Of a stretch of DNA of 64,000 nt, positions 1 to 64,000 are shown piece by piece. The position numbers and the translations under genes were made by a program. A model generated the notes under the pieces. It saw nothing but the letters and a program-made list of their open reading frames with translations. It was not told where the DNA came from and searched no databases. The DNA lies in contig NZ_JNNU01000002.1 in assembly GCF_000732195.1 (NCBI RefSeq), positions 62,001 to 126,000 on the forward strand. The letters run 5' to 3'. The DNA comes from Neorhizobium vignae. GTDB taxonomy: Bacteria > Pseudomonadota > Alphaproteobacteria > Rhizobiales > Rhizobiaceae. The first letter of the stretch is position 1, and each line of letters opens with the position of its first letter.

Positions 1-1225
1 GAACGACGGGCGTTTTTCGTGAAATCCGGCTCAAAAACACCACAGTCGCACCAGCCAGAAAGATCGCCGCCATCATGTAGGGCGCACCCGCAAACTCCAC
101 TTTCGCATGCCCGCCCGTAAACGCGCTGAACAGCTGCGTGAAGATCAACGGACCGATGATCGTCGTCAGGCTCGTGAGGCTCGTCATCGCGCCCTGCAGC
201 TCGCCTTGAGCGGATGGCGGTACCTTGGCCGAAGCGATGCTTCGGAGCGCCGGATCGGCGACGTTCTCGATCGTGGTCACAAGGATGATGGCATAGACCA
301 TCCACCCCTCCCAGGCGAAGGCATAGCCGGTGAGGCCAAGGCAGGAGAAGCAAAGCCCGAGCACCGCCGTCCTCCATTCGCCGAGCACCGGCACCAGTTT
401 CGGCAGGATGAAACCCATGACGACAGCCGCGCAGATGCCGAAGAGGCCCAGCGACAGGCCGATCTGCCCCTCGCTCCAGCCGTAGCGATAGGCCGACACG
501 AAGGACCAGACCGACGGATAGACCGCATGCGCCAACCAGTAGAGGAACATCACCAGCATGACCCAGCCGATCCCCGGATAGTGGCGCATCTGACGCAGCG
601 CGCCGAACGGACTGGCGCGTTTCAGCTCGAACTTGCGGCGGTTCGCCCTGTCGAGCGTTTCCGGCAGCAGAAACCAGGACGCGACGAAATTGGCGAGCGA
701 CAGAAGCCCGGCTCCGAGGAAAGGCACGCGCGGACCGAGTTCACCGAGCAGGCCGCCGATCACCGGCCCGACCGTGAAACCGACGCCGAAGGCGATCCCG
801 ATAAGCCCGAAATTCTTGGCGCGGTTTTCGTCACTACTGATGTCGGCGATATAGGCGGAGCAAGTGGCGAAACTGCCGCCGGAAATACCGGCAAGCACAC
901 GGCCGACGAACAGCATCCAGAAACTGGTGGCAGCCGCGCAGATCAGGTTGTCGAGCGCGAAAGTCAGCACCGAGGCGAGCAGGATCGGCCGGCGGCCGTA
1001 ACGGTCCGAGAGGTTGCCGAGCAGCGGTGCGAACAGAAACTGCATGCCGGAATAGATCAGCAGCAGCCAGCCGCCATCGACAGCCGCCGCACTCATGTCG
1101 TCGCCGGTCAGTTCGCGCAGGAAGGTCGGCAGCACCGGCATGATGATCGCGATCCCGATGATGTCGAGGAACAGGATCATGAAGACGAGGAAAAGGCCGC
1201 GGCGAACGAATTTCGGGTCGAGCAT
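1..1225 (-). CDS. MFS exporter, TetA-like (partial, 3' end cut by window)
   Basis: Inner-membrane drug:proton antiporter of the major facilitator superfamily, close to the TCR/Tet type. The frame opens at ATG 1225 (N-terminus MLDPKFVRRG) and stays open to base 1, so the C-terminus lies outside the window. About 408 codons are visible, near the full length of 12-helix Tet proteins. The first helix reads LFLVFMILFLDIIGIAIIMP, followed by motif A of the family, GNLSDRYGRRP, in the loop after helix 2, and later GRVLAGISGGSFAT. The substrate cannot be told from sequence; tetracycline-type resistance is only a family analogy. No TetR-type regulator lies next to it in the window. Confidence 0.88.
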   Translation of the reverse strand, partial: MLDPKFVRRGLFLVFMILFLDIIGIAIIMPVLPTFLRELTGDDMSAAAVDGGWLLLIYSGMQFLFAPLLGNLSDRYGRRPILLASVLTFALDNLICAAATSFWMLFVGRVLAGISGGSFATCSAYIADISSDENRAKNFGLIGIAFGVGFTVGPVIGGLLGELGPRVPFLGAGLLSLANFVASWFLLPETLDRANRRKFELKRASPFGALRQMRHYPGIGWVMLVMFLYWLAHAVYPSVWSFVSAYRYGWSEGQIGLSLGLFGICAAVVMGFILPKLVPVLGEWRTAVLGLCFSCLGLTGYAFAWEGWMVYAIILVTTIENVADPALRSIASAKVPPSAQGELQGAMTSLTSLTTIIGPLIFTQLFSAFTGGHAKVEFAGAPYMMAAIFLAGATVVFLSRISRKTPVV

Positions 1226-1496
1226 TAAAAATGTCTCTCTAGCAATGGTGTTTTCTGGAAAGACGATCAACTCGCCGGGTTGCCTACATAGCGGCAAACG
1301 AAAACGGAAACAATCCGTGAACATTTCAAAGTTTTTGATGAACGGTACAACCTTCACGCATCGTTCGGCCGGCTCGGCGATCTCGATGTCGGGCGCACCC
1401 GCCGACAGGATGTTTCCCGTCCGGAAGGTCTCGACAGTCCAAACCGGAGCCCATAGAGATTGGAGGTGACCTCCCTCTCTCCGGCAGACCTCCCTC

Positions 1497-1976
1497 ATGA
1501 TCGAACTTTTCTGGCGCGGCATCCTGATCGGCCTTGGGGCAACCATCCTGATGGATCTCTGGGCAATCGTCCTCAGTAAGGTCTTTGGCCAGCCAAAACC
1601 CAACTGGGCGCCAGCCGGGCGCTGGTTCTGGCACCTGCGCCGCGGGAAGGTCTTTCACGACAGCATCGCCGCCGCCGACCCTTACGAACATGAACTCGCC
1701 CTCGGCTGGGCCGGCCATTATGCCGTCGGCCTTCTCTACGGCGTGATCCTTGCCCTCATCATGGGACCGGGTTGGTTTGCCGCGCCGACCTTCATTCCCG
1801 CCTGGATCCTCGGCATCGTCACCATCGGCGCCGGCTGGTTCCTGATGCAGCCCGGCATGGGACTCGGCTGGGCCGCCTCGAAGACGCCGAAGCCCCGCAA
1901 GGTCCGCGTCCTCAATTTTGCCGCCCACACCGTTTTCGCGCTCGGGCTTTACGGCACCGCCCTGCTGATCCGCTAA
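1497..1976 (+). CDS. DUF2938-like membrane protein
   Basis: Small integral membrane protein of 159 residues with about four hydrophobic segments (residues 5-28, 72-92, 97-117 and 138-158). The fold and motifs such as ATILMDLWA near the start resemble the DUF2938 family, whose function is unknown. It begins at an ATG 28 bases after a purine-poor leader; no strong ribosome site is seen. Its stop overlaps, by four bases, the stop of the convergent ArsR-type gene, so the two transcripts must overlap at their 3' ends. Confidence 0.7.
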   Translation: MIELFWRGILIGLGATILMDLWAIVLSKVFGQPKPNWAPAGRWFWHLRRGKVFHDSIAAADPYEHELALGWAGHYAVGLLYGVILALIMGPGWFAAPTFIPAWILGIVTIGAGWFLMQPGMGLGWAASKTPKPRKVRVLNFAAHTVFALGLYGTALLIR

Positions 1977-2296
1977 CCTTCCAGATCCCGCTTCATCCGG
2001 TCGAGCATGTCGACGGCATGCGCCGCATAGGCACCGATCCAGCGGTCGTGGATCGCCTTGATCGGCAGCGGGTTCAGGTGGTTCCAGCGCTCCCGGCCCT
2101 CTCGCTTCACCAGCACCAGGTCGGCGCCTTCCAGAACCTTCAGATGCTGCATCACGGTGCAGCGGTCGAGCCTGGGAAACCGGGCGCAGAGATCGCCCGT
2201 CGTCTGCGGCCGATCCTTCAGCTCGTCCAGAATCTCCCTGCGAACCGGCGCAGCCAGGGCCTTGAAAATAAGGTCATTTTTTTCATCGCTTGACAT
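1973..2296 (-). CDS. ArsR-family transcriptional regulator
   Basis: Winged-helix repressor of 107 residues. The N-terminal half reads FKALAAPVRREILDEL and later CTVMQHLKVLEGADLVLV, the typical ArsR helix-turn-helix with recognition helix. No CxC-type metal site is present, so it probably responds to something other than arsenite-class metals. It is transcribed away from the SRPBCC gene at 2347, a pairing repeatedly seen in bacteria (ArsR plus AHSA1-type protein). A perfect inverted repeat at 2295-2314 overlaps its start codon and fits an autoregulatory operator. Confidence 0.88.
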   Translation of the reverse strand: MSSDEKNDLIFKALAAPVRREILDELKDRPQTTGDLCARFPRLDRCTVMQHLKVLEGADLVLVKREGRERWNHLNPLPIKAIHDRWIGAYAAHAVDMLDRMKRDLEG

Positions 2297-2314
2297 GTTA
2301 TATTTTTATAACAT
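2295..2314. promoter_or_regulatory. Palindromic operator between ArsR and SRPBCC genes
   Basis: Perfect inverted repeat ATGTTATA-N4-TATAACAT. It starts at the ArsR start codon and ends 33 bases before the SRPBCC start, placing it where a repressor would control both divergent genes. The A/T-rich arms stand out in GC-rich surroundings. Binding by the adjacent ArsR protein is inferred from position and symmetry. Confidence 0.6.
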
Positions 2315-2346
2315 TATGAGGCGGGGAGAAACAAGGGAGAAAGATC

Positions 2347-2829
2347 ATGGAACTGAAGTTCAAGGTATCGGGCCGGATCTCGAAACCGCTCGAGGAGGTG
2401 TTCGAAGCTGTCGCAGATCCGAAGAAGCTGTCGGGCTATTTCACCACAGGTGGCGCAAAGGGACGGCTCGAACCCGGCGCGACGGTCACCTGGGATTTTC
2501 ACGATTTTCCAGGCGCCTTCCCGGTCGACGTGGTCGAGGTGGAAAAGAACAGGAAGATTGTGCTGCGCTGGGATGCGACGGAAGGCAATGCGGCCGAACA
2601 GGGACCGGAGAACGTCATGCCCGCCGACTACAAGACGACGGTGACCATGACCTTCGAACCGCTCGACGGAAACCGCACGCTGGTGACGATCGCCGAGGAA
2701 GGCTGGCGCGAAACGAAGGGCGGGCTGGAAGCCTCCTACGGCAACTGCCAGGGCTGGTCGCAGATGCTCTGCGCCATGAAGGCCTATGTCGAATACGGGA
2801 TCAACCTGCGCGAGGGGATGTATAAGTAG
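2347..2829 (+). CDS. SRPBCC (AHSA1-type) domain protein
   Basis: Single START/Bet v 1-like domain protein of 160 residues, a fold that makes a hydrophobic ligand cavity or, in AHSA1, contacts Hsp90. The start MELKFKVSGRISKPLEEVFEAV and the ending GWSQMLCAMKAYVEYGINLREG match the AHSA1/YndB class. The ATG at 2347 follows GGGAGAAAG at a normal distance. It lies divergent from an ArsR-family gene with a palindrome between them, so it is likely the regulated target. The ligand is unknown. Confidence 0.82.
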   Translation: MELKFKVSGRISKPLEEVFEAVADPKKLSGYFTTGGAKGRLEPGATVTWDFHDFPGAFPVDVVEVEKNRKIVLRWDATEGNAAEQGPENVMPADYKTTVTMTFEPLDGNRTLVTIAEEGWRETKGGLEASYGNCQGWSQMLCAMKAYVEYGINLREGMYK

Positions 2830-2919
2830 GCTCTCAGCTTTGCTCCGTCCGTAGGACGGGGCAACACACACGGTTCTCAAGGTCGGTAACCATTAAGGGC
2901 GGAGCCCTCTCCGTTAGTC

Positions 2920-2943
2920 ATCCTCGGGCCACGACCCGAGGAT
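2920..2943. repeat. Palindromic intergenic repeat of rhizobial type
   Basis: Nine-base perfect arms ATCCTCGGG and CCCGAGGAT flank a six-base loop, between two convergent genes (SRPBCC and metallopeptidase). Units with this core are, from memory, abundant in Rhizobiales intergenic regions, and such hairpins can end transcription from both sides. A second small stem (GTCC-GTA-GGAC, near 2858) lies just upstream. Only one copy of the ATCCTCGGG unit was noticed in the window. Confidence 0.6.
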
Positions 2944-2961
2944 CCAAACGCAACCGCCTCC

Positions 2962-3870
2962 TCAGACATTCCCCGAAAACGTATCGCAGGACTTCATGTC
3001 GCCCGTATCGAACCCGCGCTTGAACCAGCGCGCGCGTTGCGCCGAAGTGCCGTGGTTGAAGCTCTCCGGCACGACATAACCCTGGCTGCGCTTCTGCAGC
3101 GTATCGTCGCCGATCTGCTGGGCGGCGTTCAGCGCCTCGTCGAGGTCACCGGTTTCGAGAATGCCCTTCTGCTGGGTGAACTTGCCCCACACGCCGGCAA
3201 AGCAGTCGGCCTGCAGCTCGACGCGTACCGACATGCGGTTGGCGTCCGCCTCGCTCATCCGCTGGCGGGCCTGGTTGAACTTCGGCAAAATGCCGAGCAG
3301 GTTCTGCACGTGGTGGCCGACTTCATGGGCGATCACATAGGCCTCGGCAAAGTCGCCGGCCGCGTCGAAGCGCTGCTCGAGTTCCTTGAAGAAATTGGTG
3401 TCGAGATAAAGCTTGTGGTCGCCTGGGCAATAGAAAGGCCCGGTCGCGGAAGAGGCGAATCCGCAAGCGGAATTCACCTGGCCGGAAAACAGCACCAGCA
3501 CCGGCTCCTTATATTGCTGGCCGTTGGCCTGGAATATGCCGTTCCAGGTATCTTCCGTCTCGGCAAGCACCGTGCGCACGAACGCCGTCGTGTCATCATT
3601 GGCCGGCGTGCGGTTGCCCGTCGTCTGCTGCTGCTCGAAGCCCGAGCCATCCATGCCGAGTTCGCCTGATAGCAGCGAAAGCGGGTTGATGCCGGTGATC
3701 CAGCAGATGATCAGGATGACGATAATCCCACCGATGCCGAGCCCTCCGCCGCGGCGGCCACCGCCGCCGACCGGAATGCGGAATCCGCCCCGGCCGAGCG
3801 GACTGCCGCCCATGGAAGCGCCACGCTGGTCCTCGACATTGTCCGATTGCCGGCGGCCTTTCCATTCCAT
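2962..3870 (-). CDS. Neutral zinc metallopeptidase, YpfJ family
   Basis: Membrane-anchored zinc protease of 302 residues. The N-terminus carries a charged, glycine-rich stretch (RIPVGGGGRRGGG) followed by one transmembrane segment (IGGIIVILIICWITGI), then a large domain outside the membrane. The catalytic signature is AHEVGHHVQ, the HExxH zinc site, with the conserved ELQADCFAGVW further on. I chose ATG 3870, because CAGGAGGG lies just ahead of it; a longer frame reaching 3924 lacks such a site. Family function is poorly known; it is probably a periplasmic protease. Confidence 0.9.
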   Translation of the reverse strand: MEWKGRRQSDNVEDQRGASMGGSPLGRGGFRIPVGGGGRRGGGLGIGGIIVILIICWITGINPLSLLSGELGMDGSGFEQQQTTGNRTPANDDTTAFVRTVLAETEDTWNGIFQANGQQYKEPVLVLFSGQVNSACGFASSATGPFYCPGDHKLYLDTNFFKELEQRFDAAGDFAEAYVIAHEVGHHVQNLLGILPKFNQARQRMSEADANRMSVRVELQADCFAGVWGKFTQQKGILETGDLDEALNAAQQIGDDTLQKRSQGYVVPESFNHGTSAQRARWFKRGFDTGDMKSCDTFSGNV

Positions 3871-3964
3871 GTCGTGCCCTCCTGTTCGACCGTATCTTGG
3901 CCGATATAACGCTGGCGGCCGCAAAAGCGATCCGTACCAGCATCACATAGCTGAAGATTCCTCC

Positions 3965-5176
3965 TCAGGCGACCCGCAGGGCCTTTTTCCCCGGCAGGAA
4001 AACCGTCAGCAGTCCGAGCGCCGGCAGGAAAGCGCAGACATTGTAGACGAAGCCGATGCCGTACCGGTCGGCGAAGACGCCGAGTACCGCCGCGGCGATG
4101 CCGCCGATGCCGAAGGCGATCCCGAAGAAGATGCCGGCGATCATGCCGACCCGGCCCGGCACCAGCTCCTGCGCCATCACCACGATCGCCGGGAAGGACG
4201 AGGCCATGATGAAGCCGATAACGCCCGAAAGCGCGATCGTTACCGGCAGGTTGGCAAACGGCATGGCAAGCGTGAACGGCAGCACGCCGAGGATCGAGAA
4301 CCAGATCACCACCTTCGAGCCGAACCGGTCGCCGATCGGCCCGCCGATGACGGTGCCGAGCGCCACGGCGCCGAGGAAGATGAAGAGCATGATCTGTGAC
4401 TGCTGCACCGTTACCTGGAAACGCTCAATGACGAAGAACGTATAATAGCTGCCGATCGACGCCATGTAGGCGTTCTTGGAGAAGGTCAGCAGCGCCAGCA
4501 CGATGAGGGCGATGGTGACCGTGCGCCTGGAGAGGTTGTGGGCATGCAGAACCCGCTTGCGGCCCTTGTTGGCGGCCATGTGCGCCTTGTACCAGCGCGC
4601 CACCCACGACAAGATGACGATGCCGAGCAGCGCGATGCCCGAGAACCACGCGACGCTCCCCTGCCCGTTCGGTACGATGATGAAGGCGGCGAGCAGCGGC
4701 CCGATCGACTGGCCGAAATTGCCGCCGACCTGGAAGACCGACTGCGCAAAGCCGTAGCGGCCGCCGGACGCCAGTCGCGCGACCCGCGAGGATTCCGGAT
4801 GGAAGACCGCCGAGCCTATGCCGATCAGCGATGCCGCGACGACCAGCATGAGATAGGACTGGGCAGCCGCCAGCATGAAGAGGCCGATGAAGGTCGAACC
4901 CATGCCGACCGGCAGCGAATACGGGAAAGGCTTCTTGTCGGTAATGATGCCGATTACCGGCTGCAGCAGCGAGGCCGTGCACTGGAAGGCGAGCGTCAGG
5001 ATGCCGATCTGCCAGAAATCGAGGGCATAATCCGTCTTCAGCATCGGATAGATCGCCGCGATCATCGACTGCATGATGTCGTTCAGCATGTGGCAGAAGC
5101 TGACCGCCAGGATGATCGGCAGCACCGTTACTTCGGCGGCGGTGGCGGAAACGGGTTTGGATGTTGCATCGGCCAT
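3965..5176 (-). CDS. fsr: MFS transporter, fosmidomycin-resistance (Fsr) type
   Basis: Twelve-helix exporter of 403 residues resembling Fsr, the fosmidomycin efflux protein. Diagnostic stretches are SFCHMLNDIMQSMIAAIYPMLK in helix 1, IGIGSAVFHPESSRVARLASGGR in the first half, and GGPIGDRFGSK between the halves. The start at ATG 5176 follows GCGGAGGAAA; the frame extends to 5278 but without a ribosome site. Fosmidomycin blocks the non-mevalonate isoprenoid pathway used by these bacteria, so the assignment is plausible, yet the true substrate may be another small molecule. Confidence 0.82.
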   Translation of the reverse strand: MADATSKPVSATAAEVTVLPIILAVSFCHMLNDIMQSMIAAIYPMLKTDYALDFWQIGILTLAFQCTASLLQPVIGIITDKKPFPYSLPVGMGSTFIGLFMLAAAQSYLMLVVAASLIGIGSAVFHPESSRVARLASGGRYGFAQSVFQVGGNFGQSIGPLLAAFIIVPNGQGSVAWFSGIALLGIVILSWVARWYKAHMAANKGRKRVLHAHNLSRRTVTIALIVLALLTFSKNAYMASIGSYYTFFVIERFQVTVQQSQIMLFIFLGAVALGTVIGGPIGDRFGSKVVIWFSILGVLPFTLAMPFANLPVTIALSGVIGFIMASSFPAIVVMAQELVPGRVGMIAGIFFGIAFGIGGIAAAVLGVFADRYGIGFVYNVCAFLPALGLLTVFLPGKKALRVA

Positions 5177-5321
5177 GGAATTTCCTCCGCGCAAGCGGTC
5201 GTCATCGCGGATGGCCGTTGCTGCAAGTGTCTTGGAGGCAGGTCTAGTCCCGTAAGCCGGGCCTGTCCATGACAGCAAGGCGCCGAACGGTACGCCTGGA
5301 AGAAATTCTTGACGCCCGATT

Positions 5322-5804
5322 TCAAAACCGGCGTGTCGCCAGCCGCTGCTGCAGGAAAAGCGTTGCGGCGATACCGAGCAGTGTCAGGATCAGGATCCAG
5401 CTTGGCCCTCCGGAAAAGACCACCGCGTTCATGATCCGCCCCGGGATCAACGTGAACAGGCCGGCGATCACGATGCCGCCGAAATACATGCCGATGACGG
5501 CCGCCTTGTGCGCCCGGATGTTGTGGGCGCGCGCCGAACTGATCGCCCGCCAGGCCCCGACGAGCACGGAGATCGACAGGAGATGGATCGGGCTGAAACC
5601 GTAGAACAGATTGATCTCGTGGATGAAGAAGCTGGAGATCGAGGTGATGACCATCAGCACCATCCAGATCTTGCCGAGCAGGCGGTGTAGCGGAGTGCCC
5701 TTTCGGTTGAGCAGGATATAAGCACCGAGCACGGAGGCCGGCAGCACGGCCGCGACATGGATCTGGACGGCAAACGGAGCGTCGAGGAGCGGTTGGAGGT
5801 TCAT
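5322..5804 (-). CDS. DUF2306 family membrane protein
   Basis: Integral membrane protein of 160 residues with four predicted helices. The features RKGTPLHRLLGKIWMVLM and RAHKAAVIGMYFGGIVIAG, with conserved histidines at helix ends, fit DUF2306 (YesX-like), a family without established function. It is divergent from the LytTR regulator at 5908 with 103 bases between the start codons, so the regulator may control it. Confidence 0.8.
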   Translation of the reverse strand: MNLQPLLDAPFAVQIHVAAVLPASVLGAYILLNRKGTPLHRLLGKIWMVLMVITSISSFFIHEINLFYGFSPIHLLSISVLVGAWRAISSARAHNIRAHKAAVIGMYFGGIVIAGLFTLIPGRIMNAVVFSGGPSWILILTLLGIAATLFLQQRLATRRF

Positions 5805-5907
5805 GGGGAATACCTGTTCGAAATCACCAAGCGATTGAATTGATCGCCTGTTTCCGCCATGACTGGCTCACCCTCAACCGGAATGGCGCAGACGACGGAC
5901 AAACTTC

Positions 5908-6735
5908 GTGAATCACCCGTTTTTGAGCTCCACGCTTCGTGAATTGCAGCTCTTCACCCGCTCCTGGCGCTTCTGGACGACCTTCATTCTGGTCATCCTG
6001 ATCTTCGTCGTCAGCGGACCCTATGGCACGTTCGAGCGCATGACGCTCGGTATCCGGTTCGGCTACTGGCTGACCGTTCACGCCGTCACCTGGGCCATCG
6101 CCATCTCCCTGTCGATCACGGCCGAAATCCTGCTGCGCAACCGTCTCGGCCACACGCTCGCCCGCATGATGATCGGTTCGCTGGTCGCCGCCCTGCCGAT
6201 CGGCTTCGCGCTCGGCGCCATCGATTTCGCCTTCTTCGGCCGCTGGGCCGAGATGGAAACCGGCTTCCACCGGGCGCTGTTCGCGCTGCCGCTCTGCGCC
6301 CTTTTCTGCCTGCTGACCTACACGGCGATGCACCGGCAGATCGCCGAGATTTCCGCGCCAGCCCTGTCTGTATCACCTTCTCCTGCTGAAGCGCCCGCCG
6401 CATCGCCCGTTTCCCAACCGGAGATCCTCGCCCGGCTCAAACCCCAGAACCGCGGCGCAATCCTGCGGCTTTCGGTCGAGGACCATTATACCGACGTGGT
6501 CACCAGCCGCGGCCACGAACTGGTCCTCCTGCGCTTCGCCGACGCCCTGAAGGAACTTGGACCCACGCCCGGCCTGCAGGTGCACCGCTCCCATTGGGTG
6601 ACGGATGCCCATGTCGAAACACTGAAACGCGACGGCGGCAGGCTTGTGCTGATCATGAAGGACGGCACGGAGATTCCCGTGAGCCGCACCTATGCAGAGG
6701 CGGTGCGGTCGCGGTTCGGCGACATCACTAGTTAG
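5908..6735 (+). CDS. Membrane-bound LytTR DNA-binding regulator
   Basis: Protein of 275 residues. Residues 1-145 hold four transmembrane helices; a proline/alanine linker follows (about 150-170), then a LytTR domain (about 175-272) with RGAILRLSVEDHYTDVVTSRG, LQVHRSHWV and the end DGTEIPVSRTYAEAVR. LytTR domains bind DNA directly; here the domain is tethered to the membrane instead of to a receiver, so the signal is probably sensed within or at the membrane. It is divergent from a DUF2306 gene, its likely target. Confidence 0.87.
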   Translation: MNHPFLSSTLRELQLFTRSWRFWTTFILVILIFVVSGPYGTFERMTLGIRFGYWLTVHAVTWAIAISLSITAEILLRNRLGHTLARMMIGSLVAALPIGFALGAIDFAFFGRWAEMETGFHRALFALPLCALFCLLTYTAMHRQIAEISAPALSVSPSPAEAPAASPVSQPEILARLKPQNRGAILRLSVEDHYTDVVTSRGHELVLLRFADALKELGPTPGLQVHRSHWVTDAHVETLKRDGGRLVLIMKDGTEIPVSRTYAEAVRSRFGDITS

Positions 6736-6980
6736 GCGGAGGCCCTACGCCACGAACATGGCCGCGGGAGTGGTGGTGGTTAAATTGTCGAAAAGCCCGG
6801 TTCCCCGGCAAGCCACGCCGAACGCTTTTCCTGTCGATTTGGCGATTTATGGGGTTCCGTTCGGAAGAACATTTGCCTATAAGCCGCGTCTAGCCTGAAA
6901 AGACATGCGCGCGCGACCCGACCGGTGGTATTCCACACCGCGCCGGTTTTCCGCGCAGGAAAAAAGCGGAAAGATACCCC

Positions 6981-10469
<3,489 letters not shown>

Positions 10470-10479
10470 AAATGACGGC

Positions 10480-10505
10480 GCGGCCGAGGGAGAACCTTCG
10501 GCCGC
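10480..10505. terminator. Hairpin after carB
   Basis: Eight-base arms GCGGCCGA and TCGGCCGC close a ten-base loop eleven bases after the carB stop. No thymine run follows, so it may end transcription weakly or only protect the 3' end. Confidence 0.4.
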
Positions 10506-10617
10506 CGCCTCCCCTTCAACCTGGCCTTTATTTCCGGGACTTCAACCTGAACGGCGCCTAGAAATTCAGCGAAGAGGCTATGCGATCGAAGGAAGAGCGG
10601 CTCGACGCTCCCACGCC

Positions 10618-11658
10618 TCAAACATCGCGTCCGGCTATGGTGACGATGACCGGCGCGTGGTCGGAGGCGATACCCTTCGGTGGCCCATCGCGAAAATGAT
10701 CGTCGAAGACCTCCACCTTGGTCACCGTGCCGCGCCGGCGCGGGTTGTTCGGATTCAGTCCGTTGGAAACGATCCCGTAGTCGAGGATTGAGCCATGGCC
10801 CGAACTGCTATGGGTGATCGGCCGGCCCTGAAGCTGGGTCGGCACGAGGGGCCACGTATCGTAGAGCTTGTAGACATGTTTGAGGAAGGCGAATTCCGGC
10901 GGAACACCGTTGGCCGGGATGCTGCCCCAGGAAAACACCCGCTCGCCCTGGGTCAGAATGCCGATCGTGTGCGAATCCGGCCCCTCGTTGAGGTCGCCGA
11001 GCAGCAGGACCGGCGCATCGTTGTCGCGATCGATGGCACGGCGGAACAGCCGGTAGACGACGCCGGCTTCCGCCGCACGCTTGGCGACCTGATCCACGCC
11101 GGCGGCATTGCGGAGTGAATAATAGGTCTTGATCTTCTCGGCCCAGTCCGTGATCGGATCGACATCGCGCGGATCGACGAATGCGCCCTGTGATTTCAGA
11201 TGGCACACATAGATATCCATCCCGCCGATCCCGGCCAAGTCGATGCGCGCCGCGACCGGCGTGCGGGAAAACCTGAAATCTGGATCGACGACCGTGTCGA
11301 CGTCGATATCGGCGACCCCGATCAGGTCGCCGACCTGCGTGAATGGATGACGCGAGGCGATCGCCACCGTGGCATTCACGTAGATCGCACTGTCCTCCCT
11401 GTCGAAAATCGGCACGCCGGCATTGTAGAAATGTGGATAACCGGCGGCGGCCACAAGGTCCTTCAGCGCCTCGAACGACACCACTTCCTGAAAGCCGACC
11501 ACATCGGCATTCATCTGCGCCAGCATGCCGGTGATCCAGGCCCGTTTGGCCTGCCACTGCTCCGGCGTGTAGGTCGATTTGGGATCCCGCTCATGCCAGA
11601 AAATGCCCGGCTCGGCGAAATGAAAGAGATTGAAGGTCGCAAATCTGAAATCGGCCAT
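10618..11658 (-). CDS. Endonuclease/exonuclease/phosphatase (EEP) family protein
   Basis: Metal-dependent phosphodiesterase-fold protein of 346 residues. Family motifs are in order: FATFNLFHF at the start, VVGFQEVV (catalytic glutamate), IYVCHLKSQG, LLLGDLNEGPDSH (the D-x-N site) and GIASDHAPVIV (terminal D-H). ATG 11658 is preceded by GCGGGAGGG; the frame extends to 11700 without a better site. It has no signal peptide, so it acts in the cytoplasm. Substrate could be nucleic acid, a phospholipid headgroup or a small phosphoester; sequence does not decide. Confidence 0.85.
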   Translation of the reverse strand: MADFRFATFNLFHFAEPGIFWHERDPKSTYTPEQWQAKRAWITGMLAQMNADVVGFQEVVSFEALKDLVAAAGYPHFYNAGVPIFDREDSAIYVNATVAIASRHPFTQVGDLIGVADIDVDTVVDPDFRFSRTPVAARIDLAGIGGMDIYVCHLKSQGAFVDPRDVDPITDWAEKIKTYYSLRNAAGVDQVAKRAAEAGVVYRLFRRAIDRDNDAPVLLLGDLNEGPDSHTIGILTQGERVFSWGSIPANGVPPEFAFLKHVYKLYDTWPLVPTQLQGRPITHSSSGHGSILDYGIVSNGLNPNNPRRRGTVTKVEVFDDHFRDGPPKGIASDHAPVIVTIAGRDV

Positions 11659-11766
11659 GCCTGCCCTCCCGCAAAATGACGAATGTAAAGACTGATACAT
11701 CTACTTAAAATTGTAAACATGACAGGGTGATGATAGTCTCCGGGTTGGATCATCCGGGGGGAAACC

Positions 11767-12975
11767 ATGTCAAAGAATATCGTCATTCTGTTCGACGGCA
11801 CGTCGAATGAAATATCCGCTGACCGCACGAATATCCTCAGACTGTTCGGAACGCTGGAGCGATCCGAAAGGCAGATCGTCTATTACGACCCCGGCGTCGG
11901 AACATTCGGTGCGGCGAACTCCTGGTCGAGATACTACCGCAAGGCCTTCGAAGTCTGGGGGCTGGCCACCGGCTGGGGTTTGGACGAGAACGTCAAGGAA
12001 GCCTATCGTTTCCTCGTCGAAAACTATGATCGCGGCCCCAAGAACGTCGATGGCCGGCATGCGGACCGGGACCGTATCTATATCTTCGGCTTCAGCCGCG
12101 GCGCCTATTCGGCACGTGTGCTTGCAGGCTTCATCCACGCCTTCGGCCTGACAACGAAGTATCACCTCAATCTGCTGGATTACGCCTACAAGACCTACAA
12201 GGGCATTCCCGAGCAGGAACAGCGCAAGGAAGACGCCATCGGGGACGAGGACGCATCCTCGGCATTCGCCAGCATGCGCCTCTATGAAAGAATGCTCCGC
12301 AACGACCGTCCGCCCATCGCGCTCCTCGGCCTTTTCGACACCGTGGCTTCAGTCATCGAATCAGGCAAGTGGCGCCCGCAATTGAAGACCCATCCCTTCA
12401 CCCGCAAAAACCCGAGCGTCGAATGCGTGCGCCACGCGGTGGCGATCGACGAGCGGCGCACCATGTTCCAACCGGAATTGTGGATGCCGGACCAGGATTA
12501 TTGGGGCGGCCCGTTCAAGCCGAAAACCGTTGCCCGACAGGATTTCAAGGAGGTCTGGTTTGCCGGCGTGCACGGCGATATCGGCGGCGGATACCCCGAG
12601 GCGCAGAGCGGACAGATTAAGATTCCGCTCGATTGGATGATCCGCGAAACCGGCCCGACAGGTCTCTTCTATGTGACCCGCACGATCAACAATATCGTTC
12701 TTGGCAAGAACGCCAACAAATATGTGCCCCTGGATCCGAAAGCCGAGCTTCACAACTCCATGACGACGGGCTGGAAAATCCTCGAATACATTCCGCGGCG
12801 CGTTCCCGAAAGCTCGTGGCGCAAGCGGGGGGATCGCAGCGGAATCTATGTGCCGCTCGAAGACCGGCGCTTCATTCCAGACGGAGCAAAGCTTCACGAG
12901 TCGGTCAAAACCCGTTTGGACGCTGGCGCCTACACTCCGCCAAACCTCCCTCAAAACTCCACTTTCGTCCCTTGA
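11767..12975 (+). CDS. DUF2235 alpha/beta-hydrolase protein
   Basis: Protein of 402 residues opening with NIVILFDGTSNE and carrying the nucleophile elbow GFSRGAYSARVLAGF near residue 105, which places a serine in the G-x-S-x-G-like element of DUF2235 (T6SS Tle1 phospholipase relatives). FAGVHGDIGGGYPE near residue 265 is the second conserved block. No signal peptide, VgrG or immunity-like partner is nearby, so a secreted-effector role is not supported here; an intracellular esterase or lipase is equally possible. It converges on the UdgX gene with a 23-base gap. Confidence 0.85.
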   Translation: MSKNIVILFDGTSNEISADRTNILRLFGTLERSERQIVYYDPGVGTFGAANSWSRYYRKAFEVWGLATGWGLDENVKEAYRFLVENYDRGPKNVDGRHADRDRIYIFGFSRGAYSARVLAGFIHAFGLTTKYHLNLLDYAYKTYKGIPEQEQRKEDAIGDEDASSAFASMRLYERMLRNDRPPIALLGLFDTVASVIESGKWRPQLKTHPFTRKNPSVECVRHAVAIDERRTMFQPELWMPDQDYWGGPFKPKTVARQDFKEVWFAGVHGDIGGGYPEAQSGQIKIPLDWMIRETGPTGLFYVTRTINNIVLGKNANKYVPLDPKAELHNSMTTGWKILEYIPRRVPESSWRKRGDRSGIYVPLEDRRFIPDGAKLHESVKTRLDAGAYTPPNLPQNSTFVP

Positions 12976-12998
12976 GCGGCCTGATTCATTCTCTCCGC

Positions 12999-14468
12999 TC
13001 ACGCCGCCAAGCGCTTGATCCGGCTCATGTCCTGTCTGAACCGGTCAAGTTCCTCCGCCTTCCGGCCCTCGTCGGGAATGCGCAGCAGATAGGACGGATG
13101 CACCGTCACGAAGAGCGTCCGCCCGTCCTCCATGGCGATCGGCTCGCCCCTGACATCCTCCAGCTTCTGGCGCATGTCGGTCAGCGCAAAGAGCGCGGTC
13201 GCGCCCATCGCCACCACCAGTTTCGGCTTCACCAGTTCCAGTTCCTGGGTCAGCCACCAGCGGCATTGCCTGACCTCGCCCATGTTGGGTTTCTGGTGGA
13301 TGCGCCGCTTGCCGCGCGGCTCATATTTGAAGTGCTTCACCGCATTGGTGATATAGAGCGACCGCCGGTCGATGCCGACCTCGCCGATCACGTCGTTGAA
13401 CAGTTTTCCCGCCGGCCCGACAAACGGTTTTCCCGCCAGATCCTCCTGGTCGCCGGGCTGCTCGCCGACGAACATCACCCGAGCGTCCGGCGGCCCGTCG
13501 CCGAACACCGTCTGGGTCGCCAGGCAATGGATGTCGCAGCGCGTGCAATGCCGCGCTTCCTGCTTCAGCGCCGCAAGCGTGCCGGCAGCAGCCACCGGCT
13601 CCGCCGGCGCCCTGGCGGCCGCCTCCTGGATGCGGTGATGGAAGGGCAAGGGTTCGCTCGCCGCCTTGCGCGCCATGTCGATGACCTGAGCCTCGGCATT
13701 GGCGATCAGCCCCGGAATAAGCTCCGCTTCCGGCAGGTTCTTCCAGTATTTCTTCGGCATCTCGGTAGTCATCATCTTCACCTTCAGTCGCGCCGGGTTG
13801 AAGATCGAGGCGTAATAGGTGCGCCACAGCTCGTCCGTCTCGTCGCGCAGGTCGGGTTTCTCCGCCGGCTCGTCCGTCGTGCGCAGCGTCTCGCCGTCCC
13901 AGGAGGCCGAGCCCTTCGGCGTCGCGATCAGCCAGTCCATGTCGGTAAACCGCCGCTGGAAGAACGGCGCCACCCGGGCGATGATGAAATGGTCCGGCTC
14001 GAACCAGGAGATGAAGCGCCGCCGCCCGGCCGTGCCTTCCTTGAGCGGCAGTTCCTTGAAGCGCACGAAGGCGGTCATCTTGTGATAGTCGCGGCCGACC
14101 GATTTCGCCATGCGGCTCGCCGCAACCACGTCCGGATCGGTCGCCATCTGCAGCAGATGTGCGCCATGCCCCGTCCGCCCATGCATCATCCGGAACAGCA
14201 TGCGGTAGAGCAGCGCGAACCGGGTCGGGTCGGAATGGCAGAGCACCGCCTGCGCCAGCCGCATGAAGGCGGGCTGCACCCTCATCGGCTCGCAGTCCGG
14301 TTGCGGCGGCGGCAGATGGTTCTCGTCGAAACCGAACAGCCCGTCGGCATCGTCCATCGTGCGCCATACGACATAGTCTGGCACGATCCCGGCCCTCAGG
14401 AAGGCGCGGGCGGCATCGCGCCATTCGGTGAGATCGCCCCTGCCCCGCAGCGAAAACCGGTACATCAT
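12999..14468 (-). CDS. DUF4130 domain fused to UdgX uracil-DNA-binding domain
   Basis: Fusion of 489 residues. Residues 1-255 match the SAM-associated DUF4130 domain; residues about 300-489 are a UDG superfamily domain with iron-sulfur cysteines (CTRC and later RQCRWW), GEQPGDQEDLAGKPF, and HPSYLLR. Residues 387-391 are KRRIH, the loop that defines UdgX; in the characterised Mycobacterium protein this histidine forms a covalent bond with the uracil-derived site. The gene starts at ATG 14468 inside the stop of the radical SAM gene (ATGA overlap), so the two are translationally coupled. Likely role: capture or repair of uracil-containing DNA. Confidence 0.92.
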   Translation of the reverse strand: MMYRFSLRGRGDLTEWRDAARAFLRAGIVPDYVVWRTMDDADGLFGFDENHLPPPQPDCEPMRVQPAFMRLAQAVLCHSDPTRFALLYRMLFRMMHGRTGHGAHLLQMATDPDVVAASRMAKSVGRDYHKMTAFVRFKELPLKEGTAGRRRFISWFEPDHFIIARVAPFFQRRFTDMDWLIATPKGSASWDGETLRTTDEPAEKPDLRDETDELWRTYYASIFNPARLKVKMMTTEMPKKYWKNLPEAELIPGLIANAEAQVIDMARKAASEPLPFHHRIQEAAARAPAEPVAAAGTLAALKQEARHCTRCDIHCLATQTVFGDGPPDARVMFVGEQPGDQEDLAGKPFVGPAGKLFNDVIGEVGIDRRSLYITNAVKHFKYEPRGKRRIHQKPNMGEVRQCRWWLTQELELVKPKLVVAMGATALFALTDMRQKLEDVRGEPIAMEDGRTLFVTVHPSYLLRIPDEGRKAEELDRFRQDMSRIKRLAA

Positions 14469-15697
14469 AACAACGACAACTGCTCTGGCTTCGGCTCGAA
14501 CATTGCCCTGAGATCCGTCCGGTCGACCAGTCGATGCGGCGTCCAGCCCTCAGCCGTGATGAACGGCTGCACCTTCCGGAGCGACACGCCGAGCCGCTTC
14601 AGATCGTCGAGCCGCAACCGGCCGAACCGCCGCGACGAGAGAATGCCTTTCACCGTCTTGGTGCCGAAACCCGGCACCCGCAGCAGCATCTCCTTCTCCG
14701 CCCGGTTGACGTCCACCGGGAACCGTTCGCGATGGCCGAGCGCCCAGGCAAGCTTCGGGTCGAGATCGAGATCGAGCATGCCGCCCGCCTGCGTCGCCGT
14801 GATTTCGCCGATCTCGAAACCGTAGAACCGGTAGAGCCAGTCCGCCTGGTAGAGCCGGTGCTCGCGCATCAGCGGCGGCTTGATCAGCGGTAGGTTCTTC
14901 GACGAATCCGGGATCGGGCTGAAAGCCGAATAATAGACCCGCTTCAGCCCGTAGCTGCCGTAAAGCCTAGCGCTCGTGCCGAGAATGGTCGCGTCGCTGG
15001 CGCCGTCGGCGCCGACGATCATCTGCGTGCTCTGCCCGGCCGGCGCGAACGTCTTCTTCCGTTTCGTCTGCAGCGTCGGATCGGCCATTTCCTCGATCTT
15101 CAGCCTGAGCTTGCCCATCGAGCGGCGGATGTTGTCCGGCCGCTTTTCCGGCGCGAACCGGCTGATGCCGCTGTCGGTCGGCAGCTCGATATTGATCGAC
15201 AGCCGGTCGGCATAAAGACCAGCCTCCTCGATCAGATGCGCGGAGGCCTCCGGAATGCTCTTCAGGTGGATATAGCCGCGGAAATTATGCGTCGTCCTGA
15301 GTTCCCTGGCGATCCGCACCATCTCCTCCATCGTGTGGTCGGAGGAGCGGATGATGCCGGAGGAGAGGAACAGGCCTTCGATATAGTTGCGGCGGTAGAA
15401 TTCCAGCGTCAGCCAGATCACCTCCTCCGGCGAAAAACGCGCCCGCTCCACATTGCTGGACGAACGGTTGATGCAATAGGCGCAGTCGTAGATGCAGAAA
15501 TTGGTGAGCAGGATCTTCAGGAGCGATATGCATCGCCCGTCCGGCGCATAGGCATGGCAGATGCCAGAACCCTCCGTCGAGCCAAGCCCGCCTGTCGCCG
15601 ACGAGTCCCGCTTCACGGTCCCGCTGGAGGCACAGGAAGCATCGTATTTGGCGGCATCCGAAAGGATCGCCAGGCGTTCTTTCAGCGATTTCTTCAT
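14465..15697 (-). CDS. UDG-linked radical SAM protein (putative DNA modification/repair)
   Basis: Radical SAM enzyme of 410 residues. The cluster-binding motif CIYDCAYC (C-x3-C-x2-C) lies in LLKILLTNFCIYDCAYCINR near residue 75; a helix-hairpin-helix-like stretch near the end, VPGFGTKTVKGILSSR, suggests DNA contact. It belongs to the family always found with UdgX-type genes (rSAM_link_UDG). I prefer ATG 15697: a GTG at 15709 is in frame but lies within the LexA box at 15704-15718. First gene of a two-gene operon with DUF4130-UdgX. The chemical reaction is unknown for the family. Confidence 0.9.
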   Translation of the reverse strand: MKKSLKERLAILSDAAKYDASCASSGTVKRDSSATGGLGSTEGSGICHAYAPDGRCISLLKILLTNFCIYDCAYCINRSSSNVERARFSPEEVIWLTLEFYRRNYIEGLFLSSGIIRSSDHTMEEMVRIARELRTTHNFRGYIHLKSIPEASAHLIEEAGLYADRLSINIELPTDSGISRFAPEKRPDNIRRSMGKLRLKIEEMADPTLQTKRKKTFAPAGQSTQMIVGADGASDATILGTSARLYGSYGLKRVYYSAFSPIPDSSKNLPLIKPPLMREHRLYQADWLYRFYGFEIGEITATQAGGMLDLDLDPKLAWALGHRERFPVDVNRAEKEMLLRVPGFGTKTVKGILSSRRFGRLRLDDLKRLGVSLRKVQPFITAEGWTPHRLVDRTDLRAMFEPKPEQLSLL

Positions 15698-15703
15698 TAG
15701 AAT

Positions 15704-15718
15704 GTTCACTAAATGTTC
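15704..15718 (-). promoter_or_regulatory. LexA (SOS) box of the alphaproteobacterial type
   Basis: Exact direct repeat GTTC-N7-GTTC (GTTC ACTAAAT GTTC on the plus strand), the consensus for alphaproteobacterial LexA. It lies seven bases upstream of ATG 15697 of the radical SAM gene, where a repressor would block transcription or early elongation. Binding itself is inferred. Confidence 0.72.
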
Positions 15719-15829
15719 TTTTTCGACCCGTCAAGTCATTGACAAACGGTGCCGCTTGCAATCTCATGGTGAAGGAGGGGCTCACCGACAAGGTTTCGAA
15801 ATTCCTAGCGCTCGCTGTCGAAATTCTGT

Positions 15830-15895
15830 TATAGTGACCTACATTCTGATTTTACGATGGTTCCGAAGTTTCGCTCCGGAACCTGTTTCTTTTTG
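15830..15895 (+). promoter_or_regulatory. greA leader with promoter -10 and terminator-like hairpin
   Basis: A -10-like TATAGT at 15830-15835 would start transcription near 15842. At 15859-15883 arms GGTTCCG and CGGAACC form a hairpin, followed by a U-rich tail (TGTTTCTTTTTG, 15884-15895), the shape of an intrinsic terminator, all inside the untranslated leader of greA. In E. coli the greA leader also ends some transcripts early, giving the GraL RNAs; the same logic is inferred here. No good -35 box was found. Confidence 0.5.
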
Positions 15896-15936
15896 TGTCC
15901 GCGGTATCCGCGGGCATGCGCCTGAAGGACAAGGAA

Positions 15937-16413
15937 ATGGTTGAAAAGGTACCGATGACGCAGAGTGGTTTTTCCAAGCTGCAAGAGGAGCTGCGCTGGC
16001 GTCAGCAGGAGGAGCGTCCCCGTATCATCGAGGCAATCGCGGAAGCGCGCGCCCATGGCGACCTTTCGGAAAATGCAGAATATCATGCCGCCAAGGAGGC
16101 CCAGAGCCATAACGAAGGCCGCATCACCGAGCTTGAAGACCTGACCGCGCGTGCGGAAGTCATCGACCTGTCGAAAATGTCCGGTTCGAAGATCAAGTTC
16201 GGCGCCACGGTGAAGCTCATCGACGAGGACACCGACGAGGAAAAGATCTACCAGATCGTCGGCGACCAGGAAGCCGATGTGAAGGCTGGCCGCATTTCCA
16301 TCTCTTCGCCGATCGCGCGTGCGATGATCGGCAAGGAAAAGGGCGATTCCATCGAAGTTGTCGCCCCCGGCGGCTCCAAGGCCTACGAAATCCTCGCCAT
16401 TTCCTGGGGCTGA
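15937..16413 (+). CDS. greA: Transcription elongation factor GreA
   Basis: Rescues backtracked RNA polymerase by stimulating transcript cleavage in the secondary channel. The 158-residue protein has the N-terminal coiled coil with the acidic tip, [20 protein letters not shown], and the C-terminal FKBP-like domain ([15 protein letters not shown] ... YEILAISWG). The start [12 protein letters not shown] at 15937 is the usual rhizobial start and follows AAGGACAAGGAA; an upstream in-frame GTG-type start would add 14 residues without support. The next gene, lpsB, starts eight bases after its stop. Confidence 0.97.
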
Positions 16414-16420
16414 TACGCCC

Positions 16421-17503
16421 GTGGGCAAACAAGGCGACCCCGCCATCATCGATATCCGTGACGTCGAAGTGATCGCGCCGAATTTCAAGCGGCGCCTCTC
16501 CGGCGTCACGTCGACGATCATCCAGCTCGTTCCCGTCCAGAGATCGCTCGGCCAGAAGGTGGCGGCGCTTGGCCCCGGCCTGCCCGCCGACCTGGCCCAT
16601 ATCCGCTATCGGGACCTGTTCCGCCTCTGGTCGCCGCCGCGCGGCAAGCGGTGCCGGATCTGGCACGCGCGCCGCAATATCGAGATGCTGCCGGCGATTT
16701 TCATGCGCGACGTGTTGCGCATGCCGATGAAGGTCGTCTTCACGTCGGCCTCCCAGCGCCGCCATACCGGCTGGACGAAATGGCTGGTCTCGAAGATGGA
16801 TGCCGTGATCGCCACGAGCGGCAAGACGGCGGACTATCTGACCGTCAAGAACACCGTCGTGCTGCATGGCATCGATACGAACCGCTTCTCGCCGCCCTCG
16901 GACAAGGCCGACGCCAAGCGCGCCCGCGGTCTCGATCCGGCACAGAAGATCGTCGGCTGTTTCGGCCGCGTGCGGCGCCAGAAGGGCACCGACCTTTTCG
17001 TCGATTCGATGATCCGGGTGCTGGCTGAGCGCAAGGACTGGTCGGCGATCGTCGCCGGCCGTGCCACCGGCCCGCATGTGGATTTCGAGGATGGGCTGAA
17101 GAAGAAGGTAGCAGCCGCAGGGCTTGCCGACCGCATCCTGTTCGTCGGCGAGCATACCGATATCAACGAATGGTATCGCGCCCTCGACCTGTTCATCGCG
17201 CCGCAGCGCTGGGAAGGTTTCGGGCTGACGCCCCTGGAAGCGATGGCAACCGCAGTCCCGGTGATCGCCACCGATGTCGGCGCCTTCCCGGAACTGCTGG
17301 TGACGGGCGACGAGGAAACCGGGCTGATCATCGCCCGCGACAGCATCGATGCCATAGCCGAGGCGGCCGCCGCCTTCATGGATGACGAACCGCGCCGCAA
17401 GGCCGCCGCGCTCCGCTCCCGTACCCACGCGCTCGAAAATTTCAGCATCGAAGGCGAAGCAAAGCTGCTCGGCAATATCTACCGGATCACGGCTTCCGCT
17501 TGA
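16421..17503 (+). CDS. lpsB: LPS core mannosyltransferase (GT4), LpsB/LpcC type
   Basis: Glycosyltransferase of 360 residues with GT-B fold; in Sinorhizobium LpsB and Rhizobium LpcC add mannose to the inner core Kdo of lipopolysaccharide. The nucleotide-sugar motif EGFGLTPLEAMATAVPVIATDVGAFPE (in parts: EGFGLTPLEAMA, VGAFPELL) is near residue 265. GTG 16421, directly after greA, gives the length expected; a frame running back into greA is ignored. Placement beside greA matches Sinorhizobium meliloti. The last 17 bases overlap the convergent lpsE end. Confidence 0.85.
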   Translation: MGKQGDPAIIDIRDVEVIAPNFKRRLSGVTSTIIQLVPVQRSLGQKVAALGPGLPADLAHIRYRDLFRLWSPPRGKRCRIWHARRNIEMLPAIFMRDVLRMPMKVVFTSASQRRHTGWTKWLVSKMDAVIATSGKTADYLTVKNTVVLHGIDTNRFSPPSDKADAKRARGLDPAQKIVGCFGRVRRQKGTDLFVDSMIRVLAERKDWSAIVAGRATGPHVDFEDGLKKKVAAAGLADRILFVGEHTDINEWYRALDLFIAPQRWEGFGLTPLEAMATAVPVIATDVGAFPELLVTGDEETGLIIARDSIDAIAEAAAAFMDDEPRRKAAALRSRTHALENFSIEGEAKLLGNIYRITASA

Positions 17504-18512
17504 AGAGGTCGATATAGGCGCTCGCCACCGCCTCTTCCGAAAATTGCCCCACCAGCGTCGCCCTGCCCTTTTCGCCAAGACTTGCCGCCAGCTGACGATC
17601 TGCGATCACCTGGTTGATGGCGCGCGTATAACCGGCGACGTCGTCGATATCGACGAGCAGCCCGTTTTCTCCGTGCTGCATGAACCACGAAGGACCTTCC
17701 GACCGCGAGGAAATCACCGGCTTGCTCTGCGCCCAGGCCTCGAAAATCACGTTGCCGAGCGGTTCGTGGCTGGATGGCATGATGAAGATGTCGGCGGCGG
17801 CAAGATAGGGCCTTGTATCCTTGTGCCAGCCGAGGAACCGTACCCGGTTCTCCATCTTGTGCTCGCGCATGACCGCCTCCAGCGCCTCCCGTTCCTCGCC
17901 GTCGCCGGCGATCCACAGATAGGCGTCCGGCACCGCCGCCATCGCCTCGATCAGCAGGTGGAAACGCTTGCGCTTGACGAAACGCCCCATCGTCATGATC
18001 AGCGGTACGCCGTCCGGCGTATCGGCAACCGACCGCGAGATCGGCGCCACGACCGACGTATCGGTGAAGTTGGAGATCACCTCGACGCCGCGGGTCCAGC
18101 CGAGATTGTTGCGCACATGGTCAGCAATGCCTGGCGTATTGCAGACGAGAATGTCGGAATTCTTGAAATAGCCGAGATGGGTCGGATAGTCGCCCAAACG
18201 GGAGAGCTTGATGCCCCCCTTGTAGTCCGGCATCAGGCGGGCGCCGCGGGTGGACCACGAAATGATCGCGTCGGCCTTGTCGCGCTTCGCCATCGAAAGC
18301 ACCTTCATCGGCAGCAGGATGCGATCGATCGACAGGTTGCGGAAATTGCTCTCGACAACGCGGGCATGGGCCTCGACATCCGGCTTCCAGCGGCGGTTCC
18401 AGCGCATCACGACCGTCTGGTCGACGCCGCGGCGGTCGAGAGCGCCAACCAGATGCACGAAGAACTTCTCCGCCCCGCCGTCCTTGCCGAAAATATACTG
18501 ATGAACCCGCAT
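17487..18512 (-). CDS. lpsE: LPS core glycosyltransferase (GT4), LpsE-like
   Basis: Glycosyltransferase of 341 residues. It opens with MRVHQYIFGKDGGAEKFF (the acceptor-side glycine loop) and carries the donor motif PSSHEPLGNVIFEAWAQ, with the family E-x7-E element. ATG 18512 is preferred; the frame extends 17 codons upstream without a ribosome site. Its 3' end overlaps lpsB by 17 bases on the other strand. Location between greA-lpsB and lrp/trxB matches the S. meliloti lpsBEDC region, so a role in core oligosaccharide assembly at the inner membrane is likely. The sugar added is unknown. Confidence 0.75.
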   Translation of the reverse strand: MRVHQYIFGKDGGAEKFFVHLVGALDRRGVDQTVVMRWNRRWKPDVEAHARVVESNFRNLSIDRILLPMKVLSMAKRDKADAIISWSTRGARLMPDYKGGIKLSRLGDYPTHLGYFKNSDILVCNTPGIADHVRNNLGWTRGVEVISNFTDTSVVAPISRSVADTPDGVPLIMTMGRFVKRKRFHLLIEAMAAVPDAYLWIAGDGEEREALEAVMREHKMENRVRFLGWHKDTRPYLAAADIFIMPSSHEPLGNVIFEAWAQSKPVISSRSEGPSWFMQHGENGLLVDIDDVAGYTRAINQVIADRQLAASLGEKGRATLVGQFSEEAVASAYIDLFKRKP

Positions 18513-18840
18513 CGATCGTCGTCCTGCCGTTTTCTTTACGCCGCTGTATACCGAAATCGGCATCCGAAGGAAGCTCTGCCGCCACGTTGCGGTTGAAAAA
18601 CCTGAGCGAGGGAGAAGAAAACAGTTGTCCCGAAAATGCCGGACCTGTCCCGGATATTGCGCCTCAACTCTTCAGCGCCTGCGTGGAGGATGTTATCGGG
18701 ACTAAAACGACGCTTGTTCCAAAAACCATCCGGCCGCGATATAGCAACGTTTGAAAAGCTTCGACCATCACAAGTCTACCGGCGACGGGCGGCCATAGCG
18801 GGCGAAATGCTGCTGCGCCTCCGTGCCGGAAAAGGGTAAA
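18513..18840. other. Intergenic region between lpsE and GT25 gene
   Basis: 328 bases separate the divergent starts of the two glycosyltransferase genes and must hold both promoters. I see no conserved hairpin, operator or small gene with a good ribosome site in it. Confidence 0.5.
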
Positions 18841-19620
18841 ATGCAATCGCTTGAGACCTATGTCATCAATCTGGATGGCAGCAATGACCGCCTGCAGACC
18901 ATCAGCGACCGTCTTTCAACCTTCGGCGTCCCCTTCGAGCGGATCTCCGCCGTCGACGGCCGCAAGTTCGACCTCGCGACGATCCCGGACTACGACGCCG
19001 AACGCGCCGAGAGCTATATGGGCCGCACGCTGGTCGGCGGCGAGATCGGCTGTTACCGCAGCCACCTGAAGGTCGCCGAACATTTCCTGAAGTCCGACGC
19101 CCGTTATGCGCTGGTGCTGGAAGACGACGCACTGCCGCTCTGCAATCCGGTCGAACTGCTCGAAGCGGCCCTCCCCGATCTTGAAAAGGTGGACCCCGAC
19201 TGGCGGCTGATCAATATCGGCAACAACAAGCTGAAGATCGCCACCCCCCTCTCCCGCTACGGCATCGGCGGCCACGATTGCGAACTGGTCGCCGCCCACT
19301 ATTTCCCGATGACGACGAGCGCCATCGTCTGGTCGCGCGAAGGCGCCCGGCTCTTCATCAAGGAGCACAAAAAGATGTTCGCGCCGGTCGACAATTATTT
19401 CCGCCACTGGCTGACCCGCACCGGCCACGGCTACTCCTTCTGGCCCTCGCCCGTCACCACGACGGATGCGGCAAGCGAAATCCTCGCGAGTTCCGGCCGC
19501 GCCAGAAAAACCAACAAGCGGAAGTGGTTCTATGCGCTCGCCAAGCAGCGCCGCCTGATGGAAGACAAGCTGATCGCCTTCATTCACAAGATGCGGTTTC
19601 GGCCTGCCGGGAGCAAGTGA
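18841..19620 (+). CDS. Glycosyltransferase family 25 protein
   Basis: Protein of 259 residues, LPS-type galactosyl/glucosyl transferase family 25. Motifs are TYVINLDGSNDRLQTI at the N-terminus, GEIGCYRSHLKVAEHFL, ALVLEDDALPL (the metal-binding D-D element) and TTSAIVWSREGARLF. ATG 18841 follows GGAAAAGGG. It lies in the LPS core cluster, convergent with lrp (29-base gap) and divergent from lpsE. In S. meliloti lpsC and lpsD occupy this interval, so this may be a functional replacement or a homologue; I leave the symbol empty. Confidence 0.88.
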   Translation: MQSLETYVINLDGSNDRLQTISDRLSTFGVPFERISAVDGRKFDLATIPDYDAERAESYMGRTLVGGEIGCYRSHLKVAEHFLKSDARYALVLEDDALPLCNPVELLEAALPDLEKVDPDWRLINIGNNKLKIATPLSRYGIGGHDCELVAAHYFPMTTSAIVWSREGARLFIKEHKKMFAPVDNYFRHWLTRTGHGYSFWPSPVTTTDAASEILASSGRARKTNKRKWFYALAKQRRLMEDKLIAFIHKMRFRPAGSK

Positions 19621-19649
19621 CGAAACGCCGCCGCTCGCGGCGGCGCGCT

Positions 19650-20117
19650 TCAGATCTCGACCAGGCCCAGCTGTTTGACCTGCCGGATAGTCAGCATGGT
19701 GCGCACCGTGTCCACATGCTGGTCGGCGGTCAGCACCTCGATGACGAAGTCCTGGAAGACGGTGAGATTCTGGGCAGCACAGCGCAGCAGGAAATCGCTG
19801 TCGCCGTTGACCATCCAGGCCTCGCGTACCATTGGCCATTGCTGCACCTTCGCCGCGAAGGCCTTCAGGTCCGCATCCGACTGCCGTTTCAGCCCGACCA
19901 TGCAGAAGGCGACGAGATCGACGCCGAGTTTCGGGGCGCTGAGCAGCGCGTGATAACCTTCGATGATGCCGGCTTCCTCGAGCTTGCGCACCCGGCGCAG
20001 GCAGGGCGGCGCCGAAATGCCGACGCGTTCCGCGAGCTCGACATTGGTCATGCGCCCGTCGCGCTGCAATTCCCTCAGGATTTTTAGGTCGATGGCATCA
20101 AGATCGGCGCGAAGCAC
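19650..20117 (-). CDS. lrp: Lrp/AsnC family transcriptional regulator
   Basis: Feast/famine regulator of 155 residues: an N-terminal helix-turn-helix (LDAIDLKILRELQRDGRMTN ... VGISAPPCLRRVRKLEEAGII) and a C-terminal RAM ligand domain. GTG 20117 is the only upstream start before an in-frame stop, and GAAGGGGACC precedes it. In S. meliloti the Lrp gene at this place (lrp3) acts with LsrB on LPS genes; here lrp faces the GT25 gene rather than leading an operon with it. The amino-acid effector cannot be read from the sequence. Confidence 0.9.
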   Translation of the reverse strand: MLRADLDAIDLKILRELQRDGRMTNVELAERVGISAPPCLRRVRKLEEAGIIEGYHALLSAPKLGVDLVAFCMVGLKRQSDADLKAFAAKVQQWPMVREAWMVNGDSDFLLRCAAQNLTVFQDFVIEVLTADQHVDTVRTMLTIRQVKQLGLVEI

Positions 20118-20224
20118 TTAGGTCCCCTTCGTTCTGCAGTGCTTTTATCGCAAGCGGGATTTTACGCAACAATATGTCTCCATGAGACGGCCCGCCGTTC
20201 CCATGCCAACTGATCTGTTGTTAG

Positions 20225-20242
20225 TGCAAGGCTGCCCTTGCA
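20225..20242. promoter_or_regulatory. Inverted repeat in lrp-trxB intergenic region
   Basis: TGCAAGG-N4-CCTTGCA, perfect seven-base arms, halfway between the divergent lrp and trxB starts. Possible operator for Lrp, LsrB or another regulator of trxB; position and symmetry are the only evidence. Confidence 0.35.
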
Positions 20243-20351
20243 TTGCTGCATGGATCGATCTTACATGGCGCTTCTATAGCGGCAGACCGGATATCGACCA
20301 CCTATATGAGGGGCAACGAAACGTCGACCGGTCTTTGAAAGGAAATTGTCC

Positions 20352-21326
20352 ATGTCCTCCCGTCACACCGAGGTCCTGATCATCGGCTCCGGCCCGGCTG
20401 GCTATACGGCCGCCATCTATGCGGCGCGCGCCATGCTGAAACCGGTTCTGATCGCCGGCATGGAACAGGGCGGCCAGTTGATGATCACCACGGATGTCGA
20501 GAACTATCCGGGCTTCGGCGATCCGATCCAGGGCCCCTGGCTGATGGAACAGATGCTGAAGCAGGCGACCCATGTGGGCGCCGAGATCGTCAACGATCTC
20601 GTCACCGAAGTCGAGCTCAACCATCGCCCCTTCACGGTGCGCACAGATTCCGGCCAGGTCTGGACCGCCGAGACGCTGATCATCTCGACCGGCGCCAAGG
20701 CGAAATGGCTCGGCATCGAAACCGAACAGCAGTTCCAGGGCTTTGGCGTCTCCGCCTGCGCCACCTGCGACGGCTTCTTCTATCGCAACAAGGACGTAAT
20801 CGTGGTCGGCGGCGGCAATTCGGCCGTCGAGGAAGCGCTCTACCTGTCGAATATCGCCAAGTCGGTGACGGTCGTGCATCGCCGCGACAGTTTCCGCTCG
20901 GAAAAAATTCTGCAGGAACGCCTTTTCCAGCGCCCGAATGTCAACGTGCTTTGGAACACCGAAATCGCCGAAATCACCGGCAAGCCCGCCAAGGCGCCGA
21001 TGCCGCCCTCCGTCGAGGGCGTCAGGCTGCGCAACACCCAGACGGGTGCGGTGACCGATTTCCCGATCCATGGCGTCTTCGTGGCGATCGGCCATGCGCC
21101 GGCGACAGAACTGTTCCAGGGCAAATTGAAGATGAAGCCGAACGGCTATCTCTGGACCGCTCCGGATTCGACCGCCACCGACGTGCCCGGCGTATTTGCC
21201 GCCGGCGACGTGACGGACGATACCTTCCGCCAGGCGATCACCGCCGCCGGCATGGGCTGCATGGCAGCGCTCGAGGCCGAACGTTATCTTTCCGGCATCC
21301 AGCCGGTTGCCATAGCCGCGGAGTGA
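20352..21326 (+). CDS. trxB: Thioredoxin reductase
   Basis: Flavoprotein that passes electrons from NADPH to thioredoxin. The 324-residue protein has the FAD site EVLIIGSGPAGYTAAIYAARA near the start (GSGPAG), the redox pair C136-A-T-C139 in SACATCDGFFY, the NADPH site VVGGGNSAVEEALYL, and FAAGDVTDD near the end. ATG 20352 follows GAAAGGAAA; a TTG six bases earlier is less likely. lsrB begins nine bases after the stop, so both probably share a transcript. Confidence 0.97.
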   Translation: MSSRHTEVLIIGSGPAGYTAAIYAARAMLKPVLIAGMEQGGQLMITTDVENYPGFGDPIQGPWLMEQMLKQATHVGAEIVNDLVTEVELNHRPFTVRTDSGQVWTAETLIISTGAKAKWLGIETEQQFQGFGVSACATCDGFFYRNKDVIVVGGGNSAVEEALYLSNIAKSVTVVHRRDSFRSEKILQERLFQRPNVNVLWNTEIAEITGKPAKAPMPPSVEGVRLRNTQTGAVTDFPIHGVFVAIGHAPATELFQGKLKMKPNGYLWTAPDSTATDVPGVFAAGDVTDDTFRQAITAAGMGCMAALEAERYLSGIQPVAIAAE

Positions 21327-21335
21327 CGTTGAACG

Positions 21336-22238
21336 ATGGGTGTGCCGCTCGACTGGGATAAACTGCGCATTTTCCACGCGGCGGCGGAGGCGGGATCCTT
21401 CACCCATGCAGCCGACAAGCTGCATCTTTCCCAGTCGGCGATCAGCCGCCAGGTCAGCGCGCTCGAGCAGGATGTCGGGGTAAAGCTCTTCCACCGCCAC
21501 GCACGCGGCCTGATTCTCACCGAACAGGGCGAACTTCTCTATCGCACCGCCCACGACGTGCTCCTGAAGCTCGAAACCGTGAAGATGCAGCTCACCGAGA
21601 CGACGGAAAAGCCGTCCGGCAAGCTGCGTGTGACGACGACCGTCGGCCTCGGCCAGGGCTGGCTCACCGACAAGGTGCAGGAATTCCTGCAGCTCTATCC
21701 GGAAATGTCGATCCAGTTGATCCTCGACAACGAGGAAGTGGACGTCAATATGCGCCATGCGGACTGCGCCATCCGGCTTCGTCAGCCGGTGCAGTCCGAC
21801 CTCATCCAGCGCAAGCTCTTCACCGTCCACATGCACGTCTATGCGGCTCCCTCCTACATCAACCGTTACGGCGAGCCGCAATCCGTCGAGGATCTCGACC
21901 ACCATCGCATCATCACCTTCGGGGAGCCGGCGCCGAACTACCTGCTCGACGTGAACTGGCTGGAATATGCCGGCCGGTCATCGGACAATACCCGCACGCC
22001 GCATCTGCAGATCAACAGCCAGACCTCGATCAAGCGCGCCTGCCTGCTGGGAATCGGAATTGCCTGCCTGCCGGATTATATCGTCGGCCGCGATCCGGGG
22101 CTGATTCAGCTGGCCATCAATGCCGACATCCCGTCCTTCGACACCTATTTCTGCTATCCGGATGAAATGAAGAACGCCGCGAAGCTGAAAGTCTTCCGCG
22201 ATTTCGTGGTCGGCAAGGCCCGCAACTGGAGTTTCTGA
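21336..22238 (+). CDS. lsrB: LysR-type regulator LsrB/VtlR
   Basis: LysR-family regulator of 300 residues: N-terminal helix-turn-helix (LRIFHAAAEAGSFTHAADKL ... LSQSAISRQVSALE) and a C-terminal periplasmic-binding-like effector domain. By position (directly after trxB, beside the two AbcR RNAs and the LPS core cluster) it matches S. meliloti LsrB and Brucella VtlR. LsrB is reported to sense oxidation through cysteines and to control LPS genes; VtlR controls an AbcR sRNA. Cysteines here are at 144, 236, 244 and 273. Which of them matter is not known from sequence. Confidence 0.88.
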   Translation: MGVPLDWDKLRIFHAAAEAGSFTHAADKLHLSQSAISRQVSALEQDVGVKLFHRHARGLILTEQGELLYRTAHDVLLKLETVKMQLTETTEKPSGKLRVTTTVGLGQGWLTDKVQEFLQLYPEMSIQLILDNEEVDVNMRHADCAIRLRQPVQSDLIQRKLFTVHMHVYAAPSYINRYGEPQSVEDLDHHRIITFGEPAPNYLLDVNWLEYAGRSSDNTRTPHLQINSQTSIKRACLLGIGIACLPDYIVGRDPGLIQLAINADIPSFDTYFCYPDEMKNAAKLKVFRDFVVGKARNWSF

Positions 22239-22417
22239 CCGGCACAGGTCCGGGACGAATGCCGTGAGAAACCCTATATCCTCGGGGATTTCACGGGTTC
22301 TGCGGCCGCCTGATATGTAACCACTGAGCGCATCAAATTAGAGCGTTGCACCTCACGCATGGCTGTCCTGCACAAAAGAGTATTGTTCACTGCACAAAAA
22401 ACCACCATATCGCACAC

Positions 22418-22535
22418 AGCTGATGCACATGGCGGCTTTTCCTCCCAGTTCCGCCGCAGCAGCTGTTCCCCTCTGGAGGTTTTTTGACCTTCACACTTAT
22501 AGGGCCCTGGAGCGATCCAGTGGCCCTCTTTTTTT
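22418..22535 (+). ncRNA. abcR1: AbcR-type small RNA, first copy (alpha-r15 family)
   Basis: About 118 nt. A promoter of TTGTTC (22383-22388), 17 bases, CATATC (22406-22411) points to a start near 22418. The body carries the single-stranded anti-Shine-Dalgarno module TTCCCCTCTGGAGG (near 22465) and ends in an intrinsic terminator: arms AGGGCC/GGCCCT and CTGG/CCAG around loop AGCGAT, then seven T. AbcR RNAs are Hfq-dependent repressors of ABC-transporter and other uptake mRNAs in Agrobacterium, Sinorhizobium and Brucella. Which copy corresponds to AbcR1 is my guess. Confidence 0.83.
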
Positions 22536-22655
22536 GCGCTGAATTCTGTCGCGGCTCACTCACCGGTTTCCGCCGTCACAATCCCCGTCAAAACTTCTGT
22601 TCAATATCCCAGCCATACCCTTGTCGAGCGAAACCCGCCTCCCCATATTGAGTTT

Positions 22656-22766
22656 AGCTGGCGCGCTTCGGCGACGTCCCTGTCGTCTGTGCCGGCTGTT
22701 CCCCTCTGGAGGTTTTGACCTTCACAATTATTGGGCCTCGGAGCGATCCGGCGGCCCATTTTTTTT
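22656..22766 (+). ncRNA. abcR2: AbcR-type small RNA, second copy (alpha-r15 family)
   Basis: About 111 nt. Promoter-like TTGTCG (22621-22626), 17 bases, CATATT (22644-22649). It shares with the first copy the module TTCCCCTCTGGAGGTTTT, the run GACCTTCACA, and the terminator loop GGAGCGATCC; its terminator arms are TGGGCC/GGCCCA followed by eight T. The variation between copies is compensatory in the terminator stem, which supports a real RNA. Tandem AbcR copies beside this LysR gene are known in Agrobacterium and Sinorhizobium. Confidence 0.83.
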
Positions 22767-22854
22767 ACAATCTCCCGTTTCCCCGCAAATCGCTCCCTTT
22801 AAATCGTCTTCCGGCGATCTATATATCGAGAAGCTCCGATATTGGATCCTCATC

Positions 22855-23151
22855 ATGGACAAGACGGAAATTCTGAAAGCGCTGGCGCATCCGGTCCGGG
22901 TCGAATTCCTGGAATGGATGAAGGAGCCGGAACGTCATTTTTGCGATCAGGCGCAGCCGCTCGAAATGGGCATCTGCGCCGGCCAGTTCGAAAAACGCTG
23001 CGGCCTCTCCCAATCCACGGTCTCGGCGCATCTTTCGACGCTCGAGAAAGCCCGCCTGGTGAAAATCGACCGGGTCGGCCAATGGGCATTCTACCGCCGC
23101 GATGAAAAAACCATCGCGGCTTTCCTCGACGATCTCAGGTCGACCCTCTGA
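22855..23151 (+). CDS. ArsR-family regulator, thiol-rich, next to OYE reductase
   Basis: Winged-helix protein of 98 residues: DKTEILKALAHPVRVEFLEW, then CGLSQSTVSAHLSTLEKARLV as the recognition region. Three cysteines (C30, C42, C49) lie in the N-terminal half just before or in the DNA-binding helix, so sensing of electrophiles or oxidants by thiols is plausible. It precedes an old-yellow-enzyme gene by 40 bases and probably represses that operon, in the way NemR (a TetR protein) does for nemA in E. coli. A longer open frame running through the sRNA region was not used. ATG 22855 is the natural start. Confidence 0.82.
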   Translation: MDKTEILKALAHPVRVEFLEWMKEPERHFCDQAQPLEMGICAGQFEKRCGLSQSTVSAHLSTLEKARLVKIDRVGQWAFYRRDEKTIAAFLDDLRSTL

Positions 23152-23191
23152 TCCCCCTGCCTCTCCTCCCAACAGCATAAGGAATTTTCCT

Positions 23192-24313
23192 ATGGCCAGC
23201 ATTTTTGATCCGACCAGGTTCGGTGATATCGAACTCGCCAACCGCGTCGTCATGGCTCCCCTGACGCGCAACCGCTCGCCGAAGGCGATCCCCAACGATC
23301 TCAACGTCACCTATTACGAACAGCGCGCCACCGCCGGGCTAATCGTCACCGAAGGCACGCCGGTCAGCCACCAGGGCCAGGGTTATGCGGACGTACCGGG
23401 CCTTTATCTGCCGCAAGCGATCGAAGGCTGGAAGAAGGTGACGGATGCCGTCCACCGCAAGGGCGGCAAGATCGTCACGCAGATCTGGCATGTCGGCCGC
23501 GTCTCGCACGTCTCGCTGCAGCCGAACGGCGGCGCTCCGGTTGCTCCCTCGGCCATTCCGGCCGGCGGCAAGACCTATATCACCAATCCGGATGGCAGCG
23601 GTGCCTTCGTCGATACGTCCGCTCCCCGCGCGCTCGAACATTCGGAAATCGCCGGAATCGTTAGCGACTTCGCCAAGGGAGCCCGCGCCGCGATCGACGC
23701 CGGTTTCGACGGTATCGAAATCCACGGCGCCAACGGCTATCTGATCGACCAGTTCCTGAAGTCGGGCGCCAACCAGCGCACGGACGAATACGGCGGCTCG
23801 ATCGAGAACCGGGCACGGTTCCTGGTGGAAGTCGTCGATGCGGTGACCAAGGAAATCGGCGCCGGTCGCGTCGGAATCCGCCTGTCGCCGGTAACACCGG
23901 CTAACGGCGTCAGCGATCCCGATCCGCAGGCTGTCTTCAACCATGTCGTCGAGCAGCTCGGACCGCGCGGCCTCTCCTTCATCCACGTGATCGAAGGTGC
24001 CACCGGCGGTGACCGCGCCTTTTTCCAGGGCGACAAGCCCTTCGACTATCAGGAACTGAAGAGCATCTATCGCAAGGCAGGCGGCACCGGCGGCTGGCTG
24101 GTCAACAACGGGTACGACCGCGAAAGCGCCATCGAAGCCGTCGAAAGCGGTTATGCCGATGCGGTTGCCTTCGGCAAGCTCTTCCTCGCCAACCCGGATC
24201 TCGTCCAGCGCTTCCGGGACAACGCGCCGCTCAACGAAGCCGACAAGTCCACCTTCTACGGCGGTGGCGCCAAGGGCTATACCGACTACCCGGTGCTCGA
24301 AGCAGTCGCCTGA
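23192..24313 (+). CDS. nemA: Old yellow enzyme, alkene/N-ethylmaleimide reductase
   Basis: FMN-dependent NAD(P)H reductase of activated C=C bonds and nitro compounds, 373 residues, cytoplasmic TIM barrel. Substrate-binding residues H178 and N181 and proton donor Y183 lie in EIHGANGYLIDQFLK; IWHVGRVSH and FGKLFLANPDL are further OYE landmarks. ATG 23192 follows AAGGAA. It forms an operon with the preceding ArsR regulator, consistent with detoxification of electrophiles. A strong hairpin ends the unit. Confidence 0.93.
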   Translation: MASIFDPTRFGDIELANRVVMAPLTRNRSPKAIPNDLNVTYYEQRATAGLIVTEGTPVSHQGQGYADVPGLYLPQAIEGWKKVTDAVHRKGGKIVTQIWHVGRVSHVSLQPNGGAPVAPSAIPAGGKTYITNPDGSGAFVDTSAPRALEHSEIAGIVSDFAKGARAAIDAGFDGIEIHGANGYLIDQFLKSGANQRTDEYGGSIENRARFLVEVVDAVTKEIGAGRVGIRLSPVTPANGVSDPDPQAVFNHVVEQLGPRGLSFIHVIEGATGGDRAFFQGDKPFDYQELKSIYRKAGGTGGWLVNNGYDRESAIEAVESGYADAVAFGKLFLANPDLVQRFRDNAPLNEADKSTFYGGGAKGYTDYPVLEAVA

Positions 24314-24320
24314 TCGAAAC

Positions 24321-24356
24321 AGAGAAGGGGCCGCTCCCGCAGGCGGCCCCTTCTCT
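24321..24356. terminator. Terminator hairpin after nemA
   Basis: Fourteen-base perfect arms AGAGAAGGGGCCGC and GCGGCCCCTTCTCT around an eight-base loop, starting eight bases after the nemA stop. There is no long T run, but the stem is very stable and is followed on the minus strand by the chemoreceptor remnant. Confidence 0.65.
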
Positions 24357-24419
24357 TGCTGCCTACATGGCCATCTTCATGGATATCACGGCTGAGCCGC
24401 TCTATGTGTCGTGCCGAAA

Positions 24420-24548
24420 GTTGAGACGAGCTCGCCACGTCTCCAGTCGACGTCCGAACAAGGGCCTTGATTTCCTTGGCGGCCTGCGCGGAGCGCTGCG
24501 CCAGCTCCTGCGCCACAACGGCAAATCCCTTGCCCGCGGCTGACGCTT
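24420..24548 (-). pseudogene. Methyl-accepting chemotaxis protein remnant
   Basis: Reading leftwards, the frame encodes ASAAGKGFAVVAQELAQRS followed by AQAAKEIKALVRTSTGDV, which is the highly conserved hairpin tip of chemoreceptor signalling domains (normally A-G-E-x-G-x-G-F-A-V-V-A). Only some 40 residues are recognisable; sensor, HAMP and flanking helices are missing and no start codon fits. It abuts the stop of the DUF2188 gene. It is best read as the fossil of a chemoreceptor gene removed by deletion. Confidence 0.72.
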
Positions 24549-24812
24549 TCAGTGGGTGGTCGATCCCTCGTCGCCATCCATGACCTCGGCCTCGGGCCGG
24601 TCGCCACCCTCGCTGTATTCGGTGTGCCAGATGCCCTTTTCGTCCTGCCAGCTGATCTCTTCTGCATCCCCGCCGACCTGCTGTTCGGCCGCGACGATGC
24701 GCGCCGCCTGCAAGGCGTCGGAATGGCTGGGAAAAGTTTCGGAATAGACGTCGCCCTGGCGATAGGCCCAGCCGCCGTCATGCGGCACGACTTTATAGGT
24801 AACCTTGGTCAT
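24549..24812 (-). CDS. DUF2188 domain protein
   Basis: Small soluble protein of 87 residues. TYKVVPHDGGWAYRQGDVYSETFPS followed by DALQAARIVAAEQQ matches the DUF2188 (YdfB-like) fold, a compact beta sheet and helix that follows the pattern HDGGW. Function unknown; relatives are often stress-linked. ATG 24812 is preceded by GACAGGAGGGA. Transcribed alone. Confidence 0.78.
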   Translation of the reverse strand: MTKVTYKVVPHDGGWAYRQGDVYSETFPSHSDALQAARIVAAEQQVGGDAEEISWQDEKGIWHTEYSEGGDRPEAEVMDGDEGSTTH

Positions 24813-25045
24813 ACTCCCTCCTGTCTTTTACGGCTGCCTCGATCCATTCGGATCCTTGTCCTGTCGCGGCATCGGGGTGAGAAATTGAAAAAGGTGCCAC
24901 GAAGTTCCAAGCCACATCGCAAATCACGTCACAAATTATGGCATCAAAGGCCGCCGACCGCAAATCCTCGAGGCGAAAACGGAACCTTGCTTGATGCCGC
25001 AGGTTGCCGCCTTGGATTGTCGCGGACCAAGATCAGGAGTGGAAT

Positions 25046-26149
25046 GTGGGTTTGTTGTCCCTGCTGAAGCTGGAAAGATTTCTTATCCTCGGGCTTGCCG
25101 CAGGCTTCGTCGCCTATTCCGCCGAACATTCCCTGCACGCGGCCGGCAAAACGGCTTCGCTGATCGCCGCCGTCATCCTGATCGGCATCATCATCCTCGC
25201 CTCCACCCGCGTCGCCCACCATGCCGAAATGCTCGCCCACAAGGTTGGCGACCCCTACGGTACGATGATCCTGACGCTGTCGGCGGTGGCGGTCGAGGTG
25301 CTGATCCTCGCCATCATGATGGGCAATACCACCTCGCCCACCCTTGTGCGCGACACGATCTATGCGGCGGTCATGCTGGACATCAACGGCATCCTCGGCC
25401 TCGCCGCCCTGCTCGGCGGCCTGCGTCATGGCGAGCAGCCCTATAACGACGATTCCAGCCGCACCTACAGCGTGATGATCCTGACGGCCATGGGCATTTC
25501 CATGATCGTCCCGGAATTCATCCCTGGCGATCGCTGGCACTATTATTCCGCCTTCACGATCTGCGCGATGATCGCGCTTTATGCGGTCTTCCTGAAAATG
25601 CAGGTCGGCCCGCACAGCTATTTCTTCAGCTACAGCTATCCGCGCGCCAAGCCTGCAACCGGCAGCCAGAAACCGCAAGAGGAAGCCGAGCACCAATCCG
25701 CCGCGATCTCCATCGGCGTCATCCTTGTCGGCGTCCTGATCATCGGCTTCCTCGCCGAATCCATGTCCACGCTCATGAACGCCGGGCTGGAGGGCAGCGG
25801 CGCGCCGCTGACCCTGATGGCGGTCGTGGTCGCAGCGATTTCCGCAGCGCCCGAAATCCTGACGGCACTGCGCGCGGCACTGCGCAACCGCATGCAGTCC
25901 GTCGTCAACATCGCCATGGGAGCCTCGCTCTCGACCGTCATCCTCACGGTTCCCGTGATGGAAAGCATCGCGCTCTACAGCGGCCAGCCCTTCGTGATGG
26001 CCATGACCCCGGTGCAGACGGTCATGGTCGCGATCACCCTCGTCGTCGCCGCGATCAACCTCAACGACGGCCAGACGAATGCCATCGAAGGCATGACCCA
26101 TTTCGTTCTCTTTGCGACATTCGTGATGCTGACCGCCCTTGGTCTGTAG
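25046..26149 (+). CDS. Cation:proton antiporter, CaCA superfamily (ChaA-like)
   Basis: Integral membrane exchanger of 367 residues with about eleven helices. The two alpha-repeat signatures are TLSAVAVEVLILAIMMGN in the first half and AAISAAPEILTALRAAL in the second, containing the acidic residues that carry Ca2+ or Na+/H+ in this family. A hydrophilic cytoplasmic loop (about 195-215, with PQEEAEHQ) joins the halves. GTG 25046 is chosen because CAGGAG lies six bases before it; ATG-type starts further upstream have no ribosome site. Probably exports Ca2+ or monovalent cations for proton uptake. Confidence 0.82.
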   Translation: MGLLSLLKLERFLILGLAAGFVAYSAEHSLHAAGKTASLIAAVILIGIIILASTRVAHHAEMLAHKVGDPYGTMILTLSAVAVEVLILAIMMGNTTSPTLVRDTIYAAVMLDINGILGLAALLGGLRHGEQPYNDDSSRTYSVMILTAMGISMIVPEFIPGDRWHYYSAFTICAMIALYAVFLKMQVGPHSYFFSYSYPRAKPATGSQKPQEEAEHQSAAISIGVILVGVLIIGFLAESMSTLMNAGLEGSGAPLTLMAVVVAAISAAPEILTALRAALRNRMQSVVNIAMGASLSTVILTVPVMESIALYSGQPFVMAMTPVQTVMVAITLVVAAINLNDGQTNAIEGMTHFVLFATFVMLTALGL

Positions 26150-26317
26150 GCGAAAAGGATTCCGGATCAAAGACTTGCGCGCGAGAACGGAATCGGATCG
26201 GGAAGAGGTTGAATCAATGTCTGAAATATGGTCGTGTCCGCCGCGGCGAGGCCGGCTTACCGCCGGTCGTCCAGCGTCTGGCGCGGCCCCCGTGTTGCGC
26301 ATGAAGGAGATTTTCAA

Positions 26318-27436
26318 ATGTCTACACCTCCCTACAGAGCCGACCATGTCGGTTCGCTGCTGCGTCCCGCTTCCGTCAAGGACGCCCGCAAGAAATTCTA
26401 CGAAGACAAGAGCATTTCCGCCGAGGAACTGAAGGCCGTCGAAGACGAAGGCATCAAGGACCTCATCAAGCTGCAGGAAAGCGTCGGCCTGAAGGTCGTG
26501 ACCGACGGCGAAGCCCGTCGCCACTTCTGGCACTACGATTTCATGGGCCTGCTCGACGGCCTGGAATTCGTCACCCGCGAAGCCCACAAGGGCGTCACCT
26601 TCCACGGCGTCAAGCTGCCGCCGACCTTCCCGACCATCAACGGCAAGCTCGACTTCCCCGACGATCACCCGCATCTGGAACACTTCAAGTTCCTCGCCGC
26701 CAACACCAAGGTGACGCCGAAGATCTCCATCCCCGGCCCGAGCGTCGCGCATTACCGCACCGCCCGCGCCGACGTGACCTATCCGGAATACCAGGATCCC
26801 GAAGCGCTCTTCGCAGCTCTCGCCCGTACCTATGCCAAGGCCGTGCAGAAGTTCTACGAGGCCGGCTGCCGTTATCTGCAGATGGACGATATCTATTTCG
26901 CCTATCTCGGCGACGAGAAGCAGCGCGCCATGAAGCGCGAGGAAGGCTACGATCCGGACTGGCTGATCCAGAAGTATGCTGAGACCATGCACGAAGCGAT
27001 CAAGGACCGCCCGAAGGATATGCTGATCGGCATGCATATGTGCCGCGGCAACTTCCGCTCCACCTGGGCGGCCGAAGGCGGCTACGATGCGGCGGCCGAC
27101 GCGATCTTCAACAAGACCGGCGTCGACATGTTCTTCATGGAATACGACACCGAGCGTTCCGGCGGTCTGCAGCCGCTGAGCCTGCTCCCAAAGGGTTCGA
27201 AGCAGCGCGTCTATCCGGGCTTCATCACCACCAAGACCGGTGAGCTCGAAACCCTCGACAGCCTGCGCCGCCACTTCGACGAAGCCTCCAAGTTCGTCGA
27301 TATCGACCAGCTCGGCATCGCGCCGCAATGCGGCTTCGCCTCGACCGAAGAAGGCAACTCGATCACCGAGGACGACCAGAAGCGCAAGCTCGAACTCGTC
27401 GTTAAGACCGCCGAAGCCATCTGGGGCACGGCCTGA
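26318..27436 (+). CDS. MetE-like (cobalamin-independent methionine synthase II) protein
   Basis: TIM-barrel protein of 372 residues homologous to the C-terminal catalytic half of MetE (YxjG/YxjH class). RADHVGSLLRP is the signature start; zinc ligands are expected in IGMHMCRGNF (H, C) and APQCGFAST (C). The N-terminal half of full MetE is absent, as usual for this class, so methyl donor and acceptor are uncertain; methionine salvage or demethylation is possible. ATG 26318 follows GAAGGAGA. The 168 bases upstream contain short GC hairpins but no riboswitch I can recognise. Confidence 0.88.
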   Translation: MSTPPYRADHVGSLLRPASVKDARKKFYEDKSISAEELKAVEDEGIKDLIKLQESVGLKVVTDGEARRHFWHYDFMGLLDGLEFVTREAHKGVTFHGVKLPPTFPTINGKLDFPDDHPHLEHFKFLAANTKVTPKISIPGPSVAHYRTARADVTYPEYQDPEALFAALARTYAKAVQKFYEAGCRYLQMDDIYFAYLGDEKQRAMKREEGYDPDWLIQKYAETMHEAIKDRPKDMLIGMHMCRGNFRSTWAAEGGYDAAADAIFNKTGVDMFFMEYDTERSGGLQPLSLLPKGSKQRVYPGFITTKTGELETLDSLRRHFDEASKFVDIDQLGIAPQCGFASTEEGNSITEDDQKRKLELVVKTAEAIWGTA

Positions 27437-27542
27437 TCTGATATTCGTGGGCCGCGGGTCGAATAACCCGCGGCCGCCACTTGAGAAATCATTGTTCTAG
27501 CTTAGGTTCCTATTCGGATTTAACCCGAGGGAGACTGCAACA

Positions 27543-27965
27543 ATGGGTATTTTCGACAAGATCAAGAATGCGATTTGGGGCGCGGATGAAACAGCACCGG
27601 CAGCCGAACCTCTGAAACCGGCCGCTCCGGTTTCGGCGTCCGCCGCTCCGGCGTCCAATCCGACGCCCATCCCTTCGGCAACGCCGTCGGCCCCCTCCTC
27701 CGCCACGCCCATCGACATCACCCCGATCCTCGACGCCGCCGTCAAGAAGAGTGGCCAGAAGCTCGATTGGCGCAAGTCGATCGTCGACCTGATGAAGGCG
27801 CTCGATCTCGATTCCAGCCTTGCGGCCCGCAAGGAACTGGCCGCCGAGCTGCACTATACCGGCGATACCAACGACTCCGCGACGATGAACGTCTGGCTCC
27901 ACAAGGCGCTGATGAAAAAGCTCGCCGAAAACGGCGGCAAGGTTCCGGCTGACCTCGCCGACTGA
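27543..27965 (+). CDS. DUF3597 protein
   Basis: Protein of 140 residues. The N-terminus MGIFDKIKNAIWG is followed by a long alanine/proline/serine linker (about residues 20-58) and a C-terminal helical domain (LDWRKSIVDLMKALDLDSSL ... YTGDTNDSATMNVWLHKALM). This is the DUF3597 layout, common in Rhizobiales and of unknown function; the C-terminal part resembles a LysM-associated or phasin-like small domain. ATG 27543 has GAGGGAGA upstream. A clear terminator follows. Confidence 0.85.
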   Translation: MGIFDKIKNAIWGADETAPAAEPLKPAAPVSASAAPASNPTPIPSATPSAPSSATPIDITPILDAAVKKSGQKLDWRKSIVDLMKALDLDSSLAARKELAAELHYTGDTNDSATMNVWLHKALMKKLAENGGKVPADLAD

Positions 27966-27990
27966 TCCCCAACTTCGTCCGAACGCACGA

Positions 27991-28016
27991 AGCCCGCTTT
28001 CGCCGGCGGGCTTTTG
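27991..28016 (+). terminator. Intrinsic terminator after DUF3597 gene
   Basis: Arms AGCCCGC and GCGGGCT with an eight-base loop, then TTTTGTTTG. Located 25 bases after the stop codon. Confidence 0.8.
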
Positions 28017-28171
28017 TTTGCGACCACTCGATAAAATAATCTTGAACGAACCGTGTTCGGCGCTTGCCGATGAACGCCCTAGATGAAGGCCATTGCCAGA
28101 TACTCTTTCGCCGCGTGCGGGAGTGTCGTTTCAGGCCTTGGCGGTGAATGCCGCCCATTGAAAGGGAGTCC

Positions 28172-29401
28172 ATGATGAAACGCCTCAGCCTTCTCGTGAC
28201 CGGTTCGGCCCTCTCGCTTGCCGTGTTGACCGGCCCCGTTCCTGCTCAGAACGCCGGTCAACCCGCAGAAACCAAAGCGCCGAACGCCCGTGACCAGAAA
28301 CCCGCCTTCGCCAACCAGACGCGCGCTCCGCAGCCGACCCGGGTGCCGAAGATCGCGCAGGAAGTGGTCGCCGACGACCTGCCGCATCTCTGGGCTATGG
28401 AGTTCCTGCCCGATGGCCGGATGCTGGTGACGGCCAAGCAGGGCGCCATGCACATCATCTCGGACGAAGGCGAGGCCGGGCCGAAAATCGAGGGCGTACC
28501 GAACGTGCTTTCCGGCGGCCAGGGTGGCCTGCTCGACGTGGCGCTTGCCCCGGACTTTGCGACCTCCGGCACGATCTTCTTTTCCTTCTCCGAACAACGC
28601 GAGGACGGCAATGGTACATCGGTCGCTTCGGCCCGGCTGGTTCCGGACGCCCAAGGCGGCGGCAGGCTGGAAAATCTCAAAATCATCTTCCGTCAGATGC
28701 CGAGCTATGACGGCAACAAGCATTTCGGCTCGCGCCTCGTCTTCGGCCCGAGCAACGAACTTTACGTGACCGTCGGCGAGCGTTCCGATCCACAGCAGCG
28801 CGAACAGGCCCAGGACATCGCGAGCGGTCTCGGTAAGATCTTTCGCATCGATGTGAACGGCAAGGCCCTGCCCGACAATCCGTTCGTCAATCGGCAGGGC
28901 GCCCGGCCGGAAATCTGGTCGCTCGGCCACCGCAACCTGCAGTCCGCCACCCTCGACGGACAGGGCCGTCTCTGGACCGTCGAGCACGGACCGCGCGGCG
29001 GCGACGAACTGAACCGCCCGGAAGCCGGCAAGAATTACGGCTGGCCGGAGGTCACCTACGGGATCGACTATAGCGGCAGGCCGATCGGCAAGGGCATCAC
29101 CGCCATGAAGGAGACGGAACAGCCGGTCTATTTCTGGGACCCGGTCATCGCCCCGTCCGGCATGGCCTATTATGACGGCGACGCCATCCCGGAATGGAAG
29201 AACTCCTTCCTGATCGGCGGCCTCGTCGCCCAGGGCATCGTGGTCGTCCACATGGACGGCGACAAGGTGGCCTATGAGGAACGCGTACCGCTCGGCGCCC
29301 GTATCCGCGACGTCAAGGTCGGCCCCGACGGCGCCGTCTATGCCGTCACCGAACAGCGCGGCGGCGGGGAATCGACGATCGTAAAACTGACCAAGAGCTG
29401 A
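28172..29401 (+). CDS. PQQ-type soluble aldose sugar dehydrogenase
   Basis: Exported protein of 409 residues with a signal peptide (MMKRLSLLVTGSALSLAVL, cleaved near AQNA). The body is the six-bladed propeller of soluble quinoprotein glucose dehydrogenase/YliI: AMEFLPDGRMLVTAKQGAMH, GGQGGLLDVALAPDF, HFGSRLVFGPSNELYVTVGE and GHRNLQS, where the histidine and arginine that meet PQQ lie. Probably oxidises sugars in the periplasm if PQQ is available. GGGAG at 28164-28168 is three bases from ATG 28172 and six from ATG 28175; either start is possible. Confidence 0.9.
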   Translation: MMKRLSLLVTGSALSLAVLTGPVPAQNAGQPAETKAPNARDQKPAFANQTRAPQPTRVPKIAQEVVADDLPHLWAMEFLPDGRMLVTAKQGAMHIISDEGEAGPKIEGVPNVLSGGQGGLLDVALAPDFATSGTIFFSFSEQREDGNGTSVASARLVPDAQGGGRLENLKIIFRQMPSYDGNKHFGSRLVFGPSNELYVTVGERSDPQQREQAQDIASGLGKIFRIDVNGKALPDNPFVNRQGARPEIWSLGHRNLQSATLDGQGRLWTVEHGPRGGDELNRPEAGKNYGWPEVTYGIDYSGRPIGKGITAMKETEQPVYFWDPVIAPSGMAYYDGDAIPEWKNSFLIGGLVAQGIVVVHMDGDKVAYEERVPLGARIRDVKVGPDGAVYAVTEQRGGGESTIVKLTKS

Positions 29402-29441
29402 TGGGGGCAACTCGGCGGGCAGCGCTCCACCGCCCCCTCGC

Positions 29442-29690
29442 CTAGAATTTGAATGCGAGGTGATGTCCGACAAGCGCCCGGTCGATCGTCACCAGCTGCA
29501 GCCCTTCGACCTGGCATTGCGCCAGCAGAAGCCGGTCGAAGGGGTCGCGTGTTTCCAGCTCCGGCTCCGCGGCGGTGATGACATGCGGGATATCGATGCG
29601 CAGGATGGTGAGGCCCGCGCCTTCCAGAACGATCTGCATGTCTTCAAGCGGCACGCCCGGATCAAGCTTTCCTAGGCGGGACTTGATGTT
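29442..29690 (-). pseudogene. 5'-truncated VapC (PIN-domain) remnant
   Basis: The open frame carries the typical C-terminal two thirds of a rhizobial VapC: IKSRLGKLDPGVPLEDMQ, then RDPFDRLLLAQCQVEGLQLVTIDRAL. The N-terminal 50 or so residues, including the first catalytic aspartate, are missing; upstream of IKSR the sequence runs into the aatA terminator region without any PIN sequence. A GTG at 29654 could start only a 70-residue fragment. There is no VapB partner. It is most likely a dead toxin gene. Confidence 0.75.
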
Positions 29691-29724
29691 GCTGCCATCG
29701 TCAACGCGAGTGCACGAAACAAAA

Positions 29725-29746
29725 AGCCCGCCGTCACCGGCGGGCT
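29725..29746 (-). terminator. Intrinsic terminator of aatA
   Basis: Eight-base arms AGCCCGCC and GGCGGGCT with a six-base loop, followed on the minus strand by TTTTTG. It lies 22 bases beyond the aatA stop. Confidence 0.82.
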
Positions 29747-29768
29747 TCGTGCAGAAATCTGCCGGAGC

Positions 29769-31034
<1,266 letters not shown>

Positions 31035-31187
31035 CTATGTCTAAACTATTACGCCGTTTCAAGCACAAAGCTTGAATGTGAGCCATGAAAGAAGCTGATT
31101 AAAACCTTCGAAACCTTGTTTACAGCCGCGTAACCCTTGGCTGCTACAACCAGGAGGGATGGATAACGGAAATCGACGGGCACGGGC

Positions 31188-32138
31188 ATGACGCCGAGAA
31201 GCATCTTCGCCAATCTGGTTCGCAGCGACAATGGGTCGTTCTCCACCGTCTACGGTCCTTTCCTGCTGCAATCCGCGCTGCAGCCGATCTTTCGTTCAGG
31301 CCCGGAAACCGGCCTTGAAATCGAAGCTTTCGAGGGCCTGCTGCGTGCCTCCCGCGATGGCGAACCGGTCTCGCCGGGCGAGTTCTTTCCGCTCGTTTCA
31401 CCGGTCGACATGGCCGATGTCGACAGCATCCTGCGCACCATTCACATCTTGAACACCGGCCGGCTTCACCGGTCCCGCGCCGGGATCTTCGTCAAGTTCC
31501 ATCCCGGCCTCTTCCGCACGCCCCAGGAAATGCGCCAGGAAGTGGATCGTATCAAGGTCGCCAGCCACGAGGCCGGCCTGGCGCCCGATCGGATCGTCTG
31601 CGAAATCTCCGAAAGATCCGGCGCGTCCGACGACATTGTCGTCGCCTTCACCGAGCACATGCAGGCGGTCGGCTTCCGCATTGCGATCGACGACTATGGC
31701 GCCCGCGATTCCGATCTCGACCGTCTGAAGCGCATCAAGCCGGACTACGTGAAATTCGAGGCCGCATGGGTGCGCGACTTCCTCGACAATTCCGCCGGTT
31801 ACGCGTTGCTGCGCGTCATCGTCCGGCAGATGCTCGACGATGGTATCGAGCCGATCTTCGAAGGACTCGAAGAGCTTTGGCAGGTGGATCTCTGCGAAGA
31901 GCTCGGCGTGCCGCTGATGCAGGGTTATGCCCTGGCGCGGCCCGAACTCGCCCCGACGACATTCAACGAAAGCTTTCCGGAAAGCCTGGCCGACTTCGCG
32001 CCGATCCAGGCAACCGGCAATGAAATCCCGCTCGGCGCCAGCCGGGCCGCGACAACCCTACCTCCTCCGGCCCTGGCCAAACCGGTATTCGCAAGGCCTG
32101 CCCGCGCTTTTGGCCGCCGCCAATCCAGCGGCGAGTAA
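31188..32138 (+). CDS. EAL-domain protein, probably impaired as phosphodiesterase
   Basis: Stand-alone EAL domain of 316 residues without sensor or GGDEF. Recognisable are EAFEGLLR (the EAL site), ICEISE-type glutamate (CEISERSG), RIAIDDYGARDSD, DYVKFEAAW, IFEGLEELWQ and the ending LMQGYALARP. The asparagine normally found in the second metal site (V-N-L-S) is replaced: here the sequence is GIFVKFHPGLF. That change makes catalysis doubtful and suggests a c-di-GMP-binding or protein-contact role, but this is inference. The C-terminal 50 residues are a low-complexity tail. Confidence 0.82.
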   Translation: MTPRSIFANLVRSDNGSFSTVYGPFLLQSALQPIFRSGPETGLEIEAFEGLLRASRDGEPVSPGEFFPLVSPVDMADVDSILRTIHILNTGRLHRSRAGIFVKFHPGLFRTPQEMRQEVDRIKVASHEAGLAPDRIVCEISERSGASDDIVVAFTEHMQAVGFRIAIDDYGARDSDLDRLKRIKPDYVKFEAAWVRDFLDNSAGYALLRVIVRQMLDDGIEPIFEGLEELWQVDLCEELGVPLMQGYALARPELAPTTFNESFPESLADFAPIQATGNEIPLGASRAATTLPPPALAKPVFARPARAFGRRQSSGE

Positions 32139-32668
32139 GTACCAGGAACCGTAGATTTCACGCTGCGGATGGGTATCGCTGTCATCTCAATATCGGCGCG
32201 GAACGCACTCCGACCCTCATTCAGGGACGTGAGCGACAAAAAATTTTCTTTTCGCGTCATTTGCGCCAAAACGGCACAGAAGACCGTTAGGAAAGCATTG
32301 CCGGCGATGGAATCGCTTTGCCGCACCCTCGGGGAAGGCTCAAAACCCGCATTTTCCGGGGGTTCCCGCGATTTACAATTTGCCATTGTGGCGACAATTC
32401 AAAAAACTTTTTCTTGCCAATTTTCGATAAACACAGCACTCTGTGCAAGTTCGGGCAATTTACGAGCATGGGAAGACCTATAATGACGCGCTCCGAAGGC
32501 GCTAAGACTTCGGGCGGTAGGCCGGGGGCGGAGATTTCAAAGCAATTCCTGCCGGTCATCGCGGTAAAGACAGGGACCCTTTCTTAAAGCTGCCTGCCGC
32601 CGCCCTTCGGGGCTACACTGTGATGCTGTCCGCCGCTGAACACGGACAGAGAGAAAAGGACCTGCTGC
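32139..32668 (+). other. Intergenic region before the cold-shock gene
   Basis: 530 bases without a supported gene. The nearest 200 bases probably form the long untranslated leader typical of cold-shock genes; TTGCCA near 32415 could be a -35 element but I could not find a matching -10. A 39-codon frame at 32468 has no ribosome site and was not called. GTCCG-N10-CGGAC near 32630 may be a leader hairpin. Confidence 0.4.
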
Positions 32669-32884
32669 ATGGCCGAGACTGGCACTGTAAAATTCTTCAA
32701 TACCGACAAAGGCTTCGGCTTTATCAAGCCTGACAATGGTGGCGCCGATATCTTTGTGCATATCTCTGCCGTACAGGCTTCTGGCTTGTCCGGATTGTCT
32801 GAAAACCAGAAAGTAAGCTTCGACACGGAACCGGATCGTCGCGGCAAAGGCCCCAAGGCCGTCAATCTGCAGATCGCCGGCTAA
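32669..32884 (+). CDS. Cold-shock protein, CspA family
   Basis: Single OB-fold RNA chaperone of 71 residues. The nucleic-acid motifs are GTVKFFNTDKGFGFIKPD (RNP1) and DIFVHISAV (RNP2). Binds single-stranded RNA to melt structure at low temperature or on growth-state change. The ATG follows GAGAAAAGG. A long leader lies upstream and a strong terminator directly after. Confidence 0.95.
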   Translation: MAETGTVKFFNTDKGFGFIKPDNGGADIFVHISAVQASGLSGLSENQKVSFDTEPDRRGKGPKAVNLQIAG

Positions 32885-32915
32885 GCCTTTAGAGGCCTGC
32901 CATTTCGAGTTGAAG

Positions 32916-32940
32916 CCCGGCAGAGATGCCGGGTTTTTTT
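32916..32940 (+). terminator. Intrinsic terminator of the cold-shock gene
   Basis: Arms CCCGGCA and TGCCGGG with a GAGA loop, then seven T. The end of the T run overlaps the stop codon of the convergent MBL hydrolase gene. Confidence 0.88.
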
Positions 32941-33616
32941 AAACCGAGGTGTGTTGCGGCTTCGATCCGCCGAGGCCGCGCAGGAATGGATTTGTGCGCC
33001 GTTCGTCGCCGATCCGGCTACCCGGTCCGTGGCCGCAGATGAAACCGACTTCGTCCCCGAGTGGCAGAACCTTGTCGCGGATCGAAGCGAGCAGCGTGTC
33101 GTGATCCCCGCCCGGCAGGTCCGTGCGCCCGATCGAGCCGTTGAACAGCACGTCGCCGAGATGCGCGAAACCCTGGGCACGGTTGTAATAGATCACATGT
33201 CCGGGCGCATGTCCGGGGCAATGGAAGATCTCGAAGACATGCTCGCCGAACGAAACCTTGTCTCCTTCGTTGAGCCAGCGGTCCGGCACGACGTTGCGCA
33301 CCTCCATCTTGACCCCGAATTTTTCCGCCTGCGTCTCCAGCCGCTGCAGCAGCGGCAGATCCGCCTCATGAGGGCCGATCACCGGGATGCCAAGCGCCTC
33401 GCGCAACTCGTCGGCACCGCCGGCATGGTCGATATGCCCGTGCGTCAGCCAGATTTCCTTCAGAGTGACGCCATTTTCCCTGATGACCTCAAGGATGGTC
33501 GGCACGTCGCCGCCCGGATCGACGATGACGCCCTGCTTCGTCTCCTCGTCGAAGAGGATCGTGCAGTTCTGCTGGAATGGCGTAACCGGAATGATACCGG
33601 CCTGTAACTTGCCCAT
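32939..33616 (-). CDS. MBL-fold metallo-hydrolase (glyoxalase II-like)
   Basis: Metallo-beta-lactamase fold hydrolase of 225 residues. The binuclear metal motif is LTHGHIDHAGG; further ligands lie in FHCPGHAPGHVIYY, GDVLFNGSIGRTDLPGG and ICGHGPGS. This arrangement resembles the YcbL/glyoxalase II group, thioester hydrolases of the cytoplasm. The natural substrate is unknown. It is monocistronic and converges on cspA. Confidence 0.9.
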   Translation of the reverse strand: MGKLQAGIIPVTPFQQNCTILFDEETKQGVIVDPGGDVPTILEVIRENGVTLKEIWLTHGHIDHAGGADELREALGIPVIGPHEADLPLLQRLETQAEKFGVKMEVRNVVPDRWLNEGDKVSFGEHVFEIFHCPGHAPGHVIYYNRAQGFAHLGDVLFNGSIGRTDLPGGDHDTLLASIRDKVLPLGDEVGFICGHGPGSRIGDERRTNPFLRGLGGSKPQHTSV

Positions 33617-33686
33617 GATGCCTCGGCCTGAACGATGATGCTTGCCGGGATATACCGCTAAACGGAAGGCATTTCAGCCGAAAAGA

Positions 33687-33908
33687 TCAGTTCGAGGCGA
33701 GGGTCGTGTAATGCGCGTTGGCGGAAACCGGCGGCGCGAGCGATACCGTGGCGATCAGGAATGCCGCAATCGCGAGCTTCAGCACGAAAACGGTCACCAG
33801 CACGCTTCTGAGCGGATTGGCCGCGCCGGATGTTTCCATCCTGATCGGCGGCAGTGCGCTGAAGGTCTGGGCGGTGAAGGTCTGGGCGGTCGCGGTCGGG
33901 TTCGTCAT
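33687..33908 (-). CDS. Small membrane protein, unknown
   Basis: I do not recognise this 73-residue protein. It has a polar N-terminus with the five-residue unit TAQTF present twice in tandem (residues 7-16), then one membrane segment (about 36-58, VLVTVFVLKLAIAAFLIATV). The ATG at 33908 has GCACCGGAGAAA at a good distance. Lies upstream of no other minus-strand gene and divergent from the SH3/DUF1236 gene. The good ribosome site argues for a real gene. Confidence 0.5.
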   Translation of the reverse strand: MTNPTATAQTFTAQTFSALPPIRMETSGAANPLRSVLVTVFVLKLAIAAFLIATVSLAPPVSANAHYTTLASN

Positions 33909-34076
33909 GAGTTTCTCCGGTGCTTATGGCGTGATCAATGAGTTGGCGGCACAAAGGTTCCGTATCCCCATTCTAGCTGTGGCACCCCCGCCACAGCTTG
34001 CAGAATCCGCCCGCATTCGGCGGAACCACCGGGACATGCGGGTGTTACCCTGCCAGTCAACATGAGGAGAAAATCC

Positions 34077-34709
34077 ATGACGACTTGGTTGAAATGCCCG
34101 GAATTGAAGTGGCTTGGCCTCGGCGCCGTCCTTTCGGCGCTCGCCTTGCCCGCCCAGGCGCAGATGACCACCACCACCGCCTCGGACATTATCGTCCGCT
34201 CCGGTCCCGGCCAGAACTATCCGGAGATCGGGATGGCCACCCGCGGCAGCCCCGCCATGATGGACGGTTGCCTCCAGGGTAGCAAATGGTGCCGCATCGA
34301 CGTCAACGGCATGCGCGGCTGGGTCTATGCCGAGTACCTGACGATCCGCCACAACGGCTCGGCGGTCGCGGTCGAGGAATACCGCACCCAGTATGAAGTC
34401 CCGTCCGTCACCTATGAAACGACCGCAAGCGTCGCTCCACCCGCTGCCGTTCCGGGTCCGGGGGATGTCCTGCTCGGCCCGGTCGGTGCGGTCGAGGCCG
34501 TCGAACCGCCGGAAACCGTCATCAGCTACATCGAGGAGCACCCGGTCCGGCCGGTCTATGTCCGCAACGAGGTGGCGATCGGCGCGACGTTGCCCCCCGA
34601 GGTCGTGATCCAGCAAGTGCCGGACTACGATTACGATTACGTGGTCGTCAACGACCGCCCGGTTCTTGTCGATCCCGGCACCCGCCGTATCGTCCACATC
34701 TACGATTGA
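34077..34709 (+). CDS. Exported SH3 plus DUF1236 protein
   Basis: Secreted or periplasmic protein of 210 residues. A signal peptide (about residues 1-28, ending ALPAQA) is followed by a bacterial SH3 domain (ASDIIVRSGPGQNYPEIG ... WCRIDVNGMRGWVYAEYL), a linker, and a DUF1236 tail (VVVNDRPVLVDPGTRRIVHIY), a pairing common in Rhizobiales. ATG 34077 is preceded by ATGAGGAGAAAA; an ATG 15 bases earlier has no such site. Probably a cell-wall-associated protein; role unknown. Confidence 0.88.
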   Translation: MTTWLKCPELKWLGLGAVLSALALPAQAQMTTTTASDIIVRSGPGQNYPEIGMATRGSPAMMDGCLQGSKWCRIDVNGMRGWVYAEYLTIRHNGSAVAVEEYRTQYEVPSVTYETTASVAPPAAVPGPGDVLLGPVGAVEAVEPPETVISYIEEHPVRPVYVRNEVAIGATLPPEVVIQQVPDYDYDYVVVNDRPVLVDPGTRRIVHIYD

Positions 34710-34721
34710 GTTCCACCATGA

Positions 34722-34746
34722 AAGGGCGCTGTTCGGCAGCGCCCTT
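34722..34746 (+). terminator. Hairpin after SH3/DUF1236 gene
   Basis: Ten-base arms AAGGGCGCTG and CAGCGCCCTT around loop TTCGG, starting 12 bases after the stop; the tail is short (TCTCC). Confidence 0.68.
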
Positions 34747-34915
34747 CTCCGTGGCTCGCAGCACCCCGCCCTCCCCAACAAATGCTGTTGATTGTTCAGC
34801 CTGATCGCGCTTTATGACGTGCGGCAGGTTACAGTGCGAGATCAGCAATAAGAGCTTCGGCCCCCAAGATCTTCGGACCCTGGGGCAAGCAGCCAAAAAG
34901 GGAAAGGAAACGCGA

Positions 34916-35431
34916 GTGTCGCGCGCATCGACGGGAAAAGCCGTCAAGAAGGTCATGCCGACAATGCCGGCAGTCGACGAAGCCCAGATCGACTTCGAGA
35001 CCATCGAACTGCTTTTCTTCGCCTACCGTGATTTCGTGTCCGACCCGGATGCGATCCTCGCCAAGATCGGCATGGGCCGCGCCCACCACCGCGTCGTTTA
35101 TTTCGTCTGCCGCCAGCCGGGCATGATGGTCACCGACCTGCTCGATACGCTGCAGATCACCAAGCAGAGCCTTGCGCGCGTTCTCAAGCAGCTGATCGAA
35201 TCCGGCTATATACGCCAGATGGCCGGCGCCAAGGACCGCCGCCAGCGCAGGCTCTATCCGACCCTCGCAGGCCGTGAGCTGGCTCTCGCCCTTTCCGAGC
35301 CGCAATCGCGCCGTATCGCTCGCGCCATGGAGGATCTGACCCCCGACGCGCGGGCGTCGGTCAAGGACTTCCTGCGCAGCATGCGCGGCCGCGACGAAAG
35401 CCTCGAGCCTATCGACAGCGACTTGGATTAA
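34916..35431 (+). CDS. petP: MarR-family regulator, PetP-like
   Basis: Winged-helix regulator of 171 residues. The DNA-binding region is MVTDLLDTLQITKQSLARVLKQLIESGYI followed (as wing) by KDRRQRRLYPT. GTG 34916 has AAAGGAAA six bases upstream; the frame opens earlier but without a site. It is the first gene of an apparent operon with an OmpR-type regulator (14-base gap) and a histidine kinase, the arrangement named petP-petR in Rhodobacter, where it affects cytochrome bc1 genes. The bc1 genes lie some 26 kb away here, so that link is an analogy only. Confidence 0.75.
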   Translation: MSRASTGKAVKKVMPTMPAVDEAQIDFETIELLFFAYRDFVSDPDAILAKIGMGRAHHRVVYFVCRQPGMMVTDLLDTLQITKQSLARVLKQLIESGYIRQMAGAKDRRQRRLYPTLAGRELALALSEPQSRRIARAMEDLTPDARASVKDFLRSMRGRDESLEPIDSDLD

Positions 35432-35445
35432 GTGGGACCTTTGAG

Positions 35446-36144
35446 ATGACGACACTGCCCCCTTCCGATGATGCACCTCACCTTCTCGTGGTCGACGACG
35501 ACACGCGCATCCGCGATCTTCTGAACCGCTACCTGATGGAACAGGGGTTTCGCATCACCGTCGCGGGCGACGCCGCCGAAGCCCGCCGCAAGCTCGAGGG
35601 CCTGCATTTCGATCTCATCATTCTCGACGTGATGATGCCCGGAGAATCCGGCATTTCGCTCACCCAGTCGCTTTACCAGAAGAAGACGGTTCCGGTGATC
35701 CTGCTGACGGCGCGCGCCGAGTCTGAATCCCGCATCGCCGGCCTCGAAGCCGGCGCCGACGACTATCTGTCGAAACCCTTCGATCCGCGCGAACTGGTGC
35801 TGCGCATCAACAATATCCTGCGCCGCAGCACCTCGCCCGACACGCCGAAGATCGAGCAGATCATGTTCGGCCCCTTCACCTTCTCGATCCCGCGCAAGGA
35901 ACTGCGCAAGGCCGCCGAAACCATCCGGCTGACCGATCGCGAACAGGAGATCATGCTGCTTTTCGCGCTGCGGGCCGGCGACACCATTCCCCGCCACGAG
36001 CTGATCGGCGACGATGCCGAGGTCGGCGAGCGCACGATCGACGTGCAGATCAACCGTTTGAGGCGTAAGATCGAAGAGGATCCGGCCAACCCCGTCTACC
36101 TCCAGACGGTGCGCGGTATCGGATACAGGCTGAGTATCGATTAG
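35446..36144 (+). CDS. petR: OmpR-type response regulator, PetR-like
   Basis: Two-domain regulator of 232 residues. The receiver has the acidic pair HLLVVDDDTRIRD, phospho-aspartate D61 in LIILDVMMPG, the T in ILLTAR and the lysine in YLSKPFDPRELVLR. The C-terminal winged helix ends with QINRLRRKIEEDPANPVYL. It overlaps no gene but follows the MarR gene by 14 bases and precedes the histidine kinase by 32, so all three are probably cotranscribed and the kinase is its partner. Confidence 0.88.
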   Translation: MTTLPPSDDAPHLLVVDDDTRIRDLLNRYLMEQGFRITVAGDAAEARRKLEGLHFDLIILDVMMPGESGISLTQSLYQKKTVPVILLTARAESESRIAGLEAGADDYLSKPFDPRELVLRINNILRRSTSPDTPKIEQIMFGPFTFSIPRKELRKAAETIRLTDREQEIMLLFALRAGDTIPRHELIGDDAEVGERTIDVQINRLRRKIEEDPANPVYLQTVRGIGYRLSID

Positions 36145-36176
36145 CCGGGAAGAGACCGGCACAGGCTGAAGGCAGG

Positions 36177-37556
36177 ATGGCACTTTTCGACCCTCTCAAA
36201 CGCGACATGGACCGGCTCACCTTGCCGGGCTGGCGCCCGATGACCCGCTGGCTGCGCCGCCGCCTGCCGACCGGCCTCTACACCCGTTCGCTTCTGATCG
36301 TCATCCTGCCGATGCTGCTGCTGCAGGGCATCGTCGCCTCCGTCTTCATGGAACGGCACTGGCGCATGGTGACCGAGCGCCTGTCGGAAGGCACCGTCCG
36401 TGACATCGCCGGCATTATCGAGGTGATCCAGGCCTACCCGCAGGACAGCAACTACGACGTGGTGAGCCGCATCGCCAATGACGCGCTGAACCTCACCATC
36501 GCCGTCGAGGAAAACGGCCAGCTGCCGCCGCCCCGCCCCCGCCCCTTCTTCGCCATTCTCGACGACATTCTCGCCGAACAGATCACCCGCCAGATCCAGA
36601 TGCCCTTCTGGATCGACACGATCGGAGACAGCCGGCTTGTCGAGATCCGCATCAAGTTCGATACCAGGGTGCTGCGCGTCTTCGTCCGCCGCGGCTCCAC
36701 CTATGCCTCCAACACCCATATCTTCCTCGTCTGGATGATCGGGGCGGCCGTCGTTCTGGTCATCATCTCCATCCTTTTCCTGCGCGGCCAGATCCGGCCG
36801 ATCCTGACGCTCGCGCGTGCTGCCGAAAGCTTCGGCAAGGGACAGAAGACCGACGGTTTCGCTCCCCGCGGCGCTGACGAGATCCGCCGCGCCGGCCTTG
36901 CCTTCATCCAGATGCGCGAGCGCATCGAGCGCCAGATGGAACAGCGCACCGCCATGCTCGCCGGCATCAGCCACGACTTGAGGACCATCCTCACCCGCTT
37001 CAAGCTGCAGCTGGCGATTGCCGGCAACAAGCCGGAACTGGCCGGCATGAGCCAGGATGCCGACGACATGCAATCGATGCTGGAAGGTTATCTCGCCTTC
37101 GCCAAGGGCGAAGCGGAAGAAGATTTCGGCGAACTGCGGTTGAGCGAGCTGCTTGAAAAGCTCCGGTCGGAATTCGCGCTGCACGGCAAGACCATGACCT
37201 ATGAGATCGACGGCGAGGACGAGATCGCGGTGCGGCCGAATGCCTTCGCCCGGCTGGTCGGCAACCTCGTGTCCAACAGCGAGCGCTACGCCAAGACCCT
37301 CCATGTGGATGCACGGCATAGCGCCAAGTGGCTGACGCTGACGCTCGACGACGACGGTCCGGGCATTCCGCCGCAGTCTCGTGAGGACGTCTTCAAGCCG
37401 TTCTACCGCCTGGACGAGGCCCGCAACCTTAACGCCTCCGGCACCGGCCTCGGCCTTGCGATCGCCCGCGACATCGCCCGCGCCCATGGCGGCAACGTCA
37501 CGCTCGCCGACAGCCCCCGCGGCGGTTTGCGCGCCATCGTGCGCGTCCCCGCCTGA
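36177..37556 (+). CDS. EnvZ-like sensor histidine kinase
   Basis: Inner-membrane kinase of 459 residues: transmembrane helix about 36-56, periplasmic domain 57-180, second helix about 183-202, HAMP 203-258, dimerisation/phosphoacceptor around H266 (GISHDLRT), ATPase region with LVGNLVSNSERYAK, DDGPGIPP and GTGLGLAIARDIARAHGG. The H-box has isoleucine where EnvZ has proline (DLRTIL instead of DLRTPL), which may alter its phosphatase/kinase balance. It lies at the end of the petP/petR-like operon. The ATG follows GAAGGCAGG. Confidence 0.9.
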   Translation: MALFDPLKRDMDRLTLPGWRPMTRWLRRRLPTGLYTRSLLIVILPMLLLQGIVASVFMERHWRMVTERLSEGTVRDIAGIIEVIQAYPQDSNYDVVSRIANDALNLTIAVEENGQLPPPRPRPFFAILDDILAEQITRQIQMPFWIDTIGDSRLVEIRIKFDTRVLRVFVRRGSTYASNTHIFLVWMIGAAVVLVIISILFLRGQIRPILTLARAAESFGKGQKTDGFAPRGADEIRRAGLAFIQMRERIERQMEQRTAMLAGISHDLRTILTRFKLQLAIAGNKPELAGMSQDADDMQSMLEGYLAFAKGEAEEDFGELRLSELLEKLRSEFALHGKTMTYEIDGEDEIAVRPNAFARLVGNLVSNSERYAKTLHVDARHSAKWLTLTLDDDGPGIPPQSREDVFKPFYRLDEARNLNASGTGLGLAIARDIARAHGGNVTLADSPRGGLRAIVRVPA

Positions 37557-37575
37557 TCATTCTTTCGAGGAACCG

Positions 37576-38157
37576 ATGCCGATCGATCTTTCCCACATGA
37601 CCTGGCTGAACCCGCCGCCGGAAAGCCGCGAGGAGAATGGCAGTCTGGTCGCCCGCTCCGGCTTCAAGACCGACTTCTGGCAGGGCACCTATTACGGATT
37701 TCACCGCGACAGTGGCCACTTCCTCCATAGGGCCCGAAGCGGCGACTTCACCGCCGAAACCTCCTTCGTCGGCCGCTACGAGGCGCTCTACGACCAGGCA
37801 GGCCTGATGATCCGCCATAACGAAAAACACTGGATGAAATGCGGTGTCGAATTCACCGACGGCGCCCCCCATTTCAGCGTGGTGGTGACCAACGGCCACT
37901 CCGACTGGTCCGCCTTCCGCCTCACCGACGATTTCGAGGAAATCTCCGTCCGCGTCACCCGCATGGGCGACGCCCTCTTCGTCCAGTACCGAACCGACAC
38001 GCAGCCGGACTGGCGAATGGCGCGGCTCGCGTTCTTCCCACCCGAGCTCGCCGACCTCTCCGTCGGCATGACCTTCTGCTCGCCGCAGCGCGAAGGCTTC
38101 GAGGTGGAATTCCGGTCGTTCAACCTCACTGAGGTCGACAGCCGCGATATCCACTGA
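37576..38157 (+). CDS. DUF1349 family protein
   Basis: Soluble beta-sandwich protein of 193 residues. The conserved stretches are SGFKTDFWQGTYYGFHRDSG, QAGLMIRHNEKHWMKCGVEF, and the closing VGMTFCSPQREGFEVEF, all typical of DUF1349 (YesU-like), a lectin-like fold of unknown ligand. It begins 19 bases after the histidine kinase stop, with TCGAGGAA upstream, so it may be the last gene of that operon. Confidence 0.85.
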   Translation: MPIDLSHMTWLNPPPESREENGSLVARSGFKTDFWQGTYYGFHRDSGHFLHRARSGDFTAETSFVGRYEALYDQAGLMIRHNEKHWMKCGVEFTDGAPHFSVVVTNGHSDWSAFRLTDDFEEISVRVTRMGDALFVQYRTDTQPDWRMARLAFFPPELADLSVGMTFCSPQREGFEVEFRSFNLTEVDSRDIH

Positions 38158-38202
38158 CGATCCCACAGTCCATCAGACGGGTTGAGGCGCGCCGCCGCTC
38201 GG

Positions 38203-38544
38203 CTACATCAGCTTCCGGCCGTTCGGCACCGGCTGTTCGACGGCGGCAAGCACGATCGCGCCGTTCTCGTCCTCGAAGCCGAGGGTCAGCACTTCCGAGC
38301 GGAACGGCCCGATCTGCCTCGGCGGGAAGTTGACGACGCCGAGCACCTGCCGGCCGACAAGCGTTTCCGGCGTATAGTGCACGGTGATCTGCGCCGAGGA
38401 TTTCTTGACGCCGATCTCCGGGCCGAAATCGATCTTCAGCTTGAAGGCCGGCTTGCGGGCTTCCGGAAACGGCTCGACCTCGATGATCGTGCCGACGCGG
38501 ATATCGACGCGCTCGAAGTCGGAATAGGTAATCTCTTTAGCCAT
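38203..38544 (-). CDS. csaA: CsaA-type tRNA-binding protein
   Basis: Single OB-fold protein of 113 residues. It begins with [31 protein letters not shown] and contains [28 protein letters not shown] and the ending VPNGRKLM. This is the EMAP II/MetRS C-terminal-like domain that binds tRNA elbows; CsaA has also been studied as an export-linked chaperone. It follows proC on the same strand with 10 bases between them, so both are probably in one operon together with the YbjN gene. Confidence 0.88.
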
Positions 38545-38554
38545 TCGAACTCAC

Positions 38555-39373
38555 TCAGGCGCCGAGTTCTTCGGCTCTGTTGCGGGCGGCGGCGATCGCC
38601 TTGTCGAACAGCGGCTGCATGCCGTCCTCGGCCATCAGCACGGCAAGTGCCGCAGCGGTCGTGCCGTTCGGCGAGGTGACGTTCTGGCGTAGCCTGGAAG
38701 CGTCATCGGGGGACTGGTAGAGGAGCTCGCCAGCCCCCGAGACAGTTTCCCGCGCAAGCCGCATGGCGAGGTCCGCCGGCAGGCCTGCTTTCCGGCCCGC
38801 TTCCGCCATGCACTCCACGAGATAGAACACATAGGCCGGGCCGCTGCCGGAAACGGCGGTCACCGCATCGATATCCGCTTCGCTTGAAACCCATTCCACC
38901 GGCCCGCTGACCTTGAGCAGGGACTGGACCGCTTCGCGCTGGGCGTCGGTAACCTTTGGATTGGCATAGGCGCCGGTCACGCCGCGGCCGATCATTGCCG
39001 GCGTATTCGGCATGGCGCGCACCATGGCCGCCTCGCCGAGATGTTTTTCGAGATAGGCAAGCGTCTTGCCCGCGGCCACCGACACGACCACGGTATTCGA
39101 ACCGACAACAGGCTTCAGGGGTGGCAGGACCGCATCCATGAGCTGCGGCTTGACGGCCAGAAACAGGATGTCGGCGGAAGCACCATCGGGCACCGACGCA
39201 AAATGACGCGCGCCGGCCTCCGACATCATCGTCTTCATGGCGTCCGAAGGCGACGGATCGATCACCGTCACGGACGCCCCGGGCACGCCCTTCTTCAGCC
39301 AGCCGGACAGCATGGCGCCGCCCATATTGCCGGCGCCGATCAGAATGATGGATCCCAAGTGATCCAAGGCCAT
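38555..39373 (-). CDS. proC: Pyrroline-5-carboxylate reductase
   Basis: NAD(P)H-dependent last enzyme of proline synthesis, 272 residues. The Rossmann motif SIILIGAGNMGGAMLSGWL opens it; ILFLAVKPQ, VRAMPNTPAMIGRG and SGSGPAYVFYLVE near residue 175, and TSPNGTTAAAL near the end are ProC hallmarks. ATG 39373 overlaps the stop of the preceding YbjN gene (TGATG), giving tight coupling; an ATG two codons earlier is an alternative. Confidence 0.95.
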   Translation of the reverse strand: MALDHLGSIILIGAGNMGGAMLSGWLKKGVPGASVTVIDPSPSDAMKTMMSEAGARHFASVPDGASADILFLAVKPQLMDAVLPPLKPVVGSNTVVVSVAAGKTLAYLEKHLGEAAMVRAMPNTPAMIGRGVTGAYANPKVTDAQREAVQSLLKVSGPVEWVSSEADIDAVTAVSGSGPAYVFYLVECMAEAGRKAGLPADLAMRLARETVSGAGELLYQSPDDASRLRQNVTSPNGTTAAALAVLMAEDGMQPLFDKAIAAARNRAEELGA

Positions 39374-39873
39374 CAGCATTCGCCCACGGTTTCGAACAGA
39401 ACGGCTTCCATGGCGGCTTTCGCCTCCATGCCCGACCATACGACAAACTGGAACGCCTGGTAATAGGATTCACAGGCTTCGAGCGCGCTCGAAAGCAGCA
39501 CTTCGACCTGCTGGTTGTTGGGTTCGGCGCCGCCGGCCAAAAGCAGCGACTGCCGGAAGATGACGACGTCTTCCTGGCGCCATACGTCGAAATGGCCCAT
39601 CAGCACCTGGCCGTTGACGTGGCTCAGCAGGCGGATGACCTCATTGACGCGGACGTCGGGAATCTTGATGTCAAAAGCGCAGGCTAGATGCAGTGCTTCG
39701 AACTCCTCCATCCAGGAGAAGGAAACATGGTAGTCCGTCCAGCGGCCTTCCACGGTCATGGCGATTTCGTCTTCACCCGACCGTTCGAACGTCCAATCGT
39801 TCGAGGCAGCAACGAATTCGATCATATCGACCGGATTCGACTGGCGTTCGATTTCCATTTCCATAAGCGTCAT
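39373..39873 (-). CDS. YbjN domain protein
   Basis: Protein of 166 residues with the YbjN fold. The N-terminus MTLMEMEIERQSNPVDMIEFV leads to the domain DWTFERSGEDEIAMTVEGRW ... EALHLACAFDIKIPD and LLSHVNGQVLMGHFDVW. In E. coli YbjN affects motility and biofilm. ATG 39873 has AAGAAGG upstream; the frame extends 27 codons earlier without support. First gene of the YbjN-proC-csaA operon. Confidence 0.88.
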   Translation of the reverse strand: MTLMEMEIERQSNPVDMIEFVAASNDWTFERSGEDEIAMTVEGRWTDYHVSFSWMEEFEALHLACAFDIKIPDVRVNEVIRLLSHVNGQVLMGHFDVWRQEDVVIFRQSLLLAGGAEPNNQQVEVLLSSALEACESYYQAFQFVVWSGMEAKAAMEAVLFETVGEC

Positions 39874-40735
39874 GCGGCACCTTCTTGACCGGAATGAATG
39901 CGAATTCGTGCGGTAAAACGCCAAAAACACGCGAACAATAACCGGGAACAACACTGTCGATGATCGTCCGACACTTCCAGAATAACGCAGTCACCCTGTC
40001 TGGAGCTTACCAAGTCGTTTCGAATCATCCTTTAAAATCAGTGTACCTAGACGGAGTCCGGCTGCCAGCCCCTCCCTCGGTTTTTACATGGGCAAAACTC
40101 CAATCATGTTCGCAGCGGAGATCAGAACGGAGTCATAAGCGACTCTGGACACTGGCTTTTTTGAATGTGTCCACAGGGCATGATTTTTTTCGTTTCAACA
40201 CCTGCGCCCGCGCCGAAAATCGGTTCGGCACGGTACGATCGGAGAGCCCACACGAATGCGGAACCTCAATAGATTTTAATAGGTGGCTCCGCATTCGCGT
40301 GGCCTTCGGCGTCTTGTCAGGGCTTCCGGCCCCTACAGGTGATCACCTCGCCTCGCTGCATGGCTTCGTTCACGATCTCCTTTCGGGAAATCCTGCCACT
40401 TGCACGGCTCAACCGAACCCAGCCCGGCGGCCAGGGGGAGGCTTGATAGGAAGGCTTGCCTTTAGCGCACCCTCCATGGCTTTCACCTCCCTGACCTTTC
40501 CTGCACGTTACAGGTCCAATCAGGGCGCCGGCCTCCGCCTGCCCGCGAACGTCTCGCGAAACACTCCGGCGACGGAAGCGGGAGGATTGTAGGCATGGGT
40601 TCAAAGGGCGGGGAAGGTATTGGGCAAGCCGCATTCCTCTCCCCTTGGGGAGAGCAAGAAAAATCAGGATCTTAGCCGACAATCTAAGTGTCGGATTTTC
40701 CGGGAAAGAGGGAGATCATCCCCGGGAAACGCAGA
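39874..40735. other. Long region without a clear gene; strong hairpin and small open frames
   Basis: 862 bases lie between the YbjN and UbiK genes. On the minus strand an 18-base stem (40285-40302 with 40248-40265, two G-U pairs) sits 14 bases after a reading frame that ends at 40317. A 22-codon frame (40477 to 40409) has GGGAGG nine bases upstream of ATG, and an 18-codon frame (GTG 40373 to 40317) follows AAAGGAG. Also present: a 12-base palindrome AGGTGATCACCT (40337-40348) and two small stems (40634-40651 and 40677-40695). I recognise no protein or RNA family here. No tRNA was found. Confidence 0.5.
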
Positions 40736-40990
40736 TCACTGCCCCGAAAGCTTCGCTTCCAGCGCTTCGATCCGCGCCTTCAGCGCCTCGTTCTCGTCGC
40801 GCGCGCGGGCGGCCATTTCGCGGACGGCTTCGAATTCCTCGCGCTTGACCACATCCATATTGTTGAGAAACCGCTCGGCCTGGGCATGGAATGCCGTTTC
40901 GACCTCCTTGCGCACGCCCTGGGCAGCGCCGGCCGCATCGGTCATCAGCCGCGCGAAATCGTCGAGAATGCGGTTCGTGCCGGTTGCCAT
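40736..40990 (-). CDS. ubiK: UbiK-type ubiquinone biosynthesis accessory factor
   Basis: Short coiled-coil protein of 84 residues with the BMFP (membrane fusogenic) domain. TNRILDDFARLMTDAAGAAQG is amphipathic; the second half, EEFEAVREMAARARDENEALK then RIEALEAKLSG, is a classic trimeric coiled coil. In E. coli UbiK binds lipids and the UbiJ/Ubi enzymes for aerobic ubiquinone synthesis. Divergent from lgt, a gene order common in alphaproteobacteria. ATG 40990 has GGGAG upstream. Confidence 0.8.
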   Translation of the reverse strand: MATGTNRILDDFARLMTDAAGAAQGVRKEVETAFHAQAERFLNNMDVVKREEFEAVREMAARARDENEALKARIEALEAKLSGQ

Positions 40991-41193
40991 GGTTCTGAAC
41001 TCCCATATCGTCTGGCCGGCAATCCGGGCCGGCGAATGTCCATAGGGATCAAGTAGGGCCTGTGGGTGCCGCTTGCAAGCATCATCCACCGTTCGCATCA
41101 GCACCGGCTTAGATTCACCTTGACCGCCGATGGCCGCAACGCCATGTTCCGGCCAATGCCGCTATCTGGGCCGTGAGCTGGGAACCCTGTAAT

Positions 41194-42048
41194 TTGTACG
41201 AAGCGCTTCATCTTTTCGCTCTGATGCCTTTCCCGAATATCGATCCGGTGGCCTTCTCCATCGGCCCGCTGGCGGTCCATTGGTATGGGCTCGCCTATGT
41301 CGCCGGCATCATGCTCGGATGGTTTTATGCGCGTCGGCTGGCCGCGAACGGCTCGCTGTGGAAAGACGGCCAGTCGCCGATCACGGCCGCCCAGCTCGAC
41401 GACTTCCTCGTCTGGGTCGCGGCTGGGATCGTGCTTGGCGGCCGCATCGGCTATATCCTGTTCTACGACATGGGGTCCGTGGCCGCGAACCCCATCCGCG
41501 CGATCGAGATCTGGAACGGCGGCATGTCCTTCCACGGAGGCTTCATCGGCGCCACGATCGCGATGATCATCTTCGCCCGCCGCAATGCCATTCCCGTCTG
41601 GAGTATGTTCGACACGGTCGCCGCCGTCGTGCCTTTCGGCCTGTTCTTCGGCCGCGTCGCCAATTTCATCAACGGCGAACTCTGGGGGCGCCTCAGCAGC
41701 GCACCCTGGGCCGTCGTCTTCCCGACCGGCGGCCCATTCTCGCGCCATCCGAGCCAGCTTTACGAAGCCGGCCTCGAAGGCATCGTGCTTCTGCTGGTCC
41801 TTGCCCTGCTGATCTTCCGGTTCAAGGCACTGAAGGTCCCGGGTACCATCGCCGGCACCTTCGTCATCGGCTACGCGCTCTGCCGCATCTTCGTGGAATT
41901 TTTCCGGGAGCCGGATGCGCAGCTCGGTTATCTGCTCGGCACCAATTGGCTGACCATGGGCATGGTGCTGTCTCTGCCGATGATCGCTGCGGGTGTCTGG
42001 GCCATTCTCCGTGCCCGCGCGGCGGTAACGTCCGCGGCGAAGGCCTGA
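41194..42048 (+). CDS. lgt: Phosphatidylglycerol-prolipoprotein diacylglyceryl transferase
   Basis: Inner-membrane enzyme that attaches diacylglycerol to the lipobox cysteine of lipoproteins, the first step of lipoprotein maturation (two lipoproteins occur within 6 kb). Seven membrane segments; the Lgt signature reads GRVANFINGELWGR, with IWNGGMSFHGGFIG before and RHPSQLYEAGLEG after. TTG 41194 is chosen because GGGAA lies nine bases upstream and the resulting N-terminus (about ten residues before MPFPNIDP) matches rhizobial Lgt; ATG 41224 is the alternative. Length 284 residues. Confidence 0.93.
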   Translation: MYEALHLFALMPFPNIDPVAFSIGPLAVHWYGLAYVAGIMLGWFYARRLAANGSLWKDGQSPITAAQLDDFLVWVAAGIVLGGRIGYILFYDMGSVAANPIRAIEIWNGGMSFHGGFIGATIAMIIFARRNAIPVWSMFDTVAAVVPFGLFFGRVANFINGELWGRLSSAPWAVVFPTGGPFSRHPSQLYEAGLEGIVLLLVLALLIFRFKALKVPGTIAGTFVIGYALCRIFVEFFREPDAQLGYLLGTNWLTMGMVLSLPMIAAGVWAILRARAAVTSAAKA

Positions 42049-42061
42049 GGGAGGCACGCCG

Positions 42062-43162
42062 TTGAGCACCCCCCTCACCGAAAAAATCAAGACCCTGATC
42101 CGCACCAACGGCCCGATCAGCGTGACCGACTATTTCGCGCTGTGCCTCGCCGATCCGGAATACGGTTATTATCGCACCCGCGAGCCTTTCGGCCGCCACG
42201 GTGATTTCATCACCGCGCCGGAGATCAGCCAGTTATTCGGCGAGATGGTCGGCGTCTTCATGGTCCATGCCTGGCAGCAGCATGGCACGCCGACCGGCGT
42301 CAGGCTGGTGGAGATCGGCCCCGGCCGCGGCACGATGATGGCCGACATGCTGCGGGTGATCAAACGCATCGCGCCCCGGTTTTTCGAAGACCTGCACGTG
42401 CATCTGGTCGAGACCAGCGAGCGCCTGCGCGGCGTCCAGCGCATCACGCTCGAGGCCTTCTCCACCAAGATCTCTTGGCACGACAGTTTCGAGGAAGTCC
42501 CCGAAGGATTTACGCTGATCGCCGCCAACGAATTGTTCGACGCGATCCCGATCCGCCAGTTCGTCAAGACACCGACCGGTTTTCGCGAACGCCTCGTCGG
42601 ACTGACCGCCGAGGACGAACTCGGTTTTGCTGTAGGCATCGCCACGCTCGACCCGCAGCTGCTGCCCTCGCCCATAGCCGGCATTCCCGATGGCACGATC
42701 TTCGAACTTTCCCCCGCCCGACAGGCGGTGATGCTGACGCTGTGCGAACGCTTGCGGATCTTCGGCGGCACGGCCCTGATCATCGACTACGGCCATCTGG
42801 TCACCGGTTTCGGCGATACGCTGCAGGCGGTACGCCACCATGACTACGATCCCCCGCTCGAAAATCCCGGCGAAGCGGATCTCACCAGCCATGTCGACTT
42901 CGAGGACCTCGCGCGCATTGCCGTTTCCACGGGCGTTCACCTGAACGGCGGCCTGCGCCAGGGCGATTTCCTGTTCGGCCTCGGCCTTGCCGAGAGGGCG
43001 ACCGCGCTTGCCAAGGACAAGGAACCCAGCGAGCAGCGCCTGATTGCCGCCGCCGTCGACCGGCTGGCCGGTGAAGGTGCCGGCAAGATGGGCGAACTCT
43101 TCAAGGTCATCGCGGTATCGAGCCCGGCATTGAAGCTGATGCCGTTTCGGGCGGTGGAGTAA
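42062..43162 (+). CDS. SAM-dependent methyltransferase, MidA/NDUFAF7 family
   Basis: Protein of 366 residues. The SAM motif is VRLVEIGPGRGTMMADMLRV; other NDUFAF7 marks are EYGYYRTREPFGRHGDFITAPEISQLFGE in the N-terminal part (in pieces: GRHGDFITAPE, SQLFGEM) and IANELFDAIPIRQF. Mitochondrial NDUFAF7 methylates an arginine of complex I subunit NDUFS2; the bacterial protein is likely to do the same for NuoD. TTG 42062 follows GGGAGG and is 13 bases from the lgt stop, so the two genes form one operon. Confidence 0.88.
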   Translation: MSTPLTEKIKTLIRTNGPISVTDYFALCLADPEYGYYRTREPFGRHGDFITAPEISQLFGEMVGVFMVHAWQQHGTPTGVRLVEIGPGRGTMMADMLRVIKRIAPRFFEDLHVHLVETSERLRGVQRITLEAFSTKISWHDSFEEVPEGFTLIAANELFDAIPIRQFVKTPTGFRERLVGLTAEDELGFAVGIATLDPQLLPSPIAGIPDGTIFELSPARQAVMLTLCERLRIFGGTALIIDYGHLVTGFGDTLQAVRHHDYDPPLENPGEADLTSHVDFEDLARIAVSTGVHLNGGLRQGDFLFGLGLAERATALAKDKEPSEQRLIAAAVDRLAGEGAGKMGELFKVIAVSSPALKLMPFRAVE

Positions 43163-43295
43163 ACAGCGGCCGTCAATTCATCAATCGATTGACATCCGCC
43201 CTTTTCTTGCGCCACTCTCGCCCTAGATCGAAGCAGCGGGCAGGCCTTGAGAGAACGCCCAAAACCTCTTCAAATCAACGGGATAGACAACGCCG

Positions 43296-44090
43296 ATGCA
43301 GGACATACCCTTGCCGGAGCCGATCGAGAGCCCCCTCTTGAACGACAGGGCCGGCGCCCGTATCCGCCACGGTTTCTTCACCCGCAAGGGCGGCGTTTCG
43401 GAAGGCCTCTATGCCGGTCTGAATGTCGGCGTCGGCTCGGACGATGACCGCGAAAAAGTGGTCGAGAATCGCACACGGGTCGCTGCCTGGTTCGGCCTGC
43501 CCCTCGAAAAGCTCGCGACCGTGCACCAGGTCCATTCGCCCGACGTCTTCGTGGTCGACGAGACCTATGCAGGCGAACGGCCGAAGGTCGACGCGATGGT
43601 GACGAGCGTGCCGGGCGTGGCGCTCGGGGTGCTCGCGGCCGATTGCGGCCCGATCCTGTTTGCCGACGGCGAGAATGGCGTGATCGGCGCTGCCCATGCC
43701 GGCTGGAAGGGTGCGTTGACCGGCGTGCTCGAGAACACCGTCGAGGCGATGATCTCCCTGGGTGCGGCGCGCGAGAACATCACCGCCGTCCTTGGCCCCT
43801 CGATCGGTCCGGCAAGTTACGAGGTCGGACCGGAATTCGTCGAACGGTTCCTGAGCTACGATCCCTCCTACGAGGCTTTCTTCACGCCGTCATCGAATGC
43901 GGGACATTCTATGTTCGACCTGCCGTCGCTGACCATCCGGCGGCTGGCAGCAGCAGGCGTAAGGGCCGAAAGCCTCGGTCTCGATACCTATCCGGATGCG
44001 GAACGGTTCTATTCCTACCGCCGCACCACCCATGCCAAAGAGCCGGATTACGGCCGCCAGATTTCAGCAATCGCACTTCGGGAGAATTGA
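43296..44090 (+). CDS. pgeF: Peptidoglycan editing factor PgeF (YfiH)
   Basis: Cytoplasmic metal-dependent protein of 264 residues. The zinc triad is expected at H (TVHQVHSPDVF), C (LAADCGPIL) and H (GAAHAGWKG). E. coli PgeF removes wrongly added amino acids from UDP-MurNAc peptides; older annotation called the family laccase-like or polyphenol oxidase. A TTGACA box at 43189 in the 133-base gap upstream suggests its own promoter, though no clear -10 is seen. The next gene begins one base after its stop. Confidence 0.92.
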   Translation: MQDIPLPEPIESPLLNDRAGARIRHGFFTRKGGVSEGLYAGLNVGVGSDDDREKVVENRTRVAAWFGLPLEKLATVHQVHSPDVFVVDETYAGERPKVDAMVTSVPGVALGVLAADCGPILFADGENGVIGAAHAGWKGALTGVLENTVEAMISLGAARENITAVLGPSIGPASYEVGPEFVERFLSYDPSYEAFFTPSSNAGHSMFDLPSLTIRRLAAAGVRAESLGLDTYPDAERFYSYRRTTHAKEPDYGRQISAIALREN

Positions 44091-44091
44091 T

Positions 44092-45243
44092 ATGGCCCTG
44101 CATTTCGAGAGGAGCGAATACGCCGACCGGCTGACGCGGCTGACGGAGAAGATGCGCGCCGACAAGCTGGATGCGCTTTTGATCTTCGCCCAGGAAAGCA
44201 TGTACTGGCTGACCGGCTACGACACGTTCGGCTACTGCTTTTTCCAGACCCTGATCGTCAAGGCCGACGGGGCGATGACGCTGCTCACCCGCTCGGCCGA
44301 CCTGCGCCAGGCCCGCCACACCTCGATCGTCGAGAACATCGTCGTCTGGGTGGACCGGGTGAATGCCGACCCCACACTCGACCTCAAGAACCTGTTGAGC
44401 GACATGGACCTTCTCGGCGCCAGGATCGGCGTCGAATACGATACCCACGGCATGACCGGCCGCGTCGCCCGCCTGCTCGACAACCAGCTCGCCACCTTCG
44501 GCCAGATCAGCGACGCCTCCTATCTGGTCAGCTCGCTGCGCCTCGTCAAAAGCCCGGCCGAAATCGCCTTTGCCCGCCGTGCCGCCGAGCTTGCCGACGA
44601 CGCGCTCGACGCGGCGCTGCCGCTGATCAAAGCCGGCGGCGACGAGGCGGAAATCCTCGCCGCCATGCAGGGCGCCGTGTTTCTCGGCGGCGGCGATTAT
44701 CCCGCCAACGAATTCATCATCGGCTCCGGCGCCGACGCGCTGCTCTGCCGCTACAAGGCCGGGCGCCGCAAGCTCGACGCGACCGACCAGCTGACGCTCG
44801 AATGGGCAGGTGCGGCCGCGCATTACCATGCGGCGATGATGCGCACGGTCATCGTCGGCGAGCCGTCGCCGCGCCACCGCGAGCTCCACAAGGCGTGCCT
44901 CGAAACCATCACCGCGATCGAGGAGGTTCTGCGCCCCGGTCAGACTTTCGGCGACGTCTTCGACACCCATGCCCGCATTCTCGACGAGCGCGGCCTGTCG
45001 CGCCATCGCCTCAACGCCTGCGGTTATTCGCTCGGGGCCCGTTTCTCGCCTTCCTGGATGGAGCACCAGATGTTCCACTTCGGCAATCCGCAGGAAATTC
45101 TGCCGGACATGACGCTGTTCGTGCACATGATCATCATGGATTCCGACAGCGGCGCCGCGATGACCCTCGGCCATACCTACCTGACGACCGAAGGCGATCC
45201 GCAGCCACTTTCCCGCCATGCTTTGGAGCTCATTCAGCGCTGA
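44092..45243 (+). CDS. Peptidase M24 family protein lacking metal ligands
   Basis: Creatinase/prolidase 'pita-bread' protein of 383 residues. The N-terminal creatinase domain covers about 1-130, the C-terminal catalytic domain 150-380. At the places of the five metal ligands of Xaa-Pro peptidases (D, D, H, E, E) I read ALEWAGAAAHYHAAMMRT (second D is A), NACGYSLGARF (H is Y) and LGHTYLTTEG (last E is G). So it probably works without metal, as creatinase does, or as an amidino-/ectoine-type hydrolase. Follows pgeF by one base, with GGGAG as ribosome site. Confidence 0.8.
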   Translation: MALHFERSEYADRLTRLTEKMRADKLDALLIFAQESMYWLTGYDTFGYCFFQTLIVKADGAMTLLTRSADLRQARHTSIVENIVVWVDRVNADPTLDLKNLLSDMDLLGARIGVEYDTHGMTGRVARLLDNQLATFGQISDASYLVSSLRLVKSPAEIAFARRAAELADDALDAALPLIKAGGDEAEILAAMQGAVFLGGGDYPANEFIIGSGADALLCRYKAGRRKLDATDQLTLEWAGAAAHYHAAMMRTVIVGEPSPRHRELHKACLETITAIEEVLRPGQTFGDVFDTHARILDERGLSRHRLNACGYSLGARFSPSWMEHQMFHFGNPQEILPDMTLFVHMIIMDSDSGAAMTLGHTYLTTEGDPQPLSRHALELIQR

Positions 45244-45325
45244 ACGCTACGAAAATCAGGCAATTGACAGGTTGGGAACGCCAACCCTAAGCTCCGGCCG
45301 AGGAATCTACGGCAGGGAGACGGGC

Positions 45326-46081
45326 ATGCGGCTTTTCGGAACACTGCTGTCCGCTGCCCTGCTGGCGGTTGCGCTTGCCTCCTGCAACACGACGGAAGCG
45401 TTGACGCCGCAGGCGAATGTCGGTGGCGGAGGCGCCAGAACCTCCTCGCCCGTGACCCAGGCCGAAACCGACCGCATGGCCCGCTCGGCGCAGCCGGAAA
45501 CCTACAATAGCAGCGGCGGCTATCAATCCGGTCCCCAGAACACGCTGGAAGCCCAGGCCAGGGCGCTGGAATCCGGCAACACCGTCTCGCCCGCCTCCTC
45601 CGGCCCGCCGCCCCAATGGCAGGGCCAGCAGCAGGCCATGCAGCAGCCCGAGACGGCGGCCGCTCCGGCCCAGCAAAAATCCCGACAGCAGCAGAGCGCC
45701 TCGCTGCCGCCCGCATCGGGCCCGACGGTCCGCTTCCTGCCGATCATCGGCGCTCCGGTCCAGGCGGTAACGCCGCTGTCCCGCCAGCTCGGCGCCCAGG
45801 CCCGCGCCAACGGACTGACGATCCGGCCGTCGAGCGACAGCAGCACCGAGCATATCCTGAAAGGCTATTTCTCCGCCTTCTCCGACAGCGGCAAGGTCAC
45901 CGTCGTCTATGTCTGGGATATCCTCGACGGGTCCGGCGCCCGGCTGCACCGCATGCAGGGACAGGAAAGCGTGCCCGGCAGTGGCCAGGACCCCTGGACG
46001 TCGGTCCCTGCTTCGACCATGGAAACCATCGCCGCCAGGACGATCCAGGAGTATGTGGCCTGGCGCCAATCCCAGGGCTGA
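45326..46081 (+). CDS. Proline/glutamine-rich lipoprotein, unknown
   Basis: Lipoprotein of 252 residues. The signal ends in LAVALASC with C20 as the acylated cysteine, so it is a substrate of the Lgt encoded nearby. Residues 40-135 are low-complexity (QQQAMQQPE, QQKSRQQQS), then a folded C-terminal domain follows (VRFLPIIGAPVQAVTPLSRQL ... STEHILKGYFSAFSDSGKVTVVYVWDI). This end resembles the uncharacterised alphaproteobacterial lipoprotein family seen near prs; its function is unknown to me. ATG 45326 follows CAGGGAGA. Confidence 0.82.
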   Translation: MRLFGTLLSAALLAVALASCNTTEALTPQANVGGGGARTSSPVTQAETDRMARSAQPETYNSSGGYQSGPQNTLEAQARALESGNTVSPASSGPPPQWQGQQQAMQQPETAAAPAQQKSRQQQSASLPPASGPTVRFLPIIGAPVQAVTPLSRQLGAQARANGLTIRPSSDSSTEHILKGYFSAFSDSGKVTVVYVWDILDGSGARLHRMQGQESVPGSGQDPWTSVPASTMETIAARTIQEYVAWRQSQG

Positions 46082-46231
46082 GCGGTCTGGCCGGTCGATC
46101 CTGGACTGAACCTCAAAAGCCACGGGTCACAGTTTCTTCATAAAAAAGAGTGAGCGGGTGCGAAACGCACTTGCATTCGAAGGCCGCGGCGGTAAAAGGC
46201 CCGCATCCAGCTTCAAAACAGGCGGACCGCA

Positions 46232-47164
<933 letters not shown>

Positions 47165-47227
47165 CCTTCTTCTGCTACAAGTATTTGGATAGACTCGCCT
47201 TCGAACGCAAACAGAGGGTGAGTCGCA

Positions 47228-47692
47228 ATGTCTTCCTTGATCGGCCTGTCGAAGAGACTGGCCATTTTCCTCGTCATTCCGCTGCTACTGTCGGCCTGCG
47301 TCGATGGCGGCAGCAGGCCGGGCGGCTATTATCCGCCGGAACGGCCCCGGCCGGACTGGAACCGGCCCCAGAGGCCTGATCGCCCGGACTGGGATCGCCC
47401 GGGAACTCCGGATCGCCCCGGTCGGCCAGACCGGCCCGACTGGGATCGCCCGCAACGACCCGACCGCCCGGACTGGAACCAACCCGGCCGGCCCGATCGT
47501 CCCGACCGGCCGGATCGTCCGGACTGGAACCAGCCCGGCCGTCCCGGAAGGCCCGAGGAACCCCGCTTCTGCACGCGAGAGTACCGTCCCGTCTGCGGCC
47601 AGCAGGGTGGACGCACCCAGACTTTCCCGAACGCCTGCGAAGCGGCAAACGCCGGCTTCAGCGTCGTCGCGTCCGGCGAGTGCCGCCGCTAG
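47228..47692 (+). CDS. Lipoprotein with Arg/Pro repeats and Kazal-type domain
   Basis: Lipoprotein of 154 residues. Lipobox LLLSAC (C24) is followed by some 80 residues of repeats built on D-R-P-D-W and P-x-R-P (e.g. RPDRPDWDRP, RPDRPDWNQPGRP), then a Kazal-type protease-inhibitor domain with four cysteines: CTREYRPVCG and FPNACEAANAG ... GEC. The repeats form a stiff basic spacer that would hold the inhibitor away from the membrane. Target protease unknown. Begins at 47228 with GAGGGTGAGTCGCA upstream; terminator follows. Confidence 0.88.
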   Translation: MSSLIGLSKRLAIFLVIPLLLSACVDGGSRPGGYYPPERPRPDWNRPQRPDRPDWDRPGTPDRPGRPDRPDWDRPQRPDRPDWNQPGRPDRPDRPDRPDWNQPGRPGRPEEPRFCTREYRPVCGQQGGRTQTFPNACEAANAGFSVVASGECRR

Positions 47693-47727
47693 AGAGCCTG
47701 CTTGAAGTAACTGCAAATCGTCTACGG

Positions 47728-47756
47728 AAAACGCCGGAACCAGGTTCCGGCGTTTT
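47728..47756 (+). terminator. Intrinsic terminator after Kazal lipoprotein gene
   Basis: Near-perfect 14-base arms AAAACGCCGGAACC and GGTTCCGGCGTTTT about a single central base, so it can act on both strands. It starts 36 bases after the stop. Confidence 0.85.
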
Positions 47757-47806
47757 GCTTTGTGCCAAAGCTTCGGCTAGAAGGCGCTGCGAAGAAGGAG
47801 ACAAGC

Positions 47807-48064
47807 ATGGCCGCTCGCGACCGTTATTCCCGAAAGCTCGAATGTTCCCAGTGCGGCAATGTCGGTTTCGCCGAGGTTTCCGAGACCGACGACAGGCGGC
47901 AGGGCAATCGCGATTTTCGCATCGATGAGCTGCCGAAAGGTTTTCTGACCGAATTCGCCTCGACCGATCCGCGCAAATACATGATCCGCTGCAGCCAGTG
48001 CGGCCACAAGTTCCGTTTCGAGCAGAAGACGGTCTATGCCCCGGGCGGCGAACCGCGCCGCTGA
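47807..48064 (+). CDS. Small zinc-ribbon protein, unknown
   Basis: Protein of 85 residues with two C-x2-C knuckles, LECSQCGNVGF near residue 11 and IRCSQCGHKFRF near residue 62, giving a likely four-cysteine zinc site. The intervening sequence RQGNRDFRIDELPKGFLTEF is unusual and not one I can place. ATG 47807 has AGAAGGAG upstream. It converges on the MHYT-GGDEF-EAL gene with an eight-base gap. Nucleic-acid or protein binding is possible. Confidence 0.68.
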   Translation: MAARDRYSRKLECSQCGNVGFAEVSETDDRRQGNRDFRIDELPKGFLTEFASTDPRKYMIRCSQCGHKFRFEQKTVYAPGGEPRR

Positions 48065-48072
48065 GGCCAAGG

Positions 48073-50139
48073 TCAGGCGACCTTGGCGGCCTCCGCCGAT
48101 CGGATTTCACCGCCGGCCTCGCCATTGACGAGATGCTCGATCAGCGCCCTCGGGCCAGGTCTGCCAAAAAGATATCCCTGCACCTGCATGCAGCCCTCCT
48201 TGCGCAGGAAGGCCATATGCGCATCCGTCTCCACCCCTTCGGCAAGCACCGGTATGTGAAGGCTCGAGGCGAGGATGAGGGTCGAGCGGACGATCGCCGC
48301 CGACTGGGAATTATCCGCAAGCCCATCCACGAAGGTGCGGTCGATCTTGATCTTGTCGAAAGGGAAGGACATCAGCGTCGAAAGCGACGAATAACCGGTG
48401 CCATAGTCGTCCATGGCGATCTTCACGCCGAGGCTCTTCAAGTGGCGAACGGTCTGCAGCGCCCGCTGATGATCGGCGATAATGCCGGACTCGGTGATCT
48501 CGAGCTCGAGCCTCTCCGCATCCAGTCCCGTCTCCTTGAGGATGTCGCGGACCTTGTTCGGGAATTTCGGATCGGAAAGCTGCTGGCCGGCGACGTTGAC
48601 GGCGAAGCAGAACGGGTTTTTCCAGGTCGCCGCCTCCGCGCAGGCGCTCCGAAGCACCCATTCGCCGAGTTCGACGATGAAGCCGGTGCGCTCGGCGATC
48701 GGGATGAACTCGTTGGGAGACACAAGTCCGCGGACCGGATGGTTCCAGCGCAACAGAACCTCGAACCCGATGACCTCGCCGGTGAACGTGTCGTTCTGAA
48801 GTTGGTAGTAGAGTTCGAACTGGCCCGCCACGAGCCCGGAACGCATGTCCATGGCGAGCGCGTTGCGTTCGCGGGCGGCCTGATCCATCGAAGAGTCGTA
48901 GAAGCGGATGGCATTGTCGCCCGACTGTTTGGCGCGGTACATGGCGACGTCCGCCTGGGCCACGAGATCGTCGACCGTCTTCGCGTCCCCCGGATAGAGC
49001 GCAATCCCGACGCTAGAACCGACGGTGAGCGTGTTGCCGTTCCATTCGACCGGCTTGCAGACTTCCGCAAGCAGCCGACCGGCGAGCAACATCGCGTCGG
49101 AGCGCCGGTAGTACATGTGTTTCAGCGCGACGAACTCGTCGCCCCCGACACGGGCGATGAATTCGCCCTCACCTGCCGCCTCGGCAAGCCTGCCACCGAT
49201 CGTGCGCAGCACCTCGTCGCCAGCGGCATGGCCGTGGACGTCGTTGATTTCCTTGAAGCGGTTGAGGTCGAGCGAGAGAACTGCGATGCGTGCGGCCATA
49301 TCCGCCGGTCGCGCCGCGATCTCCGCAAGCTGCTCGTTGAACGCGGCGCGATTGGCAAGACCGGTCAAAGCGTCGTGCAGGGAAAGGTGGCGATACTGCT
49401 CGACGGCAGCCTTGGTCATGCGGGCATCGATCAGATAGGTGGCCGCTGTCAGCGCCAGCAGGATCAGCATCAGCGACAGCACGGCGAATCCTAGCACCAA
49501 CGGCGGTACGACCTCATTCGGCAGGACGGCATTCGGATCGAGAACGACATCGATCGCCCCCATGGCGGTGAAATGGGTCGTAGCGATCGCAAGGATCATC
49601 GCCAGGATCGAACCGTACTTGCAGAACCGCGTCACCGGATGCACGACGCGATTGGTCACCAGAGCGCCGAGAACGGCGGCAAAGATGAGCGAGGCGACAA
49701 CGTAGGACTGGTTCCAGTCGATGACGCCTTGCACTTCATAGGCGGCCATGCCCGTGTAATGCATCGCAGCGATACCGAGCCCTATGACGACGCCGCCGGC
49801 CTCCGCAAGCAGGGATCGGCCGCCATAGCTTGCAACACCGAAGCCGATCGTGGCGCTGGCGACCGCGATCATGAAGGACAAAAGCGTCTGGGTCGGGTCA
49901 TATCCCGCCTGCCCGCCTCCGAGATAACCGAGCATCGCGAGGAAGTGCGTCGTCCAGGTTGTCGAACCGCCGATGAAACCCGTCAGGAACACCCAGATGC
50001 CCTTTTCCATCCCGCCGCCGCGCCGGGCTCTGGAAAAAAGCCGGATGGTCAGGAAGGACCCGACCACACAGATCAATACCGCGCAGGCGATATAGCGGAG
50101 ATCGTGCTCGACGAAGATGCAGGAGAAAACGCGAAACAT
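48073..50139 (-). CDS. MHYT-GGDEF-EAL cyclic-di-GMP protein
   Basis: Membrane protein of 688 residues. The N-terminal MHYT sensor (residues about 15-235) has seven helices with the three copies THFLAM, MHYTGM and THFTAM, proposed to bind copper or sense gases such as oxygen or NO. GGDEF (about 255-415) has an intact RVGGDEF site; EAL (about 430-675) has GFEVLLRW, FAVNVAGQQ (N), MDDYGTGYSSL, KIDRTFVD and EGVET, so both cyclase and phosphodiesterase activities are possible. No I-site RxxD is seen. Confidence 0.92.
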   Translation of the reverse strand: MFRVFSCIFVEHDLRYIACAVLICVVGSFLTIRLFSRARRGGGMEKGIWVFLTGFIGGSTTWTTHFLAMLGYLGGGQAGYDPTQTLLSFMIAVASATIGFGVASYGGRSLLAEAGGVVIGLGIAAMHYTGMAAYEVQGVIDWNQSYVVASLIFAAVLGALVTNRVVHPVTRFCKYGSILAMILAIATTHFTAMGAIDVVLDPNAVLPNEVVPPLVLGFAVLSLMLILLALTAATYLIDARMTKAAVEQYRHLSLHDALTGLANRAAFNEQLAEIAARPADMAARIAVLSLDLNRFKEINDVHGHAAGDEVLRTIGGRLAEAAGEGEFIARVGGDEFVALKHMYYRRSDAMLLAGRLLAEVCKPVEWNGNTLTVGSSVGIALYPGDAKTVDDLVAQADVAMYRAKQSGDNAIRFYDSSMDQAARERNALAMDMRSGLVAGQFELYYQLQNDTFTGEVIGFEVLLRWNHPVRGLVSPNEFIPIAERTGFIVELGEWVLRSACAEAATWKNPFCFAVNVAGQQLSDPKFPNKVRDILKETGLDAERLELEITESGIIADHQRALQTVRHLKSLGVKIAMDDYGTGYSSLSTLMSFPFDKIKIDRTFVDGLADNSQSAAIVRSTLILASSLHIPVLAEGVETDAHMAFLRKEGCMQVQGYLFGRPGPRALIEHLVNGEAGGEIRSAEAAKVA

Positions 50140-50277
50140 GAATGCTTGATACTTTTCAACTGTTTTGATTGAGAAGTTTTAGCACCGAAACATGTTCTAA
50201 ACGTTCCTTGGGATGGTAAATGCCGGCTGACTGGCAAACGTAAGGCCGGTATAAGAAGGTGTGGACAGATCGTCAGA

Positions 50278-51723
50278 TCATTGGATCGGCTGCCCGTTGA
50301 CGCTGAAGCTCTTGCCGTCCTCGAACTTGATGTCCCAGCGCAGGCGGCCATCCGGCTCAGTCTTCGCCATGCCCTTCGCCATCATCATCGCGAACGAAAC
50401 CTGGTTGAATTCGGGGTCGTTCTTGGCGGCGGCCTGGAAATACTGGATCAGCTTGTCGATGTCGCGCGCAAGAATCGAGGTTTCGAGCGTGTAGCGCTCC
50501 TTCTCGTCCGGATAACCCTTGACCTTGCCGGAGGCTTCGACATCGTAAAGCGCCGATTTCGCGGCGACCCGCGGGAAATCGATTGTCAGCTGTCCGTCGT
50601 CGAGAAAGGCCCTGCCGAGACGCTCGCCCTCCGCTTCCGGCAGCGGAGTGGGTTTCGAAAAGTCCATTTCCATCAGGGTGTCGATGAACCGCTGGAAGTT
50701 GAGGTCGGCGATCCCGACCTCAACTTCCGCCATGTCGGGCACAAGCTGGGCGTAGAGCGGAGGGATGATGCCGGCAGGCGTGGAGATGTTCTCGACGCGC
50801 GCCCCGAAGCCGATCCGGGTTGCTGCGGCTGGCTCGCTCATCGTGAACAGGTAGTCGAGCTTGTTGATGCCGAAATCGCCGATCGGGCTTGCCACGGTGA
50901 ACTGGTTGAAGGTGATCTTTTCCGAGAGCGCCGTGAAGAACGGCATTGCGCCACGTATGAGTTCCTTCAGTTTCGCGACCTCGGCCTGCGAGGGCTTTTC
51001 ATCGTTGACGAGTTCCAGCACGAAGGCGACGAGATTGCGAATCTTCTCGGCCACCACGCCCTGGACACTGACGTCGAAATCGAGGCTTTCGGCGCGGATC
51101 TGCACCGGCGGGGTTTCCGACGTCACAATCCGTTCATAGAAACGCGAGAACGAGCCCTTGCCGGTGAAATCGGTGCTCCCGGCAACGGCACTCGCCGAGG
51201 ATGCGAGTGAATAGTTCGTGCTCGCGAAACTCGCCTCGACCTCTTCCGGGCCGCTCTTCGAGACCATGCGGATCGGGCCGGACGTCGCCTCGCCCGAGCG
51301 CAGATAGCTGATCGCCGGATCGAAAATGCCGGAAAACACCATGTCGGTGACGGAATAGCTCAGATTCGTCGGCTTGCCGTCGGGCATCTTGCCCTTGACG
51401 GTGAAATTCATGTCGCTGTCGCTGTTGAACTTCCACTGGCCGTTGTCGAGGGGCGCGGCGAAGACCGAAAGCGGCTTCAGACCGGAAACCGTGAAGTCTT
51501 TCTTGTTGATGGACTTGAGGAGCTTGGCGAAATCGTAGCTGATCTCGTAGCGCTCGCCGGCCGGCTTGACGGTCAGGAAGCCCGTGGACTTGACCGTATC
51601 CGGCAGGAAGTAGATGAGGCTGTCCTTGAGGGTTCGGGCACCCTTGTCGTTGATTTCAGCCGCCGCAACCGGATATACGCATGACGCAGCCATCAGGCCG
51701 GCCGCGATCAAAGTCCGTTTCAT
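50278..51723 (-). CDS. Exported protein of unknown function
   Basis: Protein of 481 residues with a signal peptide (MKRTLIAAGLMAASCVYPVAAA). The rest is rich in beta strands (FTVSGLKPLSVFAAPLDNGQ, MDFTGKGSFSRF, LDFDVSVQGVVAE), without motifs I can name; DUF2125-like periplasmic proteins of Rhizobiales are the nearest memory. Probably periplasmic or outer-membrane associated. The stop is 138 bases upstream of the MHYT gene start on the same strand, so cotranscription with it is possible. Confidence 0.72.
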   Translation of the reverse strand: MKRTLIAAGLMAASCVYPVAAAEINDKGARTLKDSLIYFLPDTVKSTGFLTVKPAGERYEISYDFAKLLKSINKKDFTVSGLKPLSVFAAPLDNGQWKFNSDSDMNFTVKGKMPDGKPTNLSYSVTDMVFSGIFDPAISYLRSGEATSGPIRMVSKSGPEEVEASFASTNYSLASSASAVAGSTDFTGKGSFSRFYERIVTSETPPVQIRAESLDFDVSVQGVVAEKIRNLVAFVLELVNDEKPSQAEVAKLKELIRGAMPFFTALSEKITFNQFTVASPIGDFGINKLDYLFTMSEPAAATRIGFGARVENISTPAGIIPPLYAQLVPDMAEVEVGIADLNFQRFIDTLMEMDFSKPTPLPEAEGERLGRAFLDDGQLTIDFPRVAAKSALYDVEASGKVKGYPDEKERYTLETSILARDIDKLIQYFQAAAKNDPEFNQVSFAMMMAKGMAKTEPDGRLRWDIKFEDGKSFSVNGQPIQ

Positions 51724-51968
51724 GAATCAAGCCCTTCCCTCGTTCAACCGGCACCAATGTGGAAGACGAACCGGCGAAGTCAAGCGCAGGCCCTTTGTTT
51801 TCAGGCCGAAAAGCTTGCACATCCTTGCTCGTTGTATTATAGCGCGCCGGTCCGCGTAGACACCCTTGGAGGCAACGCGGATGAAGCGCATCGGATGGTG
51901 CCCTTCGGTTTGACGCGAGCCGACAACGCTTGCCAAAAACTCTCCAAACAACCTCGAAAGGATATGCC

Positions 51969-52574
51969 ATGAGCCACGCATCTTACGAGCTCAAGGCCGA
52001 GGCGCGCGAACGGGTAGGTAAGGGGTCCTCCCGTGAACTTCGCCGCAACGGTTTCATTCCTGCTGTCATCTATGGTGACAAGCAGTCCCCCCTCGCGATC
52101 GCTCTGTCGACCAACGAAGTGACGAAGCGCATCCATGCCGGTGGTTTCATGACCACCATTGCCACGATCGAAGTCAACGGCGAGAAGATCCAGGTCCTTC
52201 CGAAGGACTATCAGCTCGATCCGGTCCGCGACTTCACCATGCACGTGGACTTTCTGCGCGTCTCGGGCAACACGGAAGTTTCCGTTGAAGTTCCGGTTCA
52301 CTTCGTCAACGAAGAGAAGTCCCCGGGCATCAAGGTCGGCGGCGTTCTCAACATCGTGCGTCACGAAGTCGAGCTGCTTTGCCCGGCCAACGACATTCCG
52401 GAATTCCTGACCGTCGACCTGACGGGCGCGAAGATCGGCGATAGCCTCCACATCTCCGCCGTCAAGCTGCCGGCTGGCGTACGTCCGGTCATCTCCGACC
52501 GCGACTTCACCATCGCGACGATCGTCGCCCCGGCTGCAGGCGTTGCCGAGGAAGAACCGGCTACTGCTGAATAA
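51969..52574 (+). CDS. rplY: Ribosomal protein L25/Ctc
   Basis: 5S rRNA-binding ribosomal protein with the long CTC form (201 residues). The L25 domain begins [24 protein letters not shown] with the loop [13 protein letters not shown]; the C-terminal TL5/CTC domain follows ([20 protein letters not shown] ... [16 protein letters not shown]). ATG 51969 follows AAAGGATATG. Normally pth and ychF follow directly; here pth is 3.5 kb away. A terminator separates rplY from the next gene. Confidence 0.96.
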
Positions 52575-52598
52575 CCAGGCCGAAATTCTTGAAATGGG

Positions 52599-52627
52599 AC
52601 CCGCTTTCGCAAGAAAGCGGGTTTTTT
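52599..52627 (+). terminator. Intrinsic terminator of rplY
   Basis: Ten-base arms ACCCGCTTTC and GAAAGCGGGT around GCAA, then TTTTT. Located 25 bases after the rplY stop. Confidence 0.9.
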
Positions 52628-52689
52628 ATTACCCGCTGAATACAGTTTAGTAACGCTGCTTCCGTAATTCGCTCGAATCTTGGTACTCT

Positions 52690-52722
52690 CGTTTCAGTGA
52701 AGTTTAATGAATACGTGAAACG
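52690..52722. promoter_or_regulatory. Inverted repeat upstream of the GGDEF-EAL gene
   Basis: CGTTTCA and TGAAACG, perfect seven-base arms 19 bases apart, about 50 bases before the start of the sensor/GGDEF/EAL gene. A dimeric regulator site is possible, but the spacing is wide. Confidence 0.3.
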
Positions 52723-52771
52723 ATGCACGCTACTTCAAGCATGACGGGAAAAGTCCGGCGGCAGCCAGACG

Positions 52772-55168
52772 ATGAATGCGGGGAAGACGGTGACTCATTC
52801 CGTTGAGAGTCGTTTTATTGCGATCATTTCAGGCGCCCTCCTGGTCGTCGTTGCACCGCTGTTCACGCTCTTCTTGGCGCTTTCCTCCCAGCAGGCCGCC
52901 GAGAACCTCAGCGAACATGTCAATGTCGTGCTGGTGACCAATTCCCAGGCCCTCGGCAAACCGCTCTGGGATCTCGACACCGACAGCATTCACCAGGTCG
53001 CCTCGATGCTGATAGCCGATCCCGCCATCAACGGCGTGCAGATCAGCGACAATACGGGCAAGCTGAATATTTCCGAAGTCGACGTCAATCCGGCCGATTT
53101 CCGTGGCCTTGAAGCAATTTCCGAGCCGATCTTCTACAAATCGCAGCAGGGCACCCGCAATGTCGGCAGCATTACCGTCTATGTACCCAAGCTTGGCTGG
53201 TTCTCCGCCCTGCACCAGATGGAAATGGCCTTCATCTCCATCTTCATCATCACCATCCTGACGGTCTTCGGCGCAGCGATCCTCGGCAATCGCGTCATGG
53301 TCATCAAGCCGCTGATGCGGTTGACCGCCGCCATTGAGGCAACCCGCAGGCTCGGTTCGCGCCACCATGTCGACTGGCGCTCGAACGACGAGATGGGACG
53401 GCTGGCGAAGAGCTTCAACGAAATGCAGACGCTGCTAGAGCGCGAGGAGCGCGAGCTGAAGCGCGCGCATCAGCAGACGACGGAAATCTACAACCTGACG
53501 CCGGCCATGCTGTTTTCGCTCACCCAAGGCGACCAGATCGCCGCAGTCAGCGACTATTGGCTTCTCGCGACCGGCTATCGCCGCGAGGACGTGATCGGCC
53601 ATCCCTTTTCCGAACTGGTGGCCCCTGCGGACCGCCAGATTTATGCAAGGCGCAAGCAGCAGGGAAAATCGAGCGGCCCGGCGATCGAAGTCACGGTCCG
53701 GTTCCTGTGCGCCGACAGCCGCCTGATGGACGTGTTGATCGTCGAGACCGAGCTCGGCACGGCCGGCGGCAACATTCCCGGCTCGCTGAGCGTCATGACG
53801 GACGTCACGGAACTCAGGCAATCGGAACTGCGCAACCGTCAGCAGGCCATCTCCGACCATCTGACCGGGCTCCTGAATCGTCAGGGTTTCGAAGCGACGC
53901 TCGACCAGAAGATCGTCGAGGCCGACAAGGCGCGCACCGAGGTCGCCTGCCTGTTCGTCGATCTCGACCGCTTCAAGGCGATCAACGACAATCTCGGCCA
54001 TGCAGCCGGCGACGCCGTGCTCTGCCAGTTCGTCGAACGGACGCGGCCGATGCTCAACGACGGCGATACCGCCTCACGCCTCGGCGGCGACGAATTCGCC
54101 ATCCTGATCACCGGAGACGGTGCCGAACGCCGCGCGACCGAACTCAGCCAGAAGATCGTCGACATGTTCGAGGTTCCCTTCCGGATCGAGGGAACCGGCG
54201 TGCGGTTGAGCGCCAGTATCGGCCTTGCCTTCTATCCGAGCCATGCCGCCAGTGCCGCCGAACTGCTGCAAAAGTCGGACATGGCCATGTATGCCCGCAA
54301 ACGCGACGGCAAGAACGGCGCGCAGGTCTACGATCCCGCCATTCTAGACCAGACGCGGGAAAGGGCCGAAATCGAGAGCGACATCGAAGTCGCCATCGCC
54401 GCGAGCTGGTTCGAGGCGCATTTCCAGCCGATCGTCGACATCGAGACCGGCATCCCCTCGGGCTTCGAAGCGCTGATGCGGATGCGCCATCCCCGCAAGG
54501 GCCTGTTGTCGCCGGCCGGCATCATCAGCGTTGCCGAGGAGACCGGCTCGATCGGTCAGATCGGCAACCTCATCCTGGAAGACGCGATGGCGAACCTCGC
54601 CCGCGTCTCGCGCCTGCCCGGCATGGACGAGACCTATGTCGCGGTCAACTTCTCGCCACTGCAATTCGAGCCCGGCCTGCCGGCACGCCTTGCCGGCCTG
54701 CTCGGCCGCTACGGCATCGATCCGTCGCGCCTGGTGGTGGAAATCACCGAAGCCGTGCTGATGCACGACAACCCGGAAATCCGCACCATTCTCAACGAAC
54801 TCCATCGCTTCGGCTGCCGCATCGCGCTCGACGATTTCGGCACCGGTTATTCGTCGCTGAGCTATATGAGTCGTTTCCCGGTCGATATCGTCAAGATCGA
54901 CCAGTCCTTTATCCGCTCGCTCACCGAACAGACGGGCGACATAGGCAGTAAGAACAGGATGCTAGTCGAAGGCATCAGTGCTATTTCTCATAAGATGAAT
55001 TGCAAGGTCGTCGCCGAAGGCGTCGAGACGGAAGAACAGCGCTCGTTGTTACGGCAAATGGGCATCGACTATGCGCAGGGCTATCTTTTCTCGAAGCCCC
55101 GCGAAATTTCCGAACTGCTCTCGGCCCTCTCCGCCCGGCAGGCCGAGATCGAGTCCATGGCGAGCTGA
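52772..55168 (+). CDS. Sensor-HAMP-PAS-GGDEF-EAL cyclic-di-GMP protein
   Basis: Membrane protein of 798 residues: transmembrane helix about 15-37, periplasmic sensor about 40-150 (CHASE/Cache-like, LGKPLWDLDTDSIHQVAS), second helix about 152-174, HAMP 175-228, PAS about 235-355 (ending MTDVTELRQSE), GGDEF about 360-525 (SRLGGDEFAIL, intact), EAL about 540-785 (GFEALMRM, VAVNFSPLQF, LDDFGTGYSSL, VKIDQSFI, EGVETEEQ, intact). It may both make and break c-di-GMP. Lies between rplY and pth and 67 bases upstream of a solute-binding protein gene. Confidence 0.93.
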   Translation: MNAGKTVTHSVESRFIAIISGALLVVVAPLFTLFLALSSQQAAENLSEHVNVVLVTNSQALGKPLWDLDTDSIHQVASMLIADPAINGVQISDNTGKLNISEVDVNPADFRGLEAISEPIFYKSQQGTRNVGSITVYVPKLGWFSALHQMEMAFISIFIITILTVFGAAILGNRVMVIKPLMRLTAAIEATRRLGSRHHVDWRSNDEMGRLAKSFNEMQTLLEREERELKRAHQQTTEIYNLTPAMLFSLTQGDQIAAVSDYWLLATGYRREDVIGHPFSELVAPADRQIYARRKQQGKSSGPAIEVTVRFLCADSRLMDVLIVETELGTAGGNIPGSLSVMTDVTELRQSELRNRQQAISDHLTGLLNRQGFEATLDQKIVEADKARTEVACLFVDLDRFKAINDNLGHAAGDAVLCQFVERTRPMLNDGDTASRLGGDEFAILITGDGAERRATELSQKIVDMFEVPFRIEGTGVRLSASIGLAFYPSHAASAAELLQKSDMAMYARKRDGKNGAQVYDPAILDQTRERAEIESDIEVAIAASWFEAHFQPIVDIETGIPSGFEALMRMRHPRKGLLSPAGIISVAEETGSIGQIGNLILEDAMANLARVSRLPGMDETYVAVNFSPLQFEPGLPARLAGLLGRYGIDPSRLVVEITEAVLMHDNPEIRTILNELHRFGCRIALDDFGTGYSSLSYMSRFPVDIVKIDQSFIRSLTEQTGDIGSKNRMLVEGISAISHKMNCKVVAEGVETEEQRSLLRQMGIDYAQGYLFSKPREISELLSALSARQAEIESMAS

Positions 55169-55235
55169 CAAGTTCTCACCTCCGGACCAGATGCCGGGTC
55201 AGAAATGACAACATGTGCGTTTGGAAGGTGGACAG

Positions 55236-55961
55236 ATGAAAATCGCAGCGCCGCTTCTTGCCAGCCTCAGCCTCGCGTGTGGCGCCCATGCCCAGCAGGC
55301 CATCGTCTTTTCGACCGAGTCCTACCCGCCCTTCAGCTACCAGGAGCCCGGCGGCAACTATCGCGGCGTGGGCATCGACCAGGTAGACATCATCATGCAG
55401 GACGCCGGCACGCCTTACACGCTGGAGATCATGCCCTGGGCCCGCGCGATCGCCATGGCCGAGACGCAATCCATGCACTGCGTCTTCGCCGCCGCCCGCA
55501 CGCCCGACCGCGAGCCTCGTTTCAAATGGGTCGTGCCGCTGTTCATCGATCGCAACATCCTTGTCCGCCATGCGGGTTCGAAGGCCGCGGCGACCACCCT
55601 GGACGAGGCCAAGCAATATACGGTCGGCACTCATCGCGCCGATTATACCGAGGGGCTTCTGAAGAGCTTCGGTTTCCCGAAGATCGATCTCAGCGCCAAT
55701 GTCGATACGACGCTCAGAAAGCTGCTGCAGGATCGTATCGACCTGATGCCCATGTCGGAAGGCGTCTATCAAAAGCTCAAGGCCGACGGAACGCCGATCG
55801 AAAAGGTCATCCTGTTCTCCGAACAGCATCTCGGCATTGCCTGCAACCCGGACGTACCCGACGACCTGATCGCCAGGATGCAGGCGGGTCTCGACCGCCT
55901 CATCAAGGACGGCATCCAGAAGGCAATTCTGAAGCGCTACGGCATAGACGAGATCCAATAG
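55236..55961 (+). CDS. Periplasmic solute-binding protein, family 3-like
   Basis: Secreted protein of 241 residues with a signal peptide (MKIAAPLLASLSLACGAHAQ). The binding fold begins IVFSTESYPPFSYQEPGGNY, then GVGIDQVDIIMQDAG, EIMPWARAIAMAETQ and IDLMPMSEGVYQKLK, like SBP_bac_3 amino-acid receptors. No ABC permease or ATPase is nearby, so it may serve as a ligand receptor for the adjacent sensor rather than for transport. ATG 55236 follows GGAAGGTGGA. Ligand unknown. Confidence 0.83.
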   Translation: MKIAAPLLASLSLACGAHAQQAIVFSTESYPPFSYQEPGGNYRGVGIDQVDIIMQDAGTPYTLEIMPWARAIAMAETQSMHCVFAAARTPDREPRFKWVVPLFIDRNILVRHAGSKAAATTLDEAKQYTVGTHRADYTEGLLKSFGFPKIDLSANVDTTLRKLLQDRIDLMPMSEGVYQKLKADGTPIEKVILFSEQHLGIACNPDVPDDLIARMQAGLDRLIKDGIQKAILKRYGIDEIQ

Positions 55962-56039
55962 AAGCTCAGACGTCGAAACCGGTTGACTTTGGCGGCGTTT
56001 CGCGGTGGTGAAAGCCAGCAGTCAAGGATGGATGTCTCC

Positions 56040-56768
56040 ATGCTCATCATCGCCGGCCTCGGCAATCCCGGTTCCCAATATGCGGGCAACCGCCACAATA
56101 TCGGCTTCATGGCGGTGGACGCGATCCAGCGCCGGCCTGGCTTTTCGCCGTGGTCGAAGAAGTTCAAGGCGTTGATCTCGGAAGGCGAGCTCGCCGGCGA
56201 AAAGGTGCTGCTGATCAAGCCGCAGACCTTCATGAACCTCTCCGGCGAAGCGGTCGGTGAAGCCATGCGTTTCTACAAGCTCGGCCCGGAAAACATCATC
56301 GCCATCTATGACGAACTCGATCTGCCCGCGGCCAAGGCCCGGATCAAGACCGGCGGCGGTCATGGCGGCCATAACGGGGTGAAGTCGCTCGACGCCCATT
56401 GCGGCCGGGAATACCGAAGGCTTCGCCTCGGCATCGGCCATCCGGGCGCCAAGGAACTGGTGCACAACCACGTGCTCGGCGACTTCGCCAAGGCCGACCA
56501 GGCCTGGCTCTCCCCTCTCCTCGACGCGCTCGCCGACAATGCCGAGATGCTGGCGAAGGGGGAAGATTCGCAGCTGATGAACAAGCTGGCGCTCGCCGTC
56601 GGCGGCAAGCCGGACGAGGAAAAACCGAAGCCTGAGAAGAAGCCCGCCACCAAGCCGGCCGGGCAATCGCATATCCACCAGGCCCGCGGTGGCGGCAAGC
56701 CGAACCTGCCGACATCAGGCCCGATGGCCGAGATGCTGAAAAAGATGTTCGGCGGCAAGAGCGAATGA
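56040..56768 (+). CDS. pth: Peptidyl-tRNA hydrolase
   Basis: Recycles peptidyl-tRNA released from stalled ribosomes. The 242 residues include [22 protein letters not shown] (in parts: GLGNPGSQY and RHNIGF) with the catalytic [35 protein letters not shown] (the second half carries [12 protein letters not shown]). A C-terminal extension of about 50 lysine/proline-rich residues is usual in Rhizobiales. ATG 56040 is preceded by AAGGATGG; an ATG at 56028 is too close to that site. Confidence 0.95.
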
Positions 56769-57223
56769 TCTCGATGCCCAACCCCGACTTCACGATCCGC
56801 CCGGCCCGCGACGGCGACCTTACCGACCTGATCGAACTCTATCACCACCTGAACCACGATCCGGACCTGGAGCCGGCGCTTGCCGGGGAGCGTTTTGCCG
56901 CCATTCTCGCTCACCCCGGCATGACGGTGTTGATCGGCTTCGCTGACGGGCGCGCGGCGGCGACAGTAACGCTGATCGTGGTGCCAAACCTCACCCGCAA
57001 GGGCGCGCCCTATGCGCTGATCGAAAATGTCGTCACCCACGCGGACCACCGCCAGCGCGGTTATGCCGGCGCCCTCATTCGCACAGCCGTCGATCAGGCC
57101 TGGAGCCACGGGTGCTACAAGGTCATGCTCTTGACCGGTTCAACGGACCCGGCGACGCTGCGCTTCTACGAAAACTGCGGTTTCCTCCAGAACAAGACCG
57201 GCTTCCAGATCCGCCGCACGTAG
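56765..57223 (+). CDS. GNAT N-acetyltransferase
   Basis: Acetyl-CoA-dependent acyltransferase of 152 residues. The CoA-binding signature is [15 protein letters not shown], preceded by the beta strand [10 protein letters not shown] and followed by [11 protein letters not shown] and [11 protein letters not shown]. Its ATG overlaps the pth stop (ATGA), so it is translated with pth; a second start at 56774 is possible. The substrate is unknown. Confidence 0.88.
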
Positions 57224-57307
57224 ACGGCCCGGTATCGCTCCGGTCAAAGGGGTGGCGCGCCGCTTTCGGAGCGGCTAAGGGAAGCCGACTGAAAACGGAA
57301 GCGCGAC

Positions 57308-58252
57308 ATGAACCAGGCCACGAATATCGATGCCATCACCGGCGAACTCGTCACCCTTCGCGACTACTGGCGTTACGCCATCTCCCGCTTCAATGCCGCC
57401 AACCTCAGCTACGGCCACGGCACGACGACCGCGGGCGACGATGCGGCCTTCCTGATCCTCGACAGCCTCGACCTGCCGATCGATGCGCTCGATCCGTTCC
57501 TCGACGCGCGCCTGCTGCCGGCCGAACGGCGGCTGCTGGCCGAGCGGATCGACGCCCGCGTGACGACCCGCAAGCCGACGTCCTACCTGACCGGCCACGC
57601 CTATATCCAGGGTGTGCGCTTCCTCGTCGACGAGCGGGTCATCGTTCCCCGCTCCCATATCGGCGAAATCCTGTTCAGCGAATATCTCGGCGAAAACGGT
57701 TCGTCCTTCCTGCCGGATCCGCTGAGCGTCGAAAGCGCCGTTGACATCTGCACGGGATCGGGATGCCTCGCCATCCTCGCCGCGAAATTCTTCCCGAACG
57801 CCGCGGTCGATGCGGTCGATCTGTCGCCCGACGCCCTGGAGGTGGCAAAGCTCAACGTCGCCGAACACGACGTGGAAGACCAGCTGGCACTTCATCAAGG
57901 CGATCTCTTCGCGCCGCTCGGCAAACGGAAGTACGACCTGATCATCACCAACCCGCCCTATGTGGATCACGAGGCGATGGAAGGCTTTCCGGAGGAATTC
58001 CGCTCCGAACCGGCCATGGCCTTCGACGGCGGCGTCGACGGGCTCGATATCGTCCGCCGTCTTCTGGCGGAGGCGCCGGCACATCTGAACCCGGAAGGCG
58101 GCATGATCTGCGAAATCGGCTCGGGCCGCGAAATCCTCGAGGAGGAATTCCCCGACCTCGATTTCCTCTGGCTGGAAACCGCCGAGTCCCAGGACGCGGT
58201 CTTCTGGATCAGCGCCGAGGCGCTCGGCGTGAAGGCGGGAAAGAAGAGATAA
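57308..58252 (+). CDS. prmB: Ribosomal protein L3 glutamine methyltransferase
   Basis: SAM-dependent methyltransferase that modifies a glutamine of ribosomal protein L3, 314 residues. The N-terminal helical domain includes FNAANLSYGHGTTTAGDDA, the start-like linker LTGHAYIQGVRFLVDERVIVPRS, the SAM site DICTGSGCLAILAA and the N-P-P-Y catalytic motif LIITNPPYVDHEAM. This fits PrmB rather than PrmC. It lies near rplY, pth and ychF in a translation-related group. Confidence 0.93.
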   Translation: MNQATNIDAITGELVTLRDYWRYAISRFNAANLSYGHGTTTAGDDAAFLILDSLDLPIDALDPFLDARLLPAERRLLAERIDARVTTRKPTSYLTGHAYIQGVRFLVDERVIVPRSHIGEILFSEYLGENGSSFLPDPLSVESAVDICTGSGCLAILAAKFFPNAAVDAVDLSPDALEVAKLNVAEHDVEDQLALHQGDLFAPLGKRKYDLIITNPPYVDHEAMEGFPEEFRSEPAMAFDGGVDGLDIVRRLLAEAPAHLNPEGGMICEIGSGREILEEEFPDLDFLWLETAESQDAVFWISAEALGVKAGKKR

Positions 58253-58255
58253 GTC

Positions 58256-58564
58256 TTATTCTTCCGGCTCGGTGATGAACATCAGCGGGAAACCCGCCTC
58301 CTTGGCGAGGTCCACCGCCTCCTTCGCCTTGGTCTCGGCGATATCCTTGGTACAGACCACGACCACCGCCAGTCCCATCCGGTGGGCGGTCAGCATCACC
58401 CGGTAGCCGGTTTCTTCGCTCATCCGGAACACGGCTTTCAGCACCATGGTCACGAATTCGCGCGGCGTGTAGTCGTCATTGACCAGCAGCACCTTGTAGA
58501 GCTTCGGCCGCTCCAGCTTGGTTTTGGTTTTGGTCTTCGGTTTTACGGTGGTATCTTCGGCCAT
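58256..58564 (-). CDS. clpS2: Clp adaptor protein ClpS, ClpS2-like
   Basis: N-end-rule adaptor of 102 residues for ClpAP. After a lysine-rich flexible N-terminus (KPKTKTKTKLERPK), the core is LYKVLLVNDDYTPREFVTMVLKAVFRMSEETGYRVMLTAHRMG (in pieces: LLVNDDYTPREFV, and MLTAHRMGLAVV), including the conserved D-D-x-T-P and the histidine of the N-degron pocket. Rhizobiales carry two ClpS proteins; the absence of the usual clpA neighbour suggests the second type. Convergent with prmB, three bases apart. Confidence 0.88.
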   Translation of the reverse strand: MAEDTTVKPKTKTKTKLERPKLYKVLLVNDDYTPREFVTMVLKAVFRMSEETGYRVMLTAHRMGLAVVVVCTKDIAETKAKEAVDLAKEAGFPLMFITEPEE

Positions 58565-58659
58565 CGGCGGTTCCTGATGACAAGGGCCTCTGCGGAAGCA
58601 TGCCCGCTATATCGCACCGCAACCGGGAAATTTCAAGCAAGCGGATGGCAAACGGCGGA

Positions 58660-59061
58660 TCAACTGGCGTCGAGTAACAGGCATTCGCGGCCCTTTGCAC
58701 GCACTATAGAGGCGGCCCGCTTGTCGAAGGTCGCGAACGTGTCGCCCCCGAGCTTGCGTCCCTCGAATTCGATCACTCCATCGGCGAAGTCGCCGCCTGC
58801 TTCCAGGAACGTGAGACCAGCTTCGACCGCAGCGCGATCAAGCGCGACGGTCTTGACGCTCATCCAGGCCTGAATTGCTGTGACAAGGTCGCTCTGGCTT
58901 TTTTTGTAGAGCCGACGAAGAACCCATACCATTTCGCACAGGGTCTGATTCGAAATGGTCACCTCGTTCGAGGCCAATAGAGCCTGGGCTTTCGGGCTTT
59001 CGACTTCATGATCGAAGATCATTGCCCTCAAAAGGATATTGGTATCGACGATCAGGCTCAT
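58660..59061 (-). CDS. vapC: PIN-domain toxin, VapC family
   Basis: Ribonuclease toxin of 133 residues with a complete acidic set: D6 in LIVDTNIL, E43 in LCEMVWVL, D94 in DFADGVIEF and D113 in TFDKRAA. VapC toxins cut initiator tRNA or rRNA loops. Its ATG overlaps the antitoxin stop (ATGA), the usual coupling that ensures antitoxin first. Intact, unlike the VapC remnant at 29.5 kb. Confidence 0.9.
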   Translation of the reverse strand: MSLIVDTNILLRAMIFDHEVESPKAQALLASNEVTISNQTLCEMVWVLRRLYKKSQSDLVTAIQAWMSVKTVALDRAAVEAGLTFLEAGGDFADGVIEFEGRKLGGDTFATFDKRAASIVRAKGRECLLLDAS

Positions 59062-59315
59062 TGCTCGGCCTCACCGGCGTAGCTTGCCGCAATCGCCTCG
59101 TTGATCTCGTCGATCGAATAGCTTTTGCCGGTCGTATTCTTGAACATTCCGAAGACGCTTTCGATCGGCAGCTTGCCGGAAATCGGATGGATCATAGCCT
59201 GCCGCTTCGGTTGGAGATCGACATCAATCTCGTCGCCGGGCTTGATGCCAAGGTGATCAAGAACTTCCTTTTTCAAGGTAACCTGCCCTTTTGCGGTGAC
59301 TTTCAATCTGACCAT
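59058..59315 (-). CDS. vapB: AbrB/MazE-type antitoxin of the VapC pair
   Basis: Antitoxin of 85 residues. The N-terminal swapped-hairpin DNA-binding domain is VRLKVTAKGQVTLKKEVLDHLGIKPGDEIDVDL; the C-terminal tail (about 50-85, with YSIDEINEAIAASYAGE) should wrap the toxin. ATG 59315 is chosen because the GGAG at 59323-59326 is seven bases upstream; an ATG at 59321 is too near it. The operon is preceded by a perfect palindrome at 59338-59357, the probable binding site of the VapB-VapC complex. Confidence 0.9.
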   Translation of the reverse strand: MVRLKVTAKGQVTLKKEVLDHLGIKPGDEIDVDLQPKRQAMIHPISGKLPIESVFGMFKNTTGKSYSIDEINEAIAASYAGEAEQ

Positions 59316-59337
59316 CGCCATTCTCCATTGATTTAAA

Positions 59338-59357
59338 GTAAGGCAAATATGCCTTAC
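59338..59357. promoter_or_regulatory. Palindromic operator of the vapBC operon
   Basis: GTAAGGCA-AATA-TGCCTTAC: perfect eight-base arms on a four-base spacer, 22 bases upstream of the antitoxin start. Position and symmetry fit autorepression by VapB/VapC, which is general for this class. Binding is inferred. Confidence 0.68.
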
Positions 59358-59452
59358 GCGCAAGGATCGTCTGACAGCAGAGCCTTGACCGCTCCGGCAC
59401 TTTCCCCCATAGCCACACCAACGAAATTTCTTCAGATACAGGGTCCGGACCC

Positions 59453-60556
59453 ATGGGTTTCAAATGCGGTATCGTGGGCCTGCCGAATGTCGGCAAGTCC
59501 ACTCTCTTCAATGCGCTCACCAAGACGGCCGCCGCCCAGGCGGCCAACTATCCGTTCTGCACGATCGAGCCGAATACCGGCGAAGTGGCGGTTCCCGATC
59601 CGCGCATGCAGAAGCTGGCGGCGATCGCCGGCTCCAAGGAAATCATCCCGACCCGCATTTCCTTCGTCGATATCGCCGGCCTCGTGCGCGGCGCATCGAA
59701 GGGTGAAGGCCTCGGCAACAAGTTCCTCGCCAATATCCGCGAAGTGGATGCGGTCGTGCACGTGCTGCGCTGCTTCGAGGACGACGACATCACCCATGTC
59801 GAGGGCCGCATCAACCCGGTCGGCGATGCCGACACGATCGAGACCGAGCTGATGCTTGCCGACCTCGAGAGCCTGGAGCGCCGCGTCGAGCAGACCCGCA
59901 AGCGCGCCGCCAGCAAGGACAAGGATTCCGTGGCGCAGCTGCCGGTCATGGATGCGGTTATCAAGCTGCTGAACGACGGCAAGCCGGCGCGTCTGCTCCT
60001 GAAGACGCTGGCGCCCGAAGAGATCGAGATCCTCAAAGGTCTCAACCTCCTGACTTCACACCCGGTCCTCTATGTCTGCAACGTCGCGGAAGCCGATGCC
60101 TCGACCGGCAACGAGCATACGCAGGCCGTTGCGGCCATGGCCAAGGAACAGGGTGCCGAATGCGTGATCATCTCGGCCGCGATCGAATCCGAGGTGGCTC
60201 AGCTTCCCGAAGAGGAAGCGAAGGAATTCCTGTCGGCGCTCGGGCTTGAGGAAGCCGGTCTCGACCGGCTGATCCGCGCCGGTTACCACCTGCTCGACCT
60301 GATCACCTATTTCACAGTCGGCCCCAAGGAAACCCGCGCCTGGACGATCGTGCGCGGCACCAAGGCACCCGCCGCCGCCGGCGTCATCCATACCGATTTC
60401 GAACGCGGCTTCATCCGCGCCTTCACCATTGCCTATGACGACTACATCACCTTCAAGGGTGAAGTCGGCGCCAAGGAAGCCGGCAAGGGCCGCGACGAAG
60501 GCAAGGAATATGTCGTTCAGGACGGCGACGTGATCCACTTCCGCTTCAACACCTGA
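59453..60556 (+). CDS. ychF: Redox-regulated ATPase YchF
   Basis: Conserved OBG-like P-loop ATPase of 367 residues that associates with ribosomes and stress pathways. The P-loop is [18 protein letters not shown]; the switch motif [10 protein letters not shown] and the modified specificity motif NVAE (in [11 protein letters not shown], replacing NKxD, which makes it prefer ATP) follow; the C-terminal TGS domain is in [14 protein letters not shown] ... [16 protein letters not shown]. Usually sits next to pth and rplY; here separated by a translation cluster with extra genes. Confidence 0.96.
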
Positions 60557-60577
60557 GACCGTGGGCGGGAGGGCCAC

Positions 60578-61048
60578 ATGACGGAAGCCGCATACTATTT
60601 CGAGGATTTTACCATCGGGCGGGTTTTCCCGCTCGCATTCAAATCGGTGACGGCAGCCGAGATGGTCGAATTCGCCACGGAATTCGATCCGCAGCCCATG
60701 CATCTCGACGAGGCGGCCGGCAAGGCAAGCATTCTCGGCGGCCTTTCGGCCTCGGGCTGGCATACCGCGAGCATGTTCATGCGCATGATGTTCGACGGCT
60801 GGCTGTCCAGTTCCTCGTCGGAGGGATCGCCGGGCATCGAGTTCATGGAATGGAAAAAGCCGGTTCTGGCTGGCGACACGCTGTCCGGCCGCTCGACCGT
60901 GCTCGAATCCCGCTCGCTTCGCTCACGCCCCGGCATCGGCATCGTCAAGTTCCTGCACGAGGTGGAGAACCAGCGCGGCGAGATCGTCATGCGCGGCGAG
61001 AACCCGATCATGATGCGGCTACGCGACGCCCGGGAGGACGCTGCATGA
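60578..61048 (+). CDS. MaoC-like hotdog-fold dehydratase, first of pair
   Basis: Hotdog-fold protein of 156 residues. ITVTAAEMVEFATEFDPQPMHLDEAAG holds the hydratase-type aspartate and histidine (DPQPMHLD). Members hydrate or dehydrate acyl-CoA or acyl-ACP enoyl groups. It is followed by a second MaoC gene with an ATGA overlap, and the two probably make a heterodimer-like or tandem enzyme. Starts 21 bases after ychF. Confidence 0.87.
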   Translation: MTEAAYYFEDFTIGRVFPLAFKSVTAAEMVEFATEFDPQPMHLDEAAGKASILGGLSASGWHTASMFMRMMFDGWLSSSSSEGSPGIEFMEWKKPVLAGDTLSGRSTVLESRSLRSRPGIGIVKFLHEVENQRGEIVMRGENPIMMRLRDAREDAA

Positions 61049-61512
61049 GGCTGATCGAGCTTTCTCCACCCGGCCAGAAAGTCATCACCGGTACGCTTCT
61101 CTTCACCGCCGAGGACATCATCCGCTACGCGAAGAAATTCGACCCCCAGCCCTTCCATGTGGATGCCGAAGCGGCGAAGAACTATGTTTTCGGCGCTCTC
61201 TGCGCCTCCGGCTGGCACACCTGCGCCGGCTGGATGAAGACCTATATCGCCTATTGGAAAAGCGAGGTGGCGCGGCTCGGAAGCGAGGGAATTGCAGCCC
61301 CGAAGCTCGGTCCTTCGGCCGGTTTCAGGAAGCTGCAATGGCTGAAACCGGTCTATGCCGGCGACAGCGTCACCTATTCCGTCACCTTGTCCGAGAGCCG
61401 TTCGCTCGCTTCGCGTCCCGGCACCTGGATCAACATGACCGTCTGTGACGGCGTGAACCAGCATGGCGAGGTGGTGATGCGCTACGAAGGCACTGTGCTG
61501 GAATTCGCGTGA
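61045..61512 (+). CDS. MaoC-like hotdog-fold dehydratase, second of pair
   Basis: Protein of 155 residues, paralogous to the gene just upstream: TAEDIIRYAKKFDPQPFHVDAEA carries the same D-P-Q-P-x-H-x-D active-site motif and FGALCASGWHTCAGWMK follows. The ATG overlaps the preceding stop (ATGA), so the two are translated together. Substrate unknown; enoyl-CoA hydration in fatty acid or polyester metabolism is the family role. Confidence 0.87.
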   Translation: MRLIELSPPGQKVITGTLLFTAEDIIRYAKKFDPQPFHVDAEAAKNYVFGALCASGWHTCAGWMKTYIAYWKSEVARLGSEGIAAPKLGPSAGFRKLQWLKPVYAGDSVTYSVTLSESRSLASRPGTWINMTVCDGVNQHGEVVMRYEGTVLEFA

Positions 61513-61552
61513 GGGGGCTCCCCTCACCCGAAACGCCTCCGCAGCCGCTGCG

Positions 61553-62092
61553 TCAGTGACCTGAGAACTCCACCAGCGTTCTGACTTCCACGCCGAGCGC
61601 TTCGAGCTTCCTGCGGCCGCCGAAATCCGGCAGGTCGATGACGAAGCAGGCCGAGACGATCTCGGCACCAAGCTGACGCAGCAGCTTTACCGCACCTTCC
61701 GCGGTGCCGCCTGTGGCAATCAGGTCGTCGGTGAGGATCACTTTCTCGCCGGCCTTCACCGCATCCACATGGATCTCCATCTCATCGGTGCCGTATTCGA
61801 GGCTGTAGGCCATCCGGACGGTCTGGTGCGGCAGCTTGCCTTTCTTGCGGATCGGCACGAAACCGGCACTCAGCTGGTGCGCCAGCGCGCCGCCGAGGAT
61901 GAAGCCGCGCGCCTCGATGCCGGCGATCTTGTCGATACCCAGGCCCGCATAAGGTGCCACCAGCTCATCCACCGCCTGCCTGAAGGCCACGGCGTCGCCG
62001 AGCAGCGTGGTGATGTCCCGGAAGATGATGCCCGGTTTTGGATAATCCGGGATGGAACGGATGGCGGCGGAGAGAGCGTTCTTGGAAGACAT
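61553..62092 (-). CDS. apt: Adenine phosphoribosyltransferase
   Basis: Purine salvage enzyme, adenine plus PRPP to AMP, 180 residues. The PRPP-binding motif is [18 protein letters not shown]; other marks are [21 protein letters not shown] near the start and [17 protein letters not shown] 62092 lies 44 codons inside a longer open frame and gives the normal Apt length. On the minus strand, after the cytochrome c1 gene and its terminator. Uses the PRPP made by Prs encoded at 46.2 kb. Confidence 0.95.
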
Positions 62093-62156
62093 GTGACCCA
62101 CATATTTGGCGGCAGGAAGGAGGCCGAGCCTAGCAACTGATGGCTCCCCTCCCAAC

Positions 62157-62184
62157 AAAAAAGGCGACCCGCAGGCCGCCTTTT
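62157..62184 (-). terminator. Intrinsic terminator of the cytochrome bc1 operon
   Basis: On the minus strand arms AAAAGGCG and CGCCTTTT close a hairpin of some ten bases, followed by more T. It lies 21 bases after the cytochrome c1 stop and separates the bc1 operon from apt. Confidence 0.75.
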
Positions 62185-62204
62185 CGCGATCATGAGGTAA
62201 AACC

Positions 62205-63080
62205 TCAGTGTTCCTTGCTGGCATACACCGACTTCTTGGTCAGATAGATCAAGCCGGTGAAGATCACCAGGAAGATCATCACCATGAAACCGGTACGCTT
62301 GCGATCTTCCAGATGAGGCTCGGCGGCCCACATCAGGAAAGCCGAGACATCCTTGGCGTACTGATCGACCGTCTGCGGCGCGCCGTCATCGTAGGTCACC
62401 TGGTCGGCGCTGAGCGGCGGAGCCATGGCGAGCGCTGCTGCGCTGGCGAAATACGGATTGTAATGGGTGCCCGGAGCAACCTCGACCCCGGCCGGCGGCT
62501 GCTCGTAGCCGGTCAGCAGCGAATGGATGTAATCCGGTCCGCCTTCCTGGTACTGGGTGAATATGTCGATGACGAACTGCGGGAAACCGCGGGTCACGCC
62601 GCGGGCCTTGGCGATCAGCGACATGTCCGGCGGCGCTGCGCCGTTATTGGCGGCAGCGGCGGCCTGGGTGTTCGGGAAGGGCGACGGGAAGTGGTCGGAC
62701 GGAACGGCGGTGCGCTCGAACATCTCGCCATCGTCGTTCGGGCCGTCCTGAACCTTGTAGTTGGCCGCAAAAGCCTTCACCTGGGCTTCCGAATAACCGA
62801 GATCCTCCAGGGTGCGGAAGGAGACCAGACGCATCGAGTGGCAGGCGGAACAGACTTCCGTATAGACCTTCAGGCCGCGCTGGAGCTGGCCCTTGTCATA
62901 ATGGCCGAACGGGCCCGCGAAGCTCCAGTCGGTTTCCTTGGGATGGTGGATCGGAAAATGCGGCGTTTCCGCGTGTTCCGCAGCCGGAGCCGCAGCGTGA
63001 TTTTCCTGCGCCACGGCCGAGGCAACGCCCATTCCCGCCAGAAAGGCCAGCGAGACGAGGCTTGTAACAAGCTTGTTCAT
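62205..63080 (-). CDS. petC: Cytochrome c1 of the bc1 complex
   Basis: Heme subunit that takes electrons from the Rieske protein and passes them to cytochrome c, 291 residues. Signal peptide 1-25 (ASAVAQ), heme site C77-S-A-C80-H81, a methionine axial ligand expected late in the protein (near ALAMAPPL), and a C-terminal membrane anchor (about 266-285, [20 protein letters not shown]). Immediately downstream of petB (27-base gap) and ends the operon. Part of the proton-pumping respiratory chain in the inner membrane. Confidence 0.96.
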
Positions 63081-63107
63081 AATTCTAATCCCTCTCGGTC
63101 GCAGGCG

Positions 63108-64000
63108 TCAGGCGCGGGCTTCGGCGGATTTGCCGTTCTTTTTCTCAAGAACCGCTTCCGTGATGGAGTTCGGAATGCGCCTCGGCGTTTCGAAGAGACC
63201 GAGCAGCGGCATGATCACCAGGAAGAAGCCGAAGTAGTACAGCGTGCCGATCTGCGACAGCGCGGTGAAGATGCCTTCCGCAGGCTGGGAACCGAGCCAG
63301 CCGAGCATGATCGCATTGGCGACGAACAGCCAGAAGAACAGCTTGTACCAGGGACGGTAGACGGCGGAGCGGACCTTCGACGTGTCGAGCCAGGGCAGGA
63401 AGAACAGGATGATGATCGAACCGAACATCACCAGAACGCCGCCAAGCTTGGAGTCGATGAAGAGAACGTTGAACGTAATTGCGCGCAGCATGGCGTAGAA
63501 CGGCAGGTAGTACCATTCGGGAACGATGTGAGCGGGGGTCTTCAGGGCGTCGGCCGGGATGTAGTTGTCCGGGTGGCCGAGGTAGTTCGGCATGTAGAAG
63601 ATGAACCAGGCATACACGATCAGGAAGACGGAGACGCCGAGCGCATCCTTCATCGTCGCATAGGGCGTGAAGGCGACGGTGTCGGTCTTGGTCTTGACCT
63701 CGACGCCGGTCGGGTTGGTCTGGCCGGTGACGTGCAGGGCCCAGATGTGCAGGATGACGACGCCGGCGATCATGAAGGGCAGCAGGTAGTGCAGCGAGAA
63801 GAAGCGGTTCAGCGTCGGCTGATCGACGGCAAAGCCGCCGAGAAGGAACTGCTGGATCCATTCGCCGACCAGCGGGAAGGCCGAGAAGAAGCCGGTGATG
63901 ACGGTCGCGCCCCAGAAGGACATCTGACCCCAGGGCAGAACGTAGCCCATGAAGCCGGTCGCCATCATCAGCAGGTAGATCACCACGCCGAGGATCCAGA
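63108..64000 (-). CDS. petB: Cytochrome b of the bc1 complex (partial, 5' end cut by window)
   Basis: Transmembrane subunit with the two b hemes, which forms the quinol-oxidising and quinone-reducing sites. The frame is open to base 64000, so the N-terminus lies beyond the window; about 297 codons are seen. [20 protein letters not shown] and ITGFF fix the identity, and the PEWY motif of the quinol-oxidation site is in [18 protein letters not shown]. The C-terminal part carries three further helices. Followed by petC. Confidence 0.95.

Follow-up and report, generated by a model that had tools for sequence, protein, structure and literature searches.

What does a radical SAM enzyme do in an operon that opens with a LexA box and ends in a fusion of DUF4130 to UdgX? 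To our knowledge no function is known for this enzyme or for DUF4130, and the initial annotation proposed a joint action of the radical SAM enzyme with UdgX on DNA that is damaged or contains uracil. Here we follow this cassette from one window (the whole 64,000-nt stretch of DNA that was analysed; features in Table 1) into its relatives. Our main reading, which we hold at a probability of roughly 0.6, is that of an SOS-induced, clamp-tethered radical SAM enzyme that would act with DUF4130 on damaged DNA, with UdgX as an optional part.

Table 1. Features of the cassette, in window coordinates
Feature	Position	Strand	Basis or remark
DUF4130-UdgX fusion gene, 489 aa	12999..14468	-	ATGA overlap with radical SAM gene
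UdgX domain, TIGR03914	13020..13721	-	profile match
UdgX R-loop KRRIH with crosslinking His	13296..13310	-	aligns with M. smegmatis UdgX 6ail
UdgX motif A, GEQPGD	13449..13466	-	158/159 cassette UdgX sequences, not deduplicated
TIGR03915/DUF4130 domain	13725..14441	-	profile match
Radical SAM gene, TIGR03916 rSAM_link_UDG, 410 aa	14465..15697	-	profile match
QLSLL, predicted beta-sliding-clamp-binding motif	14468..14482	-	C-terminal end of radical SAM protein
Helix-hairpin-helix (HhH) region, residues 328-357	14627..14716	-	HHH_3 profile
CX3CX2C radical SAM motif, C68-C72-C75	15473..15496	-	197/197 proteins
Extra invariant Cys C22, C47, C56 (and H48)	15530..15634	-	197/197 proteins
Predicted -10 TAGTGA (15711-15706) and leaderless or nearly leaderless start	15698..15711	-	geometry only, by eye
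LexA box GAACATTTAGTGAAC (GTTC-N7-GTTC on +)	15704..15718	-	overlaps predicted -10; 6 nt before ATG
Predicted -35 hexamer TTGACG	15729..15734	-	starts 16 nt before box

The perfect GTTC-N7-GTTC first described here is recovered by a motif scan of the window at 15704-15718, where the sequence reads GTTCACTAAATGTTC exactly and the gene's strand GAACATTTAGTGAAC. It does lie just before the radical SAM start, although the spacing to the ATG at 15697 is 6 nt and not the seven bases first given. Taken alone, the motif is no more frequent in the window than chance predicts, with 2 matches against 2.14 expected (the other, at 63423-63437, falls within a cytochrome-b-like reading frame); genome-wide it is counted 190 times versus 133 for its reversed control, and the lexA and recA genes of the same genome carry boxes of the same kind.

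The position and conservation of the box among relatives are beyond chance, because the exact motif stands at 161 of 164 deduplicated alphaproteobacterial loci (the window's own included) while controls on the same loci are near zero—a mean of 0.73 for shuffles, 1/164 with a wrong spacer, and 1/164 reversed. The remaining three loci have a box with one mismatch. The search ran on either strand from 150 nt before the start to 4 nt beyond it, and the loci were drawn from the best 80 of 572 nearest relatives, the best 30 of 54 over-cut-off family matches, and class/phylum matches, one source of which supplied all 84 of its over-cut-off places, alpha- and non-alphaproteobacterial; 170 loci with a start became 164 once identical gene starts were merged. 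A chance box was therefore rejected as an explanation. In non-alphaproteobacterial proteobacteria the cassette carries a different box, CTGT-N8-ACAG, exact at 19 of 29 loci and with one mismatch at 5 more, and neither clade uses the motif of the other (0/29 and 0/164). No recognisable box was seen at five of these 29 loci (L145, L190, L195, L196, L200). When seven more distant loci were scanned for six box types, exact boxes were found only in L249 and L254, and none in the Acinetobacter copy (L250); in L249, a contig from the gut, the motif GAAC-N4-GTTC, the Firmicutes-type LexA box, occurs twice.

Conservation at orthologous loci had been named at the outset as a check on SOS control, and the operator passes it: conserved at 161/164 orthologous promoters, it is of the kind expected of a member of the alphaproteobacterial LexA regulon. 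SOS control of the cassette is thus strongly supported by clade-matched, conserved boxes, at the level of sequence, and the LexA link is nearly invariant among the alphaproteobacterial loci tested. The cassette's radical SAM family is presumably COG4277. The operon's SOS control is not new, having been published for several phyla—LexA control of COG1573-COG4277 is reported in Bacteroidetes, with Verrucomicrobia and Alphaproteobacteria cited in the same paper (PMC8565304), where COG4277 shares its LexA-controlled operon with a UDG-family gene. The portion of that paper available to us reads the operon as uracil base excision repair, and the clamp motif, cysteine triad, and UdgX optionality described below are absent from that portion. 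LexA control is also predicted for CAC3343-CAC3344 of Clostridium acetobutylicum, where the accessible part of the source leaves the partner gene unnamed and we take it to be DUF4130. CC2333 is tabulated as a UDG in Caulobacter; the text portion of a 2025 Caulobacter SOS paper does not name the cassette, and vnz_31145 appears under the label 'Radical SAM protein' in a paper on LexA in Streptomyces.

Among 147 loci whose box is in coding orientation, TTGAC lies at offsets -16 to -18 in 79, and the box-to-start gap is at most 7 nt in 122. This promoter geometry suggests a leaderless mRNA; a strict promoter scan at the window locus found no promoter. A GTG at 15709, which falls within the box, was considered as the start and rejected: the distance from box to start varies in 1-nt steps among relatives (2 to 7 nt in most), which leaves no shared reading frame across the box.

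The radical SAM protein scores 578.7 bits against TIGR03916 (cut-off 343.5) and matches PF04055 at residues 63-198. HHH_3 matches occur at E<=0.1 in 53/53 members, the window protein scoring 19 bits, under the Pfam cut-off of 27. Compared with solved structures, the family profile has no homologue at E<=0.01, and at E<=10 it draws weak HhH (ComEA, RuvA) and radical SAM matches. The invariant cysteines C22, C47, and C56 are candidate ligands of a probable second Fe-S cluster; they could instead bind zinc. Extra cysteines ahead of the radical SAM motif are the layout of MiaB and LipA, not of spore photoproduct lyase (SPL), and so speak against an enzyme that reverses pyrimidine photodimers as SPL does, with UdgX clearing uracil after the repair of deaminated dimers. 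NCBIfam, a library that presumably includes SPL models, gives TIGR03916 as the only match at E<=0.001, and the cassette protein further differs from SplB in its HhH element and clamp-type tail. The photodimer reading does agree with a radical SAM fold under SOS control, and one published analysis, in the part accessible, terms the DUF4130-associated radical SAM protein SplB-like. SplB too is a radical SAM protein that is SOS-regulated in several species, but in the available portion of the Bacteroidetes study SplB (COG1533) is separate from COG4277 in the regulon (PMC8565304). We consider this explanation unlikely.

A second distinctive element is the tail of the radical SAM protein, which carries the C-terminal QLxLF-type motif of beta-clamp-binding proteins. 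Gln406 is present in 197/197 proteins, and Q[LMAIVFP]x[LMI][FLWIMV] falls within the last 12 residues of 175/191; the other 16 tails are close penta- or hexapeptide variants, and four distant copies have 4 to 34 residues after the motif. The tail motif was found in 77/77 radical SAM ORFs (77 of 80 genes passed the ORF filter) versus 1/511 neighbouring mechanical ORFs. Clamp clients with a C-terminal QLxLF share both the motif and its position with this protein, and we know of no such client that is a radical SAM enzyme. The published clamp-binding consensus is QLxLF, which in the accessible text is almost always C-terminal in transposases. Literature text searches found no description of a clamp motif together with radical SAM among the matches listed; the clamp link looks new, unlike SOS control. 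From this short tail motif, then, the radical SAM protein appears to ride the sliding clamp. If the tail does bind the clamp, the enzyme sits at forks or gaps and its substrate is therefore narrowed to DNA lesions; RNA, a nucleotide, or a protein may be the substrate instead.

The ATGA overlap and the DUF4130-UdgX fusion are borne out, both domains scoring over their profile cut-offs (216.1 bits against 112.25 for TIGR03915/DUF4130; 342.2 against 189.95 for TIGR03914). DUF4130 lies within 700 nt of the radical SAM gene at 155/159 alphaproteobacterial and 28/28 non-alphaproteobacterial loci, counts for which six short or partial loci (five and one, respectively) were set aside; the four exceptions have DUF4130 elsewhere in the same genome. 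In 190 alphaproteobacterial genomes the two families exceed their cut-offs in 10 each, and where both genes are complete they lie together in 9/9 genomes, with under 110 nt between them in eight and 636 nt in the ninth. DUF4130, not UdgX, is the radical SAM enzyme's constant partner. A search for solved homologues of DUF4130 gave three matches only (E 0.076-0.51). A predicted model of residues 1-289 has a mean pLDDT of 87.7; the fold comparison barely covered residues 208-289. A lead towards a DHH/DHHA1 fold found no backing in hhalign on small, shallow profiles (16 RecJ and 3 AlaRS rows), where RecJ and AlaRS DHHA1 gave probabilities of 0.1-0.2% versus 0.2-0.4% for the UdgX and radical SAM controls.

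The UdgX domain has GEQPG, HPS motif B, and, at 13296-13310, the KRRIH loop noted in the initial annotation. The same motifs are found in Mycobacterium smegmatis UdgX (6ail, E=1.2e-45). The mycobacterial protein stands alone and is not known to be linked to a radical SAM gene, whereas UdgX of the cassette follows a LexA box as a fusion with DUF4130. In cassettes that have UdgX, covalent capture is plausible, because the KRRIH histidine is kept in 159/159 cassette UdgX sequences (phmmer score over 160; not deduplicated, with repeats of the same genomes included). This histidine, the shared operon, and the presence of a DUF4130-fused UdgX downstream in 141/159 alphaproteobacterial loci would all suit a single uracil-repair pathway with a radical step on uracil-containing DNA. 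However, no UdgX is found downstream in 18/159 alphaproteobacterial loci (four with a displaced DUF4130-UdgX, 14 with none in the cassette) or in 17/28 non-alphaproteobacterial loci, and the exact box persists in 12 of those 14 and 11 of those 17. Along the radical SAM tree UdgX switches between present and absent 12 times, and in the 190 genomes 11 of 17 over-cut-off UdgX places are outside cassettes. UdgX is thus the dispensable part, which argues against taking the operon simply for one of uracil base excision repair; joint action of the radical SAM enzyme and UdgX on uracil-containing DNA finds no support as a general function, and we regard a single pathway as improbable. A box precedes 1 of 11 out-of-cassette UdgX genes in a scan of 500 nt before the domain, which could miss a box where the ORF starts much earlier (L181, L182). 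Asticcacaulis offers an example of a UdgX-less cassette.

The same counts bear on the idea that the radical SAM enzyme releases or resolves the covalent UdgX-DNA adduct. UdgX is reported, in the part of the literature accessible, to bond covalently to AP-DNA, and the operon links the two genes, but the 17 non-alphaproteobacterial cassettes lacking a downstream UdgX and the 11 UdgX places outside cassettes make this role very unlikely.

For our main reading, the damage-responsive enzyme at the clamp, we infer the following order of action. LexA would cover the -10 and repress the promoter, whose transcript would begin at the radical SAM ATG or a few bases from it; on DNA damage LexA would be cleaved and the operon expressed. 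The C-terminal clamp motif and the HhH element would bring the radical SAM protein to DNA, where it would use an adenosyl radical, along with the probable second cluster (C22/C47/C56), on a nucleotide that is damaged or blocked at a replication gap. The role of DUF4130 is probably to present the DNA or handle the product; UdgX, as an add-on, would excise uracil and remain covalently bound at the AP site. More tentatively, and with the odds somewhat against it, the cassette may represent a widespread radical SAM class at the replication clamp—SOS-induced, DnaN-tethered, bearing a second Fe-S cluster, paired with DUF4130, and performing radical chemistry on DNA lesions of post-replicative gaps, UdgX being a module for uracil capture that has been recruited and lost many times over.

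Modification of DNA as a mark or for defence, in place of repair, might be read from the NCBI name 'DNA modification/repair' and from plasmid copies of the cassette (158 of 72,556 records); the LexA boxes match the type of each clade, and PADLOC returns no match at E<=0.01, on which grounds a defence system was rejected. We give this explanation only a slight chance. A phage origin was also rejected: 10 of 50,697 phage records match, and of the six inspected five are without annotation. Two loci are on viral_contigs, and in the sixth phage record, MD-2021a, glyS and glyQ adjoin the cassette, so that the record looks bacterial.

An exact LexA box precedes the radical SAM gene in the window—six bases from the ATG and not seven, as the initial annotation had it—and matches to the three families listed in the table confirm the gene order proposed there, in which the radical SAM gene is overlapped by a DUF4130-UdgX fusion. 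The closest named relatives of the locus are Neorhizobium and other Rhizobiaceae.

Coordinates of the cassette and its surroundings in the window
Feature	Position	Strand	Remarks
LexA box	15704-15718	-	gene strand reads GAACATTTAGTGAAC; 6 bases before ATG at 15697
Radical SAM gene	14465-15697	-	TIGR03916
DUF4130-UdgX fusion gene	12999-14468	-	TIGR03915/DUF4130 joined to TIGR03914/UdgX; overlaps radical SAM gene
Tle1-like gene	11767-12975	+	matches T6SS Tle1-like phospholipase catalytic domain (PF09994)
Endonuclease/exonuclease/phosphatase-family gene	10618-11700	-	adjoins Tle1-like gene

Taken alone, the window box is not beyond chance: the bare motif (GTTC-N7-GTTC, or GAAC-N7-GAAC on the gene strand) has two matches in the window against 2.14 expected, the second within a cytochrome-b-like reading frame, and 190 occurrences genome-wide against 133 for a reversed control. 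Judged by conservation across orthologous loci, the check that had been proposed for it, the box is more than chance; it is exact in 77 of the 80 nearest relatives (the best 80 of 572) and one mismatch away in the other three, and exact in 161 of 164 deduplicated alphaproteobacterial loci, where wrong-spacer (6 and 8) and reversed motifs occur once each and shuffled sequences yield 0.73 on average. Common descent alone does not account for this, since only 27-37% of these loci agree in the alignment columns lying 20-30 bases ahead of the box, whereas the box centre agrees in 59-90% (the GAAC halves being fixed by construction). The lexA and recA genes of the same genome have the boxes GAACACATATGGAAC and GAACATTTTAAGAAC, respectively.

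Among 29 loci from other proteobacteria, the alphaproteobacterial box is exact in none and CTGT-N8-ACAG is exact in 19, with one mismatch in five more; the latter motif is exact in none of the 164 alphaproteobacterial loci. Neither box was found in five of the 29 (L145, L190, L195, L196 and L200). The last three, all from one genus, share an inverted repeat just before the start, TCTCAT-CCA-ATGAGA, which is possibly another operator.

The spacing of promoter elements was examined in the 147 loci whose box is in coding orientation. In 79 of them TTGAC begins 16-18 bases ahead of the box, compared with 12 cases for every other offset combined, and the gap from box to start is at most 7 nt in 122. 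The box would overlie the predicted -10, and the -35-like spacing combined with the short gap suggests a leaderless transcript starting at or beside the ATG; a strict promoter scan of window positions 15600-15900 found nothing.

The constant partner of the radical SAM gene is DUF4130. In 190 alphaproteobacterial genomes each family exceeds the cut-off in 10, and in the nine with both genes complete the two lie near each other—less than 110 nt apart in eight, 636 nt in one (G132). The tenth radical SAM copy (G165) breaks off where its contig ends; the tenth DUF4130 (L187, genome G302) adjoins what is left of a radical SAM gene, corresponding only to about residues 280-407, a cassette that seems to be decaying. 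DUF4130 lies within 700 nt of the radical SAM gene in 155 of the 159 alphaproteobacterial loci with enough sequence and in 28/28 others; in the remaining four genomes it is about 2.3-3.1 kb away, or about 500 kb (G022). UdgX is downstream in 141/159 and 11/28 loci, respectively, and its presence or absence, mapped onto a FastTree phylogeny covering 186 proteins, needs 12 changes, seven forced by well-supported branches.

Four of the 18 alphaproteobacterial loci without downstream UdgX have a displaced DUF4130-UdgX; the other 14 keep the box, exact in 12 and with one mismatch in two (L103, L104). The 17 UdgX-less loci elsewhere have their box exact in 11, with one mismatch in four (L223, L239-L241) and not at all in two (L145, L190). 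UdgX exceeds the cut-off at 17 places in the 190 genomes, six inside cassettes and 11 outside, and just one of these 11 is preceded by a LexA box within 500 nt of the domain. UdgX-less cassettes mostly keep their boxes and non-cassette UdgX mostly lacks one; therefore, SOS control tracks the radical SAM-DUF4130 pair. The proposal that the whole cassette is SOS-controlled is strongly supported for this pair, but UdgX, missing from the cassette in 14 alphaproteobacterial loci and not found downstream in 17/28 others, is not a constant member. At the exception, L184, the UdgX gene has its own box, GAACGTATAGTGAAC, which begins 77 nt ahead of the domain.

LexA control of the operon was known beforehand; earlier reports describe it for COG1573-COG4277 (PMC8565304) and predict it for CAC3343-CAC3344. 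A 2013 analysis tied DUF4130 to 'SplB-like' radical SAM and UDG, and a desiccation study found the Acinetobacter Tol 5 gene of the same name up at 8% humidity.

Cysteines 22, 47, 56, 68, 72 and 75 and H48 (numbered on the 410-residue window protein) are invariant in 197/197 radical SAM proteins. C68-C72-C75 form the radical SAM motif, and C22, C47 and C56 may bind a second cluster, an extra-cysteine layout as in MiaB and LipA. HhH models match 53/53 proteins at E<=0.1, the window protein weakly.

The window protein ends in QLSLL, and Gln406 is likewise invariant (197/197). Among 191 non-identical proteins ending in a genuine stop codon, 175 match Q[LMAIVFP]x[LMI][FLWIMV] within their 12 C-terminal residues and 100 fit the narrower Q[LM][SD]L[FL]; the remaining 16 tails read QQSLF, QGSLF, QGALF, QLSLAF, QMSLAL, QLSLAL, QMALAL or QLGFGF. 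A hexapeptide form of the beta-clamp-binding motif exists. The pattern occurs in 31/9550 internal windows and 653/9550 shuffled tails, in 77/77 radical SAM ORFs against 1/511 mechanical neighbouring ORFs, and in one of 54 window ORFs, the radical SAM ORF itself. Distant copies carry a form of it at or beside the end (QLALF, QLSLGF, QLRFDF, QLELF) or followed by 4 to 34 residues (QLSLF, QLSLF, QLSFF, QLSMF). The published beta-clamp-binding consensus is QLxLF; among the papers listed by text searches (for the larger one, 20 of 88 matches), with most subscription journals outside their coverage, none linked a radical SAM protein to a clamp-binding motif.

The window UdgX aligns with M. smegmatis UdgX (6ail, 1.2e-45) and has the motifs GEQPGD, HPSYLLR and, as first annotated, KRRIH; the R-loop histidine is present in all 159 UdgX sequences from cassettes, a set that was not deduplicated. 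In seven of them (L158, L211, L213, L214, L220, L224, L234) at least one of the first two conserved cysteines, presumed to be Fe-S ligands, is missing and the crosslinking histidine is retained, which suggests that capture chemistry can outlast loss of the cluster.

On the operators, gene partnership, conserved tail and cysteines observed here we would build a mechanism whose biochemical steps we infer: DNA damage would lead to LexA cleavage and open the promoter; the radical SAM tail would place the enzyme at clamps and HhH would place it on DNA; the enzyme and DUF4130 would act on a lesion; and UdgX, where present, would take out uracil and remain on the AP site. Speculatively, lesions with deaminated cytosine may leave uracil after repair, which would account for the repeated recruitment of UdgX.

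Seven distant loci were scanned for six LexA box types. L254 has GAAC-N7-GAAC, and L249 has a pair of GAAC-N4-GTTC sites, separated by about 30 nt, immediately 5' of its radical SAM ORF; this is the Firmicutes LexA type and so a third kind of operator at this operon. The other five (L145, L248, L250, L251, L252) have no exact match to any of the six types. In L252, a gut contig, the radical SAM gene is directly preceded on its own strand by a gene (303-932) that, on visual reading, encodes an HTH-plus-S24 (LexA-like) repressor and is perhaps a dedicated regulator. L250 (CAKLQH020000003.1), filed as an Acinetobacter phage, has glyS and glyQ beside the cassette and looks like a bacterial chromosome.
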